Assembly (NCBI RefSeq): GCF_000425365.1
Contig: NZ_AUDH01000007.1
Span: forward strand, 62,001-126,000
DNA length: 64,000 nucleotides
DNA from: Rubritepida flocculans DSM 14296
Lineage (GTDB): Bacteria; Pseudomonadota; Alphaproteobacteria; Acetobacterales; Acetobacteraceae
Direction of reading: 5' to 3'
The translations under genes were made by a program, and so were the position numbers. Shown here piece by piece: positions 1 to 64,000 of the stretch. Every line of letters starts with the position of its first letter. The first letter of the stretch is position 1. The notes under the pieces were generated by a model that saw only the letters and a program-made list of their open reading frames with translations, searched no databases and was not told the DNA's origin.

Positions 1-1476
1 GCCGCCTGCCGCGACGCCTCGCACCTGCTGCGCCCCGGCCACCTCGCGCAGCTCCGCAAGATCCTCGACGACCCCGAAGCCTCGGCCAATGACCGCTTCG
101 TGGCGCTCGACCTGCTGAAGAACGCCAACATCGCCGCCGGCGGCACCCTGCCCATGTGCCAGGACACGGGCACGGCCATCGTCTTCGGCAAGAAGGGCCA
201 GCGCGTCTGGGTCGAGGGCGACGAGGAGGAGGCGCTGAGCTACGGCGTGCATCGCACCTACACCGAGACGAACCTGCGCTACTCCATGATGGCGCCGCTC
301 ACCGTCTGGGAGGAGGCGAACACGGGCAACAACCTGCCCGTGCAGTTCGACATCATGGCCGCCCCCGGCGAGGCACATGCGGAGGAGTTCCACCTCATGT
401 TCGTGCTCAAGGGCGGCGGCAGCGCGAACAAGACCTTCCTCTACCAGCAGACGCGCGCGGTGCTCTCCAAGCCCAAGCTGCTCGCCTTCCTGGAGGAGAA
501 GATCAAGACGCTCGGCACCTCCGCCTGCCCGCCCTACCACCTCGCGGTGGTGATCGGCGGCACCAGCGCCGAGGCCACGCTGAAGGCCGTGAAGCTCGCG
601 AGCACGCGCTACCTCGACGCGCTGCCCACGACGGGCAGCAAGGCCGGCCACGCCATCCGCGACCCGGAGCTGGAGGCCGAGATCCACAAGCTCACGCAGA
701 ACCTCGGCATCGGGGCGCAGTTCGGGGGCAAGTATTTCTGCCACGACGTGCGCGTGATCCGCATGGCCCGGCACGGCGCCTCGCTGCCCATCGGCATCGG
801 CGTCTCCTGCTCGGCCGACCGGCAGATCAAGGCGAAGATCACGGCAGAGGGCGTGTTCCTCGAGGAGCTGGAGCACGAGCCCGCCCACTACCTGCCCGAC
901 CACACGGAGGAGATCGAGGGCGGGGAATGCGTGCAGATCGACCTCTCGCGGCCGATGAGCGAAATCCGCGCCACCCTCTCGAAATACCCGGTCAAGACGC
1001 GCGTGGCGTTGACCGGCACCATGGTGGTCGCGCGCGACATCGCCCACGCCAAGCTGCAGGAGCGGCTCGACCGCGGCGAGGGCCTGCCCGACTACATCAA
1101 GAACCACCCGGTCTATTACGCAGGCCCGGCCAAGACGCCCGAGGGCATGCCCACCGGCAGCTTCGGCCCCACCACGGCGGGGCGCATGGACAGCTATGTG
1201 GAGGCCTTCCAGCGCGCCGGCGGCAGCCTGGTCATGCTCGCCAAGGGCAACCGCTCACGCGCCGTGCGCGAGGCCTGTCGGAAATACGGCGGCTTCTACC
1301 TCGGCAGCGTCGGCGGCCCCGCAGCGCGCCTCGCGCAGGACTGCATCCGCAAGGTGGAGGTGCTCGAATACCCCGAGCTCGGCATGGAGGCGGTCTGGCG
1401 CATCGAGGTGGAGAACTTCCCCGCCTTCATCGTGATCGACGACAAGGGGAATGACTTCTACGAGGGGCTTGAGTAA
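1..1476 (+). CDS. Fumarate hydratase class I (5'-truncated by window)
   Basis: Iron-sulfur fumarase interconverting fumarate and L-malate in the TCA cycle (cytosol). The reading frame is open from base 1, so the true start lies outside the window; 491 codons are visible and the family is usually about 505-550 residues, so only some tens of residues are missing. Cysteine motifs typical of the 4Fe-4S cluster are seen in PMCQDTGTA (near base 155), [11 protein letters not shown] (near 735) and GVSCSADRQ (near 810). The C-terminal Fe-S hydro-lyase beta domain runs from about base 990 with [29 protein letters not shown] and KGNRSRAV. The GTG at 100 is internal, because clear family sequence precedes it. 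The next gene starts 12 bases downstream. Confidence 0.95.
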
Positions 1477-1488
1477 CAGAGGGGGCGC

Positions 1489-1722
1489 ATGTTCCCCCTC
1501 CCCGCCCGCTTCGCCCATCTCGTGCAGGGTTTCTTCCTGACCCTGTTCATGACCTGCATCGTCTCGGGCATCTCCACGCTCTGGGCGCTCGGCCCCTCGG
1601 CCGAGTTCCTGGCGCGCTGGCCGGTGGCCTGGGGCATCTCCTGGCTCATCGCCTTCCCCTCGGTGCTGGTGGTCCTGCCCATCGTGCGGCGGATCACCCA
1701 GCGCCTCGTCGCCCATCCCTGA
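1489..1722 (+). CDS. DUF2798 family small membrane protein
   Basis: A 77-residue protein with two predicted membrane helices (about residues 9-32 and 46-68) joined by a short loop, ending in a basic tail (RRITQRL). Length, the FxxTLFMTCIVSGISTL stretch and the second helix with its WLIAFPSVLVVLPIVRR run match the DUF2798 family, whose function is unknown. The ATG at 1489 lies 12 bases after the fumarase stop, within a purine-rich AGAGGGGGCGC stretch that can serve as ribosome binding site, so co-transcription with fumarase is likely. Location is probably the inner membrane. Confidence 0.8.
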   Translation: MFPLPARFAHLVQGFFLTLFMTCIVSGISTLWALGPSAEFLARWPVAWGISWLIAFPSVLVVLPIVRRITQRLVAHP

Positions 1723-1737
1723 GAAGGGAGGCCCGCC

Positions 1738-2136
1738 ATGGCCCGCCGCCTCATCAGCTCCGGCTCCGTCTTCGAGGAGCAGATCGGCTATTCCCGCGCC
1801 GTGGTGGACGGGGATTTCGTCTTCGTCTCCGGCACCACGGGCTACGACTACGCCACCATGTCCATCCCCGATTCCGTGGTGGAGCAGTGCGAGCAGGCCT
1901 TCCGCAACATCGAGGCCGCGCTGCGCGAGGCGGGGGCCAGCATGAACGACGTGGTGCGCGCCACCTTCATCGTGCCCAGCCGCGCCGACTGGGAGCCCTG
2001 CTGGCCCGTGATCCGGAAATATCTCGGCGCGGTGCGCCCCGCCTCCACCATGTTTCACGCCGACCTGCAGACCGACAGGATGCGCATCGAGATCGAAGTG
2101 ACGGCGCGGCTGCGCCGCCGCAGCGGGGAGCGCTGA
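1738..2136 (+). CDS. RidA family protein (YjgF/YER057c/UK114)
   Basis: A 132-residue single-domain RidA-superfamily protein. Family features seen are FVFVSGTTGYDY near residues 30-40, VEQCEQAFRNIEAAL in the middle helix and the late strand IEIEVTARL. Canonical RidA hydrolyses reactive enamine/imine intermediates; many paralogues have other or unknown substrates. The conserved late arginine/glutamate region is not a perfect match to archetypal RidA, so this may belong to a different Rid subgroup. It starts at ATG 1738 behind GAGAAGGGAGGC and is followed one base after its stop by a VOC gene, suggesting a small metabolic operon. A second RidA-family gene lies at 59775. Confidence 0.85.
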   Translation: MARRLISSGSVFEEQIGYSRAVVDGDFVFVSGTTGYDYATMSIPDSVVEQCEQAFRNIEAALREAGASMNDVVRATFIVPSRADWEPCWPVIRKYLGAVRPASTMFHADLQTDRMRIEIEVTARLRRRSGER

Positions 2137-2137
2137 G

Positions 2138-2536
2138 ATGCGCTTCGCGGTGGACCGGCTCGATCACCTCGTCCTCACCTGCAGGGACGTGGACATCAGC
2201 GCCGCCTGGTACCAGCGCGTGCTGGGCATGGAGCGCGAGGAGTTCGGCCCGCACCGGCGCACGGCGCTGCGCTTCGGCGGGCAGAAGATCAACCTCCGCC
2301 CCGTCGAGGCGACGCAGACGGAGTGGTTCTCCGGCCAGGCCGCGGCGCCCGGCGCGCAGGATCTCTGCTTCGTCGTCACCGTCAGCGCGCCGCAGGTGGT
2401 GGAGCACCTGCACCGCTGCGGCGTGACCCTGGAACTCGGCCCGGTGCCGAAGGAGGGGGCGCTCGGCCCCATCACCAGCGTCTATTGCCGCGACCCGGAC
2501 GGCAACCTCATCGAGATCGCGACCTACAGCGACTGA
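2138..2536 (+). CDS. VOC family protein (glyoxalase/dioxygenase fold)
   Basis: A 132-residue protein of the vicinal-oxygen-chelate fold. It opens with VDRLDHLVLTCRDVDISAAWYQRVLGM, the classic first beta-alpha-beta module whose His can ligate a metal, and closes with SVYCRDPDGNLIEIATYSD, the second module with its metal-binding glutamate in NLIEIA. The family includes glyoxalase I, extradiol dioxygenases and resistance proteins; substrate cannot be told. The ATG overlaps no gene but starts one base after the RidA stop, so translation is probably coupled. Soluble, cytoplasmic. Confidence 0.88.
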   Translation: MRFAVDRLDHLVLTCRDVDISAAWYQRVLGMEREEFGPHRRTALRFGGQKINLRPVEATQTEWFSGQAAAPGAQDLCFVVTVSAPQVVEHLHRCGVTLELGPVPKEGALGPITSVYCRDPDGNLIEIATYSD

Positions 2537-2544
2537 GGCCGCGC

Positions 2545-2772
2545 ATGCCGCGCCACCTGCGCAAGCGCAGCCTGAGGCTTGCGGGCCACGACACCTCACT
2601 CGCGCTGGAGCCCGCCTTCTGGGAGGTGCTGGAGGCGGAGGCGGCGCGCCGCGGCCTCTCGCTCGCCGCCCTGGTCGCGGAGCAGGACGCGGCGCGGGCC
2701 GAGACGGGCGAGCCGCTGGCCTCGCGGCTGCGCGTCTTCGCGCTCGGCTGCATCAGGACACCTCGCGGATGA
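2545..2772 (+). CDS. Ribbon-helix-helix domain protein
   Basis: A 75-residue basic protein starting at ATG 2545, 8 bases after the VOC stop. The sequence KRSLRLAGHDTSLALEPAFWEVLEAEAARRGLSLAALVAE resembles the ribbon-helix-helix family found across alphaproteobacteria (RHH_4 type): a short strand, an acidic first helix (FWEVLEAEA) and a second helix after RGLSL. Such proteins are thought to bind DNA as dimers; target unknown. Its last 20 bases overlap the end of the convergent DUF1194 gene, so no terminator separates the two. A longer reading frame extends upstream to 2323 but that part lies antisense to nothing and in the wrong frame of the VOC gene, so the ATG at 2545 is preferred. Confidence 0.8.
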   Translation: MPRHLRKRSLRLAGHDTSLALEPAFWEVLEAEAARRGLSLAALVAEQDAARAETGEPLASRLRVFALGCIRTPRG

Positions 2773-3433
2773 GCTTGGCGCGCAGGGCGCGGGCCAGGTC
2801 GCGCCGGCTCTCGGCCGTCATCACGAAGGCGCCGGGGCCGCCGATCACGTCGCGGCGGTAGTGCTCCTCCAGCGGCTCGCCCGCCCGCGTCACCTGCCCC
2901 GCCGCGGCGACGGCCAGCGCGTTCACCACCATGCCCCGCCGCACCACGATGTCGCGCGCGATGGGCGCGGGGCGCAGGCTGCGCATGTCCGGCCCGTCGC
3001 CCGAGACGTCGATGACGAGCTGCTCCGCGCTGAAGGGGCCCTCGCGCAGCAGGTGGCTCGCGTGGTGGATGGCGTCGCCGATGGCGTTCCAGGATTGCGG
3101 GGTGCGCGGCGCGGCCAGCAGCGCCTCGGCCACCGCCTGGGCGGACGCGTCGTCGCCGATCCGCATCCAGTCCACGATCACCTGGGAGCCGCCGGGGCTG
3201 CCCCACTCGATCACCGCCACCCCGATCGCGCCGCGCCGGCGGCTGCGGATGGCGGCGATCACCGAGGGGTGGGTCAGCGCCTCGGCATAGCCTTCGCGCT
3301 GGAGCAGGAACTCGTCCTGGTCGATGGAGCCCGAGGCGTCCATGGCCAGCACGAGCAGCGCGTCCAGCACCTCGCCCGCCGCGATAAGGGCGGGGGCGGC
3401 GAGCAGGGCGCGGCGGCTAACCGGCGATGGCAT
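2753..3433 (-). CDS. DUF1194 VWA-like protein, exported
   Basis: A 226-residue von Willebrand factor A-like protein of the DUF1194 family. A short signal-like N-terminus (SRRALLAAPALIAAGE) precedes the core strand ALLVLAMDASGSID, where Asp32, Ser34 and Ser36 form a MIDAS metal-binding motif. Further VWA features are SWNAIGDAIHHASHLL and VIDVSGDGPD. Family function is unknown; the fold suggests metal-dependent protein contacts in the periplasm. The ATG at 3433 overlaps the end of the upstream gamma-glutamyltransferase gene by 17 bases, implying one transcript. A second DUF1194 gene lies at 50730, in a quite different context. Confidence 0.85.
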   Translation of the reverse strand: MPSPVSRRALLAAPALIAAGEVLDALLVLAMDASGSIDQDEFLLQREGYAEALTHPSVIAAIRSRRRGAIGVAVIEWGSPGGSQVIVDWMRIGDDASAQAVAEALLAAPRTPQSWNAIGDAIHHASHLLREGPFSAEQLVIDVSGDGPDMRSLRPAPIARDIVVRRGMVVNALAVAAAGQVTRAGEPLEEHYRRDVIGGPGAFVMTAESRRDLARALRAKLIREVS

Positions 3434-5114
3434 GGGCGGGCCTCCGCGTGTCGGCCCCCGCGGCGACGAGGCCGCGTTCGGGCAGGGTGAGCACCGCCTC
3501 GACGCTGCCGGCGAGCCAAGTGCTCTCCGGCCACTCCACCACCCCGTGCCCCCGCCGCGCAAGCTCCGCGCGCACCGCGGCCGGCACCCGCGCCTCGATG
3601 GCGAGCCGCCCGGGGAAGGCCTCGAAGGGCGCGAAGGAGGAGGGGGCGGCGTAGCTGGCGAAGCGCGGCGCCTCGATCGCCTCCTGCAGCTCCATCCCGT
3701 GCTGGAACAGGTTGAGCAGCACCTGCAGCATGGCCTGGATCTGCACATCCCCGCCCGGGGTGCCGAAGGGCATCACGCCGCCCTCGCGCGTGACCAGGAT
3801 GGCCGGGTTGGGCGTCAGCCGCGGCCGCTTGCCGGGCGCGACGCCGTTGGGGTGGCGCGGGTCGGGCCGCGACTGGCAGCCGCGGTTGGAGGGGATGAGG
3901 CCGAGCCCCGGCACGACCGGCGCGTTCCAGGACCCGTCCGAGGGCGTGGCGCTGAAGGCGTTGCCGTGCCGGTCCACCACCGCGACATAGCTCGTGTCGG
4001 CCTCCACCTTGGGGATGGCGCGGGCACTCGGCCGCAGCGGCGCCGGCGCGGGGCCGAGCAGCGGCCCGGGAAGCGAGGGGTGGGCGCGGTCCATGCGGAT
4101 TTCGGCCGCGCGGGCGGCGATGTGCGCCTCGCCGAGCAGCGCCTCGAGCGGCACCTCCACGAAGGCCGGGTCGCCGAAATGGTATTCCCGGTCGGCCATG
4201 GCGGCCTTGAGGCATTCGGTCAGCAGGTGGATGTAGTCGGCGCTGTTGTGGGCATGGCCCGCGATGCCGGCGCGCTCGGCCAGCAGCAGCGCCTCGACCA
4301 GCGCGGGGCCCTGGCACCAGGGGCCGCAGGCGAGCAGCTCATGGCCGCGCCAGGGGCGCGAGACCACCGGCTCGATGCGCGAGCGGAAGCCGGCGAGATC
4401 ATCGCGCGAGAGCCAGCCGCCCTCCTGGCGCTGGAAGCGCACCATGGCCTCGGCGATGTCGCCCTCGTAGAAGGCGCGCCGCGCGGCGGCGAGGCCCGCG
4501 AGCCGCCCGCCCCGCGCCTCGGCCGCGCGCGCCTCGTCGCAGAGATAGGCGAGGGTGCGCGCGAGGTCCGCCTGCACGAAGCGCTCGCCCAGCGCCGGCA
4601 CGCAGCCGCCGGGCAGGAAGATGGCGGCGTTGCTCTCCCAGCGCGCGTAGTCGTCGCGGTGCGCCAGGATGCTCTCGCGCAGCAGGGGGAAGACCGCGAA
4701 GCCCTCGGCGGCCCAGCGCAGGGCGAAGCGCGCCACATCGGCGAAGCCCATGGTGCCGTGGCGCTCCAGCGCCGTGATCCAGGCGTCCGGCGCCGCGGGG
4801 ATCACGGTGCGCCGCACCCCGTCGGGGATCATGCCGCCATGCTCGCGCAGGAACACGTCGGGCGGCGTGGCGGCGGGCCAGTGGCCGAGCCCCGCGATGC
4901 TCTCCGCCCGCCCGTCGGCGAGGCGGATGAGGATGGGCGCCACCCCCGCGACGTTCACGAGATCGGGCTGCAGCACGCCGAGCGCGATGCCGGCCGCGCA
5001 GCCCGCATCCACCGCGTTGCCGCCCTCCTCCAGCACGGTCATGGCGGCGGTGGCGGCGAGGTAGTGCCCGGCCGCGACGGCGTGGCGGGGCCCGTAGAGG
5101 GTGTGGCGGCTCAC
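3417..5114 (-). CDS. Gamma-glutamyltransferase family protein
   Basis: A 565-residue Ntn-hydrolase of the gamma-glutamyltranspeptidase family, which cleaves gamma-glutamyl amide bonds (glutathione and related compounds) after self-processing into two chains. The large-chain part has EEGGNAVDAGCAAGIALGV (residues about 30-47). The expected autocleavage and nucleophile threonine is Thr374 in VEADTSYVAVVDRHGNAFS; downstream small-chain motifs are PSNRGCQSRPDP and FGTPGGDVQIQAM. Some canonical substrate-binding residues differ, so it may be an acylase-like relative rather than a true glutathione hydrolase. No clear signal peptide is seen. It starts with GTG 5114, four bases after the malonyl-CoA decarboxylase stop, and overlaps the DUF1194 gene at its end. 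Confidence 0.9.
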   Translation of the reverse strand: MSRHTLYGPRHAVAAGHYLAATAAMTVLEEGGNAVDAGCAAGIALGVLQPDLVNVAGVAPILIRLADGRAESIAGLGHWPAATPPDVFLREHGGMIPDGVRRTVIPAAPDAWITALERHGTMGFADVARFALRWAAEGFAVFPLLRESILAHRDDYARWESNAAIFLPGGCVPALGERFVQADLARTLAYLCDEARAAEARGGRLAGLAAARRAFYEGDIAEAMVRFQRQEGGWLSRDDLAGFRSRIEPVVSRPWRGHELLACGPWCQGPALVEALLLAERAGIAGHAHNSADYIHLLTECLKAAMADREYHFGDPAFVEVPLEALLGEAHIAARAAEIRMDRAHPSLPGPLLGPAPAPLRPSARAIPKVEADTSYVAVVDRHGNAFSATPSDGSWNAPVVPGLGLIPSNRGCQSRPDPRHPNGVAPGKRPRLTPNPAILVTREGGVMPFGTPGGDVQIQAMLQVLLNLFQHGMELQEAIEAPRFASYAAPSSFAPFEAFPGRLAIEARVPAAVRAELARRGHGVVEWPESTWLAGSVEAVLTLPERGLVAAGADTRRPAHAIAG

Positions 5115-5118
5115 GGAC

Positions 5119-6522
5119 TCACGCCTTCAGCAGCTTGCGCACGGCCGAGGAGGCGGCGCGCCGGCCCTCGCCCGCATAGGCCTCGTGGTTGTCCTCGATG
5201 AAGGCGGGATCATAGAGGTAGTTCACCATCAGCCCCGCGCTCTCGCGCATGCCCTTCTCGGAGGTGTCGGCCCGCCAGTTGATGCGCTCGATGCGCGCGC
5301 CGTTGGAGAGGTGGAAATGCGCCACCGGATCGGCCGCGCGCTTGCCGTCGCGCCCCGCCTCCACCGCCACCCAGCGCGCGCAGAGGCGGATCAGCACCGC
5401 CTCGAGCGGCTTGGGCCAGGCGGGGCCGCCGCGCCGCTCCAGCAGCAGGGCGAGGGCGGCGAGGCCCGAGACCTCGGGCGCGGCGCCGGCGGCGGCGCGC
5501 AGCGCCGCGCTCTCCTCGGCGGTGAGCAGCGCGGCGTCGCCCGCCTCCATGCGCTGATCGAGCCAGCGGCGGAAGCCGGGCACGGGCGAGAGGGTGGCGA
5601 AGCGGCGGATGTTCGGGAACTCCCGCCCCAGCTCCTCCACCACGCGCTTGATGAGGAAATTGCCGAAGGCGATGCCGTCCAGCCCGCGCTGGCAGTTGTT
5701 GATGGAGTAGAAGATGGCCGTGTCGGCCCGGGCGGGGTCCATCACCTCGGCCTTGGGGTCGAGCAGCGCCTGCACGCTGTCCGCCAGCCCCTGGGTGAGC
5801 GCGACCTCGACGAAGATCAGCGGCTCCTCCGGCATGCGGGGGTGGAAGAAGGCGTAGCAGCGGCGGTCGGAATCCAGGCGGTTCTTCAGATCCTCCCAGC
5901 TCTCGATGCGGTGCACCGCCTCGTAGCGGATCAGCTTCTCGAGCAGCGCGGCGGGCGAGTTCCAGTCGATGCGGCGCAGCTCGAGAAAGCCCACGTCGAA
6001 CCAGGCGGCCAGCAGGGATTTGAGATCGGCCTCCAGCGCGCGCAGCAGCGGGTCGCCCTCGGCGGCGCGCAGCAGCTCCTCGCGCAGCCCGACCAGCAGC
6101 TTCACCCCGTCGGGGATGGCGGCGAACTGCTGCAGCAGGCGCACGCGCGGCGCCTCCAGCGTGCGGCGCAGCCGCACCAGGGCCGCGGCGCGCGCCGCCG
6201 CATCCTGCGCCCCGCTCCAGGCGGCGATGGCGTCCTCCACCGCCTTGGGGTCGGCGTCGAAGGCGGCAAGGCTGCGCAGGAAGGCGATGCGCTCGGCGGG
6301 GGGCAGGTCGCGGTAGGCGGCGGCGAGGCGCGCGGCGCGGGCGCGGGCCGAGACCTCGCCCCCCCGCCCGTCCAGGCAGGCGCGCATCTGCGCGGCGAGG
6401 TCCAGTTCCTCCTCGGCCTCGCGCCAGGTGAGGCGCTGGGCCATCTCGCGCCAGACCTCGCCGAGGCTGCGGCGCGTGCGGTGCAAAAAGCCGTCGGCGA
6501 GGGCCGGGGCGGTGTCGGGCAT
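5119..6522 (-). CDS. Malonyl-CoA decarboxylase
   Basis: A 467-residue enzyme converting malonyl-CoA to acetyl-CoA and CO2. The N-terminal helical domain spans about residues 1-180; the C-terminal GNAT-like catalytic domain contains LIFVEVALTQGLADSVQALL, AIFYSINNCQRGLDGIAFGNFLIKRVVEEL (the Ser of YSIN corresponds to the catalytic serine of the human enzyme) and DPVAHFHLSNGARIERINW with the catalytic histidine. Length agrees with bacterial MatA-type proteins. The start ATG 6522 is preceded by GACGGAGACGCCC; the Shine-Dalgarno-like GGAG lies in the 3' arm of an inverted repeat (6527-6557). No matB or malonate transporter lies beside it. Confidence 0.93.
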   Translation of the reverse strand: MPDTAPALADGFLHRTRRSLGEVWREMAQRLTWREAEEELDLAAQMRACLDGRGGEVSARARAARLAAAYRDLPPAERIAFLRSLAAFDADPKAVEDAIAAWSGAQDAAARAAALVRLRRTLEAPRVRLLQQFAAIPDGVKLLVGLREELLRAAEGDPLLRALEADLKSLLAAWFDVGFLELRRIDWNSPAALLEKLIRYEAVHRIESWEDLKNRLDSDRRCYAFFHPRMPEEPLIFVEVALTQGLADSVQALLDPKAEVMDPARADTAIFYSINNCQRGLDGIAFGNFLIKRVVEELGREFPNIRRFATLSPVPGFRRWLDQRMEAGDAALLTAEESAALRAAAGAAPEVSGLAALALLLERRGGPAWPKPLEAVLIRLCARWVAVEAGRDGKRAADPVAHFHLSNGARIERINWRADTSEKGMRESAGLMVNYLYDPAFIEDNHEAYAGEGRRAASSAVRKLLKA

Positions 6523-6526
6523 GGGC

Positions 6527-6557
6527 GTCTCCGTCAGGCCCTCAGCCTAACGGAGAC
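6527..6557 (-). promoter_or_regulatory. Inverted repeat covering the Shine-Dalgarno of the malonyl-CoA decarboxylase gene
   Basis: Perfect 8-bp arms GTCTCCGT (6527-6534) and ACGGAGAC (6550-6557) with a 15-base loop. On the minus strand the proximal arm carries GGAG, 7-8 bases before the ATG at 6522. It may act as an operator or as an RNA hairpin that hides the ribosome binding site. Sequence fact; function inferred. Confidence 0.45.
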
Positions 6558-6598
6558 ACATGCCGAAACACAACGCGAGCCCTCGCCGCCCGCGCCTC

Positions 6599-7798
6599 TC
6601 AGTCGAACATGGAGCGGTTGCGCTCGCTGCGGGGGGCGGGGCGCGGCGGCGGGGGCGGCGGCGGCGCGAGGCGCAGCACCACATCCGCCCCCGGCGGCGG
6701 CAGCCCGCCCGAGACGAGGCGCGCGTAGGAGAGGCGCTCGTCCACCCGATAGACCTGGATGATGCCCGTCTCCCGCTCCACCCGGCCCAGGCTCTCGCGC
6801 GTGTGCGGGTCGAACATCTCCTCGCCGAGCTGCATGGCGCGGAAGCGCTGGCCCTGCTGCACCGTGACGCCGCCCTGGTTGATGATCAGCTCGTCGGGGT
6901 TGGTCATGGCGATGAGGCGCAGCGGATAGATGCTCTGCGTCACCTGCCGGCCCAGCTCCTCGCTCATGCGCGTGAGGATCTGGGTGAGGTTGCCCGCCGT
7001 GCCCGCATTGATCGTGCCCGCATGCAGCACCTGGCGCGTGGCGATCTCGATCACCTGGAAGTCGAGATCCCCGCGCGCGAACTGGCGCACGATGGTCTCG
7101 CCGGTGATGGTGATGTAGGTCTCCTGCCGCACCGCGCCCACATTGCGCATGCGGCCCACCACCACGTAGTCCGTGCCCAGCGCCTGCCCGATGCGCACGC
7201 GCTCGGCGATGGGCGCATCGGCGGCGAGCAGCGCCATCTCGCGGTCATAGGCGGCGTCGTTCGCGCGGTCGAGCACGGCGAAGCGGCGGGACTGGGTGAG
7301 GTAGGCCACCAGCCGGTCCCGCAACTGGGTGCCGAACTCGGTGCGCCGGCCCTGCTGGTCGCGGAACTCGGAGACGGCGATGCGCCGGCGCGTCGCCGCC
7401 TGGTCCTGGGTGGGGCGGAAGACGGCGACCTCGGCCTCGATCCGCACCACGGTGTTGGGCGGCTCCTGCCGCACCTCCAGCACGCGGTAGCTGCCGATCA
7501 GCCCGCCCGAGACGCGGGCGATCTCCTGCCGCAGGTTCTCGCTCACCACGAAGGTATCGGTGCGGTCGGTGACGATGAGGGCGAGGCTGCGCAGCGCCAC
7601 GTCGCGCGTGCCGACGATGGCGCCCGTCACCTGCTCCACGGCGGCGAGGAGCGCGGAGGTCAGCGCCTGGTCGCGCGTCGGGCCGCTGCCCTCGGCGGTG
7701 GTGACGACGAAGCGCGCCCCGCCCGCGCGCTCCTGCGCCGCGACGGGGCCCGCGCCCAGCGCCAGCAGCGCGAACGCGACGAGCAGCAGCCGGCGCAT
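6599..7798 (-). CDS. CsgG/HfaB-like exported protein
   Basis: A 399-residue secreted protein with a signal peptide (RRLLLVAFALLALGAGPVAAQ). The middle (about residues 150-270) contains RRRIAVSEFRDQ and RFAVLDRANDAAYDREMALLA followed by GQALGTDYVVVGRMRN, a pattern shared with CsgG/HfaB and LPP20-like periplasmic or outer-membrane assembly proteins. The C-terminus is proline-rich (PPPPPPPRPAP). There is no lipobox cysteine, unlike classical CsgG. The ATG at 7798 forms an ATGA overlap with the lpoB-like stop; GTG codons at 7804 and 7801 are also possible starts. It is last of a four-gene envelope operon, so a role in outer-membrane or peptidoglycan-linked assembly is inferred. Confidence 0.75.
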   Translation of the reverse strand: MRRLLLVAFALLALGAGPVAAQERAGGARFVVTTAEGSGPTRDQALTSALLAAVEQVTGAIVGTRDVALRSLALIVTDRTDTFVVSENLRQEIARVSGGLIGSYRVLEVRQEPPNTVVRIEAEVAVFRPTQDQAATRRRIAVSEFRDQQGRRTEFGTQLRDRLVAYLTQSRRFAVLDRANDAAYDREMALLAADAPIAERVRIGQALGTDYVVVGRMRNVGAVRQETYITITGETIVRQFARGDLDFQVIEIATRQVLHAGTINAGTAGNLTQILTRMSEELGRQVTQSIYPLRLIAMTNPDELIINQGGVTVQQGQRFRAMQLGEEMFDPHTRESLGRVERETGIIQVYRVDERLSYARLVSGGLPPPGADVVLRLAPPPPPPPRPAPRSERNRSMFD

Positions 7799-8433
7799 CA
7801 CCACATCACCGTCCGGCCGGAGCCGACGCGCGAGATCACCTCCTGCCCCTGCCAGAGCGCGATGCCGGTGCGGATGTTGGTCAGGTTGAGCTGGAAGACG
7901 TAGTCCACGCGCATCGCGCCCCCGTCCACGCGGGTGCTGCGCTGGATGATGTTGCCCGAGAGGCTGAGGTCGGGCGCGATCATCTGCCCGCGCGCGGCCA
8001 CGGTGCGCTGGTTGAACTCGCCCGACTGGCGGAGCTGGCGCGTCTGCATCGCGAGCGGATCGGCCGGGCCGTCGAGGCCCACCGCCGTGGTGGTGACCAC
8101 GCGGCCAGAGTTGTTCAGCTCCACCGAGACGAGCTGCGTCAGCTCATTGGTGTTGATGCGCAGCGTCGTGTCGTTGGTGATGCGGCTGATGGCCATGACG
8201 CGCGGCTGCCCGTCGGGCCGCGGCTGGAGGCGGCCGCTCTCGAGCATGGAGCGCACCAGCGCGCGCGCCGCCTCCTCGAAGTCGCGGTTGTCGAGGCCCA
8301 TGCCGATGGGCGTGCGGTCGTTGCGCGGGTCCACGCGCTGGGTCGCCATCTCGCCCGCCACGCAGGCGGGAAGGGCGAGCAGCGCCGCCCCCGCGAGCAG
8401 GGCGCGGCGGGCGGGGCGGGCGGTGTCGGTCAT
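7798..8433 (-). CDS. lpoB: LpoB-like penicillin-binding-protein activator lipoprotein
   Basis: A 211-residue lipoprotein: signal sequence RRALLAGAALLALPAC with lipobox LPAC and lipidated Cys24. The mature part contains DNRDFEEAARALVRSMLES, RVMAISRITNDTTLRINTNELTQ and LSLSGNIIQRSTRVDGG, matching the LpoB/YcfM family (COG3417). In enterobacteria LpoB reaches through peptidoglycan from the outer membrane to activate PBP1b. The neighbours YcfL-like (8451) and COG3014-like (8825) are the same set known to travel with lpoB-like genes in other bacteria, which supports the call; actual PBP partner here is unknown. The stop overlaps the next start (ATGA). Confidence 0.82.
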   Translation of the reverse strand: MTDTARPARRALLAGAALLALPACVAGEMATQRVDPRNDRTPIGMGLDNRDFEEAARALVRSMLESGRLQPRPDGQPRVMAISRITNDTTLRINTNELTQLVSVELNNSGRVVTTTAVGLDGPADPLAMQTRQLRQSGEFNQRTVAARGQMIAPDLSLSGNIIQRSTRVDGGAMRVDYVFQLNLTNIRTGIALWQGQEVISRVGSGRTVMW

Positions 8434-8450
8434 GCAGGCGGGCCTTTCGG

Positions 8451-8828
8451 TCAGTTGCCGATGTCGAAGGTCATGCGGAAGTCGCGCGCGCGGGGGCTCG
8501 GCGCATCCGCCTCGATGGTGGTGACCGTCTGGCGCGCCAGCGAGCGGAAGACGGGGCGCGACTGCAGCGTGGGCAGGGGCCGGCCCGTCTCGTCCAGCCA
8601 GTCGGTCTGGATGCGCAGCGGGAAATCCCCGCCATGCGGGTTCACCACGTTCACGTTCACGCGCAGCCGCCCGTCCGGCCCCGCATTCACCACGGGGGCG
8701 GAGAAGGAGAGGCTCTGCACCGCCGGCGTGATGATGAGGCGCGGATCGCCGGGCGGCGGCGGCGGCGGGGTGGAGCAGGCGGCGAGGCCGAGGCCCAGCG
8801 CCAGCAGGGGAAGGGAGCGGCGGATCAT
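8451..8828 (-). CDS. YcfL-family (DUF1425) lipoprotein
   Basis: A 125-residue lipoprotein with signal RRSLPLLALGLGLAAC, lipobox LAAC and Cys18, then a proline run PPPPPPGDP. The mature beta-rich domain contains VVNAGPDGRLRVNVNVVNPHGGDFPLRI and RQTVTTIEADAP, in line with the YcfL/DUF1425 family of small periplasmic beta-sandwich proteins. It starts at ATG 8828 with a 4-base ATGA overlap with the upstream COG3014-like gene and precedes the lpoB-like gene by 17 bases. Function unknown; it is consistently linked to LpoB-like proteins. Confidence 0.75.
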   Translation of the reverse strand: MIRRSLPLLALGLGLAACSTPPPPPPGDPRLIITPAVQSLSFSAPVVNAGPDGRLRVNVNVVNPHGGDFPLRIQTDWLDETGRPLPTLQSRPVFRSLARQTVTTIEADAPSPRARDFRMTFDIGN

Positions 8829-10237
8829 AGCGGATGCACCTGGATGGTGAGCGGGCTGCCCGGGTTCTGCGCCTTGACGACGACGATGGAGGAGCGGCCC
8901 TGCGGCACGCTGATCGTCTCGGCCGGGCCGCCCAGCGCGCGCAGGCTGAGCTGGCCGTTGGCCGGCACGGGCACGCGCGCCGCCTGGAACTCCCGCGGCA
9001 GCATGTACCAGGAGCGCGTGTCCGATTGCGTGACATTCGCCGCCGCGGTGGCCGCGAGGTCGGCGAGGATGGCCACCGCCGGATGGGCGCGCTGCGTGGC
9101 CGCGCCCACGATGCTGATGCCGGCGGCCTTGGCGATGGCCTCGAACACCGCGGCCGCCAGCAGCGCGTTGTAGCGGGTGCGGAACTCGCTCGCCATCACG
9201 CCCTCGATGGAGCCCACGATCTGGGTGGTGGCGCGCTGCGCGCCCGCCTGCACCTCCAGCCCCTCATAGGCGGAGGGCTGGAACACCATGCGCGGCATGG
9301 AGACGGTGACGGGCCGCACCGTCACCCCGCCATGCATGAACACGGGCATGGGCACGGTGAAGTTGAGCTGCTCGAAGAGCGGGCTCTGCCCGTTCTCGAA
9401 GATCACCCAGACATGGTGGCCCGGCCGCTGGCCCGAGGCGGCGCGGCGCGCCATGGCCAGATCCTCGGCCACCACGCGCGGGTTGCCGGCGATGCCCGCC
9501 ACGCGCTCGAAGGCGTTGCGCGCGGCCTCGGCGTCGCCCGGCACGCCGCTGTTGAGCAGGAACACGCCGCGCAGATAGGTGCCGGCCGGATTCACGAAGG
9601 GCTGGTAGCTGCGCCAGCGGTCCAGCGCCTGGAGCTGCTCGCGCACCTCGGGGCTGTTCTGGGCGTTCTGCAGTGCCTGGGCGCGGCTGGGGTCGCTCGC
9701 CGCCTGCTGCTCGGCCGCCTGCTGGGCGGCGCTGATCTGGTCGCGGAAACGCTGGACGGTGCGCGCCTGGCGCTCCTCCATGCGGTTCATCTCGACCCGG
9801 GCGTTGTCGCGGTCGCCCCGGCCGAGCATGGCCATCGCCTTGTAGGCGTTGACCATCACCGCGTCATAGGTGCCGAAGCGGTAGGTCTGGCCGAAGTTCA
9901 GGCCGGCCTCCTCCACCCCGCGCATCAGCTCCTCCGCGCCGTCCAGCATGGTCACGCTGCGGGGGTGGTCCTGCGCGTGCAGGGCGGCGGCGCCGGCGTT
10001 GAGCGACCACAGAAGCTCCGTGCCGCGGCCGCTGGAGTCGGGGCGGGCCAGGGCGGTGGCGATGTTGGTGGCGGCCTGGAAGTTGCCGGTCGCGACCGCT
10101 TGGCGGAAGCCGGCGACCGAGGCGGGATCGGCCTGCGGGGCGCAGGCGGCCAGCGCCGCCACCAGAACCGTCGCCGCCGCCGCCTGGCGCCAGCGCGCGC
10201 CCCCCTCTCCGGCCATCCGCGCCCAAGCTGCCACCAT
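8825..10237 (-). CDS. COG3014-like TPR lipoprotein
   Basis: A 470-residue lipoprotein beginning at ATG 10237 behind a good ribosome site (AGAGGAGG, 7 bases before). The signal sequence ends in VLVAALAAC (Cys32). Helical, TPR-like stretches follow (for example TELLWSLNAGAAALHAQD, AVMVNAYKAMAMLGRGDRDNARVEMNRMEERQA) with a coiled-coil-like Q/A-rich segment QISAAQQAAEQQAASDPSRAQ. Later regions HHVWVIFENGQSPLFEQLNF and the C-terminal beta segment fit the COG3014 family. First gene of the operon COG3014, ycfL, lpoB, csgG-like. An upstream GTG-started extension to 10318 exists but lacks a ribosome site and would bury the signal peptide. Confidence 0.75.
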   Translation of the reverse strand: MVAAWARMAGEGGARWRQAAAATVLVAALAACAPQADPASVAGFRQAVATGNFQAATNIATALARPDSSGRGTELLWSLNAGAAALHAQDHPRSVTMLDGAEELMRGVEEAGLNFGQTYRFGTYDAVMVNAYKAMAMLGRGDRDNARVEMNRMEERQARTVQRFRDQISAAQQAAEQQAASDPSRAQALQNAQNSPEVREQLQALDRWRSYQPFVNPAGTYLRGVFLLNSGVPGDAEAARNAFERVAGIAGNPRVVAEDLAMARRAASGQRPGHHVWVIFENGQSPLFEQLNFTVPMPVFMHGGVTVRPVTVSMPRMVFQPSAYEGLEVQAGAQRATTQIVGSIEGVMASEFRTRYNALLAAAVFEAIAKAAGISIVGAATQRAHPAVAILADLAATAAANVTQSDTRSWYMLPREFQAARVPVPANGQLSLRALGGPAETISVPQGRSSIVVVKAQNPGSPLTIQVHPL

Positions 10238-10330
10238 GCTCTCGCCTCCTCTGATCCCGCCTGGACATGCCGCCGGCCGGTTGAGGAAAGGTTGCGTGCA
10301 CCGCGCGCGACGCGTCAAGGAAATCAGTAA

Positions 10331-11749
10331 TCAACCGCAGGTCATGGCCTCGGCGAGGTCCTCCGCGATCAGCCCGCGCCCGAGGCGCCGGGCCGCCGCG
10401 CCCTGCCACCAGGCGGCGGCGGCGGCGGCCTCGAAGGCGGGCATGCCCTGCGCGAGCAGCGACGCCGCCGCGCCCGCCAGCACATCGCCCGTGCCGCCGG
10501 TGGCGAGCCAGGGCGGCGCGTTGTGGTTGATGGCGGCCCGCCCATCGGGCGCGGCGATCACGCTGTCGCTGCCCTTGAGCAGCACCACCGCCCCGGTGCG
10601 CAGCGCGGCGGCGCGGGCGGCGGAGAGCCTGTCCTCGCCCGGCGGGCCGAAGAGCCGCGCGAACTCGCCCGCATGGGGGGTGAGCAGGGCCGCGCCGCGC
10701 AGCGCCTCCACCGCGCCCTCGCAGGCGGCGAGCCCGCCCGCGTCCACCACCACGCGCCGCCCCGCGGCGATAAGCCGCTCGATGGCCCGGCGCGTGCGCG
10801 CCTCGGGCGGCAGGCCGGGCCCGAGGAGGAACACCTGCCGCCGCGCATCGGCGAGCAGGAGGGAGAGCAGCGCCTCCTCCCCCACCGCCTCGACCACCAG
10901 CGCGCCGGGTTCGGCGATCCGGTGGGCCTGGGCCGTCGCGGAATCGGCGCAGGCGAGCGTCACCAGCCCCGCCCCCGCCCGCCGCGCCGCCCGCGCCGCG
11001 AGCCGCGCCGCCCCGGCCATGGCGCTGCCCGAGAACACCGTCACATGGCCGCGCGCGTGCTTATGGCTGCGGGCGTCGGGGGCCGGGATGCGCCACAGAT
11101 GCGGCCCGTTGGCGACGCAGCGCGGGGCGATCGCCTCCAGCACCGAGGCGGGCAGCCCGATATCGGCCAGCACCGTCTCGCCGCAGAGCTCGCGCCCCGG
11201 CAGCAGCAGATGGCCCGGTTTGAGCCGGAAGAAGGTGACCGTCAGCGCGGCCTGGGGCGCGAGGCCGCGCACCGCCCCCGTGGCGCCGCACACACCGCTC
11301 GGGGTGTCCAGCGCCACCAGGGGCGCGCGCACGGCGCCCAGCACCTCCGCCGCCAGCCCCTCGACGGGGCGGGCGAGCCCCGCGCCGAACACCGCATCCA
11401 GCACGAGCCCGGCCCGCGCAAGGGAGGCCGGGGCGAAGGGCCGCAGCGGGCCGCGCCAGCGCGCCGCCGCGCCGGCCGCATCGCTGCCCGGGCGGGGCGG
11501 CGCGAGGGGGGCCACCGCCACGTCCCAGCCCGCGCGTTCCAGATGCCGGGCGGCGACATAGCCATCCCCGCCATTGTTGCCGGGCCCGGCCAGCACCAGC
11601 ACGGGGCAGGGCCGGAAGCGCACCCGCACGGCGCGCGCGACCGCGCGGCCCGCCGCCTCCATCAGCGCCGGCCCGTTCCCGGCCAGGGCGTCGGCGCGCG
11701 CCATCTCGGCGGGGGTGAGGAGGTGGGGTGCGTCTTGCAAACGGTTCAT
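10331..11749 (-). CDS. nnr: Bifunctional NAD(P)H-hydrate epimerase / dehydratase
   Basis: A 472-residue fused repair enzyme that restores damaged NAD(P)HX. The N-terminal YjeF_N epimerase domain (about residues 1-210) has LVLAGPGNNGGDGYVAARHL and LVLDAVFGAGL; the C-terminal ribokinase-like ADP/ATP-dependent dehydratase domain (about 225-470) has GHVTVFSGSAMAGAARLAARAARRAGAGLVT, LLTPHAGEFARL and the signature WLATGGTGDVLAGAAASLLAQ. Length fits the E. coli fusion (about 515) in a compact form. The chosen start is ATG 11749; longer upstream reading is antisense to the sulfite dehydrogenase gene. Only 42 bases separate this start from the divergent sulfite dehydrogenase start. Confidence 0.93.
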   Translation of the reverse strand: MNRLQDAPHLLTPAEMARADALAGNGPALMEAAGRAVARAVRVRFRPCPVLVLAGPGNNGGDGYVAARHLERAGWDVAVAPLAPPRPGSDAAGAAARWRGPLRPFAPASLARAGLVLDAVFGAGLARPVEGLAAEVLGAVRAPLVALDTPSGVCGATGAVRGLAPQAALTVTFFRLKPGHLLLPGRELCGETVLADIGLPASVLEAIAPRCVANGPHLWRIPAPDARSHKHARGHVTVFSGSAMAGAARLAARAARRAGAGLVTLACADSATAQAHRIAEPGALVVEAVGEEALLSLLLADARRQVFLLGPGLPPEARTRRAIERLIAAGRRVVVDAGGLAACEGAVEALRGAALLTPHAGEFARLFGPPGEDRLSAARAAALRTGAVVLLKGSDSVIAAPDGRAAINHNAPPWLATGGTGDVLAGAAASLLAQGMPAFEAAAAAAWWQGAAARRLGRGLIAEDLAEAMTCG

Positions 11750-11791
11750 GGTTGCGCAAAAAGGAATGAACCGGACAGGGAGGGGCTCGTC

Positions 11792-13120
11792 ATGAGCAAA
11801 GCCTACAGCAGCGAACGCCACATCCACGAACTCTATGCCGACGATCCCGAGCGCGCCGACGCCCTGGTCTGGGGCCGCCGCGGCGCGCTGAAGGGCGCCG
11901 CGCTGGCCGCCATGGGCGCGGCGGTGGGCGGGGCCATCCCCTTCGCGGGGTCCATGCCCTCGGGCACGATGCCCGCGCTCTTCGCCCGGCCGGCCGCCGC
12001 GCAGTCGGGCGGCGCGCCGCAGATGATGCGCCTCGAGGGCAAGGTGGATCTGATCCTGCTCGGCGAGCGCCCGCTGGTGCTCGAAACCCCCGAGCACGAG
12101 CTGGACGACGCGATCACGCCCTACTCCAAGTTCTTCGTGCGCAACAACGGCCAGACGCCGCAGCCGCACCAGGGCGACCCGAACGCCTGGCGAATCACGG
12201 TCGAGGGCGAGGTGAGCCGCCCGCTGACCCTCACGCTCGGCGAACTCAAGAGCCGCTTCCAGAACGTGACGCGCCAGCTCCAGATGGAGTGCGGCGGCAA
12301 CGGGCGCAGCTTCTTCGCCCCGCAGACGCGCGGCAACCAGTGGGGCAACGGCGCCATCGGCAACGCGGAATACGTGGGCGTGCGGCTGCGCGACGTGCTG
12401 CAGGCCGCGGGGCTCGGCCCCAACGCCCGCTTCACCGGGCATTTCGGCTCCGACCCGCACCTCTCGGGCGATCCGAACCGGCAGGCCATCAGCCGCGGCA
12501 TGCGCATCGAGAAGGCGATGGACGAGGACACGCTCATCGTCTGGCAGATGAACGGCCAGCCCCTGCCGCACATCCATGGCGGGCCGGTGCGGCTGCTGGT
12601 GCCCGGCTGGCCCGGCAGCCTCAGCCAGAAGTGGTTCACGCGCATCCTCATCCGCCCCGACGTGCACAACGGCGCGGGCATGGGCGGCACCAGCTACCGC
12701 ATGCCGGTGCGCCCCATCGTGCCGGGCAGCAACAATGACGGGCGCGACTTCGCGGACATGGAGAGCATGCCGGTGCGCTCCATCCTCTCCTCGCACGCGC
12801 ACGGCACGCGGCTGCCGGCCGGCACGCGCCACCTCGACATCCGCGGCGCGGCCTGGGCGGGCGATCTGACGGTGCGCGCCGTCCACACCAGCGTGGACTT
12901 CGGCGCGACCTGGCAGGAGATGCAGGTGGCGGCCCCCGCCAACCGCCACGCCTGGCAGCGCTGGCAGGGCCGGGTGAGCTTCCCCACCGACGGCTACTAC
13001 GAGATCTGGTACCGCGCGACCGACAGCCAGGGCCGCATGCAGCCGCACGCGCCCGCCAACTGGAACCCGCAGGGCTACGGGGCAAACCCCGTCAGCCGCA
13101 TCGCGGTGCTGATCGGCTGA
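11792..13120 (+). CDS. Molybdenum sulfite dehydrogenase catalytic subunit (SorA/SoxC-like)
   Basis: A 442-residue sulfite-oxidase-family protein predicted to oxidise sulfite to sulfate in the periplasm. A twin-arginine signal is visible (WGRRGALKGAALAAMG with Arg29-Arg30), cleaved near AAAQSGG, as expected for a cofactor-loaded enzyme. The Mo-ligating cysteine is Cys167 in LQMECGGNGRSFF; the dimerisation domain follows after about residue 300 (AVHTSVDFGATWQEM). The ATG at 11792 has a strong AGGGAGGGG site. The next gene encodes a monohaem cytochrome c with a one-base overlap, matching the SorAB arrangement of sulfite:cytochrome c oxidoreductases. SoxC is the alternative, but no other sox genes are present. 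Confidence 0.88.
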   Translation: MSKAYSSERHIHELYADDPERADALVWGRRGALKGAALAAMGAAVGGAIPFAGSMPSGTMPALFARPAAAQSGGAPQMMRLEGKVDLILLGERPLVLETPEHELDDAITPYSKFFVRNNGQTPQPHQGDPNAWRITVEGEVSRPLTLTLGELKSRFQNVTRQLQMECGGNGRSFFAPQTRGNQWGNGAIGNAEYVGVRLRDVLQAAGLGPNARFTGHFGSDPHLSGDPNRQAISRGMRIEKAMDEDTLIVWQMNGQPLPHIHGGPVRLLVPGWPGSLSQKWFTRILIRPDVHNGAGMGGTSYRMPVRPIVPGSNNDGRDFADMESMPVRSILSSHAHGTRLPAGTRHLDIRGAAWAGDLTVRAVHTSVDFGATWQEMQVAAPANRHAWQRWQGRVSFPTDGYYEIWYRATDSQGRMQPHAPANWNPQGYGANPVSRIAVLIG

Positions 13121-13470
13121 TGCTGCGCGTCGTGATGATGCTGGCCGCGCTCGGGGTGGGCGCGGCCCTCGCCCAGCAGGGCGGCCAGAGCCTGGAGACC
13201 GTGACCCAGGCGCAGGAAGACCCCTCCATCCTGCCCGCCGGCGAGGGGCAGGAGGAGACCTTCTACGCCTGCACCGCCTGCCACAGCACCGCGATCATCC
13301 GCCGCAGCCATTTCAACCGCGAGCAGTGGGACAGGCTGATGGACTGGATGACCGAGGTGCACGGCATGAGCCCGCTGGAGGGCGAGGAGCGCACGCTGAT
13401 CGTGAACTACCTCACCCAGCATTTCGGGCCGCGCCCCGCGGCGCGCGGGCGCAACCCCTTCCTGAACTGA
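13120..13470 (+). CDS. Monohaem cytochrome c subunit (SorB-like)
   Basis: A 116-residue exported cytochrome c. The signal peptide is MLRVVMMLAALGVGAALAQ; the single haem site is CTACH (Cys51, Cys54, His55), and a likely distal ligand is a methionine in DRLMDWMTEVHGMSPL. Start and preceding stop overlap by one base (TGATG), so translation is coupled to the sulfite dehydrogenase, for which it is the expected electron acceptor, passing electrons to the respiratory chain. Length and single haem match the SorB-type subunit. Confidence 0.88.
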   Translation: MLRVVMMLAALGVGAALAQQGGQSLETVTQAQEDPSILPAGEGQEETFYACTACHSTAIIRRSHFNREQWDRLMDWMTEVHGMSPLEGEERTLIVNYLTQHFGPRPAARGRNPFLN

Positions 13471-13529
13471 TCGTCCCGGACGATCCGCGCCCGGGCTGGC
13501 GTTCTTCCGGCGCCCGCTTGCCGTGACCC

Positions 13530-13563
13530 GTGATGCGGTCGGCGGCGACGCCGCCCGCGTCAC
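13530..13563. terminator. Convergent palindrome at stop codon of LLM gene
   Basis: Stem GTGATGCG (13530-13537) with CGCGTCAC (13556-13563), plus inner GGCGGC (13541-13546) with GCCGCC (13550-13555), loop GAC and a 3-base bulge. It contains the minus-strand stop TGA (13560-13562) and lies 60 bases after the cytochrome stop. No T-tract; one of a set of similar gene-end palindromes in this window. Confidence 0.6.
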
Positions 13564-14759
13564 GCCCGCCCGGGCCCCCTCTCCCGCAGCCTCAGCCGGT
13601 CCATCTCGGGCACCGGCTGGCCCGCATCCACGAAGGCCTGCTTCAGCGCGGCGAGGTTGGGGGCGAAGATGCCCTCGCGGTTGGCCACGCACCAGTCGCG
13701 GCTCTGCGCCGGCATGCGCAGGCTGCCCTGGAAGCGCGGCATCACCCAGCGCGCGAAAAGCTCGTAGCTGCGCAGCGTCTGCTCGCGGTCGGCCCATTCA
13801 TGGCTGCGGAAGAGCACGCCGCCCGCGCCCCCCTCGGTGAAGGCGAGAAGCCGCGCGATGCCCTCGGCCACCGTCTCGGGGCTGCCCACCAGCGTGGTGC
13901 CGGCGCGCAAGCCATCGCCCAGCGGATCCTCGCTGCGCGTGGGCGGGCGGCCCAGCGTCTCGCCGAAATAGCTCTCCGTCTCCAGCCGCTCGCCGTGGCG
14001 CACCTCGGCCATGGCGCGCGCGTCGTCCTCGGCGCAATGCATGTTGACGACGAGGCGCCAGTTCGCGCGATCCATGGTCTTGCCGTGCTTGGCGGCCTCC
14101 GCCTCGGCCATGCGCCACTGATCGGCGAGCTTCTGCGGCCCGCCCGGCAGCCCGGCGCCGAGCGAGATCAGCCCGAGCCCGTGCCGCGCCGCCGCGAGCG
14201 CCCCCGCGGGCGTGGTGGAGGAGGCGACGCTGATCGGAAAGCGCGGATGGGTGTAGGGCGCGAGATGCAGCCGCGCCTGCCGCAGCTCGAACCACTCCGT
14301 CTTCATCGTGACGGGCTCCTCGCAGGCGAGCAGCGCCATGATGGCGGCGAGCGCCTCCTCCATGCGCGGGCGCTGGGTGCGCGCCTCGATGCCCATCATG
14401 TACGCGTCGGAGACGAGGGCGCCGGGCCCGCAGCCGAGCATGGCGCGGCCGCGCGTCATGTGATCGAGCTGGACGAAGCGCTGCGCGACGAGGAAGGGGT
14501 GGTGGTAGGGCAGCGAGGTGACGCCGGAGCCGAGGCGGATGTGCTTCGTGCGCTCGGCCGCCGCGGCGATGATGAGCTCCGGGCTCGCGATGGTCTCCCA
14601 GCCGGCGGAGTGGTGCTCGCCGATCCAGGCCTCGTCGTAGCCGAGCGCATCCAGCGCGACGAGCAGCTCGATGTCGCGCGCCAGCGCGAGGGTCGGGTTG
14701 TCGCCCAGCCGATGGAAGGGGGCGAGGAAGATCCCGAACTTCAGTCCGGCATGGGGCAT
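13560..14759 (-). CDS. LLM-class flavin-dependent oxidoreductase
   Basis: A 399-residue luciferase-like monooxygenase. Family features: FGIFLAPFHRLGDNPTLALARDIEL at the first strand, DEAWIGEHHSAGWETIASPELIIAAAAERT, RLGSGVTSLPYHHPFLVAQRF and RAMLGCGPGALVSDAYMMGI. Such enzymes use reduced flavin from a partner reductase to oxygenate aldehydes, terpenes, sulfonates or similar compounds; the arrangement recalls limonene-monooxygenase-like members but the substrate is not determinable. No flavin reductase lies next to it. It is transcribed convergently to the sulfite dehydrogenase pair; the ATG 14759 is preceded by AGGAGAAACGCCC. Confidence 0.88.
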   Translation of the reverse strand: MPHAGLKFGIFLAPFHRLGDNPTLALARDIELLVALDALGYDEAWIGEHHSAGWETIASPELIIAAAAERTKHIRLGSGVTSLPYHHPFLVAQRFVQLDHMTRGRAMLGCGPGALVSDAYMMGIEARTQRPRMEEALAAIMALLACEEPVTMKTEWFELRQARLHLAPYTHPRFPISVASSTTPAGALAAARHGLGLISLGAGLPGGPQKLADQWRMAEAEAAKHGKTMDRANWRLVVNMHCAEDDARAMAEVRHGERLETESYFGETLGRPPTRSEDPLGDGLRAGTTLVGSPETVAEGIARLLAFTEGGAGGVLFRSHEWADREQTLRSYELFARWVMPRFQGSLRMPAQSRDWCVANREGIFAPNLAALKQAFVDAGQPVPEMDRLRLRERGPGRA

Positions 14760-14826
14760 GGGCGTTTCTCCTGCGGGGAAGGCTGGCCGCGCGGCGCGCC
14801 GCGGTCAACGGCGCAAGGCTTCCCCC

Positions 14827-14918
14827 GCGCGCGGCGTTCACCGCCGCACGCCTTTCCCTTGCGCGCGCCGTTCACCGCCGCAACCTTTTCCCTTGCGCGC
14901 GGCGTTCACCGCCGCACG
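14827..14918. repeat. 34-bp tandem repeat (2.7 copies) at the end of the DMT gene
   Basis: Units at 14827-14860, 14861-14894 and a 24-base partial at 14895-14918, each beginning GCGCGCGGCG (one with a G-to-C change) followed by TTCACCGCCGCA and a CTTTTCCCTT-like stretch. Each contains CGGCG-GTGAA-CGCCG dyad symmetry on the minus strand. The last unit holds the DMT stop codon, so the array looks like a triplicated 3' hairpin. There are no spacers, so it is not a CRISPR array. Confidence 0.85.
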
Positions 14919-15805
14919 ACCAGCGCGACGCCGATGGCCGCCACCGCCGTGCCCGCCATGGCGAGCGGCGTCATCGCCTCGCCTAGCACGAACCAGGCGA
15001 TGAGGGCGGCGAGCGGCGGCACCAGGAAGAAGACGGAGGAGGCGCGCGCCGCCTCGCCATGGCGCAGCATGGCGAAGAGGATCGAGAGCGAGATCAGCGA
15101 GTTCACGAACACCATCCAGGCGAGCCCCGCGAACAGCCCCGGCGCCCATTCCACCCGCATCGTCTCCAGGAGTGCGGCGAGCGGCAGCGTCGCCGCCAGC
15201 GCCACGCCGCACATCACGAGGTTCGCGGTGACGAGATGCGTCGCGCGCCCCGAGCGCCGCTCGAGCAGCGCGCCCGCCGTCATGCAGGCCAGCGCGGCGA
15301 GGGCGAAGAACAGCCCCACCCAGCCGAAGTTGCGAAAGCCCGAGCCCGAGACGATCACCAGCCCCGCCCCCGCGAGGCCGAGCAGAAGCCCCGCCCAGCC
15401 CCGCGCATCCAGCGGCGGATCGCCCGCCACCCGCGGCGCGAGCACCGCCACCGCCACCGGCTGCAGCCCGATCAGCAGCGCGATGGGCCCCGCCCCCATG
15501 CCCGCCTTCATGGCGAGGTTCATCGAGGCGAAATAGGCGAACTGCACCAGCAGCCCCATGCGGCAGAGATGCGCGAGCGCCGCGCGCTCCGGCCAGGGCG
15601 GGCGCAGCGCGAGCCAGAGCGGCAGCAGGATCGCCACCACCGCCGCATAGCGCAGCACCTGCAGCGTCAGCGGCTCGACATGCGGCAGGCAGAGCAGGAT
15701 GGCCGTGAAGCCGCCCGACCAGAGCGTGACGAAGGCATAGGGCGCGACGGCGAGCCAGGCCGGGCGCGGCGCGGCTGCGGCGGGCGGCGTGCTGCGGCGG
15801 GTCAC
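14906..15805 (-). CDS. EamA/DMT-family transporter
   Basis: A 299-residue inner-membrane protein with about ten predicted helices and two EamA repeats. The first repeat has FVTLWSGGFTAILLCL and AYFASMNLAMKAGMGAGPIALLIGLQPVAVAVLA; the second has ACMTAGALLERR and ILFAMLRHGEAARASSVFFLVPPLAALIAWFVLGEAMTPL, which are DMT hallmarks. Members export amino acids, metabolites or drugs; substrate unknown. Start is GTG 15805 behind GGGGAGGAAG; no ATG lies near the N-terminus. The gene end is inside a tandem 34-bp repeat. A second DMT gene lies at 61402. Confidence 0.88.
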   Translation of the reverse strand: MTRRSTPPAAAAPRPAWLAVAPYAFVTLWSGGFTAILLCLPHVEPLTLQVLRYAAVVAILLPLWLALRPPWPERAALAHLCRMGLLVQFAYFASMNLAMKAGMGAGPIALLIGLQPVAVAVLAPRVAGDPPLDARGWAGLLLGLAGAGLVIVSGSGFRNFGWVGLFFALAALACMTAGALLERRSGRATHLVTANLVMCGVALAATLPLAALLETMRVEWAPGLFAGLAWMVFVNSLISLSILFAMLRHGEAARASSVFFLVPPLAALIAWFVLGEAMTPLAMAGTAVAAIGVALVVRR

Positions 15806-15941
15806 CCTTCCTCCCCTTCCGGGAGGGCGAGCCTAGGGCGGATCGCGCCCGCCCGGCCAGACGCCGGCGCGGAACGTCTTGAGCGCGCGCGCGCAAACGG
15901 GCACACAGGCGGGCACAAGAAGCCCCAGGGAGGCCCCGACC

Positions 15942-16985
15942 ATGACGACCCGCCGCACCGCGCTGCTGGGCGCGCTCGCCGCGCCCGCGCTGCTCTCCAT
16001 CCCCCGCGCGCAGGCGCAGGAGCTCACGCTGCGCCTGCACCATTTCCTGCCCGCCGTCTCCAACGTGCACCGGCATTTCCTGACGCCCTGGGCCCAGAAG
16101 ATCGGCCAGGAGAGCAACGGGCGGCTGCGGGTGCAGATCTTCCCCGCCATGCAGCTCGGCGGCGCGCCGCCCCAGCTCTACGACCAGGCGCGCGACGGGG
16201 TGGTTGACATCGTCTGGACCCTGCCGGGCAACACGCCCGGCCGCTTCCCCTCCATCGAGGTCATCGAGCTGCCCTTTGTCGCGCACAAGCGCGCCTCGGT
16301 GAACGCGCGCGTCACGCAGGAGCTGCACGACACGGTCTTCGGCCGCGAGTTCCAGGACACGCACATCCTCTGCGCCTGGGCGCATGACGCGGGCGTGATC
16401 CACGCGCGGCGCGAGGTGCGCCGGCTCGAGGACATGAACGGGCTGCGCCTGCGCTTTCCCACCCGCCAGGCGGGCGAGGCGCTGCGCGCGCTCGGCGCGG
16501 CGGCGGTGGGCATGCCCATTCCGCAGGTGCCCGAGGCGCTGGCCCAGGGCGTGATCGACGGCGCCGTGGTGCCCTGGGAGGTGGTGCCCTCCATCCGCCT
16601 GCACGAGACGCTGCGCCACCACACCGAGATCGCGGGCAGCCCGACCTTCTACGTCGCCTCCTTCGTGCTCGCGATGAACAAGGCGCGCTACGAGGGCATG
16701 CCCGCCGATCTCCGCCGCGTGCTGGATGCGAACTCGGGCCAGGCGGCGGCGGCCATGGCCGCGCGGGTGTGGGACGAACAGGGCCCGGTGGTGGAGGAGA
16801 TGGTGCGCCGCCGCGGCAACGCCATCGTGGAGCTCGGGGCGGAGGAAACCCAGCGCTGGCAGCGCCAGACCCAGCCCGTGATCGAGGCCTGGCTGCGCGC
16901 GATGCGCGAGCGCAACATCGACGGCGGCGCGCTGCTCGAGCGCACGCGCGCGCTGGTCGCGCAATACGGCCAGGGCGTGACCTGA
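15942..16985 (+). CDS. dctP: TRAP transporter substrate-binding protein (DctP family)
   Basis: A 347-residue periplasmic solute receptor. The signal peptide TTRRTALLGALAAPALLSIPRAQAQ ends near residue 25. DctP-type features: LRLHHFLPAVSNVHRHFLTPWAQKI, DIVWTLPGNTPGRFP, the carboxylate-clamp region LEDMNGLRLRFPTRQAGEALRALGA and ALAQGVIDGAVVPWEVV. It delivers an organic acid to the membrane subunits encoded by the next two genes. The downstream protocatechuate genes suggest an aromatic carboxylate as ligand (inference). ATG 15942 follows CAGGGAGGCC. Confidence 0.92.
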   Translation: MTTRRTALLGALAAPALLSIPRAQAQELTLRLHHFLPAVSNVHRHFLTPWAQKIGQESNGRLRVQIFPAMQLGGAPPQLYDQARDGVVDIVWTLPGNTPGRFPSIEVIELPFVAHKRASVNARVTQELHDTVFGREFQDTHILCAWAHDAGVIHARREVRRLEDMNGLRLRFPTRQAGEALRALGAAAVGMPIPQVPEALAQGVIDGAVVPWEVVPSIRLHETLRHHTEIAGSPTFYVASFVLAMNKARYEGMPADLRRVLDANSGQAAAAMAARVWDEQGPVVEEMVRRRGNAIVELGAEETQRWQRQTQPVIEAWLRAMRERNIDGGALLERTRALVAQYGQGVT

Positions 16986-16989
16986 GGCC

Positions 16990-17487
16990 TTGAGCGCGCC
17001 GCCCTCCCTGCCCGGCGGGCGCTTCGCCCGGTTGCCGGCCGCGCTCGCCATCGCGGGCGGGCTCGTGCTGCTGGCGGCCGCGCTGCTGACCTGCGTCTCC
17101 GTGCTGCTGCGCTGGCTCACCAGCCAGCCGGTGCGCGGGGATTTCGAGCTGGTCTCGCTCGGCTCGGGGCTTGCGGTGCTGGGCTTCCTCGCCTGGGGTA
17201 GCCTGACGCGCGCCAACATCCTGGTGGACAGCTTCACCGGCTGGCTGCCGCGGCGCGCCACCGCCCTGCTGGACGCCTTCTGGACGCTGCTCTGGGTGGC
17301 GGCGCTCTGGCTCATCGCCCTGCGCATGGCGCAGGGCGCGATGGACACCTGGCGCAACAACATGCGCACCATCGGGCTGCTCGCCCTGCCCTACTGGTGG
17401 GCCATCGGCATCGGCGCGGCCTGTTTCGCGCTGGCGGGGCTTGCGGCGCTGCTCTGGCTGCCGCGGCTGCTCCGGGGCCGGGGCTGA
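16990..17487 (+). CDS. dctQ: TRAP transporter small permease (DctQ family)
   Basis: A 165-residue inner-membrane protein with four predicted helices (about residues 15-37, 52-72, 92-112 and 130-152), as usual for DctQ. Family cues are LTCVSVLLRWLTSQPVRGDFELVSLGSGLAVLGFLAWGSLTRANILVDSF. It starts with TTG 16990, four bases after the dctP stop, and its stop overlaps the dctM start by one base (TGATG), so the three TRAP genes form one unit. Confidence 0.9.
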   Translation: MSAPPSLPGGRFARLPAALAIAGGLVLLAAALLTCVSVLLRWLTSQPVRGDFELVSLGSGLAVLGFLAWGSLTRANILVDSFTGWLPRRATALLDAFWTLLWVAALWLIALRMAQGAMDTWRNNMRTIGLLALPYWWAIGIGAACFALAGLAALLWLPRLLRGRG

Positions 17488-18809
17488 TGGCGCCCGAATT
17501 CGCGCTGGCGGCGACGGGCTTCGCCGTGCTGCTCGGGCTGATCGCGCTGCGCGCGCCCATCGCGCTCGCCATGCTGCTGGTGGGCGCGGGCGGCTATGTG
17601 CACATCCTCGACGCCAACGCGCTCGCCAACTACCTCAAGACCACGCCCTACCACCTGTTCGCGAACTACACGCTCAGCGTCATCCCGCTGTTCATCCTGA
17701 TGGGCGCGCTGGCCGAGCGCGGGGGCCTCGCGCGCGATCTCTTCGCCGCGGCGAACGCGCTGCTGGGCCGCCGGCCGGGCGGGCTCGCGATGAGCGTGGT
17801 GGGCGCCTCGGCGGCCTTCGGCGCGGTGTGCGGCAGCTCGGTGGCCACCACCGCCACCTTCGGCCGCGCCGCCCTGCCGGAGCTGCGCCGCTACGGCTAC
17901 GCGCCCGGCTTCGCCACGGGCGCCATCGCCGCCGGCGGCACGCTCGGCATCCTCATCCCGCCCTCGGTGATCCTCGTGGTCTATGCGATCAGCACCGAGC
18001 AGAACATCGCCAAGCTCTTCATGGCGGCGCTCATCCCCGGGCTCATCGCCACGCTGTTCTACCTGCTGGCCATCCGGCTCTGGATGACGCTGCGCCCGGA
18101 GCTCGGCCCGCCCGCGCCCCCGCCCGCGCCGGACGAGCGGCGGGCCGCGCTGCTGCGGGTGCTCCCGGTCATGGCCATCGCCCTGCTGGTGGTCGGCGGG
18201 ATCTATGGCGGCGTCTTCACCCCGACCGAGAGCGCGGCGGTGGGCTGCGTGCTGGTGCTGGCCCTCGGCCTCGCCCGCCGCTCCCTGCCCTGGCGCGAGG
18301 TGAAGGCCGCGCTGCTCGGCACCGCCGAGACGAGCGCGATGATCTTCGCCATCCTGCTGGGCGCGGAGGTGTTCAACGCCTTCCTCGCCCTTTCCCAGGC
18401 GCCGGATCTGCTGGCGGTCTGGGTCAGCGAGCAGGACTTCCCGCCCTATGGCGTTCTGATCGCGCTGCTGCTCACCTACGTGATCCTGGGCGCGGTGATG
18501 GACGAGCTGGCGATGATCCTGCTCACCCTGCCCGTCTTCTTCCCCGTCGTCACCGCGCTCGACTTCGGCATGACGACGGAGGAGACGGCGATCTGGTTCG
18601 GCGTCCTCGTGCTCGTGGTGGTGGGGATCGGGTTGATGGCCCCGCCGATCGGGCTCAACGTCTTCGTCATCTCCGCCATCGCGCGCGATGTGCCGATCGC
18701 GCGCACCTATGCCGGGGTGCTGCCCTTCCTGGCCACCGACCTGCTGCGCCTCGCCCTCTGCGTGGCGTTCCCCGCGCTGAGCCTCTGGCTCGTGCGCCTT
18801 CTCACCTGA
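17487..18809 (+). CDS. dctM: TRAP transporter large permease (DctM family)
   Basis: A 440-residue inner-membrane protein with about 12 helices; it forms the sodium-coupled transport path of the TRAP system. DctM hallmarks: SVIPLFILMGALAERGGL, SVVGASAAFGAVCGSSVATTATFGRAALPELRRYGY, AGGTLGILIPPSVILVVYAI and GVFTPTESAAVG. ATG 17487 overlaps the dctQ stop. It is followed 9 bases later by pcaH, tying uptake to protocatechuate catabolism. Confidence 0.93.
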   Translation: MAPEFALAATGFAVLLGLIALRAPIALAMLLVGAGGYVHILDANALANYLKTTPYHLFANYTLSVIPLFILMGALAERGGLARDLFAAANALLGRRPGGLAMSVVGASAAFGAVCGSSVATTATFGRAALPELRRYGYAPGFATGAIAAGGTLGILIPPSVILVVYAISTEQNIAKLFMAALIPGLIATLFYLLAIRLWMTLRPELGPPAPPPAPDERRAALLRVLPVMAIALLVVGGIYGGVFTPTESAAVGCVLVLALGLARRSLPWREVKAALLGTAETSAMIFAILLGAEVFNAFLALSQAPDLLAVWVSEQDFPPYGVLIALLLTYVILGAVMDELAMILLTLPVFFPVVTALDFGMTTEETAIWFGVLVLVVVGIGLMAPPIGLNVFVISAIARDVPIARTYAGVLPFLATDLLRLALCVAFPALSLWLVRLLT

Positions 18810-18818
18810 GGTTCCGCG

Positions 18819-19529
18819 ATGAGCGACCCGACCCCCTACGCCCCGCACGCCCCCGGCAGCCAGCCGCCGCTCGATGCGCCGGCCTATGGCAGCACCCACA
18901 AGCGCCACCCGAAGCTCGCGCCGATCCGCGCCCCGCTCACCCTGACCGAGGCGACGAGCCCGCGCCTCACGCCCGAGCGTTTCCCGCCCGAGGCCGACAT
19001 GTCCCGCGTGAACGGGAAGGACGCGCTGGGCCAGCGCATCATCGTGGGCGGGCGCGTGCTGGACGAGGCGGGCCGGCCCGTGCCGCACGCCATGGTCGAG
19101 GTGTGGCAGGCCAACGCCGCGGGCCGCTACCACCACCCCGGCGACACGCATGACGCGCCGCTCGACCCCAACTTCCTGGGCCGCGCGCGCCTCTTCACCG
19201 ACGCCGAGGGCTGGTACCGCTACACCACCATCCAGCCGGGGGCCTATCCCTGGCGGAACCACCACAACGCCTGGCGGCCGGTGCACATCCACTACAGCCT
19301 GTTCGGCGCGGGCTTCGCGCAGCGCATGGTCACGCAGATGTATTTCCCGGGCGACCCGCTGCTGCCGCTCGACCCCATCTTCAACGCGGTGCCCGACGAG
19401 GCCGCGCGCGACCGCCTGATCGCGCGGTTCGACCTCGAGCTCACCGTGCCCGAATGGGCGCTCGGCTACCGCTTCGACATCGTGCTGCGCGGCCCCGCCG
19501 CCACCCCCTTCGAGGAGGACCACGCCTGA
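18819..19529 (+). CDS. pcaH: Protocatechuate 3,4-dioxygenase beta subunit
   Basis: A 236-residue catalytic subunit of the intradiol dioxygenase that opens protocatechuate to 3-carboxy-cis,cis-muconate. The four Fe(III) ligands can be placed: Tyr104 in AAGRYHHPGD, Tyr143 in PGAYPWRN, and His156 and His158 in RPVHIHYS. Length matches the family (about 235-240). Start ATG 18819 is nine bases after dctM; the stop overlaps pcaG (TGATG). Cytoplasmic; acts as an alpha-beta oligomer with PcaG. Confidence 0.96.
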   Translation: MSDPTPYAPHAPGSQPPLDAPAYGSTHKRHPKLAPIRAPLTLTEATSPRLTPERFPPEADMSRVNGKDALGQRIIVGGRVLDEAGRPVPHAMVEVWQANAAGRYHHPGDTHDAPLDPNFLGRARLFTDAEGWYRYTTIQPGAYPWRNHHNAWRPVHIHYSLFGAGFAQRMVTQMYFPGDPLLPLDPIFNAVPDEAARDRLIARFDLELTVPEWALGYRFDIVLRGPAATPFEEDHA

Positions 19530-20047
19530 TGGCCACCGCCCAGCAGACCGCCGGCCCCTACTGGCACATGATCGACTTCCCCGAATGGGCGGACACGACG
19601 CGCTTCGGGGACGAGGGCCCGCGCATCACCCTCACGGGCGTCATCCGCGACGGCGCGGGCGCGCCGGTGACGGACGCGATGGTGGAGATCTGGCACGCCG
19701 ACCCGGCCGGCCGCTACGACGCCGCGTTCCAGGGCTTCGGCCGCTGCCGCACCGACGCCGAGGGCCGCTTCCGCTTCACCACCCTCAAGCCCGGGCCCGT
19801 GCCCGGCCGGGGCAACGCGATGCAGGCGCCGCATGTGCTGGTGGCCATCTTCGCCCGCGGGCTGATGCGCCACCTGCTCACCCGCCTCTACTTCGCGGGC
19901 GAGCCGCTGAACGAGACGGACCCGCTGCTCGCCCTGGTTCCCGAGGCGCGCCGGCCCAGCCTCATCGCGCGCGAGAGCGCGCCCGGCGTCTGGACCCTCG
20001 ACATCCGCCTGCAAGGCGAGGGCGAGACGGTGTTCCTGGAGGTCTGA
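19529..20047 (+). CDS. pcaG: Protocatechuate 3,4-dioxygenase alpha subunit
   Basis: A 172-residue partner of PcaH. It has the conserved opening TAGPYWHM and the intradiol-dioxygenase core MVEIWHADPAGRYDAAFQGFGRCRTDAEGRFRFTTLKPGPVPGRGNAMQAPHV, but lacks the full iron-ligand set, as is normal for the alpha chain. Somewhat shorter than the Pseudomonas subunit (about 200). One-base overlap with pcaH and 6 bases before pcaB indicate a single transcript. Confidence 0.95.
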   Translation: MATAQQTAGPYWHMIDFPEWADTTRFGDEGPRITLTGVIRDGAGAPVTDAMVEIWHADPAGRYDAAFQGFGRCRTDAEGRFRFTTLKPGPVPGRGNAMQAPHVLVAIFARGLMRHLLTRLYFAGEPLNETDPLLALVPEARRPSLIARESAPGVWTLDIRLQGEGETVFLEV

Positions 20048-20053
20048 CCGCCC

Positions 20054-21406
20054 ATGGCCGTGAACCCCGCCGATTCCACGGTGCTCGGCGTGCTCTACGG
20101 CACGGAGGCGATGCGCGCCGTGATGGGCGAGCGCGCCTTCCTGCAGAAGATGCTCGATGTGGAAGCCGCGCTGGCCCGCGCCCAGGCGCGGCTCGGCATC
20201 GTCCCGGCCGAGGCGGCGCAGGCCATCACCGCCGCCGCGGATGTGGACCGCCTCGACCTCGCCGCACTCGCCGCCGCCACGCGCAACACCGGCTACCCCG
20301 TGGTGGGGCTGGTGAAGCAGCTCAGCGCCCTGGCCGGCGAGGAGGCGGGGCGCTGGACACATTGGGGCGCCACCACCCAGGACATCATGGACAGCGCCGT
20401 GGTGCTGCAGCTCCGGGAAGCGCTGGCGCTGTTGCGGACGGAGCTGCTGGCCGTGAACCGCGGCCTCGCTCACCTTGCGCGCGCGCACCGCGCCACGGTG
20501 ATGGCCGGGCGCACCCACCTCCAGCACGCGCTGCCCACCACCTTCGGCTGCAAGGTGGCGGTGTGGCTCTCGCCGCTCATCACCATGCTCGAACGGCTCG
20601 ATCAGCTCGCGCCGCGCGCGCTCCGGCTGCAGTTCGGCGGCGCGGCCGGCACCCTCGCCTCGCTGGGCGAGCAGGGGCTCGCGGTGGCGGAGGCGCTGGC
20701 CGAGGAGCTCTCGCTGCCCTGCCCCGACATCCCCTGGCATGCGGCGCGCGACGGCCTAGCCGAGGTGGTGGGCTTCTGCGGCCTGCTGGCGGGGGCGCTG
20801 TCGAAGATGGCGACCGACGTGATCCTGCTGATGCAGACAGAGGTGGCCGAGGTGAACGAGCCGCACGCGCCCGGGCGCGGCGGCAGCTCCACCATGCCGC
20901 AGAAGCGCAACCCCATCGCCTGCGAATACATCCTCGCCCAGGCGCGCGGCGTGCAGGCGCTCGTGCCGCTCATGCTCGGCGCCATGGCGCAGGACCAGGA
21001 GCGCGGCACCGGCCCCTGGCAGGCCGAGCCGCTGGCCATCGGCCAGGCGCTGACCCTGACCCATGGCGCGCTGGTGCAGGCGCGCGTGCTCGCCGAGGGG
21101 CTGGTGGTGGATCCTGCGCGGATGGCGCGCAACCTCGCCGCCACGAGCGGGCTCATCGCGGCGGAGCAGGTGATGATGGGGCTCGCCCCGGTGCTCGGCC
21201 GCGGCGAGGCGCATCATGTGGTGAACCGCGCCTGCGACCATGCGCTTGCCCATGGGGTGCCGCTCGCCGAGGCGCTGCTGCTGGAGGAGGCGGTGGCCTC
21301 GCGCATGGAGGCCGATGCGGTGGCGGCGCTGTGCGATCCGCGCCACTACCTCGGCAGCGCCATGGCCTTCGTGGACCGGGTGCTGGCGCGGCACGCGGCG
21401 GGGTGA
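20054..21406 (+). CDS. pcaB: 3-carboxy-cis,cis-muconate cycloisomerase
   Basis: A 450-residue fumarase/aspartase-superfamily enzyme performing the second step of the protocatechuate branch, giving 4-carboxymuconolactone. The superfamily signature is GRGGSSTMPQKRNPIACEYI (mobile catalytic loop), with THWGATTQDIMDSAVVLQL and AGRTHLQHALPTTFG as other conserved regions. Length equals the bacterial PcaB family. It is the last gene of dctPQM-pcaHGB; pcaC, pcaD and pcaIJ are not in the window. The stop codon TGA (21404-21406) begins a palindrome. Confidence 0.94.
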   Translation: MAVNPADSTVLGVLYGTEAMRAVMGERAFLQKMLDVEAALARAQARLGIVPAEAAQAITAAADVDRLDLAALAAATRNTGYPVVGLVKQLSALAGEEAGRWTHWGATTQDIMDSAVVLQLREALALLRTELLAVNRGLAHLARAHRATVMAGRTHLQHALPTTFGCKVAVWLSPLITMLERLDQLAPRALRLQFGGAAGTLASLGEQGLAVAEALAEELSLPCPDIPWHAARDGLAEVVGFCGLLAGALSKMATDVILLMQTEVAEVNEPHAPGRGGSSTMPQKRNPIACEYILAQARGVQALVPLMLGAMAQDQERGTGPWQAEPLAIGQALTLTHGALVQARVLAEGLVVDPARMARNLAATSGLIAAEQVMMGLAPVLGRGEAHHVVNRACDHALAHGVPLAEALLLEEAVASRMEADAVAALCDPRHYLGSAMAFVDRVLARHAAG

Positions 21407-21435
21407 GGGGGGCGGCCGCATGGCCGCCCGTATCA
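21404..21435. terminator. Gene-end palindrome after pcaB
   Basis: Stem GGGCGGCC (21410-21417), loop GCAT, GGCCGCCC (21422-21429), followed by GTATCA. It starts at the pcaB stop codon. Strong GC hairpin without T-tract, of the same family as elements at 13530, 25615, 41530, 51312 and 54118. Confidence 0.6.
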
Positions 21436-21549
21436 GTTACCCACCGGCGATCCCGACCCGCCGTGGATGAAACTGTGGCACTATGGTTTGGCTGGTGGCG
21501 AGGTCGGCATGCCGATGGTGCGCCAGAGACCGCGTGTCAGTTTCTGTCT

Positions 21550-21684
21550 ATACCAGCGGCCGCTTGCCGTGACTCGCGCGGCAGTGGCGCGGCCGCTGGT
21601 ATGCCCTTGTTTTGGCACGCCGCCGCCCCACCGGGCCCCAACGCGGCTTGCCGCGTTGGGTGGTGGCAACCCGGCGTGCGTGAT
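21550..21684. repeat. Structured intergenic repeat, copy A
   Basis: About 135 bp, 96 % identical over its last 97 bases (21589-21685) to copy B at 54191-54287; all four differences are transitions. Structure: perfect 14-bp inverted arms ATACCAGCGGCCGC (21550-21563) and GCGGCCGCTGGTAT (21589-21602) around a variable 25-base loop; outer stem GCACGCCG (21615-21622) with CGGCGTGC (21672-21679); inner stem CCCAACGCGG (21637-21646) with CCGCGTTGGG (21651-21660). The region 21407-21709 holds no convincing gene; besides this repeat and its flanking palindromes nothing else was recognised. Confidence 0.85.
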
Positions 21685-21712
21685 ACGTCCGACGTGACCG
21701 CCGGCCGTATCA
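21681..21712. terminator. Gene-end palindrome after the TauE/SafE gene
   Basis: Perfect 7-bp outer arms TGATACG (21681-21687) and CGTATCA (21706-21712) with a GC-rich centre; the minus-strand stop TGA (21710-21712) is inside the right arm. It adjoins the right end of repeat copy A. Confidence 0.55.
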
Positions 21713-22543
21713 GCGCGCCGCCCGCGCCGCCGCCGCCTTGGCCGCGCCCTTGCGCCAGAGCTTCGCCGCGGAGGCGAGCAGGATCGCGCCGAGGATGAGC
21801 TTCAGCGCGGCGACCGGCACGAAGGGCAGCAGCGCCGCCCCCGCCAGCGCCCCCGCCACCGAGCCCGCCGCCATGGGCAGCCCCACGCCCAGCACCATCG
21901 CGCGCTCGCGATAGCCCCCCGCGCGGGCGTGGCGGATCACGCCCACCAGCACGGCGGGCAGGCTCACGATCAGGCTCGCCGTGCCCGCGGTGCGGATGTC
22001 GAGGCCGAAGCCGAAGATGAGGGTGGGAATGATCAGCTCCCCGCCCGCCACCCCGAGCAGCGAGGAGACGAGGCCGATCCCCGCCCCCGCCGCGAGACCC
22101 GCGGGAACGCGCCACCACCCCCCGGGCTCCGCGCCCAGATGCAGCGCCTCGCCCGCCGCCGCCTCGAGCAGCAGCAGCGCCCCGATGCCGGCCAGCAGCA
22201 CGGCGATGATGCGCGTCAGGCGCTGCGCGTCGAGCCGCGCGAGCAGCCCCGCGCCGAACCAGGCCGCCGCCATGGCGGCGAGCATCAGCGCCAGGATTTC
22301 CGGCCAATGCGCCGAGAGGGCGGGAAAGGCGGCGAAGCCGAAACGCCCCAGCGCCGAGGCGGCGAGGGTGGCGAGGCTCATCAGCAGGTTGAGCCGCACC
22401 GCCGCATGCGCCGCCAGGGCGAAGAGGCCGAGCAGCACGGGCAGGCGGAACTCCGCCCCGCCCAGCCCGATCAGCCCGCCCAGCAGGCCGATGGCCGCAC
22501 CCGAGAGCAGGGCGGGCAGCGGCCCGGCGGGCGGGGCGCTCAC
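21710..22543 (-). CDS. TauE/SafE-family sulfite/anion exporter
   Basis: A 277-residue inner-membrane protein with about eight helices in two repeats. The family signature appears as AAIGLLGGLIGLGGAEFRLPVLL near the N-terminus and GAGIGLVSSLLGVAGGELIIPTLIFGFGLDIRTAGTASLIVSLP in the second half. Members move sulfite, sulfoacetate or related anions out of the cell. The GTG at 22543 overlaps the modC stop (GTGA), so it is translated with modABC. This is an unusual partner for a molybdate operon, but a sulfite dehydrogenase is encoded at 11792. Substrate unproven. Confidence 0.87.
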   Translation of the reverse strand: MSAPPAGPLPALLSGAAIGLLGGLIGLGGAEFRLPVLLGLFALAAHAAVRLNLLMSLATLAASALGRFGFAAFPALSAHWPEILALMLAAMAAAWFGAGLLARLDAQRLTRIIAVLLAGIGALLLLEAAAGEALHLGAEPGGWWRVPAGLAAGAGIGLVSSLLGVAGGELIIPTLIFGFGLDIRTAGTASLIVSLPAVLVGVIRHARAGGYRERAMVLGVGLPMAAGSVAGALAGAALLPFVPVAALKLILGAILLASAAKLWRKGAAKAAAARAAR

Positions 22544-23652
22544 GCCGCCCGCCGCGGCATGGCGTGGATCGCCTCGCGCAGCAGCGAGACGGTGCAGCAG
22601 GCGCCGGGCGCGAGGCCGTTGCGCCGGGCGGCGTGCAGCGGCAGGGAAAAGCGCAGCGTGTGCCCGTCCGGATCCGCCACGTCGAGAGTGACCTGCGCCT
22701 CGTCGCCCAACGGCAGCATCTCCACCACCCGCCCCTCCACCGGGTTCTCGCGCTCGCCCACCGATGGCCGGCCGCGCCGGTGCAGCACCACCGCCGCCCC
22801 GGGCGCGAGCCAGTCCACCTCCTCGCCCGGAGCCAGATGGGGGGCGTGGGCGGCCTCGAGCAGCCTCTCGCCCCAGCGCAGCCGCGTCAGCCCCGCCGCG
22901 GCGTCATGCGCCTCCACACGGGCGCGGAAGAGGTTGCGAAGGTCGAGCAGGCGGGCCACCTCGGCGCTGGCGGGGCGGGCCAGCATCTCGAAGGGCGGGG
23001 CCTCCTGCAAGGCGCGGCCGCGATGCAGCAGCACCATGCGGTCGGCGAGCGCCAGCGCCTCGTCGAGATCGTGCGTCACGAGCAGGATGGGGATGGAGAG
23101 GCTGCGCCGCAGCCCGGCGAGTTCGGATTGCAGGCGGCGGCGCGTCGCGCGGTCCACCGCCGAGAAGGGTTCGTCGAGCAGCAGCACCGCCGGGTCGCGC
23201 GCCAGGGCGCGGGCCACAGCCACGCGCTGCTGCTGCCCGCCCGAGAGCTCGGCCGGGCGGCGGTCCTCGAGCCCTGCGAGATGCACGCGCGCCAGGAGCT
23301 CGCGCGCCCGCCCGGCCCGCGCCCCGGGCGGGAGATGGCCCATGGCGGCCATCAGGTTCTGCGCCGCCGTCATGTGCGGGAACAGGGCGTAATCCTGGAA
23401 GACGAGGCCGGCGGCGCGGCGGTGCGGGGGCAGGTTGCGGCCCCCCTCCGAGTCGAACCAGCACTCGCCCGCGCAGCGCACCCGCCCGCGCTCGGCCCGG
23501 TGCAGCCCCGCCACGCAGCGCAGCGCGGTGGATTTCCCCGCCCCCGAGGGGCCGACCAGCGCCAGCAGCTCCCCGGGCGCGACGCGGAAGGAGAGGTCGA
23601 GCGGAATGGGGGTGCGCGCGGCCAGCGCGACCTCGAGGCCCGGCTCAGCCAT
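22540..23652 (-). CDS. modC: Molybdate ABC transporter ATP-binding protein
   Basis: A 370-residue ATPase. Walker A is GPSGAGKST (near residue 37), the signature is LSGGQQQRVAVARALA, Walker B is VLLLDEPFSAVD and the H-loop is LLVTHDLDEA. The C-terminal third (from about residue 270) is a TOBE/Mop-like domain (NPVEGRVVEMLPLGDEAQVTLDV), normal for ModC. It overlaps modB by eight bases and the TauE/SafE gene by four. With ModA and ModB it powers molybdate uptake. Confidence 0.92.
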   Translation of the reverse strand: MAEPGLEVALAARTPIPLDLSFRVAPGELLALVGPSGAGKSTALRCVAGLHRAERGRVRCAGECWFDSEGGRNLPPHRRAAGLVFQDYALFPHMTAAQNLMAAMGHLPPGARAGRARELLARVHLAGLEDRRPAELSGGQQQRVAVARALARDPAVLLLDEPFSAVDRATRRRLQSELAGLRRSLSIPILLVTHDLDEALALADRMVLLHRGRALQEAPPFEMLARPASAEVARLLDLRNLFRARVEAHDAAAGLTRLRWGERLLEAAHAPHLAPGEEVDWLAPGAAVVLHRRGRPSVGERENPVEGRVVEMLPLGDEAQVTLDVADPDGHTLRFSLPLHAARRNGLAPGACCTVSLLREAIHAMPRRAA

Positions 23653-24319
23653 CGGCGCGCTGCCGCCCCACGCGGCGGGAGAAGGTGTTGGTCAGCCCGA
23701 GCGCCAGCACCGAGACGGCGAGCAGCACGGCCGACATGACGCCCGCCGCGCGGTCGTCGAAGGCCTGGACGCGGTCATAGATGGCGATGGCTATGGTCTG
23801 GGTCTCCCCGGGGATGGAACCGCCCACCATCAGCACCACGCCGAACTCGCCCAGCGTATGCGCGAAGGTGAGGACAGCGGCGGTGGCGATGCCGGGCCAG
23901 GCGAGCGGCAGCTCGATCCGCCAGAGCACCCGCCAAGGCGGCATGCCCGAAACCGCCCCCGCCTCCCGCACGCGAGGCGGGATGGCGGCGAAGGCGTTCT
24001 GCACCGGCTGCACCGCGAAAGGCAGGTTCACGATCACCGAGGCGAAGAGCAGCCCCTCGAAGCTGAAGGCGAGCCCATGGCCGAACAACCGCTGCCAGAG
24101 CTCGCCCAGCGGCGAATGCGCGCCGAAGGCGACGAGCAGGTAGAACCCCACCACCGTCGGCGGCAGCACCAGCGGCAGCGCCACCCCCGCCTCGACGAAG
24201 CCGCGCCCCGGGAAGCGGCGATAGGCCAGCACCCGCCCGAGCCAGACGGAGAGCGGCATGAGCAGCGTGAGGGTGGCCAGCCCAAGCTCGACCGAGAGGA
24301 GGAAGGCCGTCCAGTCCAC
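23645..24319 (-). CDS. modB: Molybdate ABC transporter permease
   Basis: A 224-residue inner-membrane permease with five to six helices. The ABC permease EAA-type loop is PRVREAGAVSGMPPWRVLWRIELPLAWPGI, and LALPLVLPPTVVGFYLLVAFG plus TLGEFGVVLMVGGSIPGETQT are ModB hallmarks. Start is GTG 24319, six bases after modA; no ATG lies nearby and the ribosome site is weak, so coupling to modA is likely. It overlaps modC at its end. Confidence 0.92.
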   Translation of the reverse strand: MDWTAFLLSVELGLATLTLLMPLSVWLGRVLAYRRFPGRGFVEAGVALPLVLPPTVVGFYLLVAFGAHSPLGELWQRLFGHGLAFSFEGLLFASVIVNLPFAVQPVQNAFAAIPPRVREAGAVSGMPPWRVLWRIELPLAWPGIATAAVLTFAHTLGEFGVVLMVGGSIPGETQTIAIAIYDRVQAFDDRAAGVMSAVLLAVSVLALGLTNTFSRRVGRQRADG

Positions 24320-24325
24320 GCGCGT

Positions 24326-25105
24326 TCACTCGCCGGGCAGGACGAAGCCGTAGCGGCGCATGATCTCGCGCGCCGCGGGGCCCTGGATGTAGGCGTAGAA
24401 GGCTTCGGCCACCGGGCCCGCGCGGCGCGTCAGCACCATGCGCTGGCGCAGCGGCTCGTGCAGGCTGTCGGGGATCAGCGCATAGGCGCCGCGCCCGCGC
24501 AGCGCCGGCGCCAGCACCAGCGAATAGGCGACGATGCCGCCCTGGCTGCCGCCCGCGATGGCGAACTGCGCGGCCTGCGCCACGTTCTCGCCCAGCACGA
24601 GATGCGGCTGCACCCGCTCCCACAGCCCCGCCGCGCGCAGCGCCTGTTCGGCGGCCCGGCCATAGGGAGCGTGGCCCGGATGGGCGATGGCGAAGCGGCG
24701 AACCTGGTCTGCCTCCAGCGCCGCGCGCAACCCCTCGAACCCCGCCTCGGCGCGCAAGGGCGAACCGGGCGGGGTGAACAGCACGATCCGGCCCACGGCG
24801 TAGAGAGCACCCTGGTCCCGCGCATGGCCGCCGGAGTGCAGGCGAAAGACGAAGTCCTCGTCGGCCGAGAGGAACATCTCCACCGGGCTGCCCTGCTCGA
24901 TCTGGCGGGCGATGTTGCCCGAGGAGCCGAAGGAGAGGCGCAGTTGCTGCCCGGTCTCGGCGCGGAAGCGCTGGGCGATCTCCTCCAGCGCGAATTGCAG
25001 ATCCGCCGCGCCGGCGATCAGCGGCGGCTGCGCCTGGGCGCGCGCGGCGAAGGGCGCGGCGGCGGCGAGCCCGACCAGGGCGATGCGGCGGGAAAGGCGG
25101 GGCAT
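24326..25105 (-). CDS. modA: Molybdate-binding periplasmic protein
   Basis: A 259-residue solute-binding protein with signal peptide PRLSRRIALVGLAAAAPFAARAQAQ. ModA features: AGAADLQFALEEIAQRF, LSFGSSGNIARQIEQGSPVEMFLSAD (oxyanion-binding loops) and VLGENVAQAAQFAIAGGSQGGIVAYSL. First gene of modABC-tauE. ATG 25105 is preceded by GAGGAG about 12 bases upstream, a little far. A ModE-type dyad lies 18 bases further upstream, so repression by molybdate-loaded regulator is expected. Confidence 0.92.
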   Translation of the reverse strand: MPRLSRRIALVGLAAAAPFAARAQAQPPLIAGAADLQFALEEIAQRFRAETGQQLRLSFGSSGNIARQIEQGSPVEMFLSADEDFVFRLHSGGHARDQGALYAVGRIVLFTPPGSPLRAEAGFEGLRAALEADQVRRFAIAHPGHAPYGRAAEQALRAAGLWERVQPHLVLGENVAQAAQFAIAGGSQGGIVAYSLVLAPALRGRGAYALIPDSLHEPLRQRMVLTRRAGPVAEAFYAYIQGPAAREIMRRYGFVLPGE

Positions 25106-25122
25106 GGGCGACAACGGCTCCT

Positions 25123-25146
25123 CGCTATCTTTCGTTGTGGATAGCG
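25123..25146. promoter_or_regulatory. ModE-type operator between modA and modE
   Basis: 24-bp dyad: CGCTAT (25123-25128) and ATAGCG (25141-25146) separated by 12 bases, AT-rich inside an otherwise GC-rich area. Size and arms resemble known ModE boxes (CGNTAT...ATANCG). It lies between the divergent modA and modE starts, where it could control both. Confidence 0.65.
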
Positions 25147-25209
25147 CCCTGCGCTGGCCTTGTCCAGCCATGGCTGGAGCCGCGCCGCGAAGCGTGGAAC
25201 TCTGCGCCC

Positions 25210-25617
25210 ATGCCCCGCCAGCGCCCCGCCGCCGCGTCCCGATCGCCCCGCCGCGCCCTGACCCTGCGGCTCACCCTGCGCGAGGATGTGGCGCTCGGCC
25301 CTGGCAAGGCGGAGCTGCTGGAGGCCATCCGCGACACCGGCTCCATCGCCGCTGCGGGCCGGCGGATGCGCATGTCCTACCAGCGCGCGCATGACCTCGT
25401 CTCCGCGCTGAACGCGGGCTTCGCGGCGCCGCTGGTCGAGTCGGCGATCGGCGGCAGCAAGGGCGGCGGCGCGCGGCTGACGCCGCTGGGCGCGGAGGTG
25501 CTGGCCGCCTATCGCGCCGCCGAAGCCGCGGCCGAGGCCGCGGTGGCCGAGAGCCTCGCCCGGCTGCACGCGGCCCTCGCCCCCGCTCCGGGTCAGGCCC
25601 GCGACCGCACCCTGTGA
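25210..25617 (+). CDS. modE: ModE-type molybdate regulator, N-terminal domain only
   Basis: A 135-residue winged helix-turn-helix protein of the ModE/LysR-like N-terminal type: ALTLRLTLREDVALGPGKAELLEAIRDTGSIAAAGRRMRMSYQRAHDLVSALNAGF, then GGSKGGGARLTPLGAEVLAAYRAAE. Full ModE (about 260 residues) has two C-terminal Mop/TOBE domains that bind molybdate; these are absent, so sensing must occur otherwise or through a second protein. It is divergent from modABC with a ModE-like dyad between. ATG 25210 gives the family N-terminus; an upstream in-frame start near 25135 would lie inside the operator. Confidence 0.85.
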   Translation: MPRQRPAAASRSPRRALTLRLTLREDVALGPGKAELLEAIRDTGSIAAAGRRMRMSYQRAHDLVSALNAGFAAPLVESAIGGSKGGGARLTPLGAEVLAAYRAAEAAAEAAVAESLARLHAALAPAPGQARDRTL

Positions 25618-25677
25618 TGCGGGCGGCATGACATGCCGACCGTATGATGCGGGCGGCGCGCCATGCCGACCGCATCA
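25615..25677. terminator. Tandem 30-bp palindromic gene-end element
   Basis: Two direct 30-base units (25615-25644 and 25645-25674) each beginning TGATGCGGGCGGC and ending ATGCCGACCG plus two bases, followed by TCA. The first unit starts with the modE stop; the final TCA is the stop of the minus-strand hydrolase. Each unit has CGGCA/TGCCG symmetry. Likely a bidirectional terminator that has duplicated. Confidence 0.6.
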
Positions 25678-26556
25678 ATCCCTCAAGAAGAGCCAGTCAT
25701 AGCCGGCGCCGGCGCGCTTGAGCCGCCCGGCCGTGGGGCTCGGGAAATGGATGGGCAGCATCAGCGTGGGCGTGTCCGCGATCTCCTCGAAGACGCGGCG
25801 GCGCGAGGCGCGCGCGGCCTCCGCATCCCAGCAGAAGATGGTGGAGAGGCTCGGGTCCGTGCACTGGAGCTGGTGGTGCACCAGGTCGCCCGCGATGATG
25901 GCGGTCTGGCCCCTGCTCTGCAGCTTCACGCAGACATGGCAGGGCGAATGGCCGGGCGTGAGGATGAGCGAGACGCCGTCGTCGAGGCAAAAATCCTCGT
26001 CCACCAGCAGGGCCTGGCCGGCGGCGACGATGGGCTCGCAGTTCATCTTCCACACGCCGCCCGCCCCGCCCGGCCGCTCCACGCCCTGCTTCGCCAGCGC
26101 CTCCCAGGCGGCGTATTCACCCTTGTGGAAGACGTATTTCGCGTTGGGGAAGGTGGGCACCCAGCGGCCGTCCACCAGCTTCGTGTTCCAGCCCGTGTGG
26201 TCGATGTGCAGGTGGGTGCAGAAGACGTAGTCCACATCCTCCGGCCGCAGCCCCTCGGCGGCGAAGGCGTCGGCCCAGGGCTGCTTGGGAAAGTCCATGG
26301 GCGGGCCATAGCCCTTGTCCTCGCCCGTGCAGGTGTCCACCAGCATGACGTGGTGCGGGGTGCGGACCACGAAGGTCTGGTAGGTGATGACCATCTTGCC
26401 GCTCGCGACGTCGAACACCTCGGGCGCGAGGGCCGCGACATTCCCCGCCTGGGCGGCGCTGTCATAGCCCAGGAAGAAATCCTCCGGCCGGCGCCAGGGA
26501 CCGTCGCGCTCGATGAGGCTGGTGATCGAGATGTCGCCGAGTTGCAGGCGCTTCAT
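25675..26556 (-). CDS. MBL-fold metallohydrolase
   Basis: A 293-residue metallo-beta-lactamase-fold enzyme. The binuclear metal motif is THLHIDHTG (near residue 115), followed by LILTPGHSPCHVCVKL, a later GDLVHHQLQ and the C-terminal LPIHFPSP histidine. The layout resembles quorum-quenching lactonases and related hydrolases (about 290 residues), but substrate is unknown. No signal peptide. ATG 26556 overlaps the rsmA stop (ATGA), so it rides on the lpt-surA-rsmA transcript. Confidence 0.88.
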   Translation of the reverse strand: MKRLQLGDISITSLIERDGPWRRPEDFFLGYDSAAQAGNVAALAPEVFDVASGKMVITYQTFVVRTPHHVMLVDTCTGEDKGYGPPMDFPKQPWADAFAAEGLRPEDVDYVFCTHLHIDHTGWNTKLVDGRWVPTFPNAKYVFHKGEYAAWEALAKQGVERPGGAGGVWKMNCEPIVAAGQALLVDEDFCLDDGVSLILTPGHSPCHVCVKLQSRGQTAIIAGDLVHHQLQCTDPSLSTIFCWDAEAARASRRRVFEEIADTPTLMLPIHFPSPTAGRLKRAGAGYDWLFLRD

Positions 26557-27443
26557 GGGGTTTCCTCCTCCGTGGCGGGCGCATCCTGGCCCGAGGGCGG
26601 GTTGCGCGCCAGCCAGGCCCGGGCCAGCGCGTCGAAGGCGGCGATGGGCAGCTCCTCCGCCCGGCGCTCGGGCGCGATGCCGCAGGCGGCGAGCAGCGCC
26701 TCCGCCCCGCCGAGCGGCCTGAGCGCGCCGCGCAGCATCTTGCGCCGCTGGCCGAAGGCGGCGGCGGTGACGCGCTCCATGGCGCGGAACAGGGCGGGCG
26801 GGGGCTGGGCGGGGCGCGGCGCGATCACCACCACGGCCGAATGCACCCGCGGCGGCGGGCGGAAGGCGCCCGGCGGCAGGCGCAGCCCCACCGCGCACTC
26901 CGCCACCCATTGCGCGAGCACGGCGAGCCGCCCGTAATGCTCCGTGCCGGGGGCGGCGGTGATGCGCAGCGCCACCTCCTCCTGGAACATCAGCGTCAGC
27001 CGCTCCCAGGCCGCGCCCTGGCGCAGCCAGCCGAGCAGCAGCGGCGTGCCGACATTGTAGGGCAGGTTCGCCACCACCTGGCGGGGGCCGGGCAGCGCGG
27101 CCGCGCCGTCGAAGCCCAGCGCGTCCCGCCGCAGCACGGTGAGCCGGCCCGGGTGCGCGGCCGCGAGCTCGGCGAGTGCGGCGAGCGCCCGCTCGTCCAG
27201 CTCCACCGCGGTGAGGTGGGCGAGCGGCGTGGCGAGCAGCGCGCGCGTCAGCCCCCCGGGGCCGGGCCCCACCTCCAGCACATGCCGCCCTGTCAGATCG
27301 CCCGCCAGCCGCGCGATGCGCGCGCAGACCGCCTCGTCGAGCAGGAAATGCTGGCCGAGCGCCTTGCGCGCATCCAGCCCGTAGCGGCGGACGACCTCGC
27401 CGAGCGGGGTCAGCGGCGGCCCGGCCTCAGGCGCGGATTTCAA
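26553..27443 (-). CDS. rsmA: 16S rRNA dimethyladenosine transferase
   Basis: A 296-residue KsgA/RsmA enzyme that dimethylates two adjacent adenines near the 3' end of 16S rRNA during 30S maturation. SAM-binding motif HVLEVGPGPGGLTRALL (about residues 55-70) and the catalytic NLPYNVGTPLL motif are present, with KALGQHFLLDE before them. Start is TTG 27443, which overlaps the surA end by 17 bases; no ATG or GTG gives the full N-terminus. In many alphaproteobacteria pdxA lies between surA and ksgA; it is missing here. Confidence 0.93.
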   Translation of the reverse strand: MKSAPEAGPPLTPLGEVVRRYGLDARKALGQHFLLDEAVCARIARLAGDLTGRHVLEVGPGPGGLTRALLATPLAHLTAVELDERALAALAELAAAHPGRLTVLRRDALGFDGAAALPGPRQVVANLPYNVGTPLLLGWLRQGAAWERLTLMFQEEVALRITAAPGTEHYGRLAVLAQWVAECAVGLRLPPGAFRPPPRVHSAVVVIAPRPAQPPPALFRAMERVTAAAFGQRRKMLRGALRPLGGAEALLAACGIAPERRAEELPIAAFDALARAWLARNPPSGQDAPATEEETP

Positions 27444-28779
27444 TGACGCCGCGCCGCCGCAGCTCGCGCAGAAGCTGGCGGGAGATCACCTCCACCCGCT
27501 CGCGCAGGATCTGCTGGCGGATCGCCTCCGGCGAAAGGGGCGAGGCCCCCTCCCCTTCCTCCATGCGCCGCTGCTCGCGCGAGCAGACCATGATGAGCAG
27601 GATGCCGTCGGGCGAGACGATGGGCTGGCTGGCGCGCCCGAGCGGCAGCGAGGCGAGAAGCTGGCGCAGCGGCGGGGGGTTCACCGCCTCGAGCCGCACC
27701 GGCCCCGGGTCCACCGGCCGGTTTCCGGCGCGGGGCAGCGCCTCCATCTGCTCGCAGCCGCGCAGCGTGGCCTGCAGGCGCTGGGCGCGCTCCAGCGTGG
27801 CGCGCTGCTGCTCGGTGGGGGCCTGGGGGTCGAGCCGCGTCTCGAAGGGCAGGAAGGCCTGGCGGATGGAGAGCATGGTGGCGATGCCGGGCCCCGCGCC
27901 GCTCACCTGGCCCGAGCCGTCGCGCCGGCCGCGCACGGTCACGATCTGGAAGCCGCCGGCCACGCGGATGGGGTTGCTGATCGCGCCATTGGGCATGCGC
28001 TCCACCACCGCCGCCACCTCCGGGTCGAGCTGGCTGAGCGGCACCCAGCCGAGCAGCCCCCCCTGCACGGCGGACTGCGCCTGGCTGAACTGCGTCGCCA
28101 CGATGGGGAAGGCCACGCCGCGGCGAAGCTGCGCCAGCACATCCTCCATGAAGCGGCCGACCTCGGCCTCCTGCCGCGGATCGTCCACCGGGATGAAGAT
28201 CTCGCCCACCAGGTATTCGGCGCGGTTCTGCTCGGCGCGGCGGGCGGCGAGGGCGGCCTGCACCTCGGCGTCGCTGATCTCGGCCTGGGGGCCCAGCACC
28301 TGGCGCAGCAGCCGGCCCCAGCCGATCTGCACGCGAAGCTGGTCATAGAGCACGCGCGGCTGGATGCCGGCGTTGCGCATCTGCGCCACCAGCGCCCCGC
28401 GCGAGAGGCCGTTGCGCGCCTCGATCTCGGCCAGCGCCTCGGCCACGTCCTGGTCGCTGACGGGGATGCGGCGGCGCTGCACCTCCTGGATGCGCAGCCG
28501 CTCGTCCACCAGCAGGCGCAGCACCTGCGGCTGCAGGCGCTGCAGCGCCTCGGCCGAGGCGGCCACCCCCGTGTTGAGCGCGAAGAGCCGCGCGCGCGAG
28601 TTCACCTCGGCCTGGGTGATCACGTCGCCGTTCACAACGGCCAGGATGCGGTTCGCGCCGGGCGGGGCGGGCTGCGCCCCGGCCCCGGGCCGCGCCACGC
28701 CCGGGTTGCCCGGCTGGGCGGCGACGGGCCCGGCCAGGGCGAGGAGCAGGCAGCACAGGGCGGGCAGGAGGCGGCGCAT
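27427..28779 (-). CDS. surA: Periplasmic peptidyl-prolyl isomerase/chaperone SurA
   Basis: A 450-residue periplasmic chaperone for outer-membrane proteins. Signal peptide MRRLLPALCCLLLALAGPVAAQ; SurA N-domain ANRILAVVNGDVITQAEVNSRARLFAL; a parvulin-type domain around residues 190-300 with EYLVGEIFIPVDDP, FPIVATQFSQAQSAVQGGLLGWVPLSQLDPEVA and AGGFQIVTVRGRR. A second parvulin domain is less clear. It directly follows lptD, its main client. ATG 28779. Confidence 0.92.
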   Translation of the reverse strand: MRRLLPALCCLLLALAGPVAAQPGNPGVARPGAGAQPAPPGANRILAVVNGDVITQAEVNSRARLFALNTGVAASAEALQRLQPQVLRLLVDERLRIQEVQRRRIPVSDQDVAEALAEIEARNGLSRGALVAQMRNAGIQPRVLYDQLRVQIGWGRLLRQVLGPQAEISDAEVQAALAARRAEQNRAEYLVGEIFIPVDDPRQEAEVGRFMEDVLAQLRRGVAFPIVATQFSQAQSAVQGGLLGWVPLSQLDPEVAAVVERMPNGAISNPIRVAGGFQIVTVRGRRDGSGQVSGAGPGIATMLSIRQAFLPFETRLDPQAPTEQQRATLERAQRLQATLRGCEQMEALPRAGNRPVDPGPVRLEAVNPPPLRQLLASLPLGRASQPIVSPDGILLIMVCSREQRRMEEGEGASPLSPEAIRQQILRERVEVISRQLLRELRRRGVIEIRA

Positions 28780-28873
28780 GGCCGGACCCTCATAGAGCCG
28801 TTTCGGCCGGGGTGGAAAGCGCCCCCGGGCCGCGGCGCGCAGCCTGATGGGGTCGGCAGTGGCGCCGCCCCGA

Positions 28874-31315
28874 TCAGATGGCGCGCAGCCCGTATTCGCC
28901 CACCGTCTTGAGACCGATGCGGAACAGCAGCACCGTGTTGCCGCGGTATTCCTGGTTGGTGGTGGGGTCCACCGCGAAGCGGCGCTGCAGCCGCGCCTCG
29001 AAGATGAAGCACTCGTCCTCGTAGCCGGCGGTGGCGATGACGAGGGAGGGGCGGTCGTTGCGCAGGTCGTAGCGGGCGAAGGCGTTGGCGCGCCACACCC
29101 CTCCGCCCGCGCTGCGCACATGGCCCGAGACGCCGAAGGAGACCTCGCTGCGCCCCGCCTCGGTGGGGAAATAGGGCAGGCGCGGCGTGTAGAGATAGCC
29201 GCCGACCAGCGAGAGGTTGTCGAGCGGCCCCACCCGTCCGAGCGAGACCGAGGCCGTGGCGTCGGCCATGCGCAGCCGCCCGTTCTGGCTGTCGAGCCGC
29301 GTCCGCCCCATCACCTCGAACCAGGAGACGGGGGCCACGCCCGCCCGCCCCACCCAGTCCGACCAGCGCCGGTCGAGCCCCGTGCCGGCGGGGAAGAGGG
29401 CGTCCTCGCTGAAGCGGAAGGAGCGCCCCACCAGCCCCTCGATGCGCCCGCCATTGGGGAAGTTCCAGGCCCCGCGCAGCGCCGCGTCCACCCGGGTGCC
29501 GCCCTCCTGCCGGTCGCGCCCGGTGAAGCGGTTGAGCTGGAAGAGGTTGGCGTCGGTGAACTCGAAGTCGAGGCTGTCCTCGTTGGGGATGCGCGCCTGC
29601 CGGCCCAGGCTGGGGCCGGTGACGATCTGCACCCGCGGCTCGATGATCTGCTCGCCCCATTCGCCGGCGGGGCGCAGGAAGGGCATGCGCCAGTCCAGCG
29701 CCGCGCGCAGGTTGGGGTTGGCGTGGCTGCCGCTGGCCAGGGGCAGGTTGGTCGGCGCGCGCTCCTGGTTCTGCGCGTAGTAGCCGTGGATGTCGGATTG
29801 CAGACGCACGGTCCAGACGCCGCCCACGGGATCATGCACCGGCCGTTCCCAGGCGATGCGCATGCCCATGCGCTGGCTCATCGAGCCGATCCCGCGCGAG
29901 ATGCCGAGCAGCCCGAAATCCGTGGTCAGGAAGCCGCCCGCCACCTGGCCGCGCGGCGCGTATTCGAAGATCAGGTTGGGCGCGACATAGGGCAGGAAAT
30001 TCGTGTTGTCGGTGGCGCGCAGCCCCTGATAGGCGCGCGCATCCAGCCGCGCGTAGCGCTCCGTGTTCCAGAAGCCCTCCAGGAACACGGTGCTGACGAG
30101 GAAGCGCCGCACCTCGAGCCGGTAGGTGCGCAGATAGGCCTCGGAGGAGGCGCGGTTCACGTCGAAGCCGGTGCGCCAGTTCTCGTCTATGTTGAAGCGC
30201 CCGCGCGCCGAGAGGTTCCAGGCGAAGCGCTCGTTCTGCGACTGGCCGTAGAGGCCGATGCGCTCCAGCGTCTCGCGCGGGAAATAGCCGCCCGAGCCCT
30301 GCACGCGCAGCTCGCCCGCATTGAAGCGACGGCGGTATTCGAGGCTGAGGTTGGGCAGCACCTGGGTGCCGGCGGTGACGGTGGCCAGCAGATCCTGCTG
30401 GTCATCGATGGCCCAGAAATAGGGGAGCTGGGCGAAGGCGCCGAGGAAGCGCGTGTAGCCCATCTGCGGGAAGAGGAAGCCCGAGGCGCGCGGCGTCTGC
30501 GGATCGGGGTGCGAGAAGAAGGGCGCGTAGAGCACCGGGATGCCGCCCACCTCCACCACCGCGTCGCGGTAGGAGATGCGCTCCTGCTGGCGGTCCTGGG
30601 TGGCGAGGCGGGCGCGGAGCTGCCACAGCGGCGGGCGGGTGGGATCGCGCTCGCAGAGATTGCAGGAGGAATAGACCACCCGGGCGAGGTCGGTGATCGT
30701 CCCTTCCGTGCGCCGCGCGCCCGTGCCGGCCATGCGCGCGTTCTGCACGAGGCGGGCGCGGATTTCGCGCAGCACCCCGTCGCGGAAGCCAGGGCCGAGC
30801 TCCGCCTCCTCGGCGTAGAAGGCCTGGCCGTCGGCCTCCAGCACCTGCACATTGCCGCGCAGCACGGCGACGCCGGTGTTGCGGTCGTAGGTGAACTCGT
30901 CGGCGCGCACGAATCGCTCGCCCTGCCAGGCCTCGACGCGGCCGCGGGCGGAGAGGATACCGGTCTGCTGGTTGAACTCCACCTCCTCGGCCTGGAAGGT
31001 CACGGGGGTCTCGTTGTCCACGCGCAGGCCGGGGCCCGGACCGGGGGCGGCGGGGCGCGGCGCCTCCGCGCCGGCGGGGGCCGCCTCTGGGCTGACCGTC
31101 ACGGCCGTGCCGGGGGCGAAGATGGCCCCCGTCATGTCGGATTGCTGGGCGCGAGGGGCGGTGGCGAGCAGGCCGGCCAGCGCGAGCGCGAGCGGCCCCG
31201 CCGCCCGGCGCGGCAGGCCGAGGGCGGCGCGCAGCCGCCGGGCGAGGCGCGCGCGCGCGGCCCGGCGGGCGCGGCGCGCGGCGGGGGAAGGCGGGGGCGC
31301 AACGGGGGGCGTCAT
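28874..31315 (-). CDS. lptD: LPS-assembly outer-membrane protein LptD
   Basis: An 813-residue outer-membrane barrel that inserts lipopolysaccharide into the outer leaflet. After an arginine-rich N-terminus and signal region ending near APRAQQ, the OstA/LptA-like periplasmic domain runs from about residue 95 (TPVTFQAEEVEFNQQTGILSARGRV, FYAEEAELGPGFRDG). The barrel follows with repeated aromatic strands (GSGGYFPRETLERIGLYGQSQ, RWSDWVGRAGVAPVSWFEVMGRTRLD). Cysteines occur in SSCNLCERD and DECFIF. The unusually long basic N-terminus makes the exact start less sure: ATG 31315 overlaps the lptG stop by one base. Confidence 0.93.
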   Translation of the reverse strand: MTPPVAPPPSPAARRARRAARARLARRLRAALGLPRRAAGPLALALAGLLATAPRAQQSDMTGAIFAPGTAVTVSPEAAPAGAEAPRPAAPGPGPGLRVDNETPVTFQAEEVEFNQQTGILSARGRVEAWQGERFVRADEFTYDRNTGVAVLRGNVQVLEADGQAFYAEEAELGPGFRDGVLREIRARLVQNARMAGTGARRTEGTITDLARVVYSSCNLCERDPTRPPLWQLRARLATQDRQQERISYRDAVVEVGGIPVLYAPFFSHPDPQTPRASGFLFPQMGYTRFLGAFAQLPYFWAIDDQQDLLATVTAGTQVLPNLSLEYRRRFNAGELRVQGSGGYFPRETLERIGLYGQSQNERFAWNLSARGRFNIDENWRTGFDVNRASSEAYLRTYRLEVRRFLVSTVFLEGFWNTERYARLDARAYQGLRATDNTNFLPYVAPNLIFEYAPRGQVAGGFLTTDFGLLGISRGIGSMSQRMGMRIAWERPVHDPVGGVWTVRLQSDIHGYYAQNQERAPTNLPLASGSHANPNLRAALDWRMPFLRPAGEWGEQIIEPRVQIVTGPSLGRQARIPNEDSLDFEFTDANLFQLNRFTGRDRQEGGTRVDAALRGAWNFPNGGRIEGLVGRSFRFSEDALFPAGTGLDRRWSDWVGRAGVAPVSWFEVMGRTRLDSQNGRLRMADATASVSLGRVGPLDNLSLVGGYLYTPRLPYFPTEAGRSEVSFGVSGHVRSAGGGVWRANAFARYDLRNDRPSLVIATAGYEDECFIFEARLQRRFAVDPTTNQEYRGNTVLLFRIGLKTVGEYGLRAI

Positions 31316-32457
31316 CAGCCTTCCTCCAGATGGAGCAGCAACGCGACGGCGAGCAGCAGCCCGGTGGCGGTGGGCGCCCAGGCGGCGAGCCAGACGGGCA
31401 GCGTGCCCGCCTCGCCGAACTCGCCCGTCACCCGGTCGAGCAGGAAGAGGCCGAAGCCCGCCGCCACGCCGATGGCGATGGCCCGCGCCGCCCCCCCCTG
31501 GCGCGAGTGGCGCATCGCGAAGCCCGCGGCCAGCAGCCCCATCGCCATACACAGGAAGGGCGTGGCGAGCATGGTGTGGAACTGCAGCCGGTGGCGCAGC
31601 GCCGAGAACCCCGCCTGCTCCAGCACCTCGATGAAGCCGGGCAGGGCCCAGAAGGAGAGGGTGTCGGGCGAGGCGAAGCTGTTCTCGATCCGGTCGGGCG
31701 TCAGGTCCGTGGGCAGCGCGAGCGGGCGCGGCCCGGCGGGAAGCTGGCGGCCGGGGGTGAAGACCAGCGCCTCCTCGATCAGCCAGGCGCCGGGCGCGAG
31801 GCGCATGCTGGGCGCCTCGATCCGTTGCAGCACCCGGTCCTGGCGCGAGAGCCGCCAGATGCTCACCCCCGAGAGGGTGAACTCGCCCGCGCGATCGGTG
31901 GCGAGCAGCCGGGTGGGCCGGCCGGTCAGGATGGCCACCCCCCCGGGCTCCAGCCCGGAATCGCCCTGGCGCAGCCACAGCCGCCCGCCGGCCAGCGCCG
32001 TCACGCCGCCGCCCGCGCGGAGATAGGAGGCGTCGAGCCGCTCGGCCCGCGCCAGCATGGCCGAGGAGACGGGCGAGACCGCCCCCACCGCCACCGCCCC
32101 GAAGCCGAGCGCCACCAGCACCGGCCCGGCGAGGAAGGCGAAGGCCGAGATGCCCGCGGCGCGCGCCACGATCAGCTCCGAGGAGCGGGCGAGCCGCCAG
32201 AAGGCCAGCATGCCGCCCAGCAGGATGGCGAAGGGCAGGATCTGCGTGGCGACGAAGGGCATGCGCAGCCCCGCGATGGAGGCGACGATGCCGAAGCTCG
32301 CCTCGGCCCGGCCGGCGGCGCGGCGCAGCAGTTCCACGAAGTCGAACAGCGCGACCAGCAGCGTCAGCGCCGCCAGCATGATCAGCACCGCGCCGAAGAA
32401 GCGCCGGCCGATGTAGAGGGCCACGGTGCGCGGCAGCGCCATCCCCCGCCCCCTCAT
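31315..32457 (-). CDS. lptG: LPS export ABC permease LptG
   Basis: A 380-residue inner-membrane subunit of the LptB2FG extractor. It has three helices at each end and a periplasmic beta-jellyroll between (about residues 130-270). The N-terminus ALYIGRRFFGAVLIMLAALTLLVALFDFVELLRR and the motif RMPFVATQILPFAILLGGMLAFWRLARSSELIVARAAGIS are typical. ATG 32457 overlaps the lptF stop by four bases; a second Met 15 bases downstream is possible. Confidence 0.93.
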   Translation of the reverse strand: MRGRGMALPRTVALYIGRRFFGAVLIMLAALTLLVALFDFVELLRRAAGRAEASFGIVASIAGLRMPFVATQILPFAILLGGMLAFWRLARSSELIVARAAGISAFAFLAGPVLVALGFGAVAVGAVSPVSSAMLARAERLDASYLRAGGGVTALAGGRLWLRQGDSGLEPGGVAILTGRPTRLLATDRAGEFTLSGVSIWRLSRQDRVLQRIEAPSMRLAPGAWLIEEALVFTPGRQLPAGPRPLALPTDLTPDRIENSFASPDTLSFWALPGFIEVLEQAGFSALRHRLQFHTMLATPFLCMAMGLLAAGFAMRHSRQGGAARAIAIGVAAGFGLFLLDRVTGEFGEAGTLPVWLAAWAPTATGLLLAVALLLHLEEG

Positions 32458-33584
32458 CCGGCCCAGCGGCGCAGGCGCAGCGGCACGCCCGGCGCGCCCA
32501 GCAGCACCCAGGCCGAGGCGAGGCCCGGCAGCAGCGCGTGCAGCCAGATCAGCGGGATCAGCGCATGCTGCCGCGCCGCCATGTTGCCGAAGGCGAGGCC
32601 GAGCGCGAGCAGCCCCACCATGGCCGCGCAGCCCAGGAACAGCCGCATCCCGCCGCCGAAGCGGCGGAACTGCCCCGTCAGCGCCACCGCCAGCGCGAAG
32701 AGGGCAAGCCCCACGGCGGTGAGCGGGCTGGAGAGGCGCTGATGCGCCTCGGCGCGGAAGCGGCGCTGGTCGCGCACCGAAACCCCTTCCTCGGGGTGCA
32801 GAAGCTCGCCCAGCGTGCGCTCCTGCGCGTTGCGGTGGCGCACCCCCTCGGCGCGGGTGGCGCGCGCGAGGTCGAGGGTGTTCTCCTGGAAGCTCAGCAC
32901 CGACAGGCGCAGGCTGCGCGTGCCGTCGGGCATCTGCACCGTCTCCACCTGCTGGCGCTGGCCGTTGAGCAGCGTCACGCGCGGGCCCTCGGGAGTGATG
33001 GTGAGCCGCCCATGCTCGGCGAGGATGGTCACCGCCGCCCCCGCCTCGCGCGTGTCGTGCACCAGGATGCCCCAGAGATGGCCGGCGCGGTCGCGGTGCC
33101 GCGCATAGACGGTGAGATCGGCGCCGAGGGAGCTGAACACCCCCTCCTGCAGCAGCAGCCCGGCCATCTGGTTGCGGATTTCGAACTGCCAGTCGCGGAA
33201 GCTGCGCTGCGCCGCCGGGGTGATCCAGAGGTTGAGCGCGTAGCAGGCCAGCATCGCCATGGAGGCGACGGCGATGGCCGGCCGGGTGAGCTGCCAGTTG
33301 GACAGCCCCGCCGCGCGCATCACCACCAGCTCCCGGTCGGAGGCGAGGCGCACATAGGTGAAGAGCGTCACCACGAAGGTGGTGATGGGCAGGATCATCC
33401 CGAAGAAGCCCGGCAGCAGCAGCCCCGTCAGCTCCAGGAACACCCAGATGGACAGGCCCCTGTCCAGCACCAGCTCGATGAAGCGCAGCGACTGGGTGAG
33501 CCAGACCAGCGCCGCGAGCCCGACCGTGACGGCGAGCAGCGCGAGCGCGAGCTGGCGCATGATGTAGCGGTCGAGGCGCGTCAT
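32454..33584 (-). CDS. lptF: LPS export ABC permease LptF
   Basis: A 376-residue partner of LptG. Family features: MTRLDRYIMRQLALALLAVTVGLAALVWLTQSLRFIELVLDRG, LPGFFGMILPITTFVVTLFTYVRLASDRELVVMRAAGLS and a periplasmic beta domain containing the segment VQMPDGTRSLRLSVLS. It heads the lptF-lptG-lptD-surA-rsmA-MBL run; lptB and lptAC are elsewhere. ATG 33584 lies 34 bases after the FAD oxidase gene, which may be co-transcribed. Confidence 0.93.
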   Translation of the reverse strand: MTRLDRYIMRQLALALLAVTVGLAALVWLTQSLRFIELVLDRGLSIWVFLELTGLLLPGFFGMILPITTFVVTLFTYVRLASDRELVVMRAAGLSNWQLTRPAIAVASMAMLACYALNLWITPAAQRSFRDWQFEIRNQMAGLLLQEGVFSSLGADLTVYARHRDRAGHLWGILVHDTREAGAAVTILAEHGRLTITPEGPRVTLLNGQRQQVETVQMPDGTRSLRLSVLSFQENTLDLARATRAEGVRHRNAQERTLGELLHPEEGVSVRDQRRFRAEAHQRLSSPLTAVGLALFALAVALTGQFRRFGGGMRLFLGCAAMVGLLALGLAFGNMAARQHALIPLIWLHALLPGLASAWVLLGAPGVPLRLRRWAG

Positions 33585-33618
33585 GGAGCGGGCGTCATAT
33601 CAGCCGCGGCCCGCCCGG

Positions 33619-35052
33619 TCATCCGCCGGGCAGCAGCTTGCCCGGATTCATGATCCCCAAGGGGTCGAGCGCGGCCTTGATGGCCCGCATGGCGGCAAGC
33701 TCCGCGCCCCCGCGCCATTCGGCCAGCATGCCGGTCTTGAGCCGCCCCACCCCGTGCTCGGCGCTGAAGGAACCGCCCAGTTCCCGCACGATGTCGTTGA
33801 CCGCATGCATGATCTCCTCGCTGCGGGCGAGGAAGGCGGCGGGCTCCATCCCCTCGGGCTGGAGCAGGTTCATGTGGATGTTGCCATCGCCCAGATGCCC
33901 GAAGGGCACGGGCCGGCTGCCGGGGATGAGCGCGGTGAGCGCGGCCGAGCAGCGGCGGATCATCTCCGGCACCCGCGAGACGGGCACCGAGACGTCGTTC
34001 TTCACGCTGGCGCCGGCGCGCTTCTGCGCCTCGGGCTGCTCCTCGCGCAGGCGCCAGATGGCGGCGCGCTGCGCCTCGGAGCCGGCGATGGCCGCGTCCA
34101 GCACCTCGCCCGCCTCCATCGCCGCCTCCAGCACCCCCTCCATCAGCGCCGCGAGCCCCGCGCCCTCGCGCGAGGCGGTGAGGTCCACCAGCGCGTAGTG
34201 CCGCGCGGGGGCGGCGAGCGGCAGCACCGCGCCCTCGATGGTGGCCAGCAGCGCATCCATCCCCGCGCCCGAGATGTATTCGAAGGCGCGCACCGCCCCC
34301 TCGTCGGCCGCGCGGAAGCGGCGGAACAGGGCGAGGGCGGCGTCCTCGTCCGGCAGGGCGCAGAGCGCGGTGGCCGTCTCGCGCGGGGCGGGAAAGAGGC
34401 GCAGCACGGCCGCCGTGATGACGCCCAGCGTGCCTTCCGCCCCCACGAAGAGATGGCGCAGCGCATAGCCCGTGTTGTCCTTCCGCAGCCGGCGCAGCCC
34501 GTGGATCACCGAGCCGTCGGGCAGCACCACCTCGAGGCCGAGCATGAGTTCGCGCGCATTGCCGTAGCGCACCGTGGTGTTGCCGCCCGCATTGGTGGAG
34601 AGCAGCCCGCCGATCATGGCCGAGCCCTCGGCGCCCAGGCTAAGCGGAAAGAGGCAGCCATGCTCCGCGGCAATCTGCTGCGCGCGGGCGAGGACGAGGC
34701 CCGCCTCCACCGTCATGGTCATGTCCAGCGGATCGATTTCGCGCACCCGGTTCATCCGGGCGAGGCTGAGCACCACCTGGCCCGGCCGCGCCTCGGGCGT
34801 GGCGCCGCCCACCATGGAGGTGTTGCCGCCCTGCGGGATGATGGCGATGCGGTGCGCCGCGCAGAGGCGGACGCAGGCCGCCACCTCCTCGGTGCTGGCC
34901 GGGCGCAGCAGTGCCATGGCCTCGCCCCGGTAGAGGCCGCGCCAGTCGGAGAGGGCGGGGGCGATGTCCTCGGGCGCGGTCAGCAGGCCCTGCGGGCCCA
35001 GGATCTCGCGAAAGGCGTCCGGCAGCGCGGGGGGGGGCGGCAGGTCGGGCAT
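33619..35052 (-). CDS. FAD-linked oxidase (D-2-hydroxyacid dehydrogenase type)
   Basis: A 477-residue FAD-binding protein of the vanillyl-alcohol-oxidase/GlcD superfamily. The FAD domain has RIAIIPQGGNTSMVGGATPE, FPLSLGAEGSAMIGGLLSTNAGGNTTVRYGNARELMLGLEVVLPDG and HLFVGAEGTLGVITAAVLRL. The C-terminal domain has PFGHLGDGNIHMNLLQP, SAEHGVGRLK and DPLGIMNPGKLLPG. D-2-hydroxyglutarate and D-lactate dehydrogenases share this build; which applies is open. ATG 35052. It overlaps no neighbour but lies just before lptF. Confidence 0.9.
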   Translation of the reverse strand: MPDLPPPPALPDAFREILGPQGLLTAPEDIAPALSDWRGLYRGEAMALLRPASTEEVAACVRLCAAHRIAIIPQGGNTSMVGGATPEARPGQVVLSLARMNRVREIDPLDMTMTVEAGLVLARAQQIAAEHGCLFPLSLGAEGSAMIGGLLSTNAGGNTTVRYGNARELMLGLEVVLPDGSVIHGLRRLRKDNTGYALRHLFVGAEGTLGVITAAVLRLFPAPRETATALCALPDEDAALALFRRFRAADEGAVRAFEYISGAGMDALLATIEGAVLPLAAPARHYALVDLTASREGAGLAALMEGVLEAAMEAGEVLDAAIAGSEAQRAAIWRLREEQPEAQKRAGASVKNDVSVPVSRVPEMIRRCSAALTALIPGSRPVPFGHLGDGNIHMNLLQPEGMEPAAFLARSEEIMHAVNDIVRELGGSFSAEHGVGRLKTGMLAEWRGGAELAAMRAIKAALDPLGIMNPGKLLPGG

Positions 35053-35083
35053 TGCGCCAGATGCCCCCGGCGCGCCCGGCCGG

Positions 35084-35683
35084 TCAATGGGCCGGGGCGA
35101 GCTCGGCCGCGCGGTCCCAGAGATTGGGCAGATGTGCGTTGTGATAGCCCGAGACGAAGCGGCGCGGCGCGCTGGTCTCGGGGTCGAAGACATGGCGCTC
35201 GATGGCGCCGATGTTGCCGCCATAGACGTGGATGGAGAGGGAGGGCCGGTCCGTCAGCGCATTCTCGACCCAGTGGGCGTCCTCCTCGGCCGAGCCCACC
35301 GCCACCACCTCGCCGGGCGAGAGGTGGTCCACCTGGCCCGCGCGCATGGGCTGGCCGGGCACGGGGTGCATGGTGGTGCTGCGCTCCGCCCCGCGCAGCA
35401 TGCCGACAAGGCCCCAGGTCCTGTGGTTGTGGATGGGCGTGCGCTGCCCCACCCCCCAGACGAAGCTGACGACGCAGAAACGCTCCAGCGGGTCGCAGTG
35501 CAGGAGGTATTGCCGGTAGCTCGGCCCCGGCGCCGCGAACTCATCGGGCAGCCAGTCGTCGTGGCGCAGCAGGCCGGCCAGCAGCGCGCGCCCCTCGGCG
35601 AGCCAGGTGGCCTCGTCCGGCGCGCGGTCGGCGAGGCGGGTCATGGCCTGGATGTAGTCGCGCAGGCGGGCGATGCGGGTCAT
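35084..35683 (-). CDS. Cysteine-dioxygenase-like thiol dioxygenase
   Basis: A 199-residue cupin of the bacterial thiol dioxygenase family. The metal-binding cupin motif is TPIHNHRTWGLVGMLRGAE, with a later ligand in SLSIHVYGGNIG; RHVFDPETS follows. Family members oxidise cysteine or 3-mercaptopropionate to sulfinates with Fe(II) and O2. The residues needed to tell the two apart cannot be judged safely by eye. It sits four bases before the M20 amidohydrolase stop region on the same strand (stop 35688), so the two are probably co-transcribed. Product sulfinate would eventually yield sulfite, matching the sulfite genes elsewhere in the window (inference). Confidence 0.85.
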   Translation of the reverse strand: MTRIARLRDYIQAMTRLADRAPDEATWLAEGRALLAGLLRHDDWLPDEFAAPGPSYRQYLLHCDPLERFCVVSFVWGVGQRTPIHNHRTWGLVGMLRGAERSTTMHPVPGQPMRAGQVDHLSPGEVVAVGSAEEDAHWVENALTDRPSLSIHVYGGNIGAIERHVFDPETSAPRRFVSGYHNAHLPNLWDRAAELAPAH

Positions 35684-35687
35684 GGGC

Positions 35688-36839
35688 TCAGCCTTCCGAA
35701 AGCGCGCGCTTCGCCACGGCCGCGAGATAGCCGGAGGCCGTGGGCAGGATCGCGTCGTTGAAGTCGTAGGCGGGGTGGTGCAGCTCGCGCCCGCCCTCGG
35801 CGGGGCCGTTGCCGATCCAGACGAAGGCGCCGGGCACCTCCTTGAGGAACCAGGCGAAATCCTCGCCGGTCATGGCGGGGGTCATGTGCTCCACCACCTC
35901 GGCGACCTCCGCCGCCGCGCGGGCGGCGAGGTCGCGCTCGGCCGGGTGGTTGGCGGTGACGGGCACGCCGACGCGGAACTCCACCTCCGCCTGCAGCCCA
36001 TAGGCGGCGGCGATGCCGTGGGCGATCTCGCGCATGCGGGTCTCGATCAGCGCGCCGACGGACTCCTCCAGCCAGCGCGCCGTGCCCTTCAGCGTGGCGC
36101 GGCGGGGCACCTGGTTCTGCGCCTCGCCGGCCTCGGCGATGGTGACGCTGACCACGCCGGACTTCATGGGATCGAGCCCGCGCGCGACGATGGACTGCAG
36201 CGCGACGATGGCATGGCCTGCGCCCAGCATCGGGTCGCGCGTCAGGTGCGGCAGGGCGGCGTGGCCGGCATGGCCCTCGAAGGCGATCTCGAAGCGGGCG
36301 CCGGCGGCCATCACGGCGGAGTCATGCACCCCCACCACGCCGGCGGAGAGGCCGGGCCAGTTGTGCCAGCCGAAGATGCGCTCCATCGGGAAGCGCCGGA
36401 ACAGCCCGTCCTGGATCATGTGGCGGGCGCCGCCCGCCCCCTCCTCCGCCGGCTGGAAGACGAGGCGGATGATGCCGCTCCAGGAGGGATCGGCCTGCAG
36501 CAGCGCCGCCGCGCCGAGCAGGGCGGCGGTGTGGCCGTCATGGCCGCAGGCGTGCATCACCCCGGGCTTGGTGCTGCGCCAGGGCAGGGTCTCGTCCAGC
36601 TCCTGGATCGGCAGCGCGTCCATGTCCGCGCGCAGCCCGACCGAGCGGTTGCCGCCTGCGCGGCGCAGCGTGGCCACCACGCCATGCCCGCCCACCCCCG
36701 TCTCGATTTCCGAGACGCCGAGTTCGCGCAGCCGCTCCACCACGAAGGCGGCGGTCTCTCCTTCGTCGAGGGTCAGGCCGGGATGGGCGTGGAGGTGGCG
36801 GCGCCAGGCGGTGAGGCGCTCATGCAGGGAGGGATCCAT
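35688..36839 (-). CDS. M20-family amidohydrolase (hippurate-hydrolase-like)
   Basis: A 383-residue metallopeptidase-family amidohydrolase. Metal-binding motifs: HACGHDGHTAALLGAA, FQPAEEGAGGARHMIQDGLF and the late TGEDFAWFLKEVPGA; the dimerisation domain includes FEGHAGHAALPHLTRDPMLGAG. The build matches hippurate and N-acyl-amino-acid amidohydrolases (about 380-390 residues). The ATG 36839 is chosen because homologues start just before RLTAWRRHLHAHPGL; upstream codons to 36944 look intergenic. Cytoplasmic. Confidence 0.92.
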   Translation of the reverse strand: MDPSLHERLTAWRRHLHAHPGLTLDEGETAAFVVERLRELGVSEIETGVGGHGVVATLRRAGGNRSVGLRADMDALPIQELDETLPWRSTKPGVMHACGHDGHTAALLGAAALLQADPSWSGIIRLVFQPAEEGAGGARHMIQDGLFRRFPMERIFGWHNWPGLSAGVVGVHDSAVMAAGARFEIAFEGHAGHAALPHLTRDPMLGAGHAIVALQSIVARGLDPMKSGVVSVTIAEAGEAQNQVPRRATLKGTARWLEESVGALIETRMREIAHGIAAAYGLQAEVEFRVGVPVTANHPAERDLAARAAAEVAEVVEHMTPAMTGEDFAWFLKEVPGAFVWIGNGPAEGGRELHHPAYDFNDAILPTASGYLAAVAKRALSEG

Positions 36840-37124
36840 GGGTTGAATGTAGCGCGGGCCGGCCATGCTCGGAAACGCCCGGGCTCCGGGGCGGAGCGCG
36901 CCCGGCGGCTTGCCCTTTCTCTTGCCAATGCTTATCCGCGCCATCTATGTTTTTGAGCAAAGCCTAAGGAAAAGATATCGCCGAGGCGGAAATTTAAGTT
37001 GCGCCGCGGCCATGATCGCGACCTTGGGTTGTATCGCGTTGAGATCGCTTCGGAATCGGGCGTTGCGCGCCCCCCTGCATGGGGCAGGCATCGCGGCAGG
37101 GGTCAGACCGGGAAGAGGGCCGGC
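36840..37124. other. AT-richer divergent promoter region
   Basis: 285 bases between the M20 gene and the XRE regulator. The stretch about 36940-37000 (ATGTTTTTGAGCAAAG, AAGGAAAAGATATCG, GGAAATTTAAGTT) is the least GC-rich part nearby and probably holds both promoters. No clean dyad or convincing -35/-10 pair was found. Confidence 0.5.
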
Positions 37125-37997
37125 ATGAAGTTCGCGGATATCGGGCAGCAGCTCCGGGCCTATCGGATGGAATCGGGCATGCGCGCCGAGGAGATCGCCG
37201 CTCGGCTCGGCGTCTCGCGCGCGGCGCTCTACCGCTACGAGAAGGGCGAGGTCATCAAGCTCGAGACGATCCGCCGCCTCGCCGAGCTGCTGAAGGTCTC
37301 CCCGCTCTCGCTGCTGGGCATCGGCATCGAGTATTTCGCCCGGCCCGGCGCCTATCTCGAAAGGCTGCGCGGCCTGGAGGAGCAGGCGGACCAGATCCTG
37401 ATGGTGGGCGGCGCCTTCTGCTACCAGGTCACCACCGAGGCCTTCGACGGCGCGCTGGCGGAGGCCTGGACCCAGGCCATCGCCGCCGGAACCGACCGCG
37501 CGGCGCAGCTCTCCCTGGTCGAGCAGACGCTCGGCGTGCTGGCCGCGCGCAAGCGGCTCTACCAGCAGAAGCGCCCCACCATCATCGCCGTGCTCAGCGA
37601 GGGTGCGGTGGTGCGCGCCCTGCAGGAGGGGGTGGCCGCCGGGCTTCCCGCGCCCGAGGCCACGCGCAGCCGCTGCCGCGAGGCCGCGCGGCGCGAGGCC
37701 GAGAACATGGCGCAGCTCATGGAGAGCGTGCCCATCGGCCTGCAGCTCGGCCTCGCCACGGGGCCGGAGCCCAGCGCGGCCTTCATGCTGCTGCGCGGGC
37801 GGGACAGGGCGCATGTGGTCACCTCGGCCATCCCCGCCGACACGCCCCCGGTGGCGGTGACCGGGGTTGCGGGCATCACCGCCGCCGAGGAGGCGGTGAG
37901 CGTCTATCAGCGCGTGGCCGAGGGCCTCTGGCGCGATGCCGCCAAGGGTGTGGCCGGCGCGCAGCGCCTGCGCGAGCTGATCGCCCGGCACGGGTGA
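37125..37997 (+). CDS. XRE-family helix-turn-helix regulator
   Basis: A 290-residue protein with an N-terminal Cro/CI-type DNA-binding domain: IGQQLRAYRMESGMRAEEIAARLGVSRAALYRYEKGEVIKLETIRRLAELLKVS (about residues 6-60). The rest (about 75-290) is a helical domain with QADQILMVGGAFCYQVTTEAF and SVPIGLQLGLATGPEPS, probably a sensor, ligand unknown. ATG 37125 follows GGAAGAGGG. A start at 36999 would add a tail from the promoter region and is disfavoured. Confidence 0.85.
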   Translation: MKFADIGQQLRAYRMESGMRAEEIAARLGVSRAALYRYEKGEVIKLETIRRLAELLKVSPLSLLGIGIEYFARPGAYLERLRGLEEQADQILMVGGAFCYQVTTEAFDGALAEAWTQAIAAGTDRAAQLSLVEQTLGVLAARKRLYQQKRPTIIAVLSEGAVVRALQEGVAAGLPAPEATRSRCREAARREAENMAQLMESVPIGLQLGLATGPEPSAAFMLLRGRDRAHVVTSAIPADTPPVAVTGVAGITAAEEAVSVYQRVAEGLWRDAAKGVAGAQRLRELIARHG

Positions 37998-38013
37998 TGC
38001 GGGCCGCCGCATC
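37995..38013. terminator. Gene-end palindrome after the XRE regulator
   Basis: GATGCGG (37996-38002), loop GCCG, CCGCATC (38007-38013), then GTTTCATT. It begins in the stop codon TGA (37995-37997) and has a weak T-run, so it could be an intrinsic terminator. Confidence 0.6.
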
Positions 38014-38037
38014 GTTTCATTGGCGTGACGCGCGCGC

Positions 38038-38907
38038 CTAGCCCTCCAGGTGCCGCGGCGGCCGCCAGCGCGCCCAGAGCCCGTCCACCGGCCCGAGCAG
38101 CAGCGACACCGCCCAGAGCCCGGCCGCGCAGAGCGTGATGGCCGGGCCCGTGGGCACATCCGCGTGGTAGGAGCCGAGCAGCCCGAGCACCGAGGCCAGC
38201 ACCGCAAGCCCCACCGCCGCCAGCACCATCCCGCCGAGGCCGCGCGCCCAGTGCCGCGCCGCCACCACGGGCAGCATCATCAGCCCCACCGCCATCAGCG
38301 TGCCCACCGCCTGGAAGCTCGCCACCAGCGTGAGCACCACGAGGGCGAGAAAGCCGAGGTGCCACCAGCCGCCGCGCAGCCCCACCGACCGGCCGAAGCC
38401 CGGGTCGAAGCACTCGAGCGCCAGCGGGCGCCAGGCCAGGGCGAGGAAGAGCAGCGCGGCGCTCGCCGCCCCGCCCGCCAGCAGCAGCGCCGCATCGTCC
38501 ACCCCGAGCACCGAGCCGAAGAGAAGCTGGGTGAGTTCCACCGGCGAGCCGCGCCAGGAGATCAGCGCCACCCCCGCCGCGAGCGCGGAGAGATAGAGCG
38601 CCGCCAGCACCGCATCCTCCCGCCCTCCGGTGGCGCGCGAAAGCGCCCCCGCGCCCAGCGCCACCAGCAGCCCCGCCGCGAGCCCGCCCGCCGCCAGCGC
38701 CGGCGGCGAGAGGCCGGCCAGCAGGAAGCCCAGGGCCACACCGGGCAGAATGCCGTGGGAGAGCGCATCCCCCGTCAGGCTCATCCGCCGCAGCATGAGG
38801 AAGACGCCGAGCGGCGGGGCGGCGAGGCTGAGGGCGAGGCAGGCCACCAGCGCCCGGCGCAGGAAGCCGAACTCCGCGAAGGGCGCGACCAGCGCCTCCC
38901 ACAGCAT
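38038..38907 (-). CDS. znuB: Zinc/manganese-type ABC transporter permease (ZnuB family)
   Basis: A 289-residue inner-membrane permease of the metal ABC-3 family with about eight helices. Features: GVFLMLRRMSLTGDALSHGILPGVALGFLL, SPVELTQLLFGSVLGVDDAALLL, ASFQAVGTLMAVGLMMLPVVAARHWARGLGGM. It pairs with the ATPase encoded 10 bases upstream. The Zur-like palindrome ahead of the cluster favours zinc over manganese. No substrate-binding protein gene is adjacent. Confidence 0.87.
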   Translation of the reverse strand: MLWEALVAPFAEFGFLRRALVACLALSLAAPPLGVFLMLRRMSLTGDALSHGILPGVALGFLLAGLSPPALAAGGLAAGLLVALGAGALSRATGGREDAVLAALYLSALAAGVALISWRGSPVELTQLLFGSVLGVDDAALLLAGGAASAALLFLALAWRPLALECFDPGFGRSVGLRGGWWHLGFLALVVLTLVASFQAVGTLMAVGLMMLPVVAARHWARGLGGMVLAAVGLAVLASVLGLLGSYHADVPTGPAITLCAAGLWAVSLLLGPVDGLWARWRPPRHLEG

Positions 38908-38917
38908 GGGCGGGCCG

Positions 38918-39640
38918 TCAGGCCGCGCGGGCGCAGGGCGCGGCGTGCTCCGCCCAGGCCTCGGCCATCATCCGCGCGCGCAGACGATTCTCGGCCGAGA
39001 GCACCTGGGCGGTGGGGCCGCAGGCGATCACCTCGCGCGCCAGCAGCAGCGTCTCCGGGAACTCGCGCCGCACCAGATCGAGGTCATGCAGCACGGCGAG
39101 GATGCTGCGCCCCTCGCCGTGCCAGCGGCGCAGCACGCCGAGCAGATCCTCCACCGTGCGGGCATCGAGCGCGTTGAAGGGCTCGTCGAGCAGGATCACC
39201 GGCGCGTCCTGCAGCAGCAGCCGCGCGAAGAGCACCCGCTGGAACTGCCCGGCCGAGAGGCTGCCCACAGGGCGCCGCGCGAAGCCCGAAAGGCCCACCG
39301 CCGCCAGCGCCTGCTCCGCCCGCTCCGGCGCGGCGAGGGGGCGGAAGGCCCCGGCCTCGGACCACAGGCCGAAGAGCGCCGCATCGCGGCAGGTGAGCGG
39401 GAAGCCGCGGTCCAGATCGCCCGACTGCGGCAGCAGCGCCACGCGCCCCGCCCCCTCGATGCGGCCCTCGGCCGGCGGGTGCAGCCCGGCGATGGCGCGC
39501 AGCAGGGTGGATTTCCCCGCGCCATTGGGCCCCACCACCGCCATCTTGCCGCCGGGGGCGAGGCGGAAGCTCGCATGATGCACCGCCGGGTGCCGGCCAT
39601 GCGTCACCGTCAGGTTGCGGACGACGAGTTCGGGCGTCAC
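38918..39640 (-). CDS. znuC: Zinc-type ABC transporter ATP-binding protein (ZnuC-like)
   Basis: About 240 residues from GTG 39640 (TPELVVRNLTVTHGR). Walker A VVGPNGAGKSTLL, signature LSAGQFQRVLFARLLLQ, Walker B VILLDEPFNALDA and LAVLHDLDLVRREFPE identify an ABC ATPase of the metal family (AztA/ZnuC-like). The GTG overlaps the stop of a 38-codon ORF (GTGA). A longer start at 39670 would overlap that ORF out of frame. Drives the permease encoded at 38038. Confidence 0.86.
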   Translation of the reverse strand: MTPELVVRNLTVTHGRHPAVHHASFRLAPGGKMAVVGPNGAGKSTLLRAIAGLHPPAEGRIEGAGRVALLPQSGDLDRGFPLTCRDAALFGLWSEAGAFRPLAAPERAEQALAAVGLSGFARRPVGSLSAGQFQRVLFARLLLQDAPVILLDEPFNALDARTVEDLLGVLRRWHGEGRSILAVLHDLDLVRREFPETLLLAREVIACGPTAQVLSAENRLRARMMAEAWAEHAAPCARAA

Positions 39641-39753
39641 GCCGCAAGCGCCCAGAGGATCAGCGCCCACAGCGCGAGGAGCAGCCCCGCGGCCCAGAGA
39701 AGGCGCAGCCCCGCGCCGGCGGCGAGGTCGAGCGGGTGGAGGAAGGAGCGCAT
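39637..39753 (-). CDS. 38-residue putative membrane peptide before znuC
   Basis: ATG 39753 to TGA 39637, 38 residues. The N-terminus is MRSFLHPLDLAAG and the rest (GLRLLWAAGLLLALWALILWALAA) forms one hydrophobic helix. Its stop overlaps the znuC GTG (GTGA), which suggests coupled translation. The ATG is only two bases from a Zur-like palindrome, leaving no room for a ribosome site, so it would need a leaderless transcript or is only an upstream open frame. No family recognised; treat as hypothetical. Confidence 0.45.
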   Translation of the reverse strand: MRSFLHPLDLAAGAGLRLLWAAGLLLALWALILWALAA

Positions 39754-39755
39754 GA

Positions 39756-39770
39756 TGTTATCCGATAACA
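39756..39770. promoter_or_regulatory. Zur-like operator
   Basis: Perfect 15-base palindrome TGTTAT-CCG-ATAACA in a GC-rich background, between the metal ABC genes (minus) and the DUF445 gene (plus). It resembles Fur-family (Zur) boxes of the TGTTAT...ATAACA type. Predicted to repress the znu-like genes when zinc is ample. Confidence 0.65.
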
Positions 39771-39820
39771 CAGCGCAGCCCCCGTCGCCAATGCGCGCGG
39801 CGCTGGGCTAACCTCCCCCC

Positions 39821-41089
39821 ATGACATCGCCCGACGAGGGGCTGCGCCGGACCCTCGCCCGCCACCGCGCCTTCGCCACCTTCCTGCTGCTGCTCATGGC
39901 CGGCCTCACCGTGCTGGCCTACCGGTTTCCGGCCGGTTTCTGGCCCGATCTCCTGGCCGCCTCGGCCAAGGCGGGGGTGGTGGGCGGGCTTGCGGACTGG
40001 TTCGCCGTCACCGCCCTGTTCCGCCGCCCGCTGGGGCTGCCCATCCCGCACACGGCGATCATCCCCCGCCAGAAGGACAGGCTGGGCCGCAGCCTCGGCA
40101 ATTTCGTCGCGGGCCATGTGTTCACCCCCGCCGAGGTGCATCGGGTGCTGGGAGAGCTCGACCTCGCGGGGATCATCGGCGCCTACCTCGCCGAACCCGG
40201 CCACACGCGCCCCGCCGCCCGCGCCTTCGCCGAGGCCATGCCGCGCCTGCTCGCCACGCTGGAGGACGGCCGGGCGCGCCGCCTGGTCACGCGGCTGCTG
40301 CCGCGGCTGGCGGGGGGGCCGGGGGCGGCGCAGGTGCTCGCCCGCGCCTTGCGGGCGCTGATGGCCGGCGGCCAGCACCAGGCGGTGTTCGACCTCGCCC
40401 TCGCCCAGATCAAGACCCTGCTCGCCGCCAAGCAGGAGGATCTGCGCGAGGCCATCAAGCGCCGCGTGCGCGACCAGGGCGGCGCGCTGGTGGGCTGGGC
40501 CGCCGGGGCCTATGTGGCCGACCGGGTGCTCGCCGCCGTGAACGCCGAGCTCGAGCGCATCGAGCCGGGCGATTCGGAGCTGCGCCTCGCCTTCGAGGCC
40601 TGGGTGGAGGCGGAAATCCGGCGCCTCGAGACCGATCCCGCCCGCGCCGCGGCGGTCGGCGCCGCCATCCGGCGCGGCCTCTCCCACCCCGTGGTCGCGG
40701 AATGGCTGGCCGACGCGTGGCGGCGGCTGCGCGACGCCCTGCTGGCCGACGCCGCCCTGCCCAGCGGCCGCACGGTGGAGCTGGTGGAGGCCGCGCTGGG
40801 CAATGCCGGGCGCTACCTCGTCGAGGATCCGGGAGCGCGCGCCCGGCTGAACGCCGCGCTGGAGAAGGCGGTGGCGAGCCTGCTGCCCGGCGCCCAGGCG
40901 CGGCTCTCGGGCTTCATCGCGGGGGTGGTGGGCGGCTGGGACGCAAAGGAGATCAGCGACAAGCTGGAGCTGCGGGTGGGCAAGGACCTGCAGTACATCC
41001 GCGTCAACGGCACGCTGGTGGGCTTCCTGGCCGGAGGGGCGATCTACCTCCTCATCCACTGGCTGAACCAGGGGAGGGTCGTGCATTGA
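39821..41089 (+). CDS. DUF445 family membrane protein
   Basis: A 422-residue protein of the YjiN/DUF445 family, function unknown. It has one N-terminal hydrophobic helix (residues about 17-40), then the conserved AKAGVVGGLADWFAVTALFRRPLGLPIPHTAIIPRQKDRLGRSLGNFVAGHVF, a long helical region and a C-terminal helix (NGTLVGFLAGGAIYLLIHWL). The overall layout suggests membrane anchoring at both ends. Its stop overlaps the MaoC start (TTGA). Confidence 0.88.
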   Translation: MTSPDEGLRRTLARHRAFATFLLLLMAGLTVLAYRFPAGFWPDLLAASAKAGVVGGLADWFAVTALFRRPLGLPIPHTAIIPRQKDRLGRSLGNFVAGHVFTPAEVHRVLGELDLAGIIGAYLAEPGHTRPAARAFAEAMPRLLATLEDGRARRLVTRLLPRLAGGPGAAQVLARALRALMAGGQHQAVFDLALAQIKTLLAAKQEDLREAIKRRVRDQGGALVGWAAGAYVADRVLAAVNAELERIEPGDSELRLAFEAWVEAEIRRLETDPARAAAVGAAIRRGLSHPVVAEWLADAWRRLRDALLADAALPSGRTVELVEAALGNAGRYLVEDPGARARLNAALEKAVASLLPGAQARLSGFIAGVVGGWDAKEISDKLELRVGKDLQYIRVNGTLVGFLAGGAIYLLIHWLNQGRVVH

Positions 41090-41532
41090 CCGCGCCCATC
41101 GCCTCCTTCGACGCGCTCTCCGTCGGGCAGCGCTTCGCCTATGGGCGTTTCGTCCTGAGCGAGGCCGAGATCATCGCCTACGCCCTGAAATACGACCCCC
41201 AGCCCTTCCACACCGACCCCGTGGCGGCGCGCGAGGCGCCGCTGTTCCGCGGCCTCGTCGCCTCCGGCCTGCACAGCATGGGCATGTGCTTCGGCCTGAT
41301 CATGGGCAGCGGAATCTGGCGGGAGATCAGCCTCGGCGGCTCGGGCATCGAGACGCGCTGGCCGGCCCCCCTGCGCCCTGGCGAGGAGGTGGCGGTGGAG
41401 ACGGAGGTGCTGGAGCTCACCCCCTCGCGCAGCAAGCCCATGGGGGTGGCGAAGCTGCGGCACACGGGAACCCGCCTCGCCGACGGCGTCTGCGTGATCG
41501 AGATGATCGGCACGCATTTCCTGAAACGCTGA
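41086..41532 (+). CDS. MaoC-family dehydratase
   Basis: A 148-residue hot-dog-fold enzyme of the (R)-specific enoyl-CoA hydratase group. The catalytic region is YALKYDPQPFHTDPVAAREAPLFRGLVASGLHSMGMCF, with Asp and His in the expected hydratase motif. Substrate is probably an acyl-CoA. Start is TTG 41086, supported by GGGGAGGG seven bases upstream and by the overlap with the DUF445 stop; there is no alternative ATG. The stop TGA begins a long palindrome. Confidence 0.87.
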   Translation: MTAPIASFDALSVGQRFAYGRFVLSEAEIIAYALKYDPQPFHTDPVAAREAPLFRGLVASGLHSMGMCFGLIMGSGIWREISLGGSGIETRWPAPLRPGEEVAVETEVLELTPSRSKPMGVAKLRHTGTRLADGVCVIEMIGTHFLKR

Positions 41533-41577
41533 GACGGTCGGCGGCCGCGCCGGAAGTTCCGACCGGCGGCCGCCGAC
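41530..41577. terminator. Gene-end palindrome after the MaoC gene
   Basis: Perfect 12-bp arms GTCGGCGGCCGC (41537-41548) and GCGGCCGCCGAC (41566-41577); the loop itself contains CGGAA-G-TTCCG. Begins at the plus-strand stop codon and ends 6 bases before the minus-strand stop of the cytochrome gene. Confidence 0.65.
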
Positions 41578-41582
41578 ACGCG

Positions 41583-42170
41583 CTACTCGTGATGCGCGAG
41601 GTAATGCGCGATGGCGCGGATGTCGGCGTTGGTGAGGCCGTGCATCAGCCCGTTCATCTGCGTGTCCGCGCCCACGCGCAGCCCGTCGCGGTATTCGGCG
41701 AGGGTGTGGACGAGGAAATCCTCCCGCTGGTGGTTGATGCGCGGCACATTCGCGCGGCCCGAATAATCGGGCAGGTGGCAGGCGTTGCAGTTGCGCGCGG
41801 CCGAGAGCTCCGCACCCCGGCGCGCCAGCGCCTCATCGCGCGGGCCGCGATCGGGCTTGGGGGCGGAGGGCTGGGCGGCGAACCAGGCGGCGATGTCGAG
41901 GATCTGCTGGTCCGAGAGGCCGCGGGCGGGCTCCATCATGGCCGGCACCTGGCGCAGACCCTCGCGGAACAGGATCATCTGCAGCGCCAGGAAATCCGCC
42001 TGCTGCCCGGCGAGGGAGGGCATCAGCGGCACGGGCGAGACGCCGCCCGGCCCGTGGCAGGCGGCGCAGTTGCGCTCGGCGATCAGCGCCTCGGCGGCGG
42101 GATTCGCCGTGGCGGGCGAAGAAAAGGCGGCGGCCAGGACGGCCGCCGCCAGGACCATGCGCGCCGCCAT
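41583..42170 (-). CDS. Dihaem cytochrome c (c4-like)
   Basis: A 195-residue exported cytochrome with signal peptide RMVLAAAVLAAAFSSPATA and two haem sites, CAACH (Cys35, Cys38, His39) and CNACH (Cys128, Cys131, His132). Each half is a cytochrome-c domain, with methionines in MPSLAGQ and NGLMHGL as possible distal ligands. It overlaps by one base the sugar dehydrogenase gene upstream, so it is the likely electron acceptor of that enzyme in the periplasm. Ends in TAG at 41583. Confidence 0.9.
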   Translation of the reverse strand: MAARMVLAAAVLAAAFSSPATANPAAEALIAERNCAACHGPGGVSPVPLMPSLAGQQADFLALQMILFREGLRQVPAMMEPARGLSDQQILDIAAWFAAQPSAPKPDRGPRDEALARRGAELSAARNCNACHLPDYSGRANVPRINHQREDFLVHTLAEYRDGLRVGADTQMNGLMHGLTNADIRAIAHYLAHHE

Positions 42171-43378
42171 CACCGGCCGCGATAGGTGATGCGGTAGATC
42201 GCGCCGTTCTCCTCGTCGGAGACCAGCAGCGCGCCGTCGGGCATGGTCAGCAGCCCGGCGGGCCGGCCGAGGAAGCGCTGGTTCGCGTCGTCGCGCAGGC
42301 CGGAGAGGAACTCCTCCATCACCAGGCGCCCGCCCTCGGCCTCGCGCACCACCACCACGTTGAAGCCCGAAAGCCGCTCGCGGTTCCAGGAGCCGCGGTT
42401 GGCGATGAACAGCGCGTTGCGGTAGCGCTCGGGGAAGGCGGTGCCGGTGTAGAAATGCGTGCCGATGGGCGCGACATGCGGCCCCAGGATGAGCGCGGGC
42501 GGCGGGAACTCGCTGCACAGGCGCTGCGCCGGCACGGCCGGGTCCTGGAAGCCGCCATGGCACCAGGGGAAGCCGTGATGCTCGCCGCGGCGGAGGTTCA
42601 CGTGCAGCGTGTCGGAGGGGTTGTCGTTCCCCGCCCAGTCGCGCCCGTGGTTGGTGAACCAGAGCTGCCCGGTGCGCGGGTGGAAGTCGAAGCCCACCGA
42701 GTTGCGCACGCCGCGCGCCTCGATGCGCCGGTCGCTGCCGTCGGGGCGGAAGGAGGCGATGAGCGCATAGCGCTCGCCATCCGTCTCGCAGATGTTGCAG
42801 GGTACGCCGCGCGGCACGTAGAGCCGGCCATCGGGGCCGAACTGGATGTGCGTCCAGCCATGGTGCGGCGCATCGGGCAGGTTGAAGGCGGCCGTCATGT
42901 CCACGGGCTGCGGGTTGGCCAGGTTCTGCTCGACATTGTCGATGCGCAGCATCCGGTTGATGGCCGAGACGTAGAGCGCGCCGCCCTGGATCGCGAGGCC
43001 GGAGGGCTGGGTGAGGCCCTGCAGCAGGATGCTCACCTGCCGCTCCGCCCCGGTGTCGCGCACGGCATAGACGCGGCCGATGACGCGCGTGCCCACGAAG
43101 ATCGTGCCATTGGGCCCGCGGACCATCACGCGCGCGCCGGGCAGGCCATGGGCCCAGAGCTCGGCCTGGAAACCCTCGGGCAGGCGCAGCGAGGCGACGG
43201 GCACGCGATCGGGCGGCGTCACCGTCAGGCGCGGCGGGTGCGGGGCGAGGCGGGAGTTCGCCATCTCGGCCGGGCGGCCCTGCGCCCAGGCGGGGGGCGC
43301 CGGCGTCTGCTGCGCGAGGGCGAGGCCCGGCAGCGCGGCCGCCAAGGCGGCAAGTCCCAGGATGCGGCGTGGCGTCAT
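42170..43378 (-). CDS. PQQ-dependent sugar dehydrogenase (sorbosone-dehydrogenase type)
   Basis: A 402-residue periplasmic six-bladed beta-propeller. Signal peptide TPRRILGLAALAAALPGLALAQ. Family features: LPEGFQAELWAHGLPGARVMVRGPNGTIFVGTR, GGALYVSAINRMLRID, HHGWTHIQFGPDGRLYVPRGVPC and the late RPAGLLTMPDGALLVSDEENGAIYRI. Such enzymes oxidise aldose or sorbosone-like sugars using soluble PQQ. The pqq operon lies directly upstream on the same strand and a dihaem cytochrome directly downstream, completing cofactor, enzyme and acceptor. ATG 43378 follows GGGGAGGAG. Confidence 0.88.
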   Translation of the reverse strand: MTPRRILGLAALAAALPGLALAQQTPAPPAWAQGRPAEMANSRLAPHPPRLTVTPPDRVPVASLRLPEGFQAELWAHGLPGARVMVRGPNGTIFVGTRVIGRVYAVRDTGAERQVSILLQGLTQPSGLAIQGGALYVSAINRMLRIDNVEQNLANPQPVDMTAAFNLPDAPHHGWTHIQFGPDGRLYVPRGVPCNICETDGERYALIASFRPDGSDRRIEARGVRNSVGFDFHPRTGQLWFTNHGRDWAGNDNPSDTLHVNLRRGEHHGFPWCHGGFQDPAVPAQRLCSEFPPPALILGPHVAPIGTHFYTGTAFPERYRNALFIANRGSWNRERLSGFNVVVVREAEGGRLVMEEFLSGLRDDANQRFLGRPAGLLTMPDGALLVSDEENGAIYRITYRGR

Positions 43379-43474
43379 TGGCGTCTCCTCCCCGATCCGT
43401 CGCGGGATCGTTGCCGTCATGAAAGGCCCTGGGGCGCGATCCGGCAAGATGCTGGCCGGCGCGTCATCCGGGGT

Positions 43475-44557
43475 TCATGTCGTCGCACCGTGCTCGCGCC
43501 AGATGAAGCGGTCGGTCCCGGCCTCCTCCAGCGCCCCGGCGAGCAGATGATGCTGCGGCGAGAGGGCGCAGGCCGGATCGGTGGCCGCGGCCTCGCCCGT
43601 CAGCGCGAAGGCCTGGCAGCGGCAGCCGCCCCAGTCCTGCTCGGCGCGCGCGCAGCCGCGGCAGGGTTCGCGCATCCAGCCCGTGCCGCGGAAGGCGGCG
43701 AAGGCCGGGCTCTCGGCCCAGGCGGCGGCGAGGCTCGTCTCGCGGATGTCGGGGAAGACGAGGCCCGCGATGGATTCCGCGGCGTGGCAGGGCAGCACCT
43801 TGCCGGCGGGCGAGACGGCGAGGAAGCGCCGCCCCCAGCCGCCCATGCAGGCCTTGGGCCGGCTGGCGTGGTAGTCGGGCACCACGTAGTCGATGACGAG
43901 CCGCCCGCGGTGTTCGGCGCGCGCGGCCTCGACGGTGGCGGTCGCGGCGTCGAGCTGCGCGCGCGTGGGCAGCAGCGCCGCGCGGTTGGCGAGCGCCCAG
44001 CCGTAATACTGCACATGCGCCACCTCGAGCCGGCGCGCGCCCCAGTCGAGGGCGAGGGCGATCAGCTCCGGCAGGTGGTGCAGGTTCTGCCGGTGCACCA
44101 CGGCGTTGAGGGTGAGCGGCAGCCCCGCCGCGCGCACCAACGCCGCCGCGCGCGCCTTGCGAGGCTGCGCGCCCCTGAGGCCGCCGATGCGCTCCGCCCC
44201 TTCCTCGGTCGCGTCCTGCACGGAGAGCTGCACATGGTCGAGCCCGGCGGCGCAGAGGCGCTCCATCAGGGGCGCGTCCAGCAGCACGCCCGCGGTGATG
44301 AGGTTGGTGTAGAGCCCCGCCTCATGCGCGGCGGCCGTGATCTCCACGATGTCGCGCCGCGCCGTGGGCTCGCCGCCCGAGAGATGCACCTGCAGGCAGC
44401 CCAGCGCCGCCGCCTCGCGGAAGACGCGCGCCCATTCGGCGGTGGAAAGCTCCTCGGAGGCGCGGGCGAGAGCGAGCGGGTTCGAGCAGTAGGGGCAGCG
44501 CAGCGGGCAGCGGTGGGTGAGCTCCGCCAGCAGCGCGAGCGGCGGCTCGAGGCTCAT
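43475..44557 (-). CDS. pqqE: PQQ biosynthesis radical SAM enzyme PqqE
   Basis: A 360-residue radical-SAM protein that forms the carbon-carbon link between Glu and Tyr of PqqA. The CxxxCxxC cluster motif is [10 protein letters not shown] (Cys17, Cys21, Cys24); the SPASM-domain cysteines are in [19 protein letters not shown] and [26 protein letters not shown] 44557 overlaps the pqqD stop by four bases. Last gene of pqqABCDE. Confidence 0.96.
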
Positions 44558-44811
44558 CCCAGCAGCGCCCCGCGCGCGACGAGGTCCTCCAGCAGCGCGC
44601 GCACATCGGCGGCGATCACCTCGCGCGGTGCGTCGAAGCGCGCGGCCAGCGCCTCCACGATCGCGGCCTCGTCGCGCGCGCCGTCCACGAGGCGCAGCAC
44701 CTCGAGCGCCGTCTCGTCGGGAACGAACATGCGCTCGGGCGCCATCACGATCCAGCGGCCGCGCGCCCTGTCCTCCTGCAGCCGCACGCCGGGGGCGAAG
44801 CGCGGCGTCAT
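44554..44811 (-). CDS. pqqD: PQQ biosynthesis peptide chaperone PqqD
   Basis: An 85-residue RiPP recognition element that presents PqqA to PqqE. Sequence [40 protein letters not shown] is the family core, followed by the helical [32 protein letters not shown] 44811 overlaps the pqqC stop (ATGA) and its own stop overlaps pqqE, so the three are translationally coupled. It is a separate protein, not fused to PqqC as in some Methylobacterium relatives. Confidence 0.95.
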
Positions 44812-45548
44812 GGCATCAGCGCCGGGTCGGGGCGGAAGGCGCCGGGCGGCGGCAGCCGAGGTTCGACATAGGCGAAGTGCAGCGCGTCGAGCTGCGCCCA
44901 GAGCAGGTCGCACTTGAAGCGCAGCGCGGCGAGGCAGGCCTCCTGCTTCTCGCGCGTGTCGGCGTGGCGCGTCACATAGCCGAGGGCGAAGGCGACATCC
45001 TGCGGGGCCTGCGTCAGCCGGGGCTGGAAATAGGCCAGCGTGGCCTCGCTCACGAAGTCATAGCCCGCCAGCATGCCCGAGACGCGCTGGCGGATGATGC
45101 CGGGCGAGAACATCTCGGTCAGCGAGGAGGCGATGGCCTCCAGCACGCTCGCCTCGCGCACGAAGCGCACATAGGCCTGCACGGCGAAGCGCGTGGCGGG
45201 CAGGGCGCCGGCCTCGGAGGTCACGTAGTCGCGATCGAGGCCGAGGCCGTCGGTCAGGATCAGCCAGCGCTCCACGCCGCCCGGCGTCACCCCGTCGCCG
45301 TCATGGTCCACGAGGCGCCGGCGCCACTCCCGGCGGAGTTCCGGCGTGGGCAGCCGCGCGAGCAGCGAGGCGTCCTTGGCCGGGATGGCGGCCTGGTAGC
45401 AGTAGCGGTTGAGCGCCCAGGCCTGCACCTGGCCCTTGGTGAGCTTCCCGCCATGCAGCAGGTGATGGAAGGGGTGATGGACGTGGTAGCGCTCCTCGCC
45501 GACGGCGCGCAGCGCGGCCTCGAAGGCCTCGGGCGAAAGGGGCGTCAC
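44808..45548 (-). CDS. pqqC: Pyrroloquinoline-quinone synthase PqqC
   Basis: A 246-residue cofactor-less oxidase performing the last ring closure and eight-electron oxidation in PQQ synthesis. Hallmarks: [98 protein letters not shown]. Start is GTG 45548, overlapping the pqqB stop (GTGA). Length is normal for the family. Confidence 0.96.
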
Positions 45549-46471
45549 AGGCTGAACTCCATGCCGTCCTCCGCCACCTCCCAGCCTTCGCGCGCGAGCT
45601 GGGCGCGCTCCGGGCTGTCCTCCAGCAGGGCGGGGTTGGTGTTGTTGAGGTGGATGAGGATGCGCCGCCGCACGCCGAGCTCCGCGAAGGCCTCCAGCGT
45701 GCCGCCGGGGCCAGAGATGGGCATATGGCCCATGCGCCGCCCCGTCTTGGGCCCCGCGCCGAGGGCGATCATCTCCTCGTCCGTCCAGAGCGTGCCGTCG
45801 AAGAGCACCGCCTCCGCCCCGCGCAGCCGGGCGGCGAGCGCGGGCGTCATCATCGCGCAGCCGGGGATGACGTGCAGCGTGCCCGCGCCGGCGGACAGGG
45901 CGAGGCCGATGGTCTCGCCGGCCTGGGTCATCCCGGGGTCCGCCCCTTCCTGCTCGGCGAAGAGCGGCAGCTTGCCCGGCACGACATAGGCGGTGAGGGT
46001 GAGGCCGAGCGGCGCGCCCGCCGCGTCGCGCGGGGCGAGGGGCTGATCGAGCGGCAGCGCCTCGCGCGGCACCAGGGCCGGGTCGAGGGCGCGGAAGATC
46101 GGGTTCTCCGCCAGCACGGCGAGGCTCGGCGCCGCGCCATAGAGGCGGAAGGCGTGGCGCTCGCGCAGGTGCAGCAGGCCCATCACCGTGTCCACCTCCG
46201 CCCCCGTCAGCGCCACGGCGGCGATGGGCGAGTTGCGCAGCGGGGCGGGGCGCGGATGCAGGGCGGGGGTGGCCGCGATCTGCTGGCGCAGATCGGGCGA
46301 GGCGTTGATGAGCAGCCAGCGCGCGCCGTCCGCCGACACGGCGAGCCCGGCCTGGGTGCGGGGCCGCGCCGCCGGATCGCCCGCGCGGGCGCGCCGGCAG
46401 CCCGGCCCGGCCGAGTTCCATTGCGGGAAGCCGCCGCCGGCCGCCGCCCCCAGCACGATGACGCGCAGCAT
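45545..46471 (-). CDS. pqqB: PQQ biosynthesis protein PqqB
   Basis: A 308-residue metallo-beta-lactamase-fold protein of the PQQ pathway, thought to act as an iron-dependent hydroxylase on the processed Glu-Tyr. Hallmarks: VIVLGAAAGGGFPQWNSAGPGCRRAR near the N-terminus, LLINASPDLRQQI, AAVALTGAEVDTVMGLLHLRE and ILIHLNNTNPAL. ATG 46471. It is preceded by a strong hairpin separating it from pqqA. Confidence 0.96.
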   Translation of the reverse strand: MLRVIVLGAAAGGGFPQWNSAGPGCRRARAGDPAARPRTQAGLAVSADGARWLLINASPDLRQQIAATPALHPRPAPLRNSPIAAVALTGAEVDTVMGLLHLRERHAFRLYGAAPSLAVLAENPIFRALDPALVPREALPLDQPLAPRDAAGAPLGLTLTAYVVPGKLPLFAEQEGADPGMTQAGETIGLALSAGAGTLHVIPGCAMMTPALAARLRGAEAVLFDGTLWTDEEMIALGAGPKTGRRMGHMPISGPGGTLEAFAELGVRRRILIHLNNTNPALLEDSPERAQLAREGWEVAEDGMEFSL

Positions 46472-46486
46472 GGCCGGAAGGGATAT

Positions 46487-46510
46487 GGCCCGCGGCGCTC
46501 ACCGCGGGCC
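46487..46510 (-). promoter_or_regulatory. pqqA-pqqB intercistronic hairpin
   Basis: Perfect 9-bp arms GGCCCGCGG (46487-46495) and CCGCGGGCC (46502-46510), loop of 6. It lies 7 bases after the pqqA stop and about 16 before pqqB. Likely a partial terminator or 3' stabiliser allowing more pqqA than pqqB transcript, as expected for a peptide substrate. Confidence 0.6.
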
Positions 46511-46517
46511 AGGGGCC

Positions 46518-46598
46518 TCAGCCGATCTCGGCGCAGGCGTAGCTGTTGATTTCCAGGGCGAGGGAGATTTCGACGATCTTCGGGGTCTTCCAGCGCAT
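46518..46598 (-). CDS. pqqA: PQQ precursor peptide PqqA
   Basis: A 26-residue peptide, RWKTPKIVEISLALEINSY followed by ACAEIG. The cross-linked residues of the family are Glu16 and Tyr20 in EINSY, and the N-terminal WKTPKIVEI part is the PqqD-binding leader. ATG 46598 has a strong GGGAGG site 8 bases upstream. It is the substrate from which PQQ is cut. The protease gene pqqF is not in this cluster. Confidence 0.95.
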   Translation of the reverse strand: MRWKTPKIVEISLALEINSYACAEIG

Positions 46599-46693
46599 GG
46601 TGCATCCTCCCAAGGGGCCGGCCCGGCGCCGGCTTGTGCGAGGATGGCGGCAGAGGGGCGCGCGATCAAGCCGGCGGTGCTACAGGGGCGGCC

Positions 46694-47731
46694 ATGGCGA
46701 AGACGGTGAAGCGGGCGCTGCGCGTCGCGGTGGCGGGGGCGAACACGGCGGCGGGGCGGGAGGTGCTGCGCGCCCTGGCCGAGCGGGGACCGCCGGTCTC
46801 GGACATCCGCGCCCTCGGCCCCGCGCGGCTGGCGGGGCAGGAGCTGAGCTTCGGCGAGCGGACGCTGCGGCTTTCGGGCGTGGAGGGGGCGGATTTCTCG
46901 GGGCTCGACCTCGTGATCCAGGCGGGCGGCGCGGCCGAGGCGCGGGCGCTCGCGCCCCGCGCCGCGGCGGCCGGGGCCTGGGTGCTCGATCTCTCGCCCG
47001 CCTTCCGGCTGGAGCCGGGCGTGGCGCTGCTCGCGCCCGGCGTGAACCCGCAGGCCCTGAAGCGCGCGCGCAAGCGGCGGATCGCGGCGCTGCCCCAGCC
47101 CTCGGCGCTCTTCGCCGCCCTGGTGCTGCGGCCGCTGATGGCGCTCGCGCCGCTCGAGCGGGTGGTGGCGCTGAGCCTGCAGCCCGCCTCCGGCGCGGGG
47201 AAGGAGGGGATGGACGAGCTCTTCTCCCAGACCCGCGCGAGCTTCGTGAACGACATCCCCGCGCCGCAGCACTTCCCCAAGCCCATCGCCTTCAACCTGA
47301 TCCCGCAGACCGGCGGCTTCGACGCGGAAGGGGAGACGGCCGAGGAGGCGCTCTTCCCACGCGAACTGCGCAAGATGCTGGATCCCGACCTGCGGGCGGG
47401 CTGCACGGCGCTGCGCGCCCCGGTCTTCGTGGGCGAGGCGCTGGTGCTGCACCTCGCCTTCGCCGCGCCCGTGACGGTGGCGGCGGCGCGCGCGGCGCTG
47501 GCGGCCGCGCCGGGCGTCGCCCTGTTCGACCGGCGCGAGGAGGGCGGCTACGCCACGCCGCTCGACGTGGCGGGGGAGGAGGTGGTGACCGTCTCGCGGC
47601 TGCGGCGCGATCCGGGCGCGGAGCACGGGCTGGCGCTGTGGGCGGTGGGGGACAATCTGCGGCTCGGCGCGGGTGTGGCGGCGGCGGAGGCGGTGGCGCG
47701 GCTGATGGGGGAGGGTGTGTTCGAGGGATAG
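46694..47731 (+). CDS. Aspartate-semialdehyde-dehydrogenase-like protein lacking catalytic residues (USG-1 type)
   Basis: A 345-residue homologue of Asd. The NAD(P)-binding fold (RVAVAGANTAAGREVLRALAERG) and dimerisation/active-site framework are kept: VLDLSPAFRLEPGVALLAPGVNPQ, QPASGAGKEGMDELFSQT, KPIAFNLIPQTGGFD and RAPVFVGEALVLHL. However, where Asd has the catalytic Cys (NPNCST), this protein reads ALPQPSALF (about residue 136), and the catalytic His after PVFVG is Glu248. It therefore resembles the USG-1 subgroup and is unlikely to be a working dehydrogenase. Divergent from pqqA by 95 bases. ATG 46694. Confidence 0.82.
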   Translation: MAKTVKRALRVAVAGANTAAGREVLRALAERGPPVSDIRALGPARLAGQELSFGERTLRLSGVEGADFSGLDLVIQAGGAAEARALAPRAAAAGAWVLDLSPAFRLEPGVALLAPGVNPQALKRARKRRIAALPQPSALFAALVLRPLMALAPLERVVALSLQPASGAGKEGMDELFSQTRASFVNDIPAPQHFPKPIAFNLIPQTGGFDAEGETAEEALFPRELRKMLDPDLRAGCTALRAPVFVGEALVLHLAFAAPVTVAAARAALAAAPGVALFDRREEGGYATPLDVAGEEVVTVSRLRRDPGAEHGLALWAVGDNLRLGAGVAAAEAVARLMGEGVFEG

Positions 47732-47801
47732 AGGATTTTTTTCCTTGATCCGAGGATGATATTCTGGCACCTCTCGGGCTCCCCGCCCGGAGGCCCCCCG
47801 C

Positions 47802-49196
47802 GTGCCGCGCCTGCTCCACCTCCCCCTCGCCCTTCTCCTCTCCAGCCTTGCCCTGCTCGCGCCCTTCGCCCTCGCCCACGCCATGGGCCTGCGGATCGAG
47901 GCGCTGGCCTCCGCGCCCGCTTTGGTCGCGCTGCTCGTCTTCGGCGTGGGGCTCGGCTTCGCCGGCTTCCTGTGGTGGCTCGCCGCGCGCTGCTTCGCCC
48001 TGCTGCGCGACCCCGCCACCACCCCCGCCCAGATGGCCGCGCTGCACGAGCTGCCGCTCGCCCTGCCCGAGGGCACGGTGCGCGCGCTGCTCGCCCTGAT
48101 CGTCGGCGTGGTGGGGCTGCCGCTGCTGCTGTTCAGCCAGTCGCTCGGGCTGAACGACGCGGTGGCGGGTTATGTGAACGGCATCATCGCCGGCGTTTTC
48201 GGTTACTACTTCGGCGCGCGCTCCACCACGCCCGAGGCCCAGGCCGCCCGCCGGCTGGGCGAGGCGCTGAACGCCGAGCTGCGCGCCAACGAGGAGCTGC
48301 GCGCGCGCGAGGCCGCGGCCCGCGCCGAGGCCGCCGCCGCCGCCCACCCCGCCCGCCTCGCGGAGACCCTCGCCCGGCTGGAGCGCCAGGCGGGGGTGGC
48401 GCGGATCATCCTCCAGCGCCTCGCCCCCGCCCTGCCCGCGGGCCTCATCCCGCGCGAGGCCGAGACGGCGCTCGCCGCCGCCGAACAGGCGCTGGCCGGG
48501 GCGCGCAGCCTGGGCGAGGCGGCGGAGGAAGCGCCGCTCGCCGCCGCGCTGGCCGGGCTGACGGGCGCCTCCGGCCCGCTCTCCGCCCTGCTGCGCGCCG
48601 CCGCACCCGCCTTTCCCGCCCTCGCGGGCGGGCCGCTCGGCGCGGTGGCGCTGGCGCTGGGCATCGGCTGGAATCTCGGCGCCGGGGCCTGGCGGCGCTT
48701 CCGCGCCCGGCTGATGGAGGCGCCCTTCGACCCCGCCCTGTTCGAGCCGGGCGCGATCACCCCCGAATCCGCCGCGCTGCGCCTTGCGGATGCGCCGATC
48801 TTCCACCGCCTCTTCGCCGCCCGCGCGGCGGAGCCGGGCTTCCTGCCCGCCCTGCTCGACGCCGCGCTGCGCGAGGACGCGGCCCAGCGCCTCTGGGCCC
48901 GTTTCCCGGGCTTCGCCTCGCCCGAGGAGGCGCGCCAGGGCCTCGAGGAGTTCCGCGCCGCCCTGCTGGCCGATGCGGTCGCCCATGACGTGACGCCCGA
49001 GCTCGCGGGCCGCGTCGCCGCCGCGCTGCAATCCGCCCCGCCCGCGCTGCGCCCCGCCCCTGGCGCGCCGCCCGTGCTGCCCGCCCCGCCCACGCCGGAA
49101 TCCCGCGCCGCGGTGGAGGCCCTCGCCCTGCTCACCGCCGAGCTGCGCGAGAGCCACAGCGACCCCCTGCCCCTGCTGGCGGAGCTTGCGCCATGA
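47802..49196 (+). CDS. Multispanning membrane protein with coiled coil (unknown; holin-like N-terminal region?)
   Basis: A 464-residue protein, not recognised with certainty. Four hydrophobic segments lie at about residues 5-28, 36-66, 93-113 and 121-138; the last, VAGYVNGIIAGVFGYYFGARS, resembles the terminal helix of 3-TM phage-holin-like proteins. A charged Ala/Glu/Arg helical region (145-200) suggests a coiled coil; another amphipathic or membrane segment lies near 275-300, and the C-terminal part is helical and proline-rich. Start is GTG 47802 with GGAGG eight bases upstream. First of four genes with 4-base overlaps (lipoprotein, transglycosylase, VWA). Confidence 0.6.
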   Translation: MPRLLHLPLALLLSSLALLAPFALAHAMGLRIEALASAPALVALLVFGVGLGFAGFLWWLAARCFALLRDPATTPAQMAALHELPLALPEGTVRALLALIVGVVGLPLLLFSQSLGLNDAVAGYVNGIIAGVFGYYFGARSTTPEAQAARRLGEALNAELRANEELRAREAAARAEAAAAAHPARLAETLARLERQAGVARIILQRLAPALPAGLIPREAETALAAAEQALAGARSLGEAAEEAPLAAALAGLTGASGPLSALLRAAAPAFPALAGGPLGAVALALGIGWNLGAGAWRRFRARLMEAPFDPALFEPGAITPESAALRLADAPIFHRLFAARAAEPGFLPALLDAALREDAAQRLWARFPGFASPEEARQGLEEFRAALLADAVAHDVTPELAGRVAAALQSAPPALRPAPGAPPVLPAPPTPESRAAVEALALLTAELRESHSDPLPLLAELAP

Positions 49197-49801
49197 AGCC
49201 CCTCCTCGCCCTGCTCGCGGCCGGCGCGGTGGCCGGCTGCGCCCCCGTGGCCGCGGTGCTCGACCCGCCGCTCGCCCAGCTCGCCCGCTGGGAGAGGGCC
49301 TCGCCCGAGGCCATCGCGGCCGAGCCCCTCTCCTGCCCCCCGGGGCATCCCGCCTGCGCCCGGCTGCACGCTCGCCGCGCCGAGGCCTGCCTGAGCCTCG
49401 CCTTCCGCGACCGCGCGCCCGGCGCGGCCTGCCCGGGCAGCGACGCCCATCTCGCCTGCGCGGCCGAGCATTACGCCGCCGCCCGGGCGCTGGCGCCGCA
49501 TCCCGCCCTGGCCGATGGCGAGGCCCAGGCGCGGCTCTGCCGCGCGGCCTTCCTGCCCCCGGCCGAGGCGGCGGCGGAGGCGCGCCTCGCTCTCGCCGCC
49601 GCCGCCGCCGCGCCCCCCGAGCGCGCCGGGAGGTGGCGCGCCCGCGCCGCGCTGATCTTGTCGCGTCCCGCGATAGGAAAAGAAGCCGAGGCCTGCGCCA
49701 TCGCCCGCGCCGGCCGCGCCGCCGCCCCGCCCGGCTCGCCCGAGGCGGCCGATCTCGCCCGGCGCATCGCCTCCCTTCCCGGCTGCGGAGACACCCCATG
49801 A
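49193..49801 (+). CDS. Cysteine-rich lipoprotein of unknown function
   Basis: A 202-residue lipoprotein: signal MKPLLALLAAGAVAGC with lipobox VAGC (Cys16). The mature part is alanine-rich and probably helical with several cysteines (LSCPPGHPACARL, AEACLSL, AACPGSDAHLACAAEHY, ARLCRAAF, ACAIARAG, LPGCGDTP) that could form disulfides in the periplasm. TPR-like spacing is possible. ATG 49193 overlaps the previous stop (ATGA) and its stop overlaps the next start (ATGA). No family recognised. Confidence 0.65.
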   Translation: MKPLLALLAAGAVAGCAPVAAVLDPPLAQLARWERASPEAIAAEPLSCPPGHPACARLHARRAEACLSLAFRDRAPGAACPGSDAHLACAAEHYAAARALAPHPALADGEAQARLCRAAFLPPAEAAAEARLALAAAAAAPPERAGRWRARAALILSRPAIGKEAEACAIARAGRAAAPPGSPEAADLARRIASLPGCGDTP

Positions 49802-50733
49802 CGCCCCCCTTCCAGCGCGACCTCGCCTTCCGCTTCCCCCTGCCGCGCGGCGAGGATGTCCGCCAGGCGCAGCTTGCCCTGCTGCGCGCGGGCGAGGCCC
49901 CGGGCGAGCCCGATGGCGTCTTCGGCCCGATGACGGCCGAGGCGGTGCGCCGCTTCCAGCGCCGCATGGGCCTCGCGCCCGACGGCGTGATCGGCCCGAT
50001 CACATGGGCGCGGCTGATGGCCCAGCCCGGCCTTGCGCGCGAGCGGCCCTGGGCCGAGACGCTGCGCCCCTTCCTGCCCCGCCTCACCGAATGGCACGGC
50101 CCGCCGGTGGGGCAGGGACGGCTGCGCTGGCGCCTCACCCCCGCCGGGGTGGAGGTGGAGGGCGAGCCGGCCGCGCGCCGCAGCCCCGGCGGCCCGCGCC
50201 TCGCCGCCGCCTGCTGGGAGCGCCACGGCACGGCGCTGGCCGAGGGCGCGCGCCGCTTCAGCGTGCCGGTCGAGCTGCTGCTCGCCACCGCGCTGACGGA
50301 ATCGGGCGGCCGCGCCGAGGCGGTGCGCGAGGAGCCGGGCTTCGTCAGCGACGCCGAGACGCCGCACCGCGTCTCGCCCGGCCTGATGCAGACGCTGATC
50401 TCCACCGCGCGCGAGGCGCTGGGCGATCCGCGGCTCGATCGCGCGCGGCTGCTCGACCCCGCCACCTCCATCGCCGCGGGGGCGGCCTATATCCGCCGCC
50501 AGGCGCTCTCGGGCCGCACCCCCACGGGCTTCGACCCGCCCCTGGTCGCCATCGCCTACAACGCGGGCTCGCTGCGCCCGAGCCGCGACGCGACCGACCC
50601 CTGGGGCCTGGTGCAGACGCGGCGCGGCAACGGCGCCTGGCACGCCGACAGCTTCATCGCCTTCCTCGGCGACGCCCTGGCCCTGCCCCCGCCCGAGGAC
50701 GCCATCCCCTCCTTCCGGAGCCTGCTGTCATGA
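49798..50733 (+). CDS. Peptidoglycan-binding / lytic transglycosylase-like protein
   Basis: A 311-residue two-domain protein. Residues about 17-75 form a PG_binding_1 domain (EDVRQAQLALLRAGEAPGEPDGVFGPMTAEAVRRFQRRMGLAPDGVIGPITWARL). Residues about 140-290 form an SLT-type muramidase domain: the catalytic-type Glu168 in LLATALTESGG, then RVSPGLMQTL and LVAIAYNAGS. There is no signal peptide, which is the pattern of phage endolysins rather than of housekeeping transglycosylases, so delivery to the wall would need help. ATG 49798 overlaps the lipoprotein stop; its stop overlaps the VWA start. Confidence 0.82.
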   Translation: MTPPFQRDLAFRFPLPRGEDVRQAQLALLRAGEAPGEPDGVFGPMTAEAVRRFQRRMGLAPDGVIGPITWARLMAQPGLARERPWAETLRPFLPRLTEWHGPPVGQGRLRWRLTPAGVEVEGEPAARRSPGGPRLAAACWERHGTALAEGARRFSVPVELLLATALTESGGRAEAVREEPGFVSDAETPHRVSPGLMQTLISTAREALGDPRLDRARLLDPATSIAAGAAYIRRQALSGRTPTGFDPPLVAIAYNAGSLRPSRDATDPWGLVQTRRGNGAWHADSFIAFLGDALALPPPEDAIPSFRSLLS

Positions 50734-51314
50734 TCGGCTGCGCCGTCGCCCTCGTGCTGCTGCTCGACGCCTCCGCCAGCATCCTTCCCGGCGAATGGGC
50801 GCTGCAGCGCGACGCCACCGCCGCCGCCTTCGAGGAGGAGGGCGTGCTGCGCGCCATCGGCCGCGACGGCGGCGTGGCCGTCACCGCGCTGGCCTTCTCG
50901 GACGGGGTGACGCCCATGCTCGGCTGGCGCCTTCTGCGCGACGCCGAGGACGCGCGGGCCTTCGCCGCGGCGCTGCGCGCCGCCCCGCGCGGCGAGGTGA
51001 GCGGCACCGACATCGGAGGCGCGCTCTTCGCCGCGCTGCGCGCGCTGGAGGAGGCGCCCTGCGCCGCCGAGCAGGAGGTGATCGACCTCGCCACCGACGG
51101 CGAGGCGCCCGAGGCGCCGGTGCATGCCGCCCGCGCGGCGGCCGAGGCGCGCGGGGTGGTGATCAACGCCCTGGGCGTCGGCGCGCCGGACGCGGCGGAA
51201 TGGCTGCGCACCCACGCCGTGACCGGCACGGGCTTCGCCATGCTGGCCGAGGACTGGGCGCGCTTCCCCCAGGCCATCCGCCGCAAGCTGACGCTGGAGC
51301 TGGCGGGGCGCTGA
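50730..51314 (+). CDS. DUF1194 VWA-like protein without signal peptide
   Basis: A 194-residue VWA-like protein. The MIDAS motif DASAS (Asp13, Ser15, Ser17) sits right after a short hydrophobic strand MIGCAVALVLLL, leaving no room for a separate signal peptide unless the strand itself acts as one. Other VWA features: EVSGTDIGGALFAALRALEE (MIDAS Thr) and EVIDLATDGEAPEAPV. It is a paralogue of the gene at 2753 but shorter. Fourth gene of the overlapping unit beginning at 47802; a palindrome starts in its stop codon. Confidence 0.78.
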   Translation: MIGCAVALVLLLDASASILPGEWALQRDATAAAFEEEGVLRAIGRDGGVAVTALAFSDGVTPMLGWRLLRDAEDARAFAAALRAAPRGEVSGTDIGGALFAALRALEEAPCAAEQEVIDLATDGEAPEAPVHAARAAAEARGVVINALGVGAPDAAEWLRTHAVTGTGFAMLAEDWARFPQAIRRKLTLELAGR

Positions 51315-51340
51315 GAAGGCCGGCGTGGCCGCCCGTCTCA
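51312..51340. terminator. Palindrome linking two convergent stop codons
   Basis: TGAGA (51312-51316) pairs with TCTCA (51336-51340), inner GGCCGGC / GCCGCC around GTG. The first base is the stop of the VWA gene; the last is the stop of the minus-strand hydrolase, so the palindrome spans exactly stop to stop. Confidence 0.6.
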
Positions 51341-52579
51341 GAGCGGGCGGTTGGCCCGCGCCAGCACCGCCTCGAACAGCACCTGGCAGCCGGCGGCGGC
51401 CTCCTCGGGCAGGATGCTCTCGGCCTCGTTGTGGCTGAGGCCATCCTTGCAGGGGGTGAAGATCATCGCCGCGGGCACGCGCCGCGCCACATAGACCGCG
51501 TCATGCCCCGCGCCGGAGATGATCTCGCGCGCCGGCAGGCCGAGCTTCGCCGCGGCGCGGCGCACCAGCTCCACGCAGTCCGGGTCGAAGGGCTGGGCGG
51601 GGATGCGGAACAGCTCGGTCAGCTCCATCCGGCAGCCCGTGGCCTCGACCAGCGCGCGCGCCTCGGCGGGGAAGCTCTCGGCCAGGCCCGCGATCTCCGC
51701 ATCCGCGGGGTGGCGGAACTCGACGGAGAAGCGCACCTCGCCCGGCACCACGTTGCGGCTGTTCGGCAGCACCTGGAGCTGGCCCACCGTGCCGCGCCCC
51801 TCCTCGCCGCGCGCGCGCATCAGCGCGTCCACATGGGCGATGACGCGCGCGGCCGCCACCAGCGCGTCGCGGCGCGCGGAGGGCGGGGTGGTGCCGGCAT
51901 GCGCGTCCTGCCCCGTGATCACCGCATCGTACCAGACCTGGGCCTGGGCGCCGGTGACGATGCCGATCGTCTTGCCCTCGCGCTCCAGGATGGGGCCCTG
52001 TTCGATGTGCAGCTCGAAATAGGAATCGGCCGGGAAGGGCTCGGCCTTGTGCGGGCCCTTGGCGCCGATGGAGTCGAGCGCCTCCTCCACGCTCACGCCC
52101 TCCACGTCGCGCAGCGCATAGGCCTTGGGCAGCGTGTAGACGCCCGCCCAGACGCCGCTGCCCATCAGCGAATGGCCGAAGCGGCTGCCTTCCTCGTCGG
52201 TCCAGTTCACGAGCTCGATGGGCGCCTCGGTCTCGATGCCGAGATCGTTCAGCGTGCGCATCACCTCGAGCCCCGCGATGACGCCGAGCGCGCCGTCGAA
52301 CTTCCCGCCCGTGGGCTGGCTGTCGAGGTGGCTGCCCATCAGCACCGGCGGGCGCGCGGGGTCGCGCCCCTCGCGGCGGGCGAACATGTTGCCGATGGCG
52401 TCCACCCGCAGGCTGAGGCCGAGGGCGGCGCACCATTCGGCGAAGCGGGCGCGGCCGGCCTTGTCCACCTCGGTCAGCGTCAGGCGCTTCACCCCGCCCT
52501 TGGGGGTGGCGCCGATCTCGGCCATGGCCATGAGGCTGTCCCACAGCCGGGCGGCGTTGATGGTCTGGTTCGTCTGCAT
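51338..52579 (-). CDS. Zn-dependent amidase/carbamoylase (hydantoinase/carbamoylase family)
   Basis: A 413-residue M20-type enzyme of the N-carbamoyl-L-amino-acid hydrolase / beta-ureidopropionase / allantoate amidohydrolase group. Metal motifs: VLMGSHLDSQPTGGKFDGALGVIAGLEVMRTL, VNWTDEEGSRFGHSLMGS, FELHIEQGPILE and the late CKDGLSHNEAESI; the dimerisation part has GQDAHAGTTPPSARRDAL. Substrate class is N-carbamoyl or ureido compounds; exact one unknown. Cytoplasmic. ATG 52579, divergent from the class II aldolase gene. Confidence 0.9.
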   Translation of the reverse strand: MQTNQTINAARLWDSLMAMAEIGATPKGGVKRLTLTEVDKAGRARFAEWCAALGLSLRVDAIGNMFARREGRDPARPPVLMGSHLDSQPTGGKFDGALGVIAGLEVMRTLNDLGIETEAPIELVNWTDEEGSRFGHSLMGSGVWAGVYTLPKAYALRDVEGVSVEEALDSIGAKGPHKAEPFPADSYFELHIEQGPILEREGKTIGIVTGAQAQVWYDAVITGQDAHAGTTPPSARRDALVAAARVIAHVDALMRARGEEGRGTVGQLQVLPNSRNVVPGEVRFSVEFRHPADAEIAGLAESFPAEARALVEATGCRMELTELFRIPAQPFDPDCVELVRRAAAKLGLPAREIISGAGHDAVYVARRVPAAMIFTPCKDGLSHNEAESILPEEAAAGCQVLFEAVLARANRPL

Positions 52580-52652
52580 GGGCCGAGGATAGGCCCGGCG
52601 CGGCCGCGCGCGAAGCCTTGCGCGGGGCCGGCGCCTCGGGCAAGCCTGACGC

Positions 52653-53435
52653 ATGGCCCATGCCCTGACGACCGGACCCGCCCTGCTCTCCAACAGCGAC
52701 CTCGACCGCCCGGAGGTGCGCCAGGCGCGCGTGGACCTCGCCGCCTGCTTCCGCATGGCCGCGAAGCTCGGCCTGCACGAGGGCATCTGCAACCACTTCA
52801 GCGTCGTCGTCCCCGGGCGCGAGGAGCTGATGCTGGTCAACCCCTATGGCTACGCCTTCGCGGAGGTCACGGCCTCGAGCCTCGTGATCTGCGATTTCCA
52901 GGGGCGCGTGGTGGCCGGCAGCGGCGTGCCCGAGGCGACGGCCTTCTACATCCACGCGCGGCTGCACCTGAAGCACCCGCGCGCGCGCGCCGCCTTCCAC
53001 ACCCACATGCCGCACGCCACCGCGCTCGCCATGCTCGAGGGGCCGCCGCTGGTCTGGGCCGGGCAGACGGCGCTGAAGTTCTACGGCCGCACCCTGGTGG
53101 ACGAGGACTACAACGGCCTCGCCCTCGACGAGCGCGAGGGCGACCGCATCGCCGCGAGCCTCGGCGAGGCGGATGTGGTGTTCATGAAGAACCACGGCGT
53201 GATGGTGGTGGGCCCCTCCATCGCCGAGGCCTGGGACGACCTCTACTACCTCGAGCGCGCGGCCCAGGCGCAGCTCCTGGCCATGAGCACGGGCCGCCCG
53301 CTCAAGCCCGTGCCCGAGGCGGTGGCGCGCGCCACCGCCGCCCAGATGCGCCAGGGCGACCGCGAGAGCGCGCGCCTGCACCTCGAGAGCATCAAGCGCA
53401 TCCTGATGAAGGAGCAGCCGGATTTCGCCGACTGA
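52653..53435 (+). CDS. Class II aldolase/adducin family protein
   Basis: A 260-residue protein of the class II aldolase/adducin fold. Metal-site histidines are in AAFHTHMPHATALAML (His-x-His) and the later MKNHGVMVVG, with the N-terminal phosphate/substrate loop in LHEGICNHFSVVVPGREELMLVNPYGYAF. Many such proteins in soil bacteria handle sugar- or aromatic-derived hydroxy-acids; specific reaction not assignable. ATG 52653 is the sensible start; the stop overlaps an ATG at 53435 (TGATG) that would begin the SDR gene in another frame. Confidence 0.88.
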   Translation: MAHALTTGPALLSNSDLDRPEVRQARVDLAACFRMAAKLGLHEGICNHFSVVVPGREELMLVNPYGYAFAEVTASSLVICDFQGRVVAGSGVPEATAFYIHARLHLKHPRARAAFHTHMPHATALAMLEGPPLVWAGQTALKFYGRTLVDEDYNGLALDEREGDRIAASLGEADVVFMKNHGVMVVGPSIAEAWDDLYYLERAAQAQLLAMSTGRPLKPVPEAVARATAAQMRQGDRESARLHLESIKRILMKEQPDFAD

Positions 53436-54120
53436 TGCGGCCGGCGCGGCGCCCCGCTGCGTCGTCATCGGCGCGGCGGGCGGCATCGGCGCGGCGCTGG
53501 CCGATGCGCTGCAGGCGCGGGGCGAGCCGGTGCTGCGCCTCTCGCGCCGCAGCGACCCGCCGCTCGATCTGCTGGACGAGGCGAGCATCGCCGCCGCCGC
53601 CGCCCATGCCGGCGAGGGGCTGCGCCTCGTGCTCTGCGCCACGGGCTTCCTGCACGATGCGCGCTTCCGCCCCGAGAAGGCGCTGCGCGAGCTCGACGCG
53701 GCGCATCTCGCCCATGCCTTCGCGCTGAACGCCACCGGCCCCGCGCTGGTGATGAAGCATTTCCTGCCGCGCCTGGCGCGCGAGGGGCGGGCGGTCTTCG
53801 CCGTGCTCTCGGCGCGCGTGGGCTCGATCGCCGACAACAGGCTGGGCGGCTGGTACGCCTATCGCGCGAGCAAGGCGGCGCTGAACCAGCTTCTGCGCAC
53901 CGCGGCGGTGGAGGCGGCGCGCACGCGCCCGCAGCAGATCCTCGTCGCGCTGCATCCGGGCACGGTGGCCACGCCGCTCTCGGCCCCCTTCTCCAAGGCG
54001 GGGCTCGAGGTGCAGAGCCCCGCGGAGGCGGCGGGGCGGCTGCTCGCGGTGATCGACCGGCTCACCCCGGCCGAGACCGGGGGCTTCTTCGACCATCGGG
54101 GCGAGGCTGTCCCGTTCTGA
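53435..54120 (+). CDS. Short-chain dehydrogenase/reductase with apparent 5' frameshift
   Basis: SDR-family NAD(P)-dependent oxidoreductase. The Rossmann start CVVIGAAGGIGAALADAL is encoded from about 53458 in the frame that ends at 54120, followed by NATGPALVMKHFLPRL, the catalytic Ser/Tyr/Lys region VLSARVGSIADNRLGGWYAYRASKAALNQL and LHPGTVATPLSAPF. That frame has stops at 53404-53409 and no ATG, GTG or TTG before the glycine motif; its first usual start is GTG 53530, which would delete the cofactor site. The ATG at 53435, overlapping the aldolase stop, is in another frame. A one-base indel (sequencing or real) between 53437 and 53457 is the simplest explanation. Confidence 0.72.
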
Positions 54121-54152
54121 CGAGAGGGGCGGCGAAGCCGCCCTCCGTCTCA
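54118..54152. terminator. Gene-end palindrome after the SDR gene
   Basis: GGGCGGC (54127-54133), loop GAA, GCCGCCC (54137-54143), with outer GAGA...TCTC pairing; starts in the SDR stop codon (54118-54120) and abuts repeat copy B. Confidence 0.6.
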
Positions 54153-54287
54153 TGCCAGCGGCCGCTGATGTCGACTTCTGAGAAGCCGGCGCGGCCGCTG
54201 GTATGCCCTTGTTTCGGCACGCCGCCGCCCCACCGGGCCCCAACGCGGCCTGCCGCGTTGGGCGGTGGCAACCCGGCGTGCGCGATA
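54152..54287. repeat. Structured intergenic repeat, copy B
   Basis: Second copy of the element at 21550. Arms ATGCCAGCGGCCGC (54152-54165) and GCGGCCGCTGGTAT (54191-54204) around a loop unlike that of copy A; outer stem GCACGCCG (54217-54224) with CGGCGTGC (54274-54281); inner stem CCCAACGCGG (54239-54248) with CCGCGTTGGG (54253-54262). Same orientation as copy A and again between two convergent genes. Confidence 0.85.
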
Positions 54288-54312
54288 CCGTCCGGCGTGA
54301 CCGCCCTCTGTC

Positions 54313-55233
54313 TCAGACCCTCGACCGGTAGATCTCGATCATGTCCGAGAGCAGCTTCAGCGCCTCCTCCTTCGGGCGCTGGAAGGCGTTGCGGCCGACG
54401 ATGGAGCCGTTGCCGCCGCCGGCATGGATGGCGCGCACCTCGTCCAGCAGCGCCGCGCTGCTCTTGGCCTCGCCGCCCGAGAACACCACGAGCCGCCGCC
54501 CCGCGAAGCAGGACTGCACGACATGGGCGATGCGCGCGGCGGCGTTCTTCACCTCCACCGGGTTCGCCTCGTAGGTCTTCTTCGCGGCGTCGAGCGAGAT
54601 CGCCTCGGTGGGCGGCTTCACCTTGATGATGTGCGCGCCCAGCAGCGCCGCCATGTGCGCGGCATAGGCGCAGATGTCGAGCGCCGTCTCGCCCACCTTG
54701 TCCAGCATCGGCCCGCGCGGATAGGACCAGACCACGACGGCCAGGCCGCAGGACTTCGCCTCGGCGGCGAGCTCGCGCAGCTCCTCCATCATCTCGAACT
54801 GGTGCTCGGAGCCCGGATAGATGGTGAAGCCGATGGCCGAGCAGCCGAGCCGCAGCGCATCCGCCACCGTCGCCGTCACCGCTTGGTCCTTGGTGGTGGA
54901 GAGGCTGTTGGAGCTGTTGACCTTCAGGATGGTCGGCACGCAGCCGGCATAGGTGGCGGCCCCGGCCTCGATCATGCCGAGCGGCGCGGCATAGGCGTTG
55001 AGCCCCGCCTCGATCGCGAGCTCGAAGTGGTAGAGCGGGTCGTAGGCCGGGGGGTTGGGCGCGAAGCTGCGCGCCGGCCCGTGCTCGAAGCCCTGGTCCA
55101 CCGGCAGGATCACCATGCGCCCCGTGCCGGCCAGCCGCCCGGTCATCAGGATGCGGGCGAGGTTGGCCTTGGTGCCGGGATTGTCGCTCTCGTACCAGGA
55201 GAGGATTTCCTTGACCTTCCGCGTCAGCTTCAT
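54313..55233 (-). CDS. Class I fructose-bisphosphate aldolase (DhnA/FbaB type)
   Basis: A 306-residue aldolase of the archaeal/DhnA class I type, splitting fructose 1,6-bisphosphate to triose phosphates. Features: MVILPVDQGFEHGPARSFAPNPPAYDP, CSAIGFTIYPGSEHQFEMMEE, GAHIIKVKPPTEA with the Schiff-base lysine most likely Lys204, and the phosphate-binding VFSGGEAKSS and GSIVGRNAFQRP. Length fits the family. A palindromic element follows the stop codon (54313-54315), adjoining repeat copy B. Confidence 0.92.
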   Translation of the reverse strand: MKLTRKVKEILSWYESDNPGTKANLARILMTGRLAGTGRMVILPVDQGFEHGPARSFAPNPPAYDPLYHFELAIEAGLNAYAAPLGMIEAGAATYAGCVPTILKVNSSNSLSTTKDQAVTATVADALRLGCSAIGFTIYPGSEHQFEMMEELRELAAEAKSCGLAVVVWSYPRGPMLDKVGETALDICAYAAHMAALLGAHIIKVKPPTEAISLDAAKKTYEANPVEVKNAAARIAHVVQSCFAGRRLVVFSGGEAKSSAALLDEVRAIHAGGGNGSIVGRNAFQRPKEEALKLLSDMIEIYRSRV

Positions 55234-55275
55234 GGCGTCTCCTTTCGGGCGGGCCGGGGGCGTTCGCGCGGTGTG

Positions 55276-55707
55276 CTAGGCCATTTGCTCCGCGCCGGGA
55301 AGCCCGAGCCAGCGCGCGAGGTGCCGCCGCCCCTGGGGCTTGCCGAGATCCACCCGCGCGAGGTCGAGCGCCGGGGGGGCGGCCGGCCACAACCGGGCGC
55401 CGGCCGCGGCGAAGGCCGCTTCCAGCGCGGGAAAGGCCGGCAGGGCGGGATCGAGCACCGCCTCGCCGAAGCCCGCGCGCAGGGCGGCCAGCGCATGGCC
55501 CGGCGCATCGCCGGCGTCGAGCACGCCGCGCCCCCAGCCGCCGCCCGCCTCCAGCAGCGCCCGGAATCCCGCCACACCGAGATAGCCCGCCGCCCCGGGC
55601 GCGGAGAGAAAGCGCACCGGCGCCTCCCCGGCCAGCGCCAGCACCTGCGCCACCTCGGCCGCCGCATGGGCGATCACCGCGCGCGGTTGACCCTCGCCCG
55701 GCGTCAT
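55276..55707 (-). CDS. Conserved hypothetical protein upstream of the aldolase
   Basis: A 143-residue protein, no clear family. It reads as a small alpha/beta domain: RAVIAHAAAEVAQVLALAGEAPVRFLSAPGAAGYLGVAGFRALLEAG, then GVLDAGDAPGHALAALRAGFGEAVLDPALPAFPAL. The pattern of strand-helix repeats suggests a soluble binding domain. It precedes the aldolase gene by 42 bases on the same strand and is divergent from the small coiled-coil gene before zapA. ATG 55707. Confidence 0.65.
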   Translation of the reverse strand: MTPGEGQPRAVIAHAAAEVAQVLALAGEAPVRFLSAPGAAGYLGVAGFRALLEAGGGWGRGVLDAGDAPGHALAALRAGFGEAVLDPALPAFPALEAAFAAAGARLWPAAPPALDLARVDLGKPQGRRHLARWLGLPGAEQMA

Positions 55708-55772
55708 GCCAACGCTCTTGCAGGGCGATGGGGGCCGCTGCGCCGCGCGACAGGCCCCGCCGGGAGACGAGT

Positions 55773-56000
55773 TTGGCCGAGGACGACATCACGCTGCGCG
55801 CCGCCGAACGGCTGGAGGCCGCCGTGGAGCGCCTGATCCTGGCCATCGAGGAGCGCCTGACCGCCCCCTCCCCGCCGCCCGGCCCGAGCCCCGCCCCGCA
55901 CCCGGAGATGGTCCCGCGCGCGGAGCTGGAGGCGCTGGCGCAGCGGCTCGACGAAACGCTCGCGCGCTTGCGCGCGGCCCTCGATGCGGGCGAAGGGTGA
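55773..56000 (+). CDS. Small coiled-coil protein upstream of zapA
   Basis: About 75 residues from TTG 55773 (AEDDITLRAAERLEAAVERLILAIEERL, proline-rich linker PSPPPGPSPAPHPE, then RAELEALAQRLDETLARLRAALDAG): two amphipathic helices likely to form a coiled coil. TTG 55773 has GGGAG six bases upstream; an ATG at 55728 would add 15 residues with a weaker site. Alphaproteobacteria often carry a small DUF4164-like gene before zapA, which this resembles. A role near cell division is inferred only from position. Confidence 0.7.
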   Translation: MAEDDITLRAAERLEAAVERLILAIEERLTAPSPPPGPSPAPHPEMVPRAELEALAQRLDETLARLRAALDAGEG

Positions 56001-56027
56001 GGCGGTGAGCGGCAGGGAGGCGCGCCG

Positions 56028-56390
56028 ATGGGGCAGGTGACGGTCCGCGTGAACGGCTACAGCCACACGATCGGCTGCAAGGACGGCGAGGAGCAGCACG
56101 TCCAGGACCTGATCGCCCAGATCGAGGAGAAGGTGCGGGTGATCCGCGCCATGGGCGGGCAGTTCAGCGAGGCGCGCATGCTGCTGCACGTGGCCCTGCT
56201 GCTGGCCGACGAGGCGAATGACCTGCGCATCGAACTCGCCCGGCTGCGCACCCAGGGCGCCCAGGCCGCCGCCGCGCCGCAGCTTCTCGCGCTGCCGCCC
56301 GAACCCCAGCCCGATCCGCGCCTCGCCGAGCGGCTGAGCCGCATCGCCGAGCGCATCGAGGGGCTCGCCCAAAGCCTGGAGAAGGGCTGA
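56028..56390 (+). CDS. zapA: Cell division protein ZapA
   Basis: A 120-residue ZapA homologue that bundles FtsZ filaments at the division site. The N-terminal beta-rich domain is GQVTVRVNGYSHTIGCKDGEEQHVQDLIAQIEEKVRVI, followed by SEARMLLHVALLLADEANDL and a C-terminal coiled-coil part, here with an Ala/Pro-rich insertion and the final LAERLSRIAERIEGLAQSLEKG. ATG 56028 follows GGGAGGCGCGCCG. A 6S-RNA-like locus follows, as in many proteobacteria. Confidence 0.92.
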   Translation: MGQVTVRVNGYSHTIGCKDGEEQHVQDLIAQIEEKVRVIRAMGGQFSEARMLLHVALLLADEANDLRIELARLRTQGAQAAAAPQLLALPPEPQPDPRLAERLSRIAERIEGLAQSLEKG

Positions 56391-56436
56391 GCATCGAGAA
56401 GGGCTGACCCGCCCCGCCCTCGCCCGAGGCGGAAGG

Positions 56437-56606
56437 GTGGGCGCGAGGCCGCCCTGGCCGTTGGCGTCTGCATCCTCCCAAGGCCTGCCATAAGCAGGTG
56501 GGCGCCAGATGACCGGACCACGATCCGGCCAGCGCCAGCTCCCAGGAGTTGCGTATTGGCCCCGGGGATGTCTGTTGCCTGACGCACCGGGCCGCCTCGC
56601 CCCCAC
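56437..56606 (+). ncRNA. ssrS: 6S RNA (SsrS)-like locus
   Basis: Located directly downstream of zapA, the usual place for 6S RNA. A closing stem joins GTGGGCGCGAGGC (56437-56449) with GCCTCGCCCCCAC (56594-56606), with one mismatch. Inside are GCATCCTCCCAAGGCCTGCC and several shorter stems (CCGGACCACGATCCGG, CAGCTCCCAGGAG), giving a long interrupted rod of about 170 nt, the size of alphaproteobacterial 6S RNA. Expected role: binds sigma70-RNA polymerase. The usual neighbour fthC (5-formyl-THF cyclo-ligase) is not next to it. No coding frame fits. Confidence 0.72.
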
Positions 56607-56649
56607 TAGGTAGGCCCGGGGGCCGCCGGGGGCAAGCGCCGCGCCCGCA

Positions 56650-57018
56650 TCACCGGCAGCTCAGAATCCGGAGGTCATAGACCGGGTGCTCGAGCATGTT
56701 CACCGCCGGGGCCTCGGCGAACATCCAGCCGCGGAAGACGGGCCCGGCCCCGGGCGGGGCGAGGCTGTCGCTCACCTCCATGAAGGCCGCGGCGTCGGGC
56801 ACCTCGTCGGGCGGGCGGGCGTGGCAGGCGCGCAGCAGGATGGTGAGCGTGCCGAAGCGCAGCGGCTGGCCCACCGTGGCGGTGAGCGTCGTCACCCGCG
56901 CCGTCACCTTGTCGAGGGCCTGGATCTGGCCGGTGCGGCGCTCCACCCAGCCCTGGGCGGAGGCGAGGCCGGGGGCGAGCAGCAGCAGGGCGGCCAGGAC
57001 AATGCGAGCAGGGCTCAT
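56650..57018 (-). CDS. DUF2155 exported protein
   Basis: A 122-residue periplasmic protein with signal peptide ARIVLAALLLLAPGLASAQG. The mature domain, VERRTGQIQALDKVTARVTTLTATVGQPLRFGTLTILLRACHARPPDEVPDAAAFMEV, FRGWMFAEAPAVNMLEHPVYDLRILSC, matches the alphaproteobacterial DUF2155 family; two cysteines may pair. It overlaps the 70-codon gene upstream by four bases and belongs to the NDUFA12-mlaD-DUF2155 block. Function unknown; the block suggests an envelope role. Confidence 0.87.
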   Translation of the reverse strand: MSPARIVLAALLLLAPGLASAQGWVERRTGQIQALDKVTARVTTLTATVGQPLRFGTLTILLRACHARPPDEVPDAAAFMEVSDSLAPPGAGPVFRGWMFAEAPAVNMLEHPVYDLRILSCR

Positions 57019-57227
57019 CGCCGGCGGGGGCTTTCGAGGGAGTCCACCAGCTCATGGAGGATGCGGCGCATCGCCCCCTCCTCCACCCCCATCAGCACCG
57101 CGTCCTCGAAGGCGTCCTGCAGCACCTGACGGGCCTCGGCGTGGTTCTCCGCCAGCATCTTGAGCTTCTCGCGGCAGGCGATGGGCTGGCCGTCGGCGCC
57201 CGGCCAGAGGGCGGGCGCGGCGCTCAT
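57015..57227 (-). CDS. Conserved 70-residue hypothetical protein
   Basis: A short helical, acidic protein (ACREKLKMLAENHAEARQVLQDAFEDAVLMGVEEGAMRRILHELVDSL). It overlaps mlaD upstream and DUF2155 downstream by four bases each, so it is surely translated as part of the operon. No domain recognised; probably cytoplasmic. Confidence 0.75.
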   Translation of the reverse strand: MSAAPALWPGADGQPIACREKLKMLAENHAEARQVLQDAFEDAVLMGVEEGAMRRILHELVDSLESPRRR

Positions 57228-57715
57228 CGCCGGGCCTCGCCCCCGCCCGCGCCGCCGCCGCCATTCATCTGCGTCACCGAGAAGATGAAGCGGCCGAGCA
57301 GGCTCTCCAGGCTGATGGAGCCCTGGGTCTCGGTGATGCGCCCGCCATCGGCCAGCACCGCATCGGCACCGCCCGGCACGATGGCGACATAGCGGCCGCC
57401 CAGCAGCCCTTCGGACTGGATTTCGGCGGAGGAATCGCGCGGCAGGCGCAAATCCGAGCGCACGCGCAGCGTCGCGACGGCCTGGAAGCTCTGCGGGTCG
57501 ATGGCGAGGCCGGTCACGCTGCCCACCTTCACCCCGCCGATCCGCACATCCGCCCCCTCCGTCAGCCCGTCCACCCGGTCGAAGGCGGCGGTGAGGGTGA
57601 TCCCGGAGGCGACGGGCGCGCGGCCGCCGAGCAGGATGGCGTAGCCGAGGAAGACGGCGGCGGTGGCGAGCACCACCGCGCCCATCATCACCTCCGCGAG
57701 GTTGCGGCCCTTCAT
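57224..57715 (-). CDS. mlaD: MlaD-type MCE lipid-transport protein
   Basis: A 163-residue protein with one N-terminal membrane helix (NLAEVMMGAVVLATAAVFLGYAILL) and an MCE domain: LTAAFDRVDGLTEGADVRIGGVKVGSVTGLAIDP, AEIQSEGLLGGRYVAIVPGG. In the Mla system MlaD hexamers pass phospholipids between the inner membrane and the periplasm. ATG 57715 lies 34 bases after the NDUFA12 gene. Other mla genes are not here. Confidence 0.9.
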   Translation of the reverse strand: MKGRNLAEVMMGAVVLATAAVFLGYAILLGGRAPVASGITLTAAFDRVDGLTEGADVRIGGVKVGSVTGLAIDPQSFQAVATLRVRSDLRLPRDSSAEIQSEGLLGGRYVAIVPGGADAVLADGGRITETQGSISLESLLGRFIFSVTQMNGGGGAGGGEARR

Positions 57716-57749
57716 CGGCGGATCCTGTTCATCGCGCGCAGATGGCGCC

Positions 57750-58103
57750 TCAGGCGCCCGGCGTCCAGGCCTCGTAGTCGCCCCCCGTGGGGCGGCGGCG
57801 GCCGCCGGCATAGTCGTGCCCGGCCGGGCGCCAGGCCCCGGGCGTGCCGGTCAGGTTGGGCTGGTGCGGCTTCTGCCAGGGGTGCTTCGGCGGCGGCAGG
57901 GGCGCATCCGTCAGGTGATGCAGCCAAGCGTGCCACTCCGGCGGCACGGAGGAGCTGTCCAGCCCCTTCGCCAGCGCCACGGTGCGGCGGCGGCGGTTGT
58001 ACACCGGCTCCACGCGCCGCGACTCGTAGTAGCGGTTGCCGAACTGGTCCTGCCCGACCTTGCGGGCGAAGAGGCGGGTGGTCAGCAGCTCGATCGCGGA
58101 CAT
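57750..58103 (-). CDS. NADH:ubiquinone oxidoreductase accessory subunit (NDUFA12 family)
   Basis: A 117-residue NDUFA12/B17.2-like Complex I accessory protein found in alphaproteobacteria and mitochondria. Core: KVGQDQFGNRYYESRR, RRRTVALAKGLDSSSVPPEWHAWLHHLTDAPLPPPKHPWQKPHQPNLTGTPGAWRPAG. The ATG 58103 gives the family N-terminus. A divergent RNR-like gene starts at 58242, with DnaA- and NrdR-type boxes between. Confidence 0.92.
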   Translation of the reverse strand: MSAIELLTTRLFARKVGQDQFGNRYYESRRVEPVYNRRRRTVALAKGLDSSSVPPEWHAWLHHLTDAPLPPPKHPWQKPHQPNLTGTPGAWRPAGHDYAGGRRRPTGGDYEAWTPGA

Positions 58104-58156
58104 GGCTTCAGTATCCCACAGTCCCGCGCCGGGGTCCAACCGGGGGTGGCCGCGCG

Positions 58157-58165
58157 TTATCCACA
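58157..58165 (+). promoter_or_regulatory. DnaA box
   Basis: Exact TTATCCACA consensus in the 138-base divergent region. It overlaps the NrdR-type dyad at 58161. A single box, so a regulatory site rather than an origin. Confidence 0.5.
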
Positions 58166-58176
58166 AGATGTTGTGG
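58161..58176. promoter_or_regulatory. NrdR-type box upstream of the RNR-like gene
   Basis: CCACAAGATGTTGTGG, a 16-base dyad (CCACAA / TTGTGG). It agrees with the published NrdR consensus acaCwAtATaTwGtgt at all uppercase positions. NrdR represses ribonucleotide reductase genes; the gene 66 bases downstream is RNR-derived. The usual second box about 31 bases away was not found. Confidence 0.65.
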
Positions 58177-58241
58177 GTCAGCCCCGGATCGGACACCGCA
58201 TCCGGCTTCCCGGCCGGGCGCGCCCGCGTTAGCCTCGCGCC

Positions 58242-59741
58242 ATGGCCCGCTATCGTGGAACCCTCTGGGACGGGGTGGCGCTGCGGCGCACCCGCATCGG
58301 CGCGGACCCCGACGCGCCCCCCCGCGCCGTGGCCCTGCCCATCGGCTGGGAGGAGGAGGCTGCCGCCGCCCTGGCCGCCCTCGCCCCCGGGGCGGGGCCC
58401 GCCTCCCTGCCCCGGCTCGCCGAGGCGTGGATCGGCGCGGCGCTGGCGCGCGGCCGCAAGGCCGGGCTGGTGACGGAGCGCGAGGCCCCGCGCCTCGCCG
58501 AGGGCTGGCGCGCCCTGCTGCTGACCCGCCGCGGCGCCCCCGGGGCCGAGAGCTGGCGCGGCGAGGCCAAGGCCGAGCCCCGCTTCGTGCTGAACCTGCC
58601 CGCCTTCCTGGAGCCCGAGGGCGGTTTCGACATCGAGGGCTATGCCGAGGCCTGCGCGCTCGGCCTGCGCTTCCTCGACTGCGCCACCGCCGGCAAACCG
58701 GCGCGGCTGCGGCTCGGCTTCGCCGACCTCGCGGGCTGGCTGGCCGGGCTCGGCCTTCCCTATGACAGCCCGGGCGCGCGCGAGGCGGCGGCGGCCCTCG
58801 CCGCGCTGACCCGGGGTGCGGCCGAGGCCGAGAGCGGGCGGCTGGCCGAGCGACTCGGCGCGCGCGAGCCGGTGGCGCTGATCTGGCCCGAACCCCCGGC
58901 GGAAACGCCCGTGCCCGGGCTGGCCGCCGCCGCCCGTGCGGCACTGGACGCCGCCATGGCCTCGCCCGGGCTGCGGCACCGCAGCATCGTGGCCCTCGCG
59001 CCCCCGGACGCCGCCGAGGCGCTGCTGGGGGCCGAGACGGGCGGCATCGCCCCCGCCCCGGGCGCGACCCGCGCGGTCGAGACGCCCTCGGGCGTGGTGG
59101 ATGTGCCTACCCGCGCCGCGCGCCGCTGCCCCGAGGGCCAGGTGGCCCGGCTGCTCGCGCCCGTCGGCGAGGCGGCGCGCCGGCGCATGCTGGAGACGGT
59201 GGCCCCCTTCCTCTCCGGCCCGGCCCCCGCCCCCGTCGCCCTGCCCGCGCCCCCGCGCCCCGCCCCGGCCCCGCGCCCCGCGCTGCGCCGCCAGCGCGGC
59301 CAGACGCTGCACGTCACCATCGGCGGGCAGCGCGTGGCGCTGCGCACCGCCGAAGAGGCGGGACAGTTGCGCGAGATCGCCTTCAGCCTGGCGCGCGAGG
59401 GCGCGACCACCCGCAGCCTGCTGGAGGCCTTCGCCCAGGCCGTCTCCATCGGTCTCGCGCGCGGCGTGCCGCTCGCGGAGTTCGTGGAGGCCTTCGCCTA
59501 CACCCGCTTCGGCCCCTCCGGCGCGGTGGAGGGCGACCCCGACATCCCCCGCGCCACCTCGGTGCTCGACTGGGCCTTCCGCCGCCTCGCCCTCGACCAT
59601 CTGGGCGCGGCCCTGCCCCAGCCGGAGGGGGAGGAGGGCGCCCCCGCCCGCAGCCCCGAGCCCGCGCCGCTGCTGCCGCTCGACCTGCCCAGCGCGCCCG
59701 AGCGGCGGCGCGGCCTGCGCGTCGTCGCCTCGGCGGGCTGA
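58242..59741 (+). CDS. TSCPD-domain protein derived from class II ribonucleotide reductase
   Basis: A 499-residue protein whose C-terminal half matches the end of vitamin-B12-dependent RNR (NrdJ): RRRMLETVAPFLSGP (where NrdJ has a QPFISGAISKT-like segment) and the TSCPD domain TLHVTIGGQRVALRTAEEAGQLREIAFSLAREGATTRSLLEAFAQAVSIGLARGVPLAEFVEAFAYTRFGPSG, then GDPDIPRATSVLDWAFRRLALDHLG. The N-terminal half keeps FVLNLPAFLEPEGGFDIEGYAEACALGLRFLD but no complete ten-stranded barrel or radical/dithiol cysteine set, so catalytic activity is doubtful. An NrdR-type box precedes it. ATG 58242. Role unknown; it might regulate or assist a real NrdJ elsewhere. Confidence 0.75.
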   Translation: MARYRGTLWDGVALRRTRIGADPDAPPRAVALPIGWEEEAAAALAALAPGAGPASLPRLAEAWIGAALARGRKAGLVTEREAPRLAEGWRALLLTRRGAPGAESWRGEAKAEPRFVLNLPAFLEPEGGFDIEGYAEACALGLRFLDCATAGKPARLRLGFADLAGWLAGLGLPYDSPGAREAAAALAALTRGAAEAESGRLAERLGAREPVALIWPEPPAETPVPGLAAAARAALDAAMASPGLRHRSIVALAPPDAAEALLGAETGGIAPAPGATRAVETPSGVVDVPTRAARRCPEGQVARLLAPVGEAARRRMLETVAPFLSGPAPAPVALPAPPRPAPAPRPALRRQRGQTLHVTIGGQRVALRTAEEAGQLREIAFSLAREGATTRSLLEAFAQAVSIGLARGVPLAEFVEAFAYTRFGPSGAVEGDPDIPRATSVLDWAFRRLALDHLGAALPQPEGEEGAPARSPEPAPLLPLDLPSAPERRRGLRVVASAG

Positions 59742-59774
59742 GCCCAGCCGCCTGAACGCCGGAAGGACATCGCC

Positions 59775-60239
59775 ATGTCGAACGTGGAAGCGCGCCTCGC
59801 CGCCCTCGGCCTCGCCCTGCCGGAGCCCGCCGCGCCGGTGGCCAACTATGTCGGCTTCACGGTGAGCGGAAAGACGATCTACGTCTCTGGCCAGGTGCCC
59901 TGGAAGGACGGAAAGATCCATCCGGTCGGCCAGGTGGGGGCCGAGATTTCGGTGGAGGAGGCGAAGCAGGCCGCCGCGCTCTGCTTCCTCTATGTGCTCG
60001 CCCAGGCCAGGGCGGCGGCGGGCGGGGATCTCGACCGGGTGGCGCGGGTGCTGCGCATCACCGGCTATGTGAACAGCGCGCCCGGCTTCGGCGGCCAGCC
60101 CGCGGTGGTCAACGGCGCCTCCGACTTGGCCGTCGCCGCCTTCGGCGAGGCGGGGCGGCATGCGCGCAGCGCGGTGGGGGTGAACGCCCTGCCCGGCGGC
60201 GCGGCGGTGGAGGTCGAGGCGATCCTGGAACTCGCCTGA
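59775..60239 (+). CDS. RidA family protein (YjgF-like, long form)
   Basis: A 154-residue member of the long alphaproteobacterial RidA group (COG0251): NYVGFTVSGKTIYVSGQVPWKDGKIHPVGQVGAEISVEEAKQAAALCFLYVLAQARAAAGGDLDRVARVLRITGYVNSAPGFGGQPAVVNGASDLAVAAFGEAGRHARSAVGVNALPGGAAVEVEAILEL. The RHARSAVGVNALP stretch carries the conserved arginine. ATG 59775 follows CCGGAAGGACATCGCC. It is followed by the DUF482 gene 20 bases later. Confidence 0.87.
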   Translation: MSNVEARLAALGLALPEPAAPVANYVGFTVSGKTIYVSGQVPWKDGKIHPVGQVGAEISVEEAKQAAALCFLYVLAQARAAAGGDLDRVARVLRITGYVNSAPGFGGQPAVVNGASDLAVAAFGEAGRHARSAVGVNALPGGAAVEVEAILELA

Positions 60240-60259
60240 TCCGCCCCACATCCGGGGCC

Positions 60260-61405
60260 ATGGACGGCTCTCCCCTCACCCTCACCCTGCACCGCGCCAT
60301 CGCCGAGATCGGCGCGGCGGAATGGGACGCCTGCGCCGGCGACAACCCCTTCACCTCGCACGCCTTCCTCTCCGCGCTGGAGGATTCGGGCAGCACGGGG
60401 CCGCGCACCGGCTGGCTGCCGCAGCATGTGGCGCTGCGCGACGCCGCGGGCACGCTCCTCGCCTGCGCGCCCTGCTACGCCAAGGCGCACAGCTATGGCG
60501 AATACGTCTTCGACCATGGATGGGCCGACGCCTTCGAGCGCGCGGGCGGGCGCTACTACCCCAAGCTGCAGGTCGCCTCGCCCTTCAGCCCGGTGCCCGG
60601 GCCCAGGCTGCTGCGCCGGCCGGGCGTGCCGGTGGCCGCGCTCGCGCAGGCGCTGCGCCAGGCGATGGAGGCGCTGGACTGCTCCTCCGTCCATGTCACC
60701 TTCTGCACGCGCGAGGAATGGGCGGCGCTGGGCGCCTGCGGCTGGCTCTTGCGCATCGGCGTGCAGTTCCACTGGCACAACCGGGGCTATGGCAGCTTCG
60801 AGGACTTCCTCGCCGCGCTGTCGGCCCGCAAGCGCAAGGCGCTGCGGCGCGAGCGGCGCAGCGTGGCCGAAAGCGGCCTCGTCCTGCGCACGCTGCGCGG
60901 ACCGGAGGTGACGGCCGCGCAGTGGCAGGCCTTCCATCGCTTCTACCGCAACACGGTGGATGCGCGCTGGGGCAGCGCCTATCTCACGCCGCGCTTCTGG
61001 CCGCTGCTGGGCGAGCGGCTGGGCGAGCGCGTGGTGCTGATGTGGGCCGAGCGCAACGGCGAACCCGTGGCCGGAGCCTTGAACCTGCTGGGGCGGGACG
61101 CGCTCTACGGCCGCAACTGGGGCGCGGCCGAGGAGGTGCCCTTCCTGCATTTCGAGCTGTGCTATCTGCGCGCCATCGAGTTCGCCATCGAACACGGGCT
61201 GCCGCGCGTCGAGGCGGGGGCGCAGGGCGAGCACAAGATCGCGCGCGGCTATCTGCCGGTGGAGACCTGGTCGGCGCATCTGATCCGCCACGCCGGGCTC
61301 GCGCGCGCGGTGGCGGATTTCCTCGAGGCCGAGCGCCCGGCCGTGCGCGCGCGCATGGCCGCGCTGATGGAGCATTCCCCCTATCGCCGCGAGGGGGAGG
61401 GGTGA
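60260..61405 (+). CDS. DUF482 / FemAB-like GNAT N-acyltransferase
   Basis: A 381-residue protein of the DUF482 (peptidoglycan-biosynthesis-like GNAT) family. Conserved parts: AEWDACAGDNPFTSHAFLSALEDSGST near the start, KAHSYGEYVFDHGWADAFERAGGRYYPKLQVASPFSPVPGPRLL, RKALRRERRSVAESGL, and the C-terminal GNAT-like AGALNLLGRDALYGRNWGAAEEVPFLHFELCYLRAIEFAIEHGLPRVEAGAQGEHKIARGYLPVETWSAH. Substrate unknown. It is followed by a DMT gene with a GTGA overlap. Confidence 0.88.
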   Translation: MDGSPLTLTLHRAIAEIGAAEWDACAGDNPFTSHAFLSALEDSGSTGPRTGWLPQHVALRDAAGTLLACAPCYAKAHSYGEYVFDHGWADAFERAGGRYYPKLQVASPFSPVPGPRLLRRPGVPVAALAQALRQAMEALDCSSVHVTFCTREEWAALGACGWLLRIGVQFHWHNRGYGSFEDFLAALSARKRKALRRERRSVAESGLVLRTLRGPEVTAAQWQAFHRFYRNTVDARWGSAYLTPRFWPLLGERLGERVVLMWAERNGEPVAGALNLLGRDALYGRNWGAAEEVPFLHFELCYLRAIEFAIEHGLPRVEAGAQGEHKIARGYLPVETWSAHLIRHAGLARAVADFLEAERPAVRARMAALMEHSPYRREGEG

Positions 61406-62274
61406 TCCTCGCCCACGCGCAGCTCGCGCTCAGCATGGCGCTGGTGGGCGCCAATGTCGGCGTGGCGAAGCTGCTGGCCGAGCAGCTCCCCATCGCGATG
61501 ATCGCCTGCCTGCGCTGCCTGCTGGCGGTGGCCATCCTCTGGCCGCTGGCGCGCGCGATCGAGGGGCGGGTGCGCGTCGCGCCCGCGCAGAAGCGGAACC
61601 TGTTTCTCCAGGCGCTGTTCGGCACGGCGATCTACAATGCGGGGCTGCTCGCGGGGCTCAGGCTGACCTCGGCGCTGGAGGGCGGGCTCGTGCTCGCCAC
61701 CCTGCCTGCGGTGGTGGCGCTCGGCAGCTTCCTGTGGCTGCGGGAGCGGCTGCTGCCCCGGCAATGGCTGGCGGCGGGGCTCGCGGGGCTCGGCATGGCG
61801 GCGATCACGCTCGCCCGGCTTGGCGGCGAGGGCGCGGGGGGCGCCTCGGCGCTGGGCAACCTGCTGGTCTTCGCGGGCGTGTGCGGCGAGGCGATCTATG
61901 TGCTGCTGGCCAAGCGCATCGCGGGGGTGGTGCCGGTCTTCACCGCCTCGCTGTGGATGCAGGTCTTCTCGGCCGCGGTGCTGCTGCCCTTCGCCCTGCC
62001 CGACTGGGAGGCCGCCGCGGCGCTGGCCGACCCCGCGCTGGTCGGGCTGCTGCTGTTCCACTCCGTGACGGCGAGCGTGCTGTGCCTGCTGCTGTGGTTC
62101 CAGGGCTTGAAGCGCGTCAGCGCGGGTGTGGCGGGCGTCTTCACCGCCTTCCTGCCGGCGAGCGCGGCCGCCACGGCGGTGCTGTTCCTGGGCGAGGCCT
62201 TCGGCGCCATCCACGCGGCGGGCTTCCTGCTGATGACGGCGAGCGTGTTGCTGGCGGCCTGGCCGCGGCGATAG
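61402..62274 (+). CDS. EamA/DMT-family transporter
   Basis: A 290-residue inner-membrane transporter with about ten helices and two EamA repeats: VGANVGVAKLLAEQLPIAMIACLRCLLAVAILWPL, LEGGLVLATLPAVVALGSFLWLRERLLPRQWL, then GVCGEAIYVLLAKRIAG and GVAGVFTAFLPASAAATAVLFLGEAFGAIHAAGFLL. Start is GTG 61402 overlapping the DUF482 stop. Direction and substrate unknown. Confidence 0.87.
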   Translation: MILAHAQLALSMALVGANVGVAKLLAEQLPIAMIACLRCLLAVAILWPLARAIEGRVRVAPAQKRNLFLQALFGTAIYNAGLLAGLRLTSALEGGLVLATLPAVVALGSFLWLRERLLPRQWLAAGLAGLGMAAITLARLGGEGAGGASALGNLLVFAGVCGEAIYVLLAKRIAGVVPVFTASLWMQVFSAAVLLPFALPDWEAAAALADPALVGLLLFHSVTASVLCLLLWFQGLKRVSAGVAGVFTAFLPASAAATAVLFLGEAFGAIHAAGFLLMTASVLLAAWPRR

Positions 62275-62283
62275 CGTCAGGCC

Positions 62284-64000
62284 ATGCAGCCCTGGCTTGA
62301 GCTGAGCGTGCCGGAGTTCCTCGCCGCCTCGCCCGAGGAGGTGGCCGCCCGCCTCGCCCATGCCCAGGCCGCCCGCCACGCCATGCTCGAACTGACTCAG
62401 CGGACCGCCTGGGAGGATCTCGCGCGTGGGCTCCAGGCCGCACTCGCCGCGCCTGCCTGCGCGGGCTGGACGGTGATGCTCGAATACGACCTCCTGCGCC
62501 TGCACAAGCGCCTGGACGCGGTCGTGCTGACCGACCGCGCGGTCATCGCGATCGAGTGGAAGAATCACGCGCGCGGCGTCGCGCGCGCCGATCTGCGGCA
62601 GGTGGAGGATTACGCGCTCGATCTCCACGACTTCCACGCCGGCTGCCGCGCCCACCCCGTCGTGCCGCTGCTCGTCGCGACCGACGCGCCGCCCACGCCC
62701 TTTGCCGCGCCGCTGCTCTGGCAGGGCGTGCTGCCGCCAATGGCCTGCAACGCGGCGGAACTCGGCGCGCGGCTCGCCGCGATCGAGGCCGCGATCGGCC
62801 CACCCGCCGTGCCGCTCGACGCGCGCGCCTGGCGCGCCGCGCCCTACCGCCCCGTGCCCTCCGTGCTCGAGGCGGCCCAGATGCTCTTCGACCGCCACCG
62901 CAGCGCGGAGATGACGAGCGCGCGCGCGGATGCGGCGAACCTGACGCGCACGACCGAGGCCGTGGCCCGCGCCATCGCGCGCGCCGAGGCCGAGCAGGCG
63001 CGCATCGCCGTCTTCGTCACGGGCATCCCCGGCGCGGGGAAGACGCTCTGCGGCCTCAACATCGTCTTCGGCGCGCTGCGCGGGCATGGCGCGGCCTTCC
63101 TGACCGGCAACGCGCCGCTGGTCGCCGTGCTGCGCGAGGACCTGCGCCGGCGCGGCGGCGGCGGGCGCGACCACGCGCGCACCGCGCTGCAGAACGTGCA
63201 CCGCTTCCTCGAGCATCACGTGACGCGGCCCACGGAGGTGCCGGAGGCGCGCATCATCGTCTTCGACGAGGCGCAGCGCGCCTGGGACGCGGCCCAGGCC
63301 ACGCGCGACACGCAGCGGCGGGTGAGCCGCCTCACCATGAGCGAGCCCGCGCACACGCTCGAGATCATGGCGCGCCATCCGGGCTGGTCGGTCATCGTGG
63401 CGCTGATCGGCAACGGGCAGGAGATCAACACGGGCGAGGCGGGCCTCGCCGAATGGGGCCGCGCCATCGCCGCGCAGGGCGGCTGGCGCGCCCTCGCCGC
63501 GCCGCGGGCCCTCGAAGCCGCCGAGCCCGCGCAGCGGCTCGCCGAGGGCCATCCGCCCTGGCTCGACATTGACCCCGCGCTCGACCTCGCCGTGCCCATG
63601 CGCAGCGTCCGCGCGCCGCTTGGCGCGGCCTGGGTGGACGCGGTGCTGCGGGGCGACGCGCCGGCCGCGCGCGCGATCGCGGCGGAGGGCGCGCTGCCCT
63701 ACCTGCTCACGCGCGACCTCGGGGCGCTGCGCGCCGGGCTGCGGCGCCTCGCGCGCGGCGAGCGGCGCGCGGGGCTCGTCGCCTCCTCGGGGGCCAAGCG
63801 CCTGCGCGCCGAGGGGCTCGGCGTGCAGACCGGCGCCGTCGAGCGCTGGTTCCTCGACCGGTGGCCCGATGTGCGTGCCTCGGACGCGCTCGAGACCTTC
63901 GCCACCGAATACGATTGCCAGGGCCTCGAGCTCGACGTCGTGGGCCTCGCCTGGGGCGGCGATCTGCGGCGCGGGACGGCGGGATGGGAGCCGCGCGCTT
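62284..64000 (+). CDS. DUF2075 nuclease-helicase-like protein (3'-truncated by window)
   Basis: At least 572 residues from ATG 62284, open to the window end. N-terminal part: a nuclease-like motif LDAVVLTDRAVIAIEWKN (Asp78 and Glu91-x-Lys93, PD-(D/E)XK style). Central P-loop ATPase of the DUF2075/Schlafen-like helicase type: Walker A TGIPGAGKT (Lys253), Walker B IIVFDEAQRAWD (Asp328-Glu329), then ALIGNGQEINTGEAGLAEWG and the later GLVASSGAKRLRA and FATEYDCQGLELDVVGLAWGG motifs. Such proteins act on nucleic acid and are often found in defence loci, which is only inferred here. It lies 9 bases after the DMT gene. Confidence 0.82.
   Translation, partial: MQPWLELSVPEFLAASPEEVAARLAHAQAARHAMLELTQRTAWEDLARGLQAALAAPACAGWTVMLEYDLLRLHKRLDAVVLTDRAVIAIEWKNHARGVARADLRQVEDYALDLHDFHAGCRAHPVVPLLVATDAPPTPFAAPLLWQGVLPPMACNAAELGARLAAIEAAIGPPAVPLDARAWRAAPYRPVPSVLEAAQMLFDRHRSAEMTSARADAANLTRTTEAVARAIARAEAEQARIAVFVTGIPGAGKTLCGLNIVFGALRGHGAAFLTGNAPLVAVLREDLRRRGGGGRDHARTALQNVHRFLEHHVTRPTEVPEARIIVFDEAQRAWDAAQATRDTQRRVSRLTMSEPAHTLEIMARHPGWSVIVALIGNGQEINTGEAGLAEWGRAIAAQGGWRALAAPRALEAAEPAQRLAEGHPPWLDIDPALDLAVPMRSVRAPLGAAWVDAVLRGDAPAARAIAAEGALPYLLTRDLGALRAGLRRLARGERRAGLVASSGAKRLRAEGLGVQTGAVERWFLDRWPDVRASDALETFATEYDCQGLELDVVGLAWGGDLRRGTAGWEPRA

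Follow-up and report, generated by a model that had tools for sequence, protein, structure and literature searches.

Chromosomal cassettes of phage derivation that open the cell wall have been described in Serratia, Yersinia, Salmonella and Clostridioides (PMC10847048, PMC13284979). In type 10 secretion the conserved core is a holin-hydrolase pair, to which only some systems add spanins (PMC13284979), and the papers disagree on whether such cassettes work by lysing the cell (PMC10847048, PMC13284979).

In a window of 64,000 nucleotides from Rubritepida flocculans DSM 14296 (contig NZ_AUDH01000007.1, positions 62,001 to 126,000), four genes are best read as a holin/endolysin-like chromosomal cassette that appears to resemble a spanin-less type 10 secretion system. 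The first-pass annotation had reported four genes overlapping by 4 bases each, and the coordinates confirmed that the four overlapping reading frames are real, with a 4-base overlap at each of the three junctions. The features are as follows.

47802..49196, + strand: g1, 464 aa, GTG start; probable inner-membrane protein that combines a holin-like hairpin with a helical domain predicted to be cytoplasmic; no matching family.
48054..48221, + strand: g1 hairpin, residues 85-140, of the PxGxPEGTVRA...YYFGAR type; related by homology to small phage proteins that stand alone; predicted topology N-in/C-in.
48231..48431, + strand: g1 residues 144-210, long predicted helix 3' of the hairpin; coiled-coil candidate, predicted cytoplasmic; pLDDT 58-97 by tens of residues.
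48432..49193, + strand: C-terminal part of g1 (residues 211-464), entirely helical; structure searches gave no match at E<=0.001.
49193..49801, + strand: g2, TPR-like lipoprotein of 202 aa; six cysteines are conserved besides that of the lipobox.
49238..49240, + strand: g2 lipobox cysteine C16, with Ala at the next position.
49798..50733, + strand: g3, 311-aa modular endolysin-type muramidase without signal.
49846..50016, + strand: g3 PG_binding_1 domain, residues 17-73; Pfam match, also matched by phiKZ gp144 PDB chains.
50110..50730, + strand: g3 residues 105-311, W-x-LT-x2-G extension plus SLT; E168, Q198 and YNAG (254-257) invariant.
50730..51314, + strand: g4, DUF1194/VWA protein of 194 aa, accessory and lacking a separate signal peptide.

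The dN/dS values against one near relative (L028) were 0.08, 0.19, 0.14 and 0.10 for g1 to g4, and all four genes look maintained. A promoter and terminator scan of the locus gave no match and was uninformative.

The hydropathy profile of g1 contained three strong hydrophobic segments (residues 7-25, 40-58 and 93-111) and two weaker ones (246-264 and 270-288), and structure prediction placed a helix at 119-138 followed by a single helix at 144-210. This agrees with the earlier description of a multispanning protein whose last helix is followed by a coiled coil. No family in Pfam, PHROGs or NCBIfam matched g1; no named holin family was found for it, although the first-pass annotation had looked to holins, and g1 did not fall into a known unrelated family either, the outcome which that annotation had held would count against it. 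The predicted structure had no match with E<=0.001 in PDB or BFVD, and g1 was not found in plasmids. Holins are small proteins with one to three transmembrane segments; g1 is outside that size at 464 residues, and its likeness to phage proteins is limited to the hairpin. The charges flanking 30 hairpins fit an N-in/C-in topology, by which the helix at 144-210 is predicted to be cytoplasmic and hence not a periplasmic spanin arm. The predicted cytoplasmic part, approximately 320 residues, is the largest and best-predicted region of g1, and this large domain is conserved.

The transmembrane hairpin of g1 has homologues at 12 viral loci, all of them small phage proteins with two TM segments, and g1 is 4-8 times their length. 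A profile made from bacterial g1 only recovered 12/12 viral hairpin ORFs (E 2e-17 to 1.3e-7), the best other among 1,209 ORFs reaching E 0.29 and the best shuffled decoy 0.15; since the viral loci were chosen by the motif PxGxPxGSVR, the similarity is partly by construction. A wall hydrolase was the neighbouring gene at three of these loci (M23, M23+LysM and M15), and at the other nine no adjoining wall hydrolase was identified within the 2.2 kb read on either side, where selected neighbours were scanned. Because of these nine loci, because some viral copies sit among capsid or tail genes, and because no hydrolase was found beside the chromosomal hairpin copy L125, the phage hairpin can be called no more than a putative holin. 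Hairpin and g3-type endolysin were never found together at the viral loci examined. Three phage hairpin proteins scanned had no Pfam family above cut-off and weak PHROGs matches of unknown function (best E 0.011), and tblastn against annotated phages returned nothing at E<=0.1 for L075 and L077 and only E >= 0.4 for L093. The cassette also suggests what these small membrane proteins of phages, a family without annotation, may do.

The second half of the proposed pair is g3, in which Pfam detected PG_binding_1 (1.9e-19) and SLT (9.2e-12). A hydrophobic N-terminus was absent from 17 aligned g3 copies (maximum 15-residue hydropathy 0.06-0.91, compared with 1.6-2.9 in 16 copies of g2), and the muramidase without signal peptide proposed at first pass is thus borne out. 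E168 and Y254-N255-A256-G257 were invariant in 18/18 rows of the g3 alignment, which holds 17 of the 32 distinct g3 loci plus a fusion protein and omits, among others, L042, where the gene caller split g3. A profile of the g3 SLT region scored 211-285 bits over nearly full length on eight viral sequences, from 8/9 loci (L085 was omitted as of the same kind as L083/L084, which are identical there). On the host's other SLT loci the same profile gave at most 32 bits and partial alignments, with four of the five tested matching at E<=1e-3. Five of six of these viral contigs that were checked match named phage families (portal, terminase, head, tail etc.) and the sixth matches a phage family of unknown function. 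In the tree, g3, viral and fusion sequences formed a common branch (100/99) apart from the host SLTs. The whole catalytic module of g3 is thus homologous to phage-contig enzymes with the catalytic Glu and YNAG conserved, as expected of a phage endolysin, and these comparisons show that g3 is, judged by homology, a modular endolysin-type enzyme carrying the SLT module found on phage contigs and no export signal.

Within that branch the tree did not fix how g3 and the viral sequences are ordered, so they may share one origin, and transfer may have gone in either direction; viral lytic proteins are argued in PMC12596118 often to derive from bacteria. A phage origin of g3 is nevertheless likely, and we put it no higher because the tree leaves the direction of transfer open. 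Among annotated phages no record covered 80% of g3, and searches there with the L082 endolysin and with the fusion N-terminus found nothing. The fusion protein itself, L070 of genome G005, consists of a phage-type TM domain (phrog_1544, 6.9e-15) and the SLT module also seen in g3; no relatives of it were found on viral contigs.

The lipobox of g2 and six further cysteines were kept in 22/22 rows of an alignment from which the short copies at loci of the Rhodovarius type were omitted, which upholds the cysteine-rich lipoprotein of the first-pass annotation; in a 16-row alignment including the short L040 copy, C168 and C198 were only nearly invariant. In E. coli the residue after the lipobox cysteine guides placement in the inner or outer membrane (the +2 rule), and under this rule the Ala after C16 suggests that g2 is in the outer membrane. 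Its predicted fold is TPR-like, the best match being a kinesin light chain TPR (E 0.036, TM 0.44). A two-component spanin consists of an inner-membrane coiled-coil i-spanin and a small proline-rich o-spanin lipoprotein. With the g1 helix predicted cytoplasmic and g2 TPR-like with six cysteines, g1 and g2 do not form such a pair. A spanin identity for g2 was unsupported, the sole Rz-like match in PHROGs being E 0.44 in one homologue, and the spanin role first suggested for the lipoprotein is not supported, given the fold and its absence from a distant g1/hydrolase pair. At L049 g3 overlaps g1 directly and leaves no room for g2, and at L041 no g2 was called.

The last gene, g4, matched DUF1194 (1.7e-41) and VWA (1.4e-10). 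Because the DASAS motif is already at residues 13-17, g4 has no separate signal peptide, and the VWA protein with MIDAS described earlier was recovered as such. A DUF1194 VWA paralogue at 2753-3433 differs in having an N-terminal extension. Other DUF1194 members have been linked to T11SS loci, and 19/102 had no detectable signal peptide (PMC12282271). We rejected g4 as a core part of the cassette: it adjoins g3 in 4/32 distinct g3 loci (the window, L028, L030 and L033; in L038 the contig stops 51 bases past the called g3), and DUF1194-type matches occur in 121/200 genomes. It is a lineage-specific addition.

Among 200 genomes of the Acetobacteraceae, g1 was found in 25. A strong g3 match was present in 24 of these and in 0/175 others, with the next genome at 1.8e-11; the limit used (E<1e-20) was chosen after viewing the match list. 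In 21 genomes the pair lies on one contig, in three the two genes fall on separate contigs, with g1 at the end of its own, and in the 25th g1 genome the contig ends soon after g1. As far as gene presence can tell, this shows that g1 and g3 are inherited together within the family, outside any prophage seen. The relatives' genes were called by in-house scripts, by which genes may be missed or mis-started, and duplicate loci from the same genome (L053, L054, L055 and L057) were left uncounted. A neighbourhood survey reduced the four-gene unit claimed at first pass to three: genes 1-3 are conserved together, and all four adjoin in only three of the 32 loci besides the window. The first outcome which that annotation had named as refuting, a lack of co-occurrence of the four genes elsewhere, has thereby come about by half. 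Within lineages the cassette is flanked by the same housekeeping genes, and between genera by different ones.

The cassette was seen in 11/102 sampled genera, and in six of these genera in every sampled member seen. Such constancy, with purifying selection, would also fit wall remodelling that serves the cell's growth or the installation of an envelope machine; g1 would then be a membrane scaffold rather than a pore, and g3 would reach the wall otherwise and work with g2. The large conserved predicted cytoplasmic domain of g1, which a holin does not need, and the TPR-like predicted fold of g2 point the same way, as do the lack of a constant cargo-like or regulator gene beside the cassette in the neighbour survey and the presence of a full-length g3 without g1 in G215, one of the six class genomes outside the family carrying g3-type enzymes. 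We nevertheless consider remodelling rather unlikely: 11 genera argue against general housekeeping, the 17 aligned g3 copies are signal-less, and g3 groups with phage endolysins, not with host transglycosylases.

In another class, a g1/hydrolase pair lacks g2 and keeps the PG-binding half of the hydrolase with a different C-terminal half. That the pairing persists there, and that the predicted cytoplasmic part dominates g1, would suit a brake in which the hairpin anchors g1 and the cytoplasmic domain sequesters g3, so that an endolysin is silenced by its membrane partner. The homology of the hairpin to phage proteins, 3/12 of them beside other hydrolases, makes this improbable.

In agreement with the first-pass annotation, which had noted no phage structural genes nearby, the ten flanking proteins scanned at E<=1e-5 gave no phage family, and comprised PQQ synthesis, a semialdehyde dehydrogenase, an M20 peptidase, aldolases, an SDR and one protein without match. 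Two phage families searched for in the whole genome, Phage_portal (PF04860) and sheath (PF04984), were absent. An endolysin and a hairpin both of phage type could be left over from a prophage or gene transfer agent; with portal and sheath missing, such clean flanks that differ between genera, no internal stop among the g1 matches listed and dN/dS at 0.08-0.19, we rejected a remnant as barely credible. A link to contractile particles was likewise rejected, phage sheath genes occurring in 6/25 g1 genomes and 45/175 others (p=1.0). Lysis parts of phage type within an operon of the chromosome, and a patchy spread across genera, are what an altruistic defence would also show; there, phage would trigger the hairpin and the infected cell would be killed by the cassette (abortive infection). 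This we regard as very improbable, since none of the four proteins had a PADLOC match (E<=1), no sensor domain was recognised in the profile scan, and the cassette is mostly stable within genera with the same neighbours within lineages.

We thus lean, slightly, towards a wall-opening cassette of phage type that is chromosomal and probably domesticated; confidence is held down by the open order of g3 and viral sequences in the tree and by the g3 without g1 in G215. Of the holin-endolysin-spanin logic first proposed, the phage-type signal-less g3 beside a g1 with a phage-homologous hairpin and the company of genes 1-3 are supported; the spanin role of g2 and the membership of g4 are not. In the mechanism we propose, g3 would be made and retained in the cytoplasm, and g1 would sit in the inner membrane with its hairpin N-in/C-in and its cytoplasmic part forming a gate or a domain at which g3 docks. 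On a trigger of whatever kind, the g1 hairpins would assemble and g3 would pass through and cut the wall; g2, probably held by disulphides, may be a periplasmic adaptor or brake. Cytoplasmic content would be released, either lytically in a fraction of cells or locally without lysis. That g1 lets g3 across the membrane is fairly probable on this evidence. Release or secretion is what we infer from the gene set, and that release is the purpose of the cassette falls a little short of an even chance.

The type 10 systems (Serratia ChiWXYZ, Yersinia YenLC, Salmonella) share with this cassette a chromosomal membrane protein of phage kinship and a signal-less wall hydrolase outside a prophage: g3 is phage-endolysin-related and has no Sec signal, and the locus lies outside any prophage seen; spanins were not recognised in it. 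The cassette differs in its 464-residue g1 with a large predicted cytoplasmic domain and no holin-family match, in the TPR-like lipoprotein in the spanin position, in the N-terminal PG-binding domain of g3, in its occurrence in Acetobacteraceae and in having no constant cargo-like neighbour. The phage two-TM hairpin proteins (IMG/VR L087-L097, L077) have the same hairpin (PLxLPxGSVRA...YYFGSR) and charge pattern as g1, but are 55 to about 113 aa long and have no large cytoplasmic domain. The endolysin phiKZ gp144 has an N-terminal PG-binding domain and a C-terminal lytic transglycosylase, the same layout as g3. Modular endolysins of this type (gp144, PDB 3bkh, 9xps) match the PG-binding part of g3 at 4.8e-12, the alignment being limited to that part; the SLT half of g3 is nearer to IMG/VR-contig endolysins, and g3 is chromosomal. 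Natural holin-endolysin fusions are known in the TpeE family of Clostridium sporogenes (PMC9527704), and like them L070 joins a TM domain to a wall-hydrolase module; its TM domain is phrog_1544-like and not a g1 hairpin, and in the window separate genes encode the parts. The cassette has an unclassified hairpin family as its presumed export part, the TPR-like g2 in the spanin place and a control domain that is predicted and conserved. It is thus a compact, independent example in which to study the taming of a lysis module. Tentatively, it may represent a new class of bacterial release system that cells in 11 sampled genera of a single family keep for themselves. Its parts would be a phage lysis hairpin enlarged by a control domain in the cytoplasm (g1), a phage-type endolysin that is not fused to it (g3) and, replacing spanins, a TPR-like lipoprotein rich in disulphides (g2); the g1-hydrolase pair recurs with a different catalytic half in another class.

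The host genome (3.83 Mb, 74 contigs) carries the cassette as four genes:

47802-49196, + strand: g1, ORF for a 464-aa membrane protein; 4-base overlap with g2
49193-49801, + strand: g2, ORF for a 202-aa lipoprotein; 4-base overlap with g1 and with g3
49798-50733, + strand: g3, ORF for a 311-aa PG-binding plus SLT muramidase; 4-base overlap with g2 and with g4
50730-51314, + strand: g4, ORF for a 194-aa DUF1194/VWA protein; 4-base overlap with g3

The four-base overlap at each junction, described in the first-pass annotation, was borne out by these coordinates. The absence of phage structural genes nearby also held, since no phage family was found in the ten flanking proteins scanned; Phage_portal and sheath had no match in the whole host genome. 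Products beside the cassette include PQQ synthesis, semialdehyde dehydrogenase, M20 peptidase, aldolases and SDR. The nearest named relative found was a Roseococcus MAG (locus L028, g1 identity 96%), against which dN/dS was 0.08 for g1, 0.19 for g2, 0.14 for g3 and 0.10 for g4.

The aspartate-semialdehyde-dehydrogenase-like (asd-like) gene just upstream of g1 (46694-47731) is without the NPNC(S/T)T motif, whose Cys we take to be the catalytic one of semialdehyde dehydrogenase. The motif is also missing from the upstream asd-like gene in seven other loci (L028, L029, L032, L036, L042, L043 and L056) and present in nine, a count that leaves out L045 and L033. The host genome has another copy (L099), in which the motif reads NPNCTT. 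The upstream protein may have lost catalysis while the gene itself was retained (dN/dS 0.24).

Of 200 Acetobacteraceae genomes, 25 gave a single match each to the g1 core profile, and these belong to 11 of the 102 genera sampled. Profile search gave strong g3 matches (E<1e-20; next genome at 1.8e-11) in 24 of the 25 g1-bearing genomes and 0 of the 175 others; in the 25th (G161) the contig stops soon after g1. The pair lies on one contig in 21 genomes; in G075, G097 and G176 it is split, and g1 sits where its contig ends. Among the members listed, g1 was present in every sampled member of six genera and in two of three members of genus g95. The g1-g2 overlap of 4 bases recurs in 22 of 29 distinct loci with both genes called; g2 was not called in L041, and the g1-g3 spacing of L049 leaves no room for it. 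Judged from gene content, the unit is g1 plus g3, usually with g2 between them. Of the four genes in the first-pass annotation these three are conserved together, and g4 is not supported as part of the unit: it comes directly after g3 in four of the 32 distinct loci. Cassette flanks vary between the 35 loci compared: the upstream neighbour is an asd-like gene in 16 and a secB-like gene in five, and the downstream neighbour a reductase-led block in nine (the latter two named by reading).

By homology, g3 belongs with the phage endolysins. A W-x-LT-x2-G extension precedes its SLT module, which has homologues in nine IMG/VR loci (40-49% identity). A profile of 17 bacterial copies scored 211-285 bits on the eight viral sequences examined, two of which are identical; on own-genome SLT loci the matches were partial and did not exceed 32 bits (five tested, four matched at E<=1e-3). 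Seven proteins from six of the viral contigs were scanned; six were of portal, terminase, head, tail or Erf families and the seventh (contig L086) of a phage family of unknown function. For the PG-binding domain at the N-terminus, phiKZ gp144 chains gave a match at 4.8e-12. A hydrophobic N-terminus was found in 0/17 g3 copies, which supports a muramidase without signal peptide. The tree groups g3 with viral and fusion sequences on a 100/99 branch apart from host SLTs. Since the host SLTs have long branches, the shared branch starts in an open fork and a single g3 origin may also fit, the tree is compatible with either direction of transfer. Extensive transfer of lysis genes between phages and bacteria is reported, and bacterial origins are argued (PMC12596118, available text).

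The profile searches proposed for g1 gave no family name from any library searched. Distant copies had no convincing family; in L066, whose copy is repetitive, there were weak matches to coiled-coil and tail families. Residues P85, P89, G91, R94, V132, Y136 and F137 are invariant in 31 copies. The hairpin (residues 85-140) is, on profile evidence, of phage type: it occurs as a stand-alone protein in 12 IMG/VR loci, with lengths between 55 and about 113 aa that depend on uncertain start positions. A bacterial-only profile retrieved 12/12 of these among 1,209 ORFs at 2e-17 to 1.3e-7 (next best ORF 0.29, best shuffled decoy 0.15), and, the loci having been chosen by the PxGxPxGSVR motif, only the remainder of the match is independent. 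A wall hydrolase gene is the neighbour in 3/12:

L087 (contig of L075): M23 hydrolase beside the hairpin, 7e-13
L095: M23+LysM hydrolase beside the hairpin, 1.4e-22
L097: M15 hydrolase some 300 bases from the hairpin, 2.9e-14

Around the remaining loci (+-2.2 kb read, selected neighbours scanned), several had small coiled-coil/TM proteins with no Pfam family, reminiscent of XhlA, and others had capsid or tail genes. Charges of 30 hairpins (K+R/D+E 70/54 before, 18/36 in the loop, 51/31 after) fit an N-in/C-in topology, so that helix 144-210 and the rest of g1 would be cytoplasmic. The AlphaFold2 model (pLDDT 82, pTM 0.61) was good in the C-terminal part and poor in the TM part, and structure searches in PDB and BFVD gave no match at E<=0.001.

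Beyond Acetobacteraceae, the g1 core matched 1/288 other genomes of the class, weakly (G475, 3e-6). The hairpin profile matched 5/398 phylum genomes, including the host. G755, from another class, encodes a 527-aa g1 (36% identity over 411 residues, 8e-38) and, starting 29 bases after it with no lipoprotein between, a 309-aa protein whose PG-binding half (Pfam 2.5e-14) is 52% identical over 79 residues to the copy in L058 and whose C-terminal half had no Pfam match. That the two genes stay together here, although g2 is absent and the C-terminal half is a different one, speaks for a functional bond between g1 and the hydrolase. Two cases count against such a bond: a lone 260-aa hairpin protein without hydrolase neighbour (G565, L125 7497-8279), and a full-length PG-binding-SLT protein with no g1 seen (G215, within L119 5933-9006), G215 being among the 7/270 class genomes, the host included, matched by the g3 profile at E<1e-20. 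In the L125 protein the PEGTVRA hairpin is interrupted by a loop insert, and the protein also has an Ala/Lys/Glu-rich tail; the G215 gene has a Tle1-like phospholipase gene (6.1e-80) upstream of it. Relatives of the SLT module that stand alone and lack a signal are followed by subtilase genes (Pfam 1.3e-24 and 4.3e-26) in L121 2816-5347 (G325) and L120 8184-10304 (G362), with an overlapping multi-TM protein gene (by reading) between them in L121. These are possibly another chromosomal endolysin set with protease as cargo.

Genome G005 has a normal set (L065) plus a chromosomal 404-aa fusion (L070 8392-9606) of a g3-type SLT module (Pfam 1.4e-14) to a phage-type TM domain (phrog_1544, 6.9e-15, function unknown) that differs from the g1 hairpin. 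The gene beside the fusion is, by reading, glutamine-synthetase-like. Also by reading, the enzyme of the viral locus L079 carries a hydrophobic tail. In Clostridium sporogenes, holin-endolysin fusions reported from six genomes were taken as favouring direct transport (PMC9527704, available text). Hairpin and g3-type endolysin occurred together in none of the viral loci examined, which gave no sign that the pair was captured as one module.

The g2 model is a helical solenoid (pLDDT 92.5) whose closest folds are TPR domains, but at E>=0.036. Six cysteines beyond the lipobox Cys, retained in 22/22 rows (short copies left out), suggest disulphides in the periplasm. g4 is a DUF1194 protein without separate signal peptide; unlike it, a second DUF1194 gene (2753-3433, minus strand, 9.6e-62) has an N-terminal extension resembling one. 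DUF1194 genes were found near T11SS loci, 19/102 without detectable signal peptide (PMC12282271, available text).

Type 10 secretion systems (T10SS) are holin/endolysin/spanin clusters outside phages, for which lytic release is argued (PMC10847048); the conserved core is a holin-hydrolase pair, and spanin-less Salmonella systems are described as non-lytic (PMC13284979; available text of both). The cassette would work like this core if the g1 hairpin acts as holins do; this action being putative, we term the cassette T10SS-like and do not assign it to T10SS. Among the matches listed from the open-access literature, none described a comparable set in Acetobacteraceae. What is new here is an unclassified hairpin family with a predicted cytoplasmic domain, together with a TPR-like lipoprotein.
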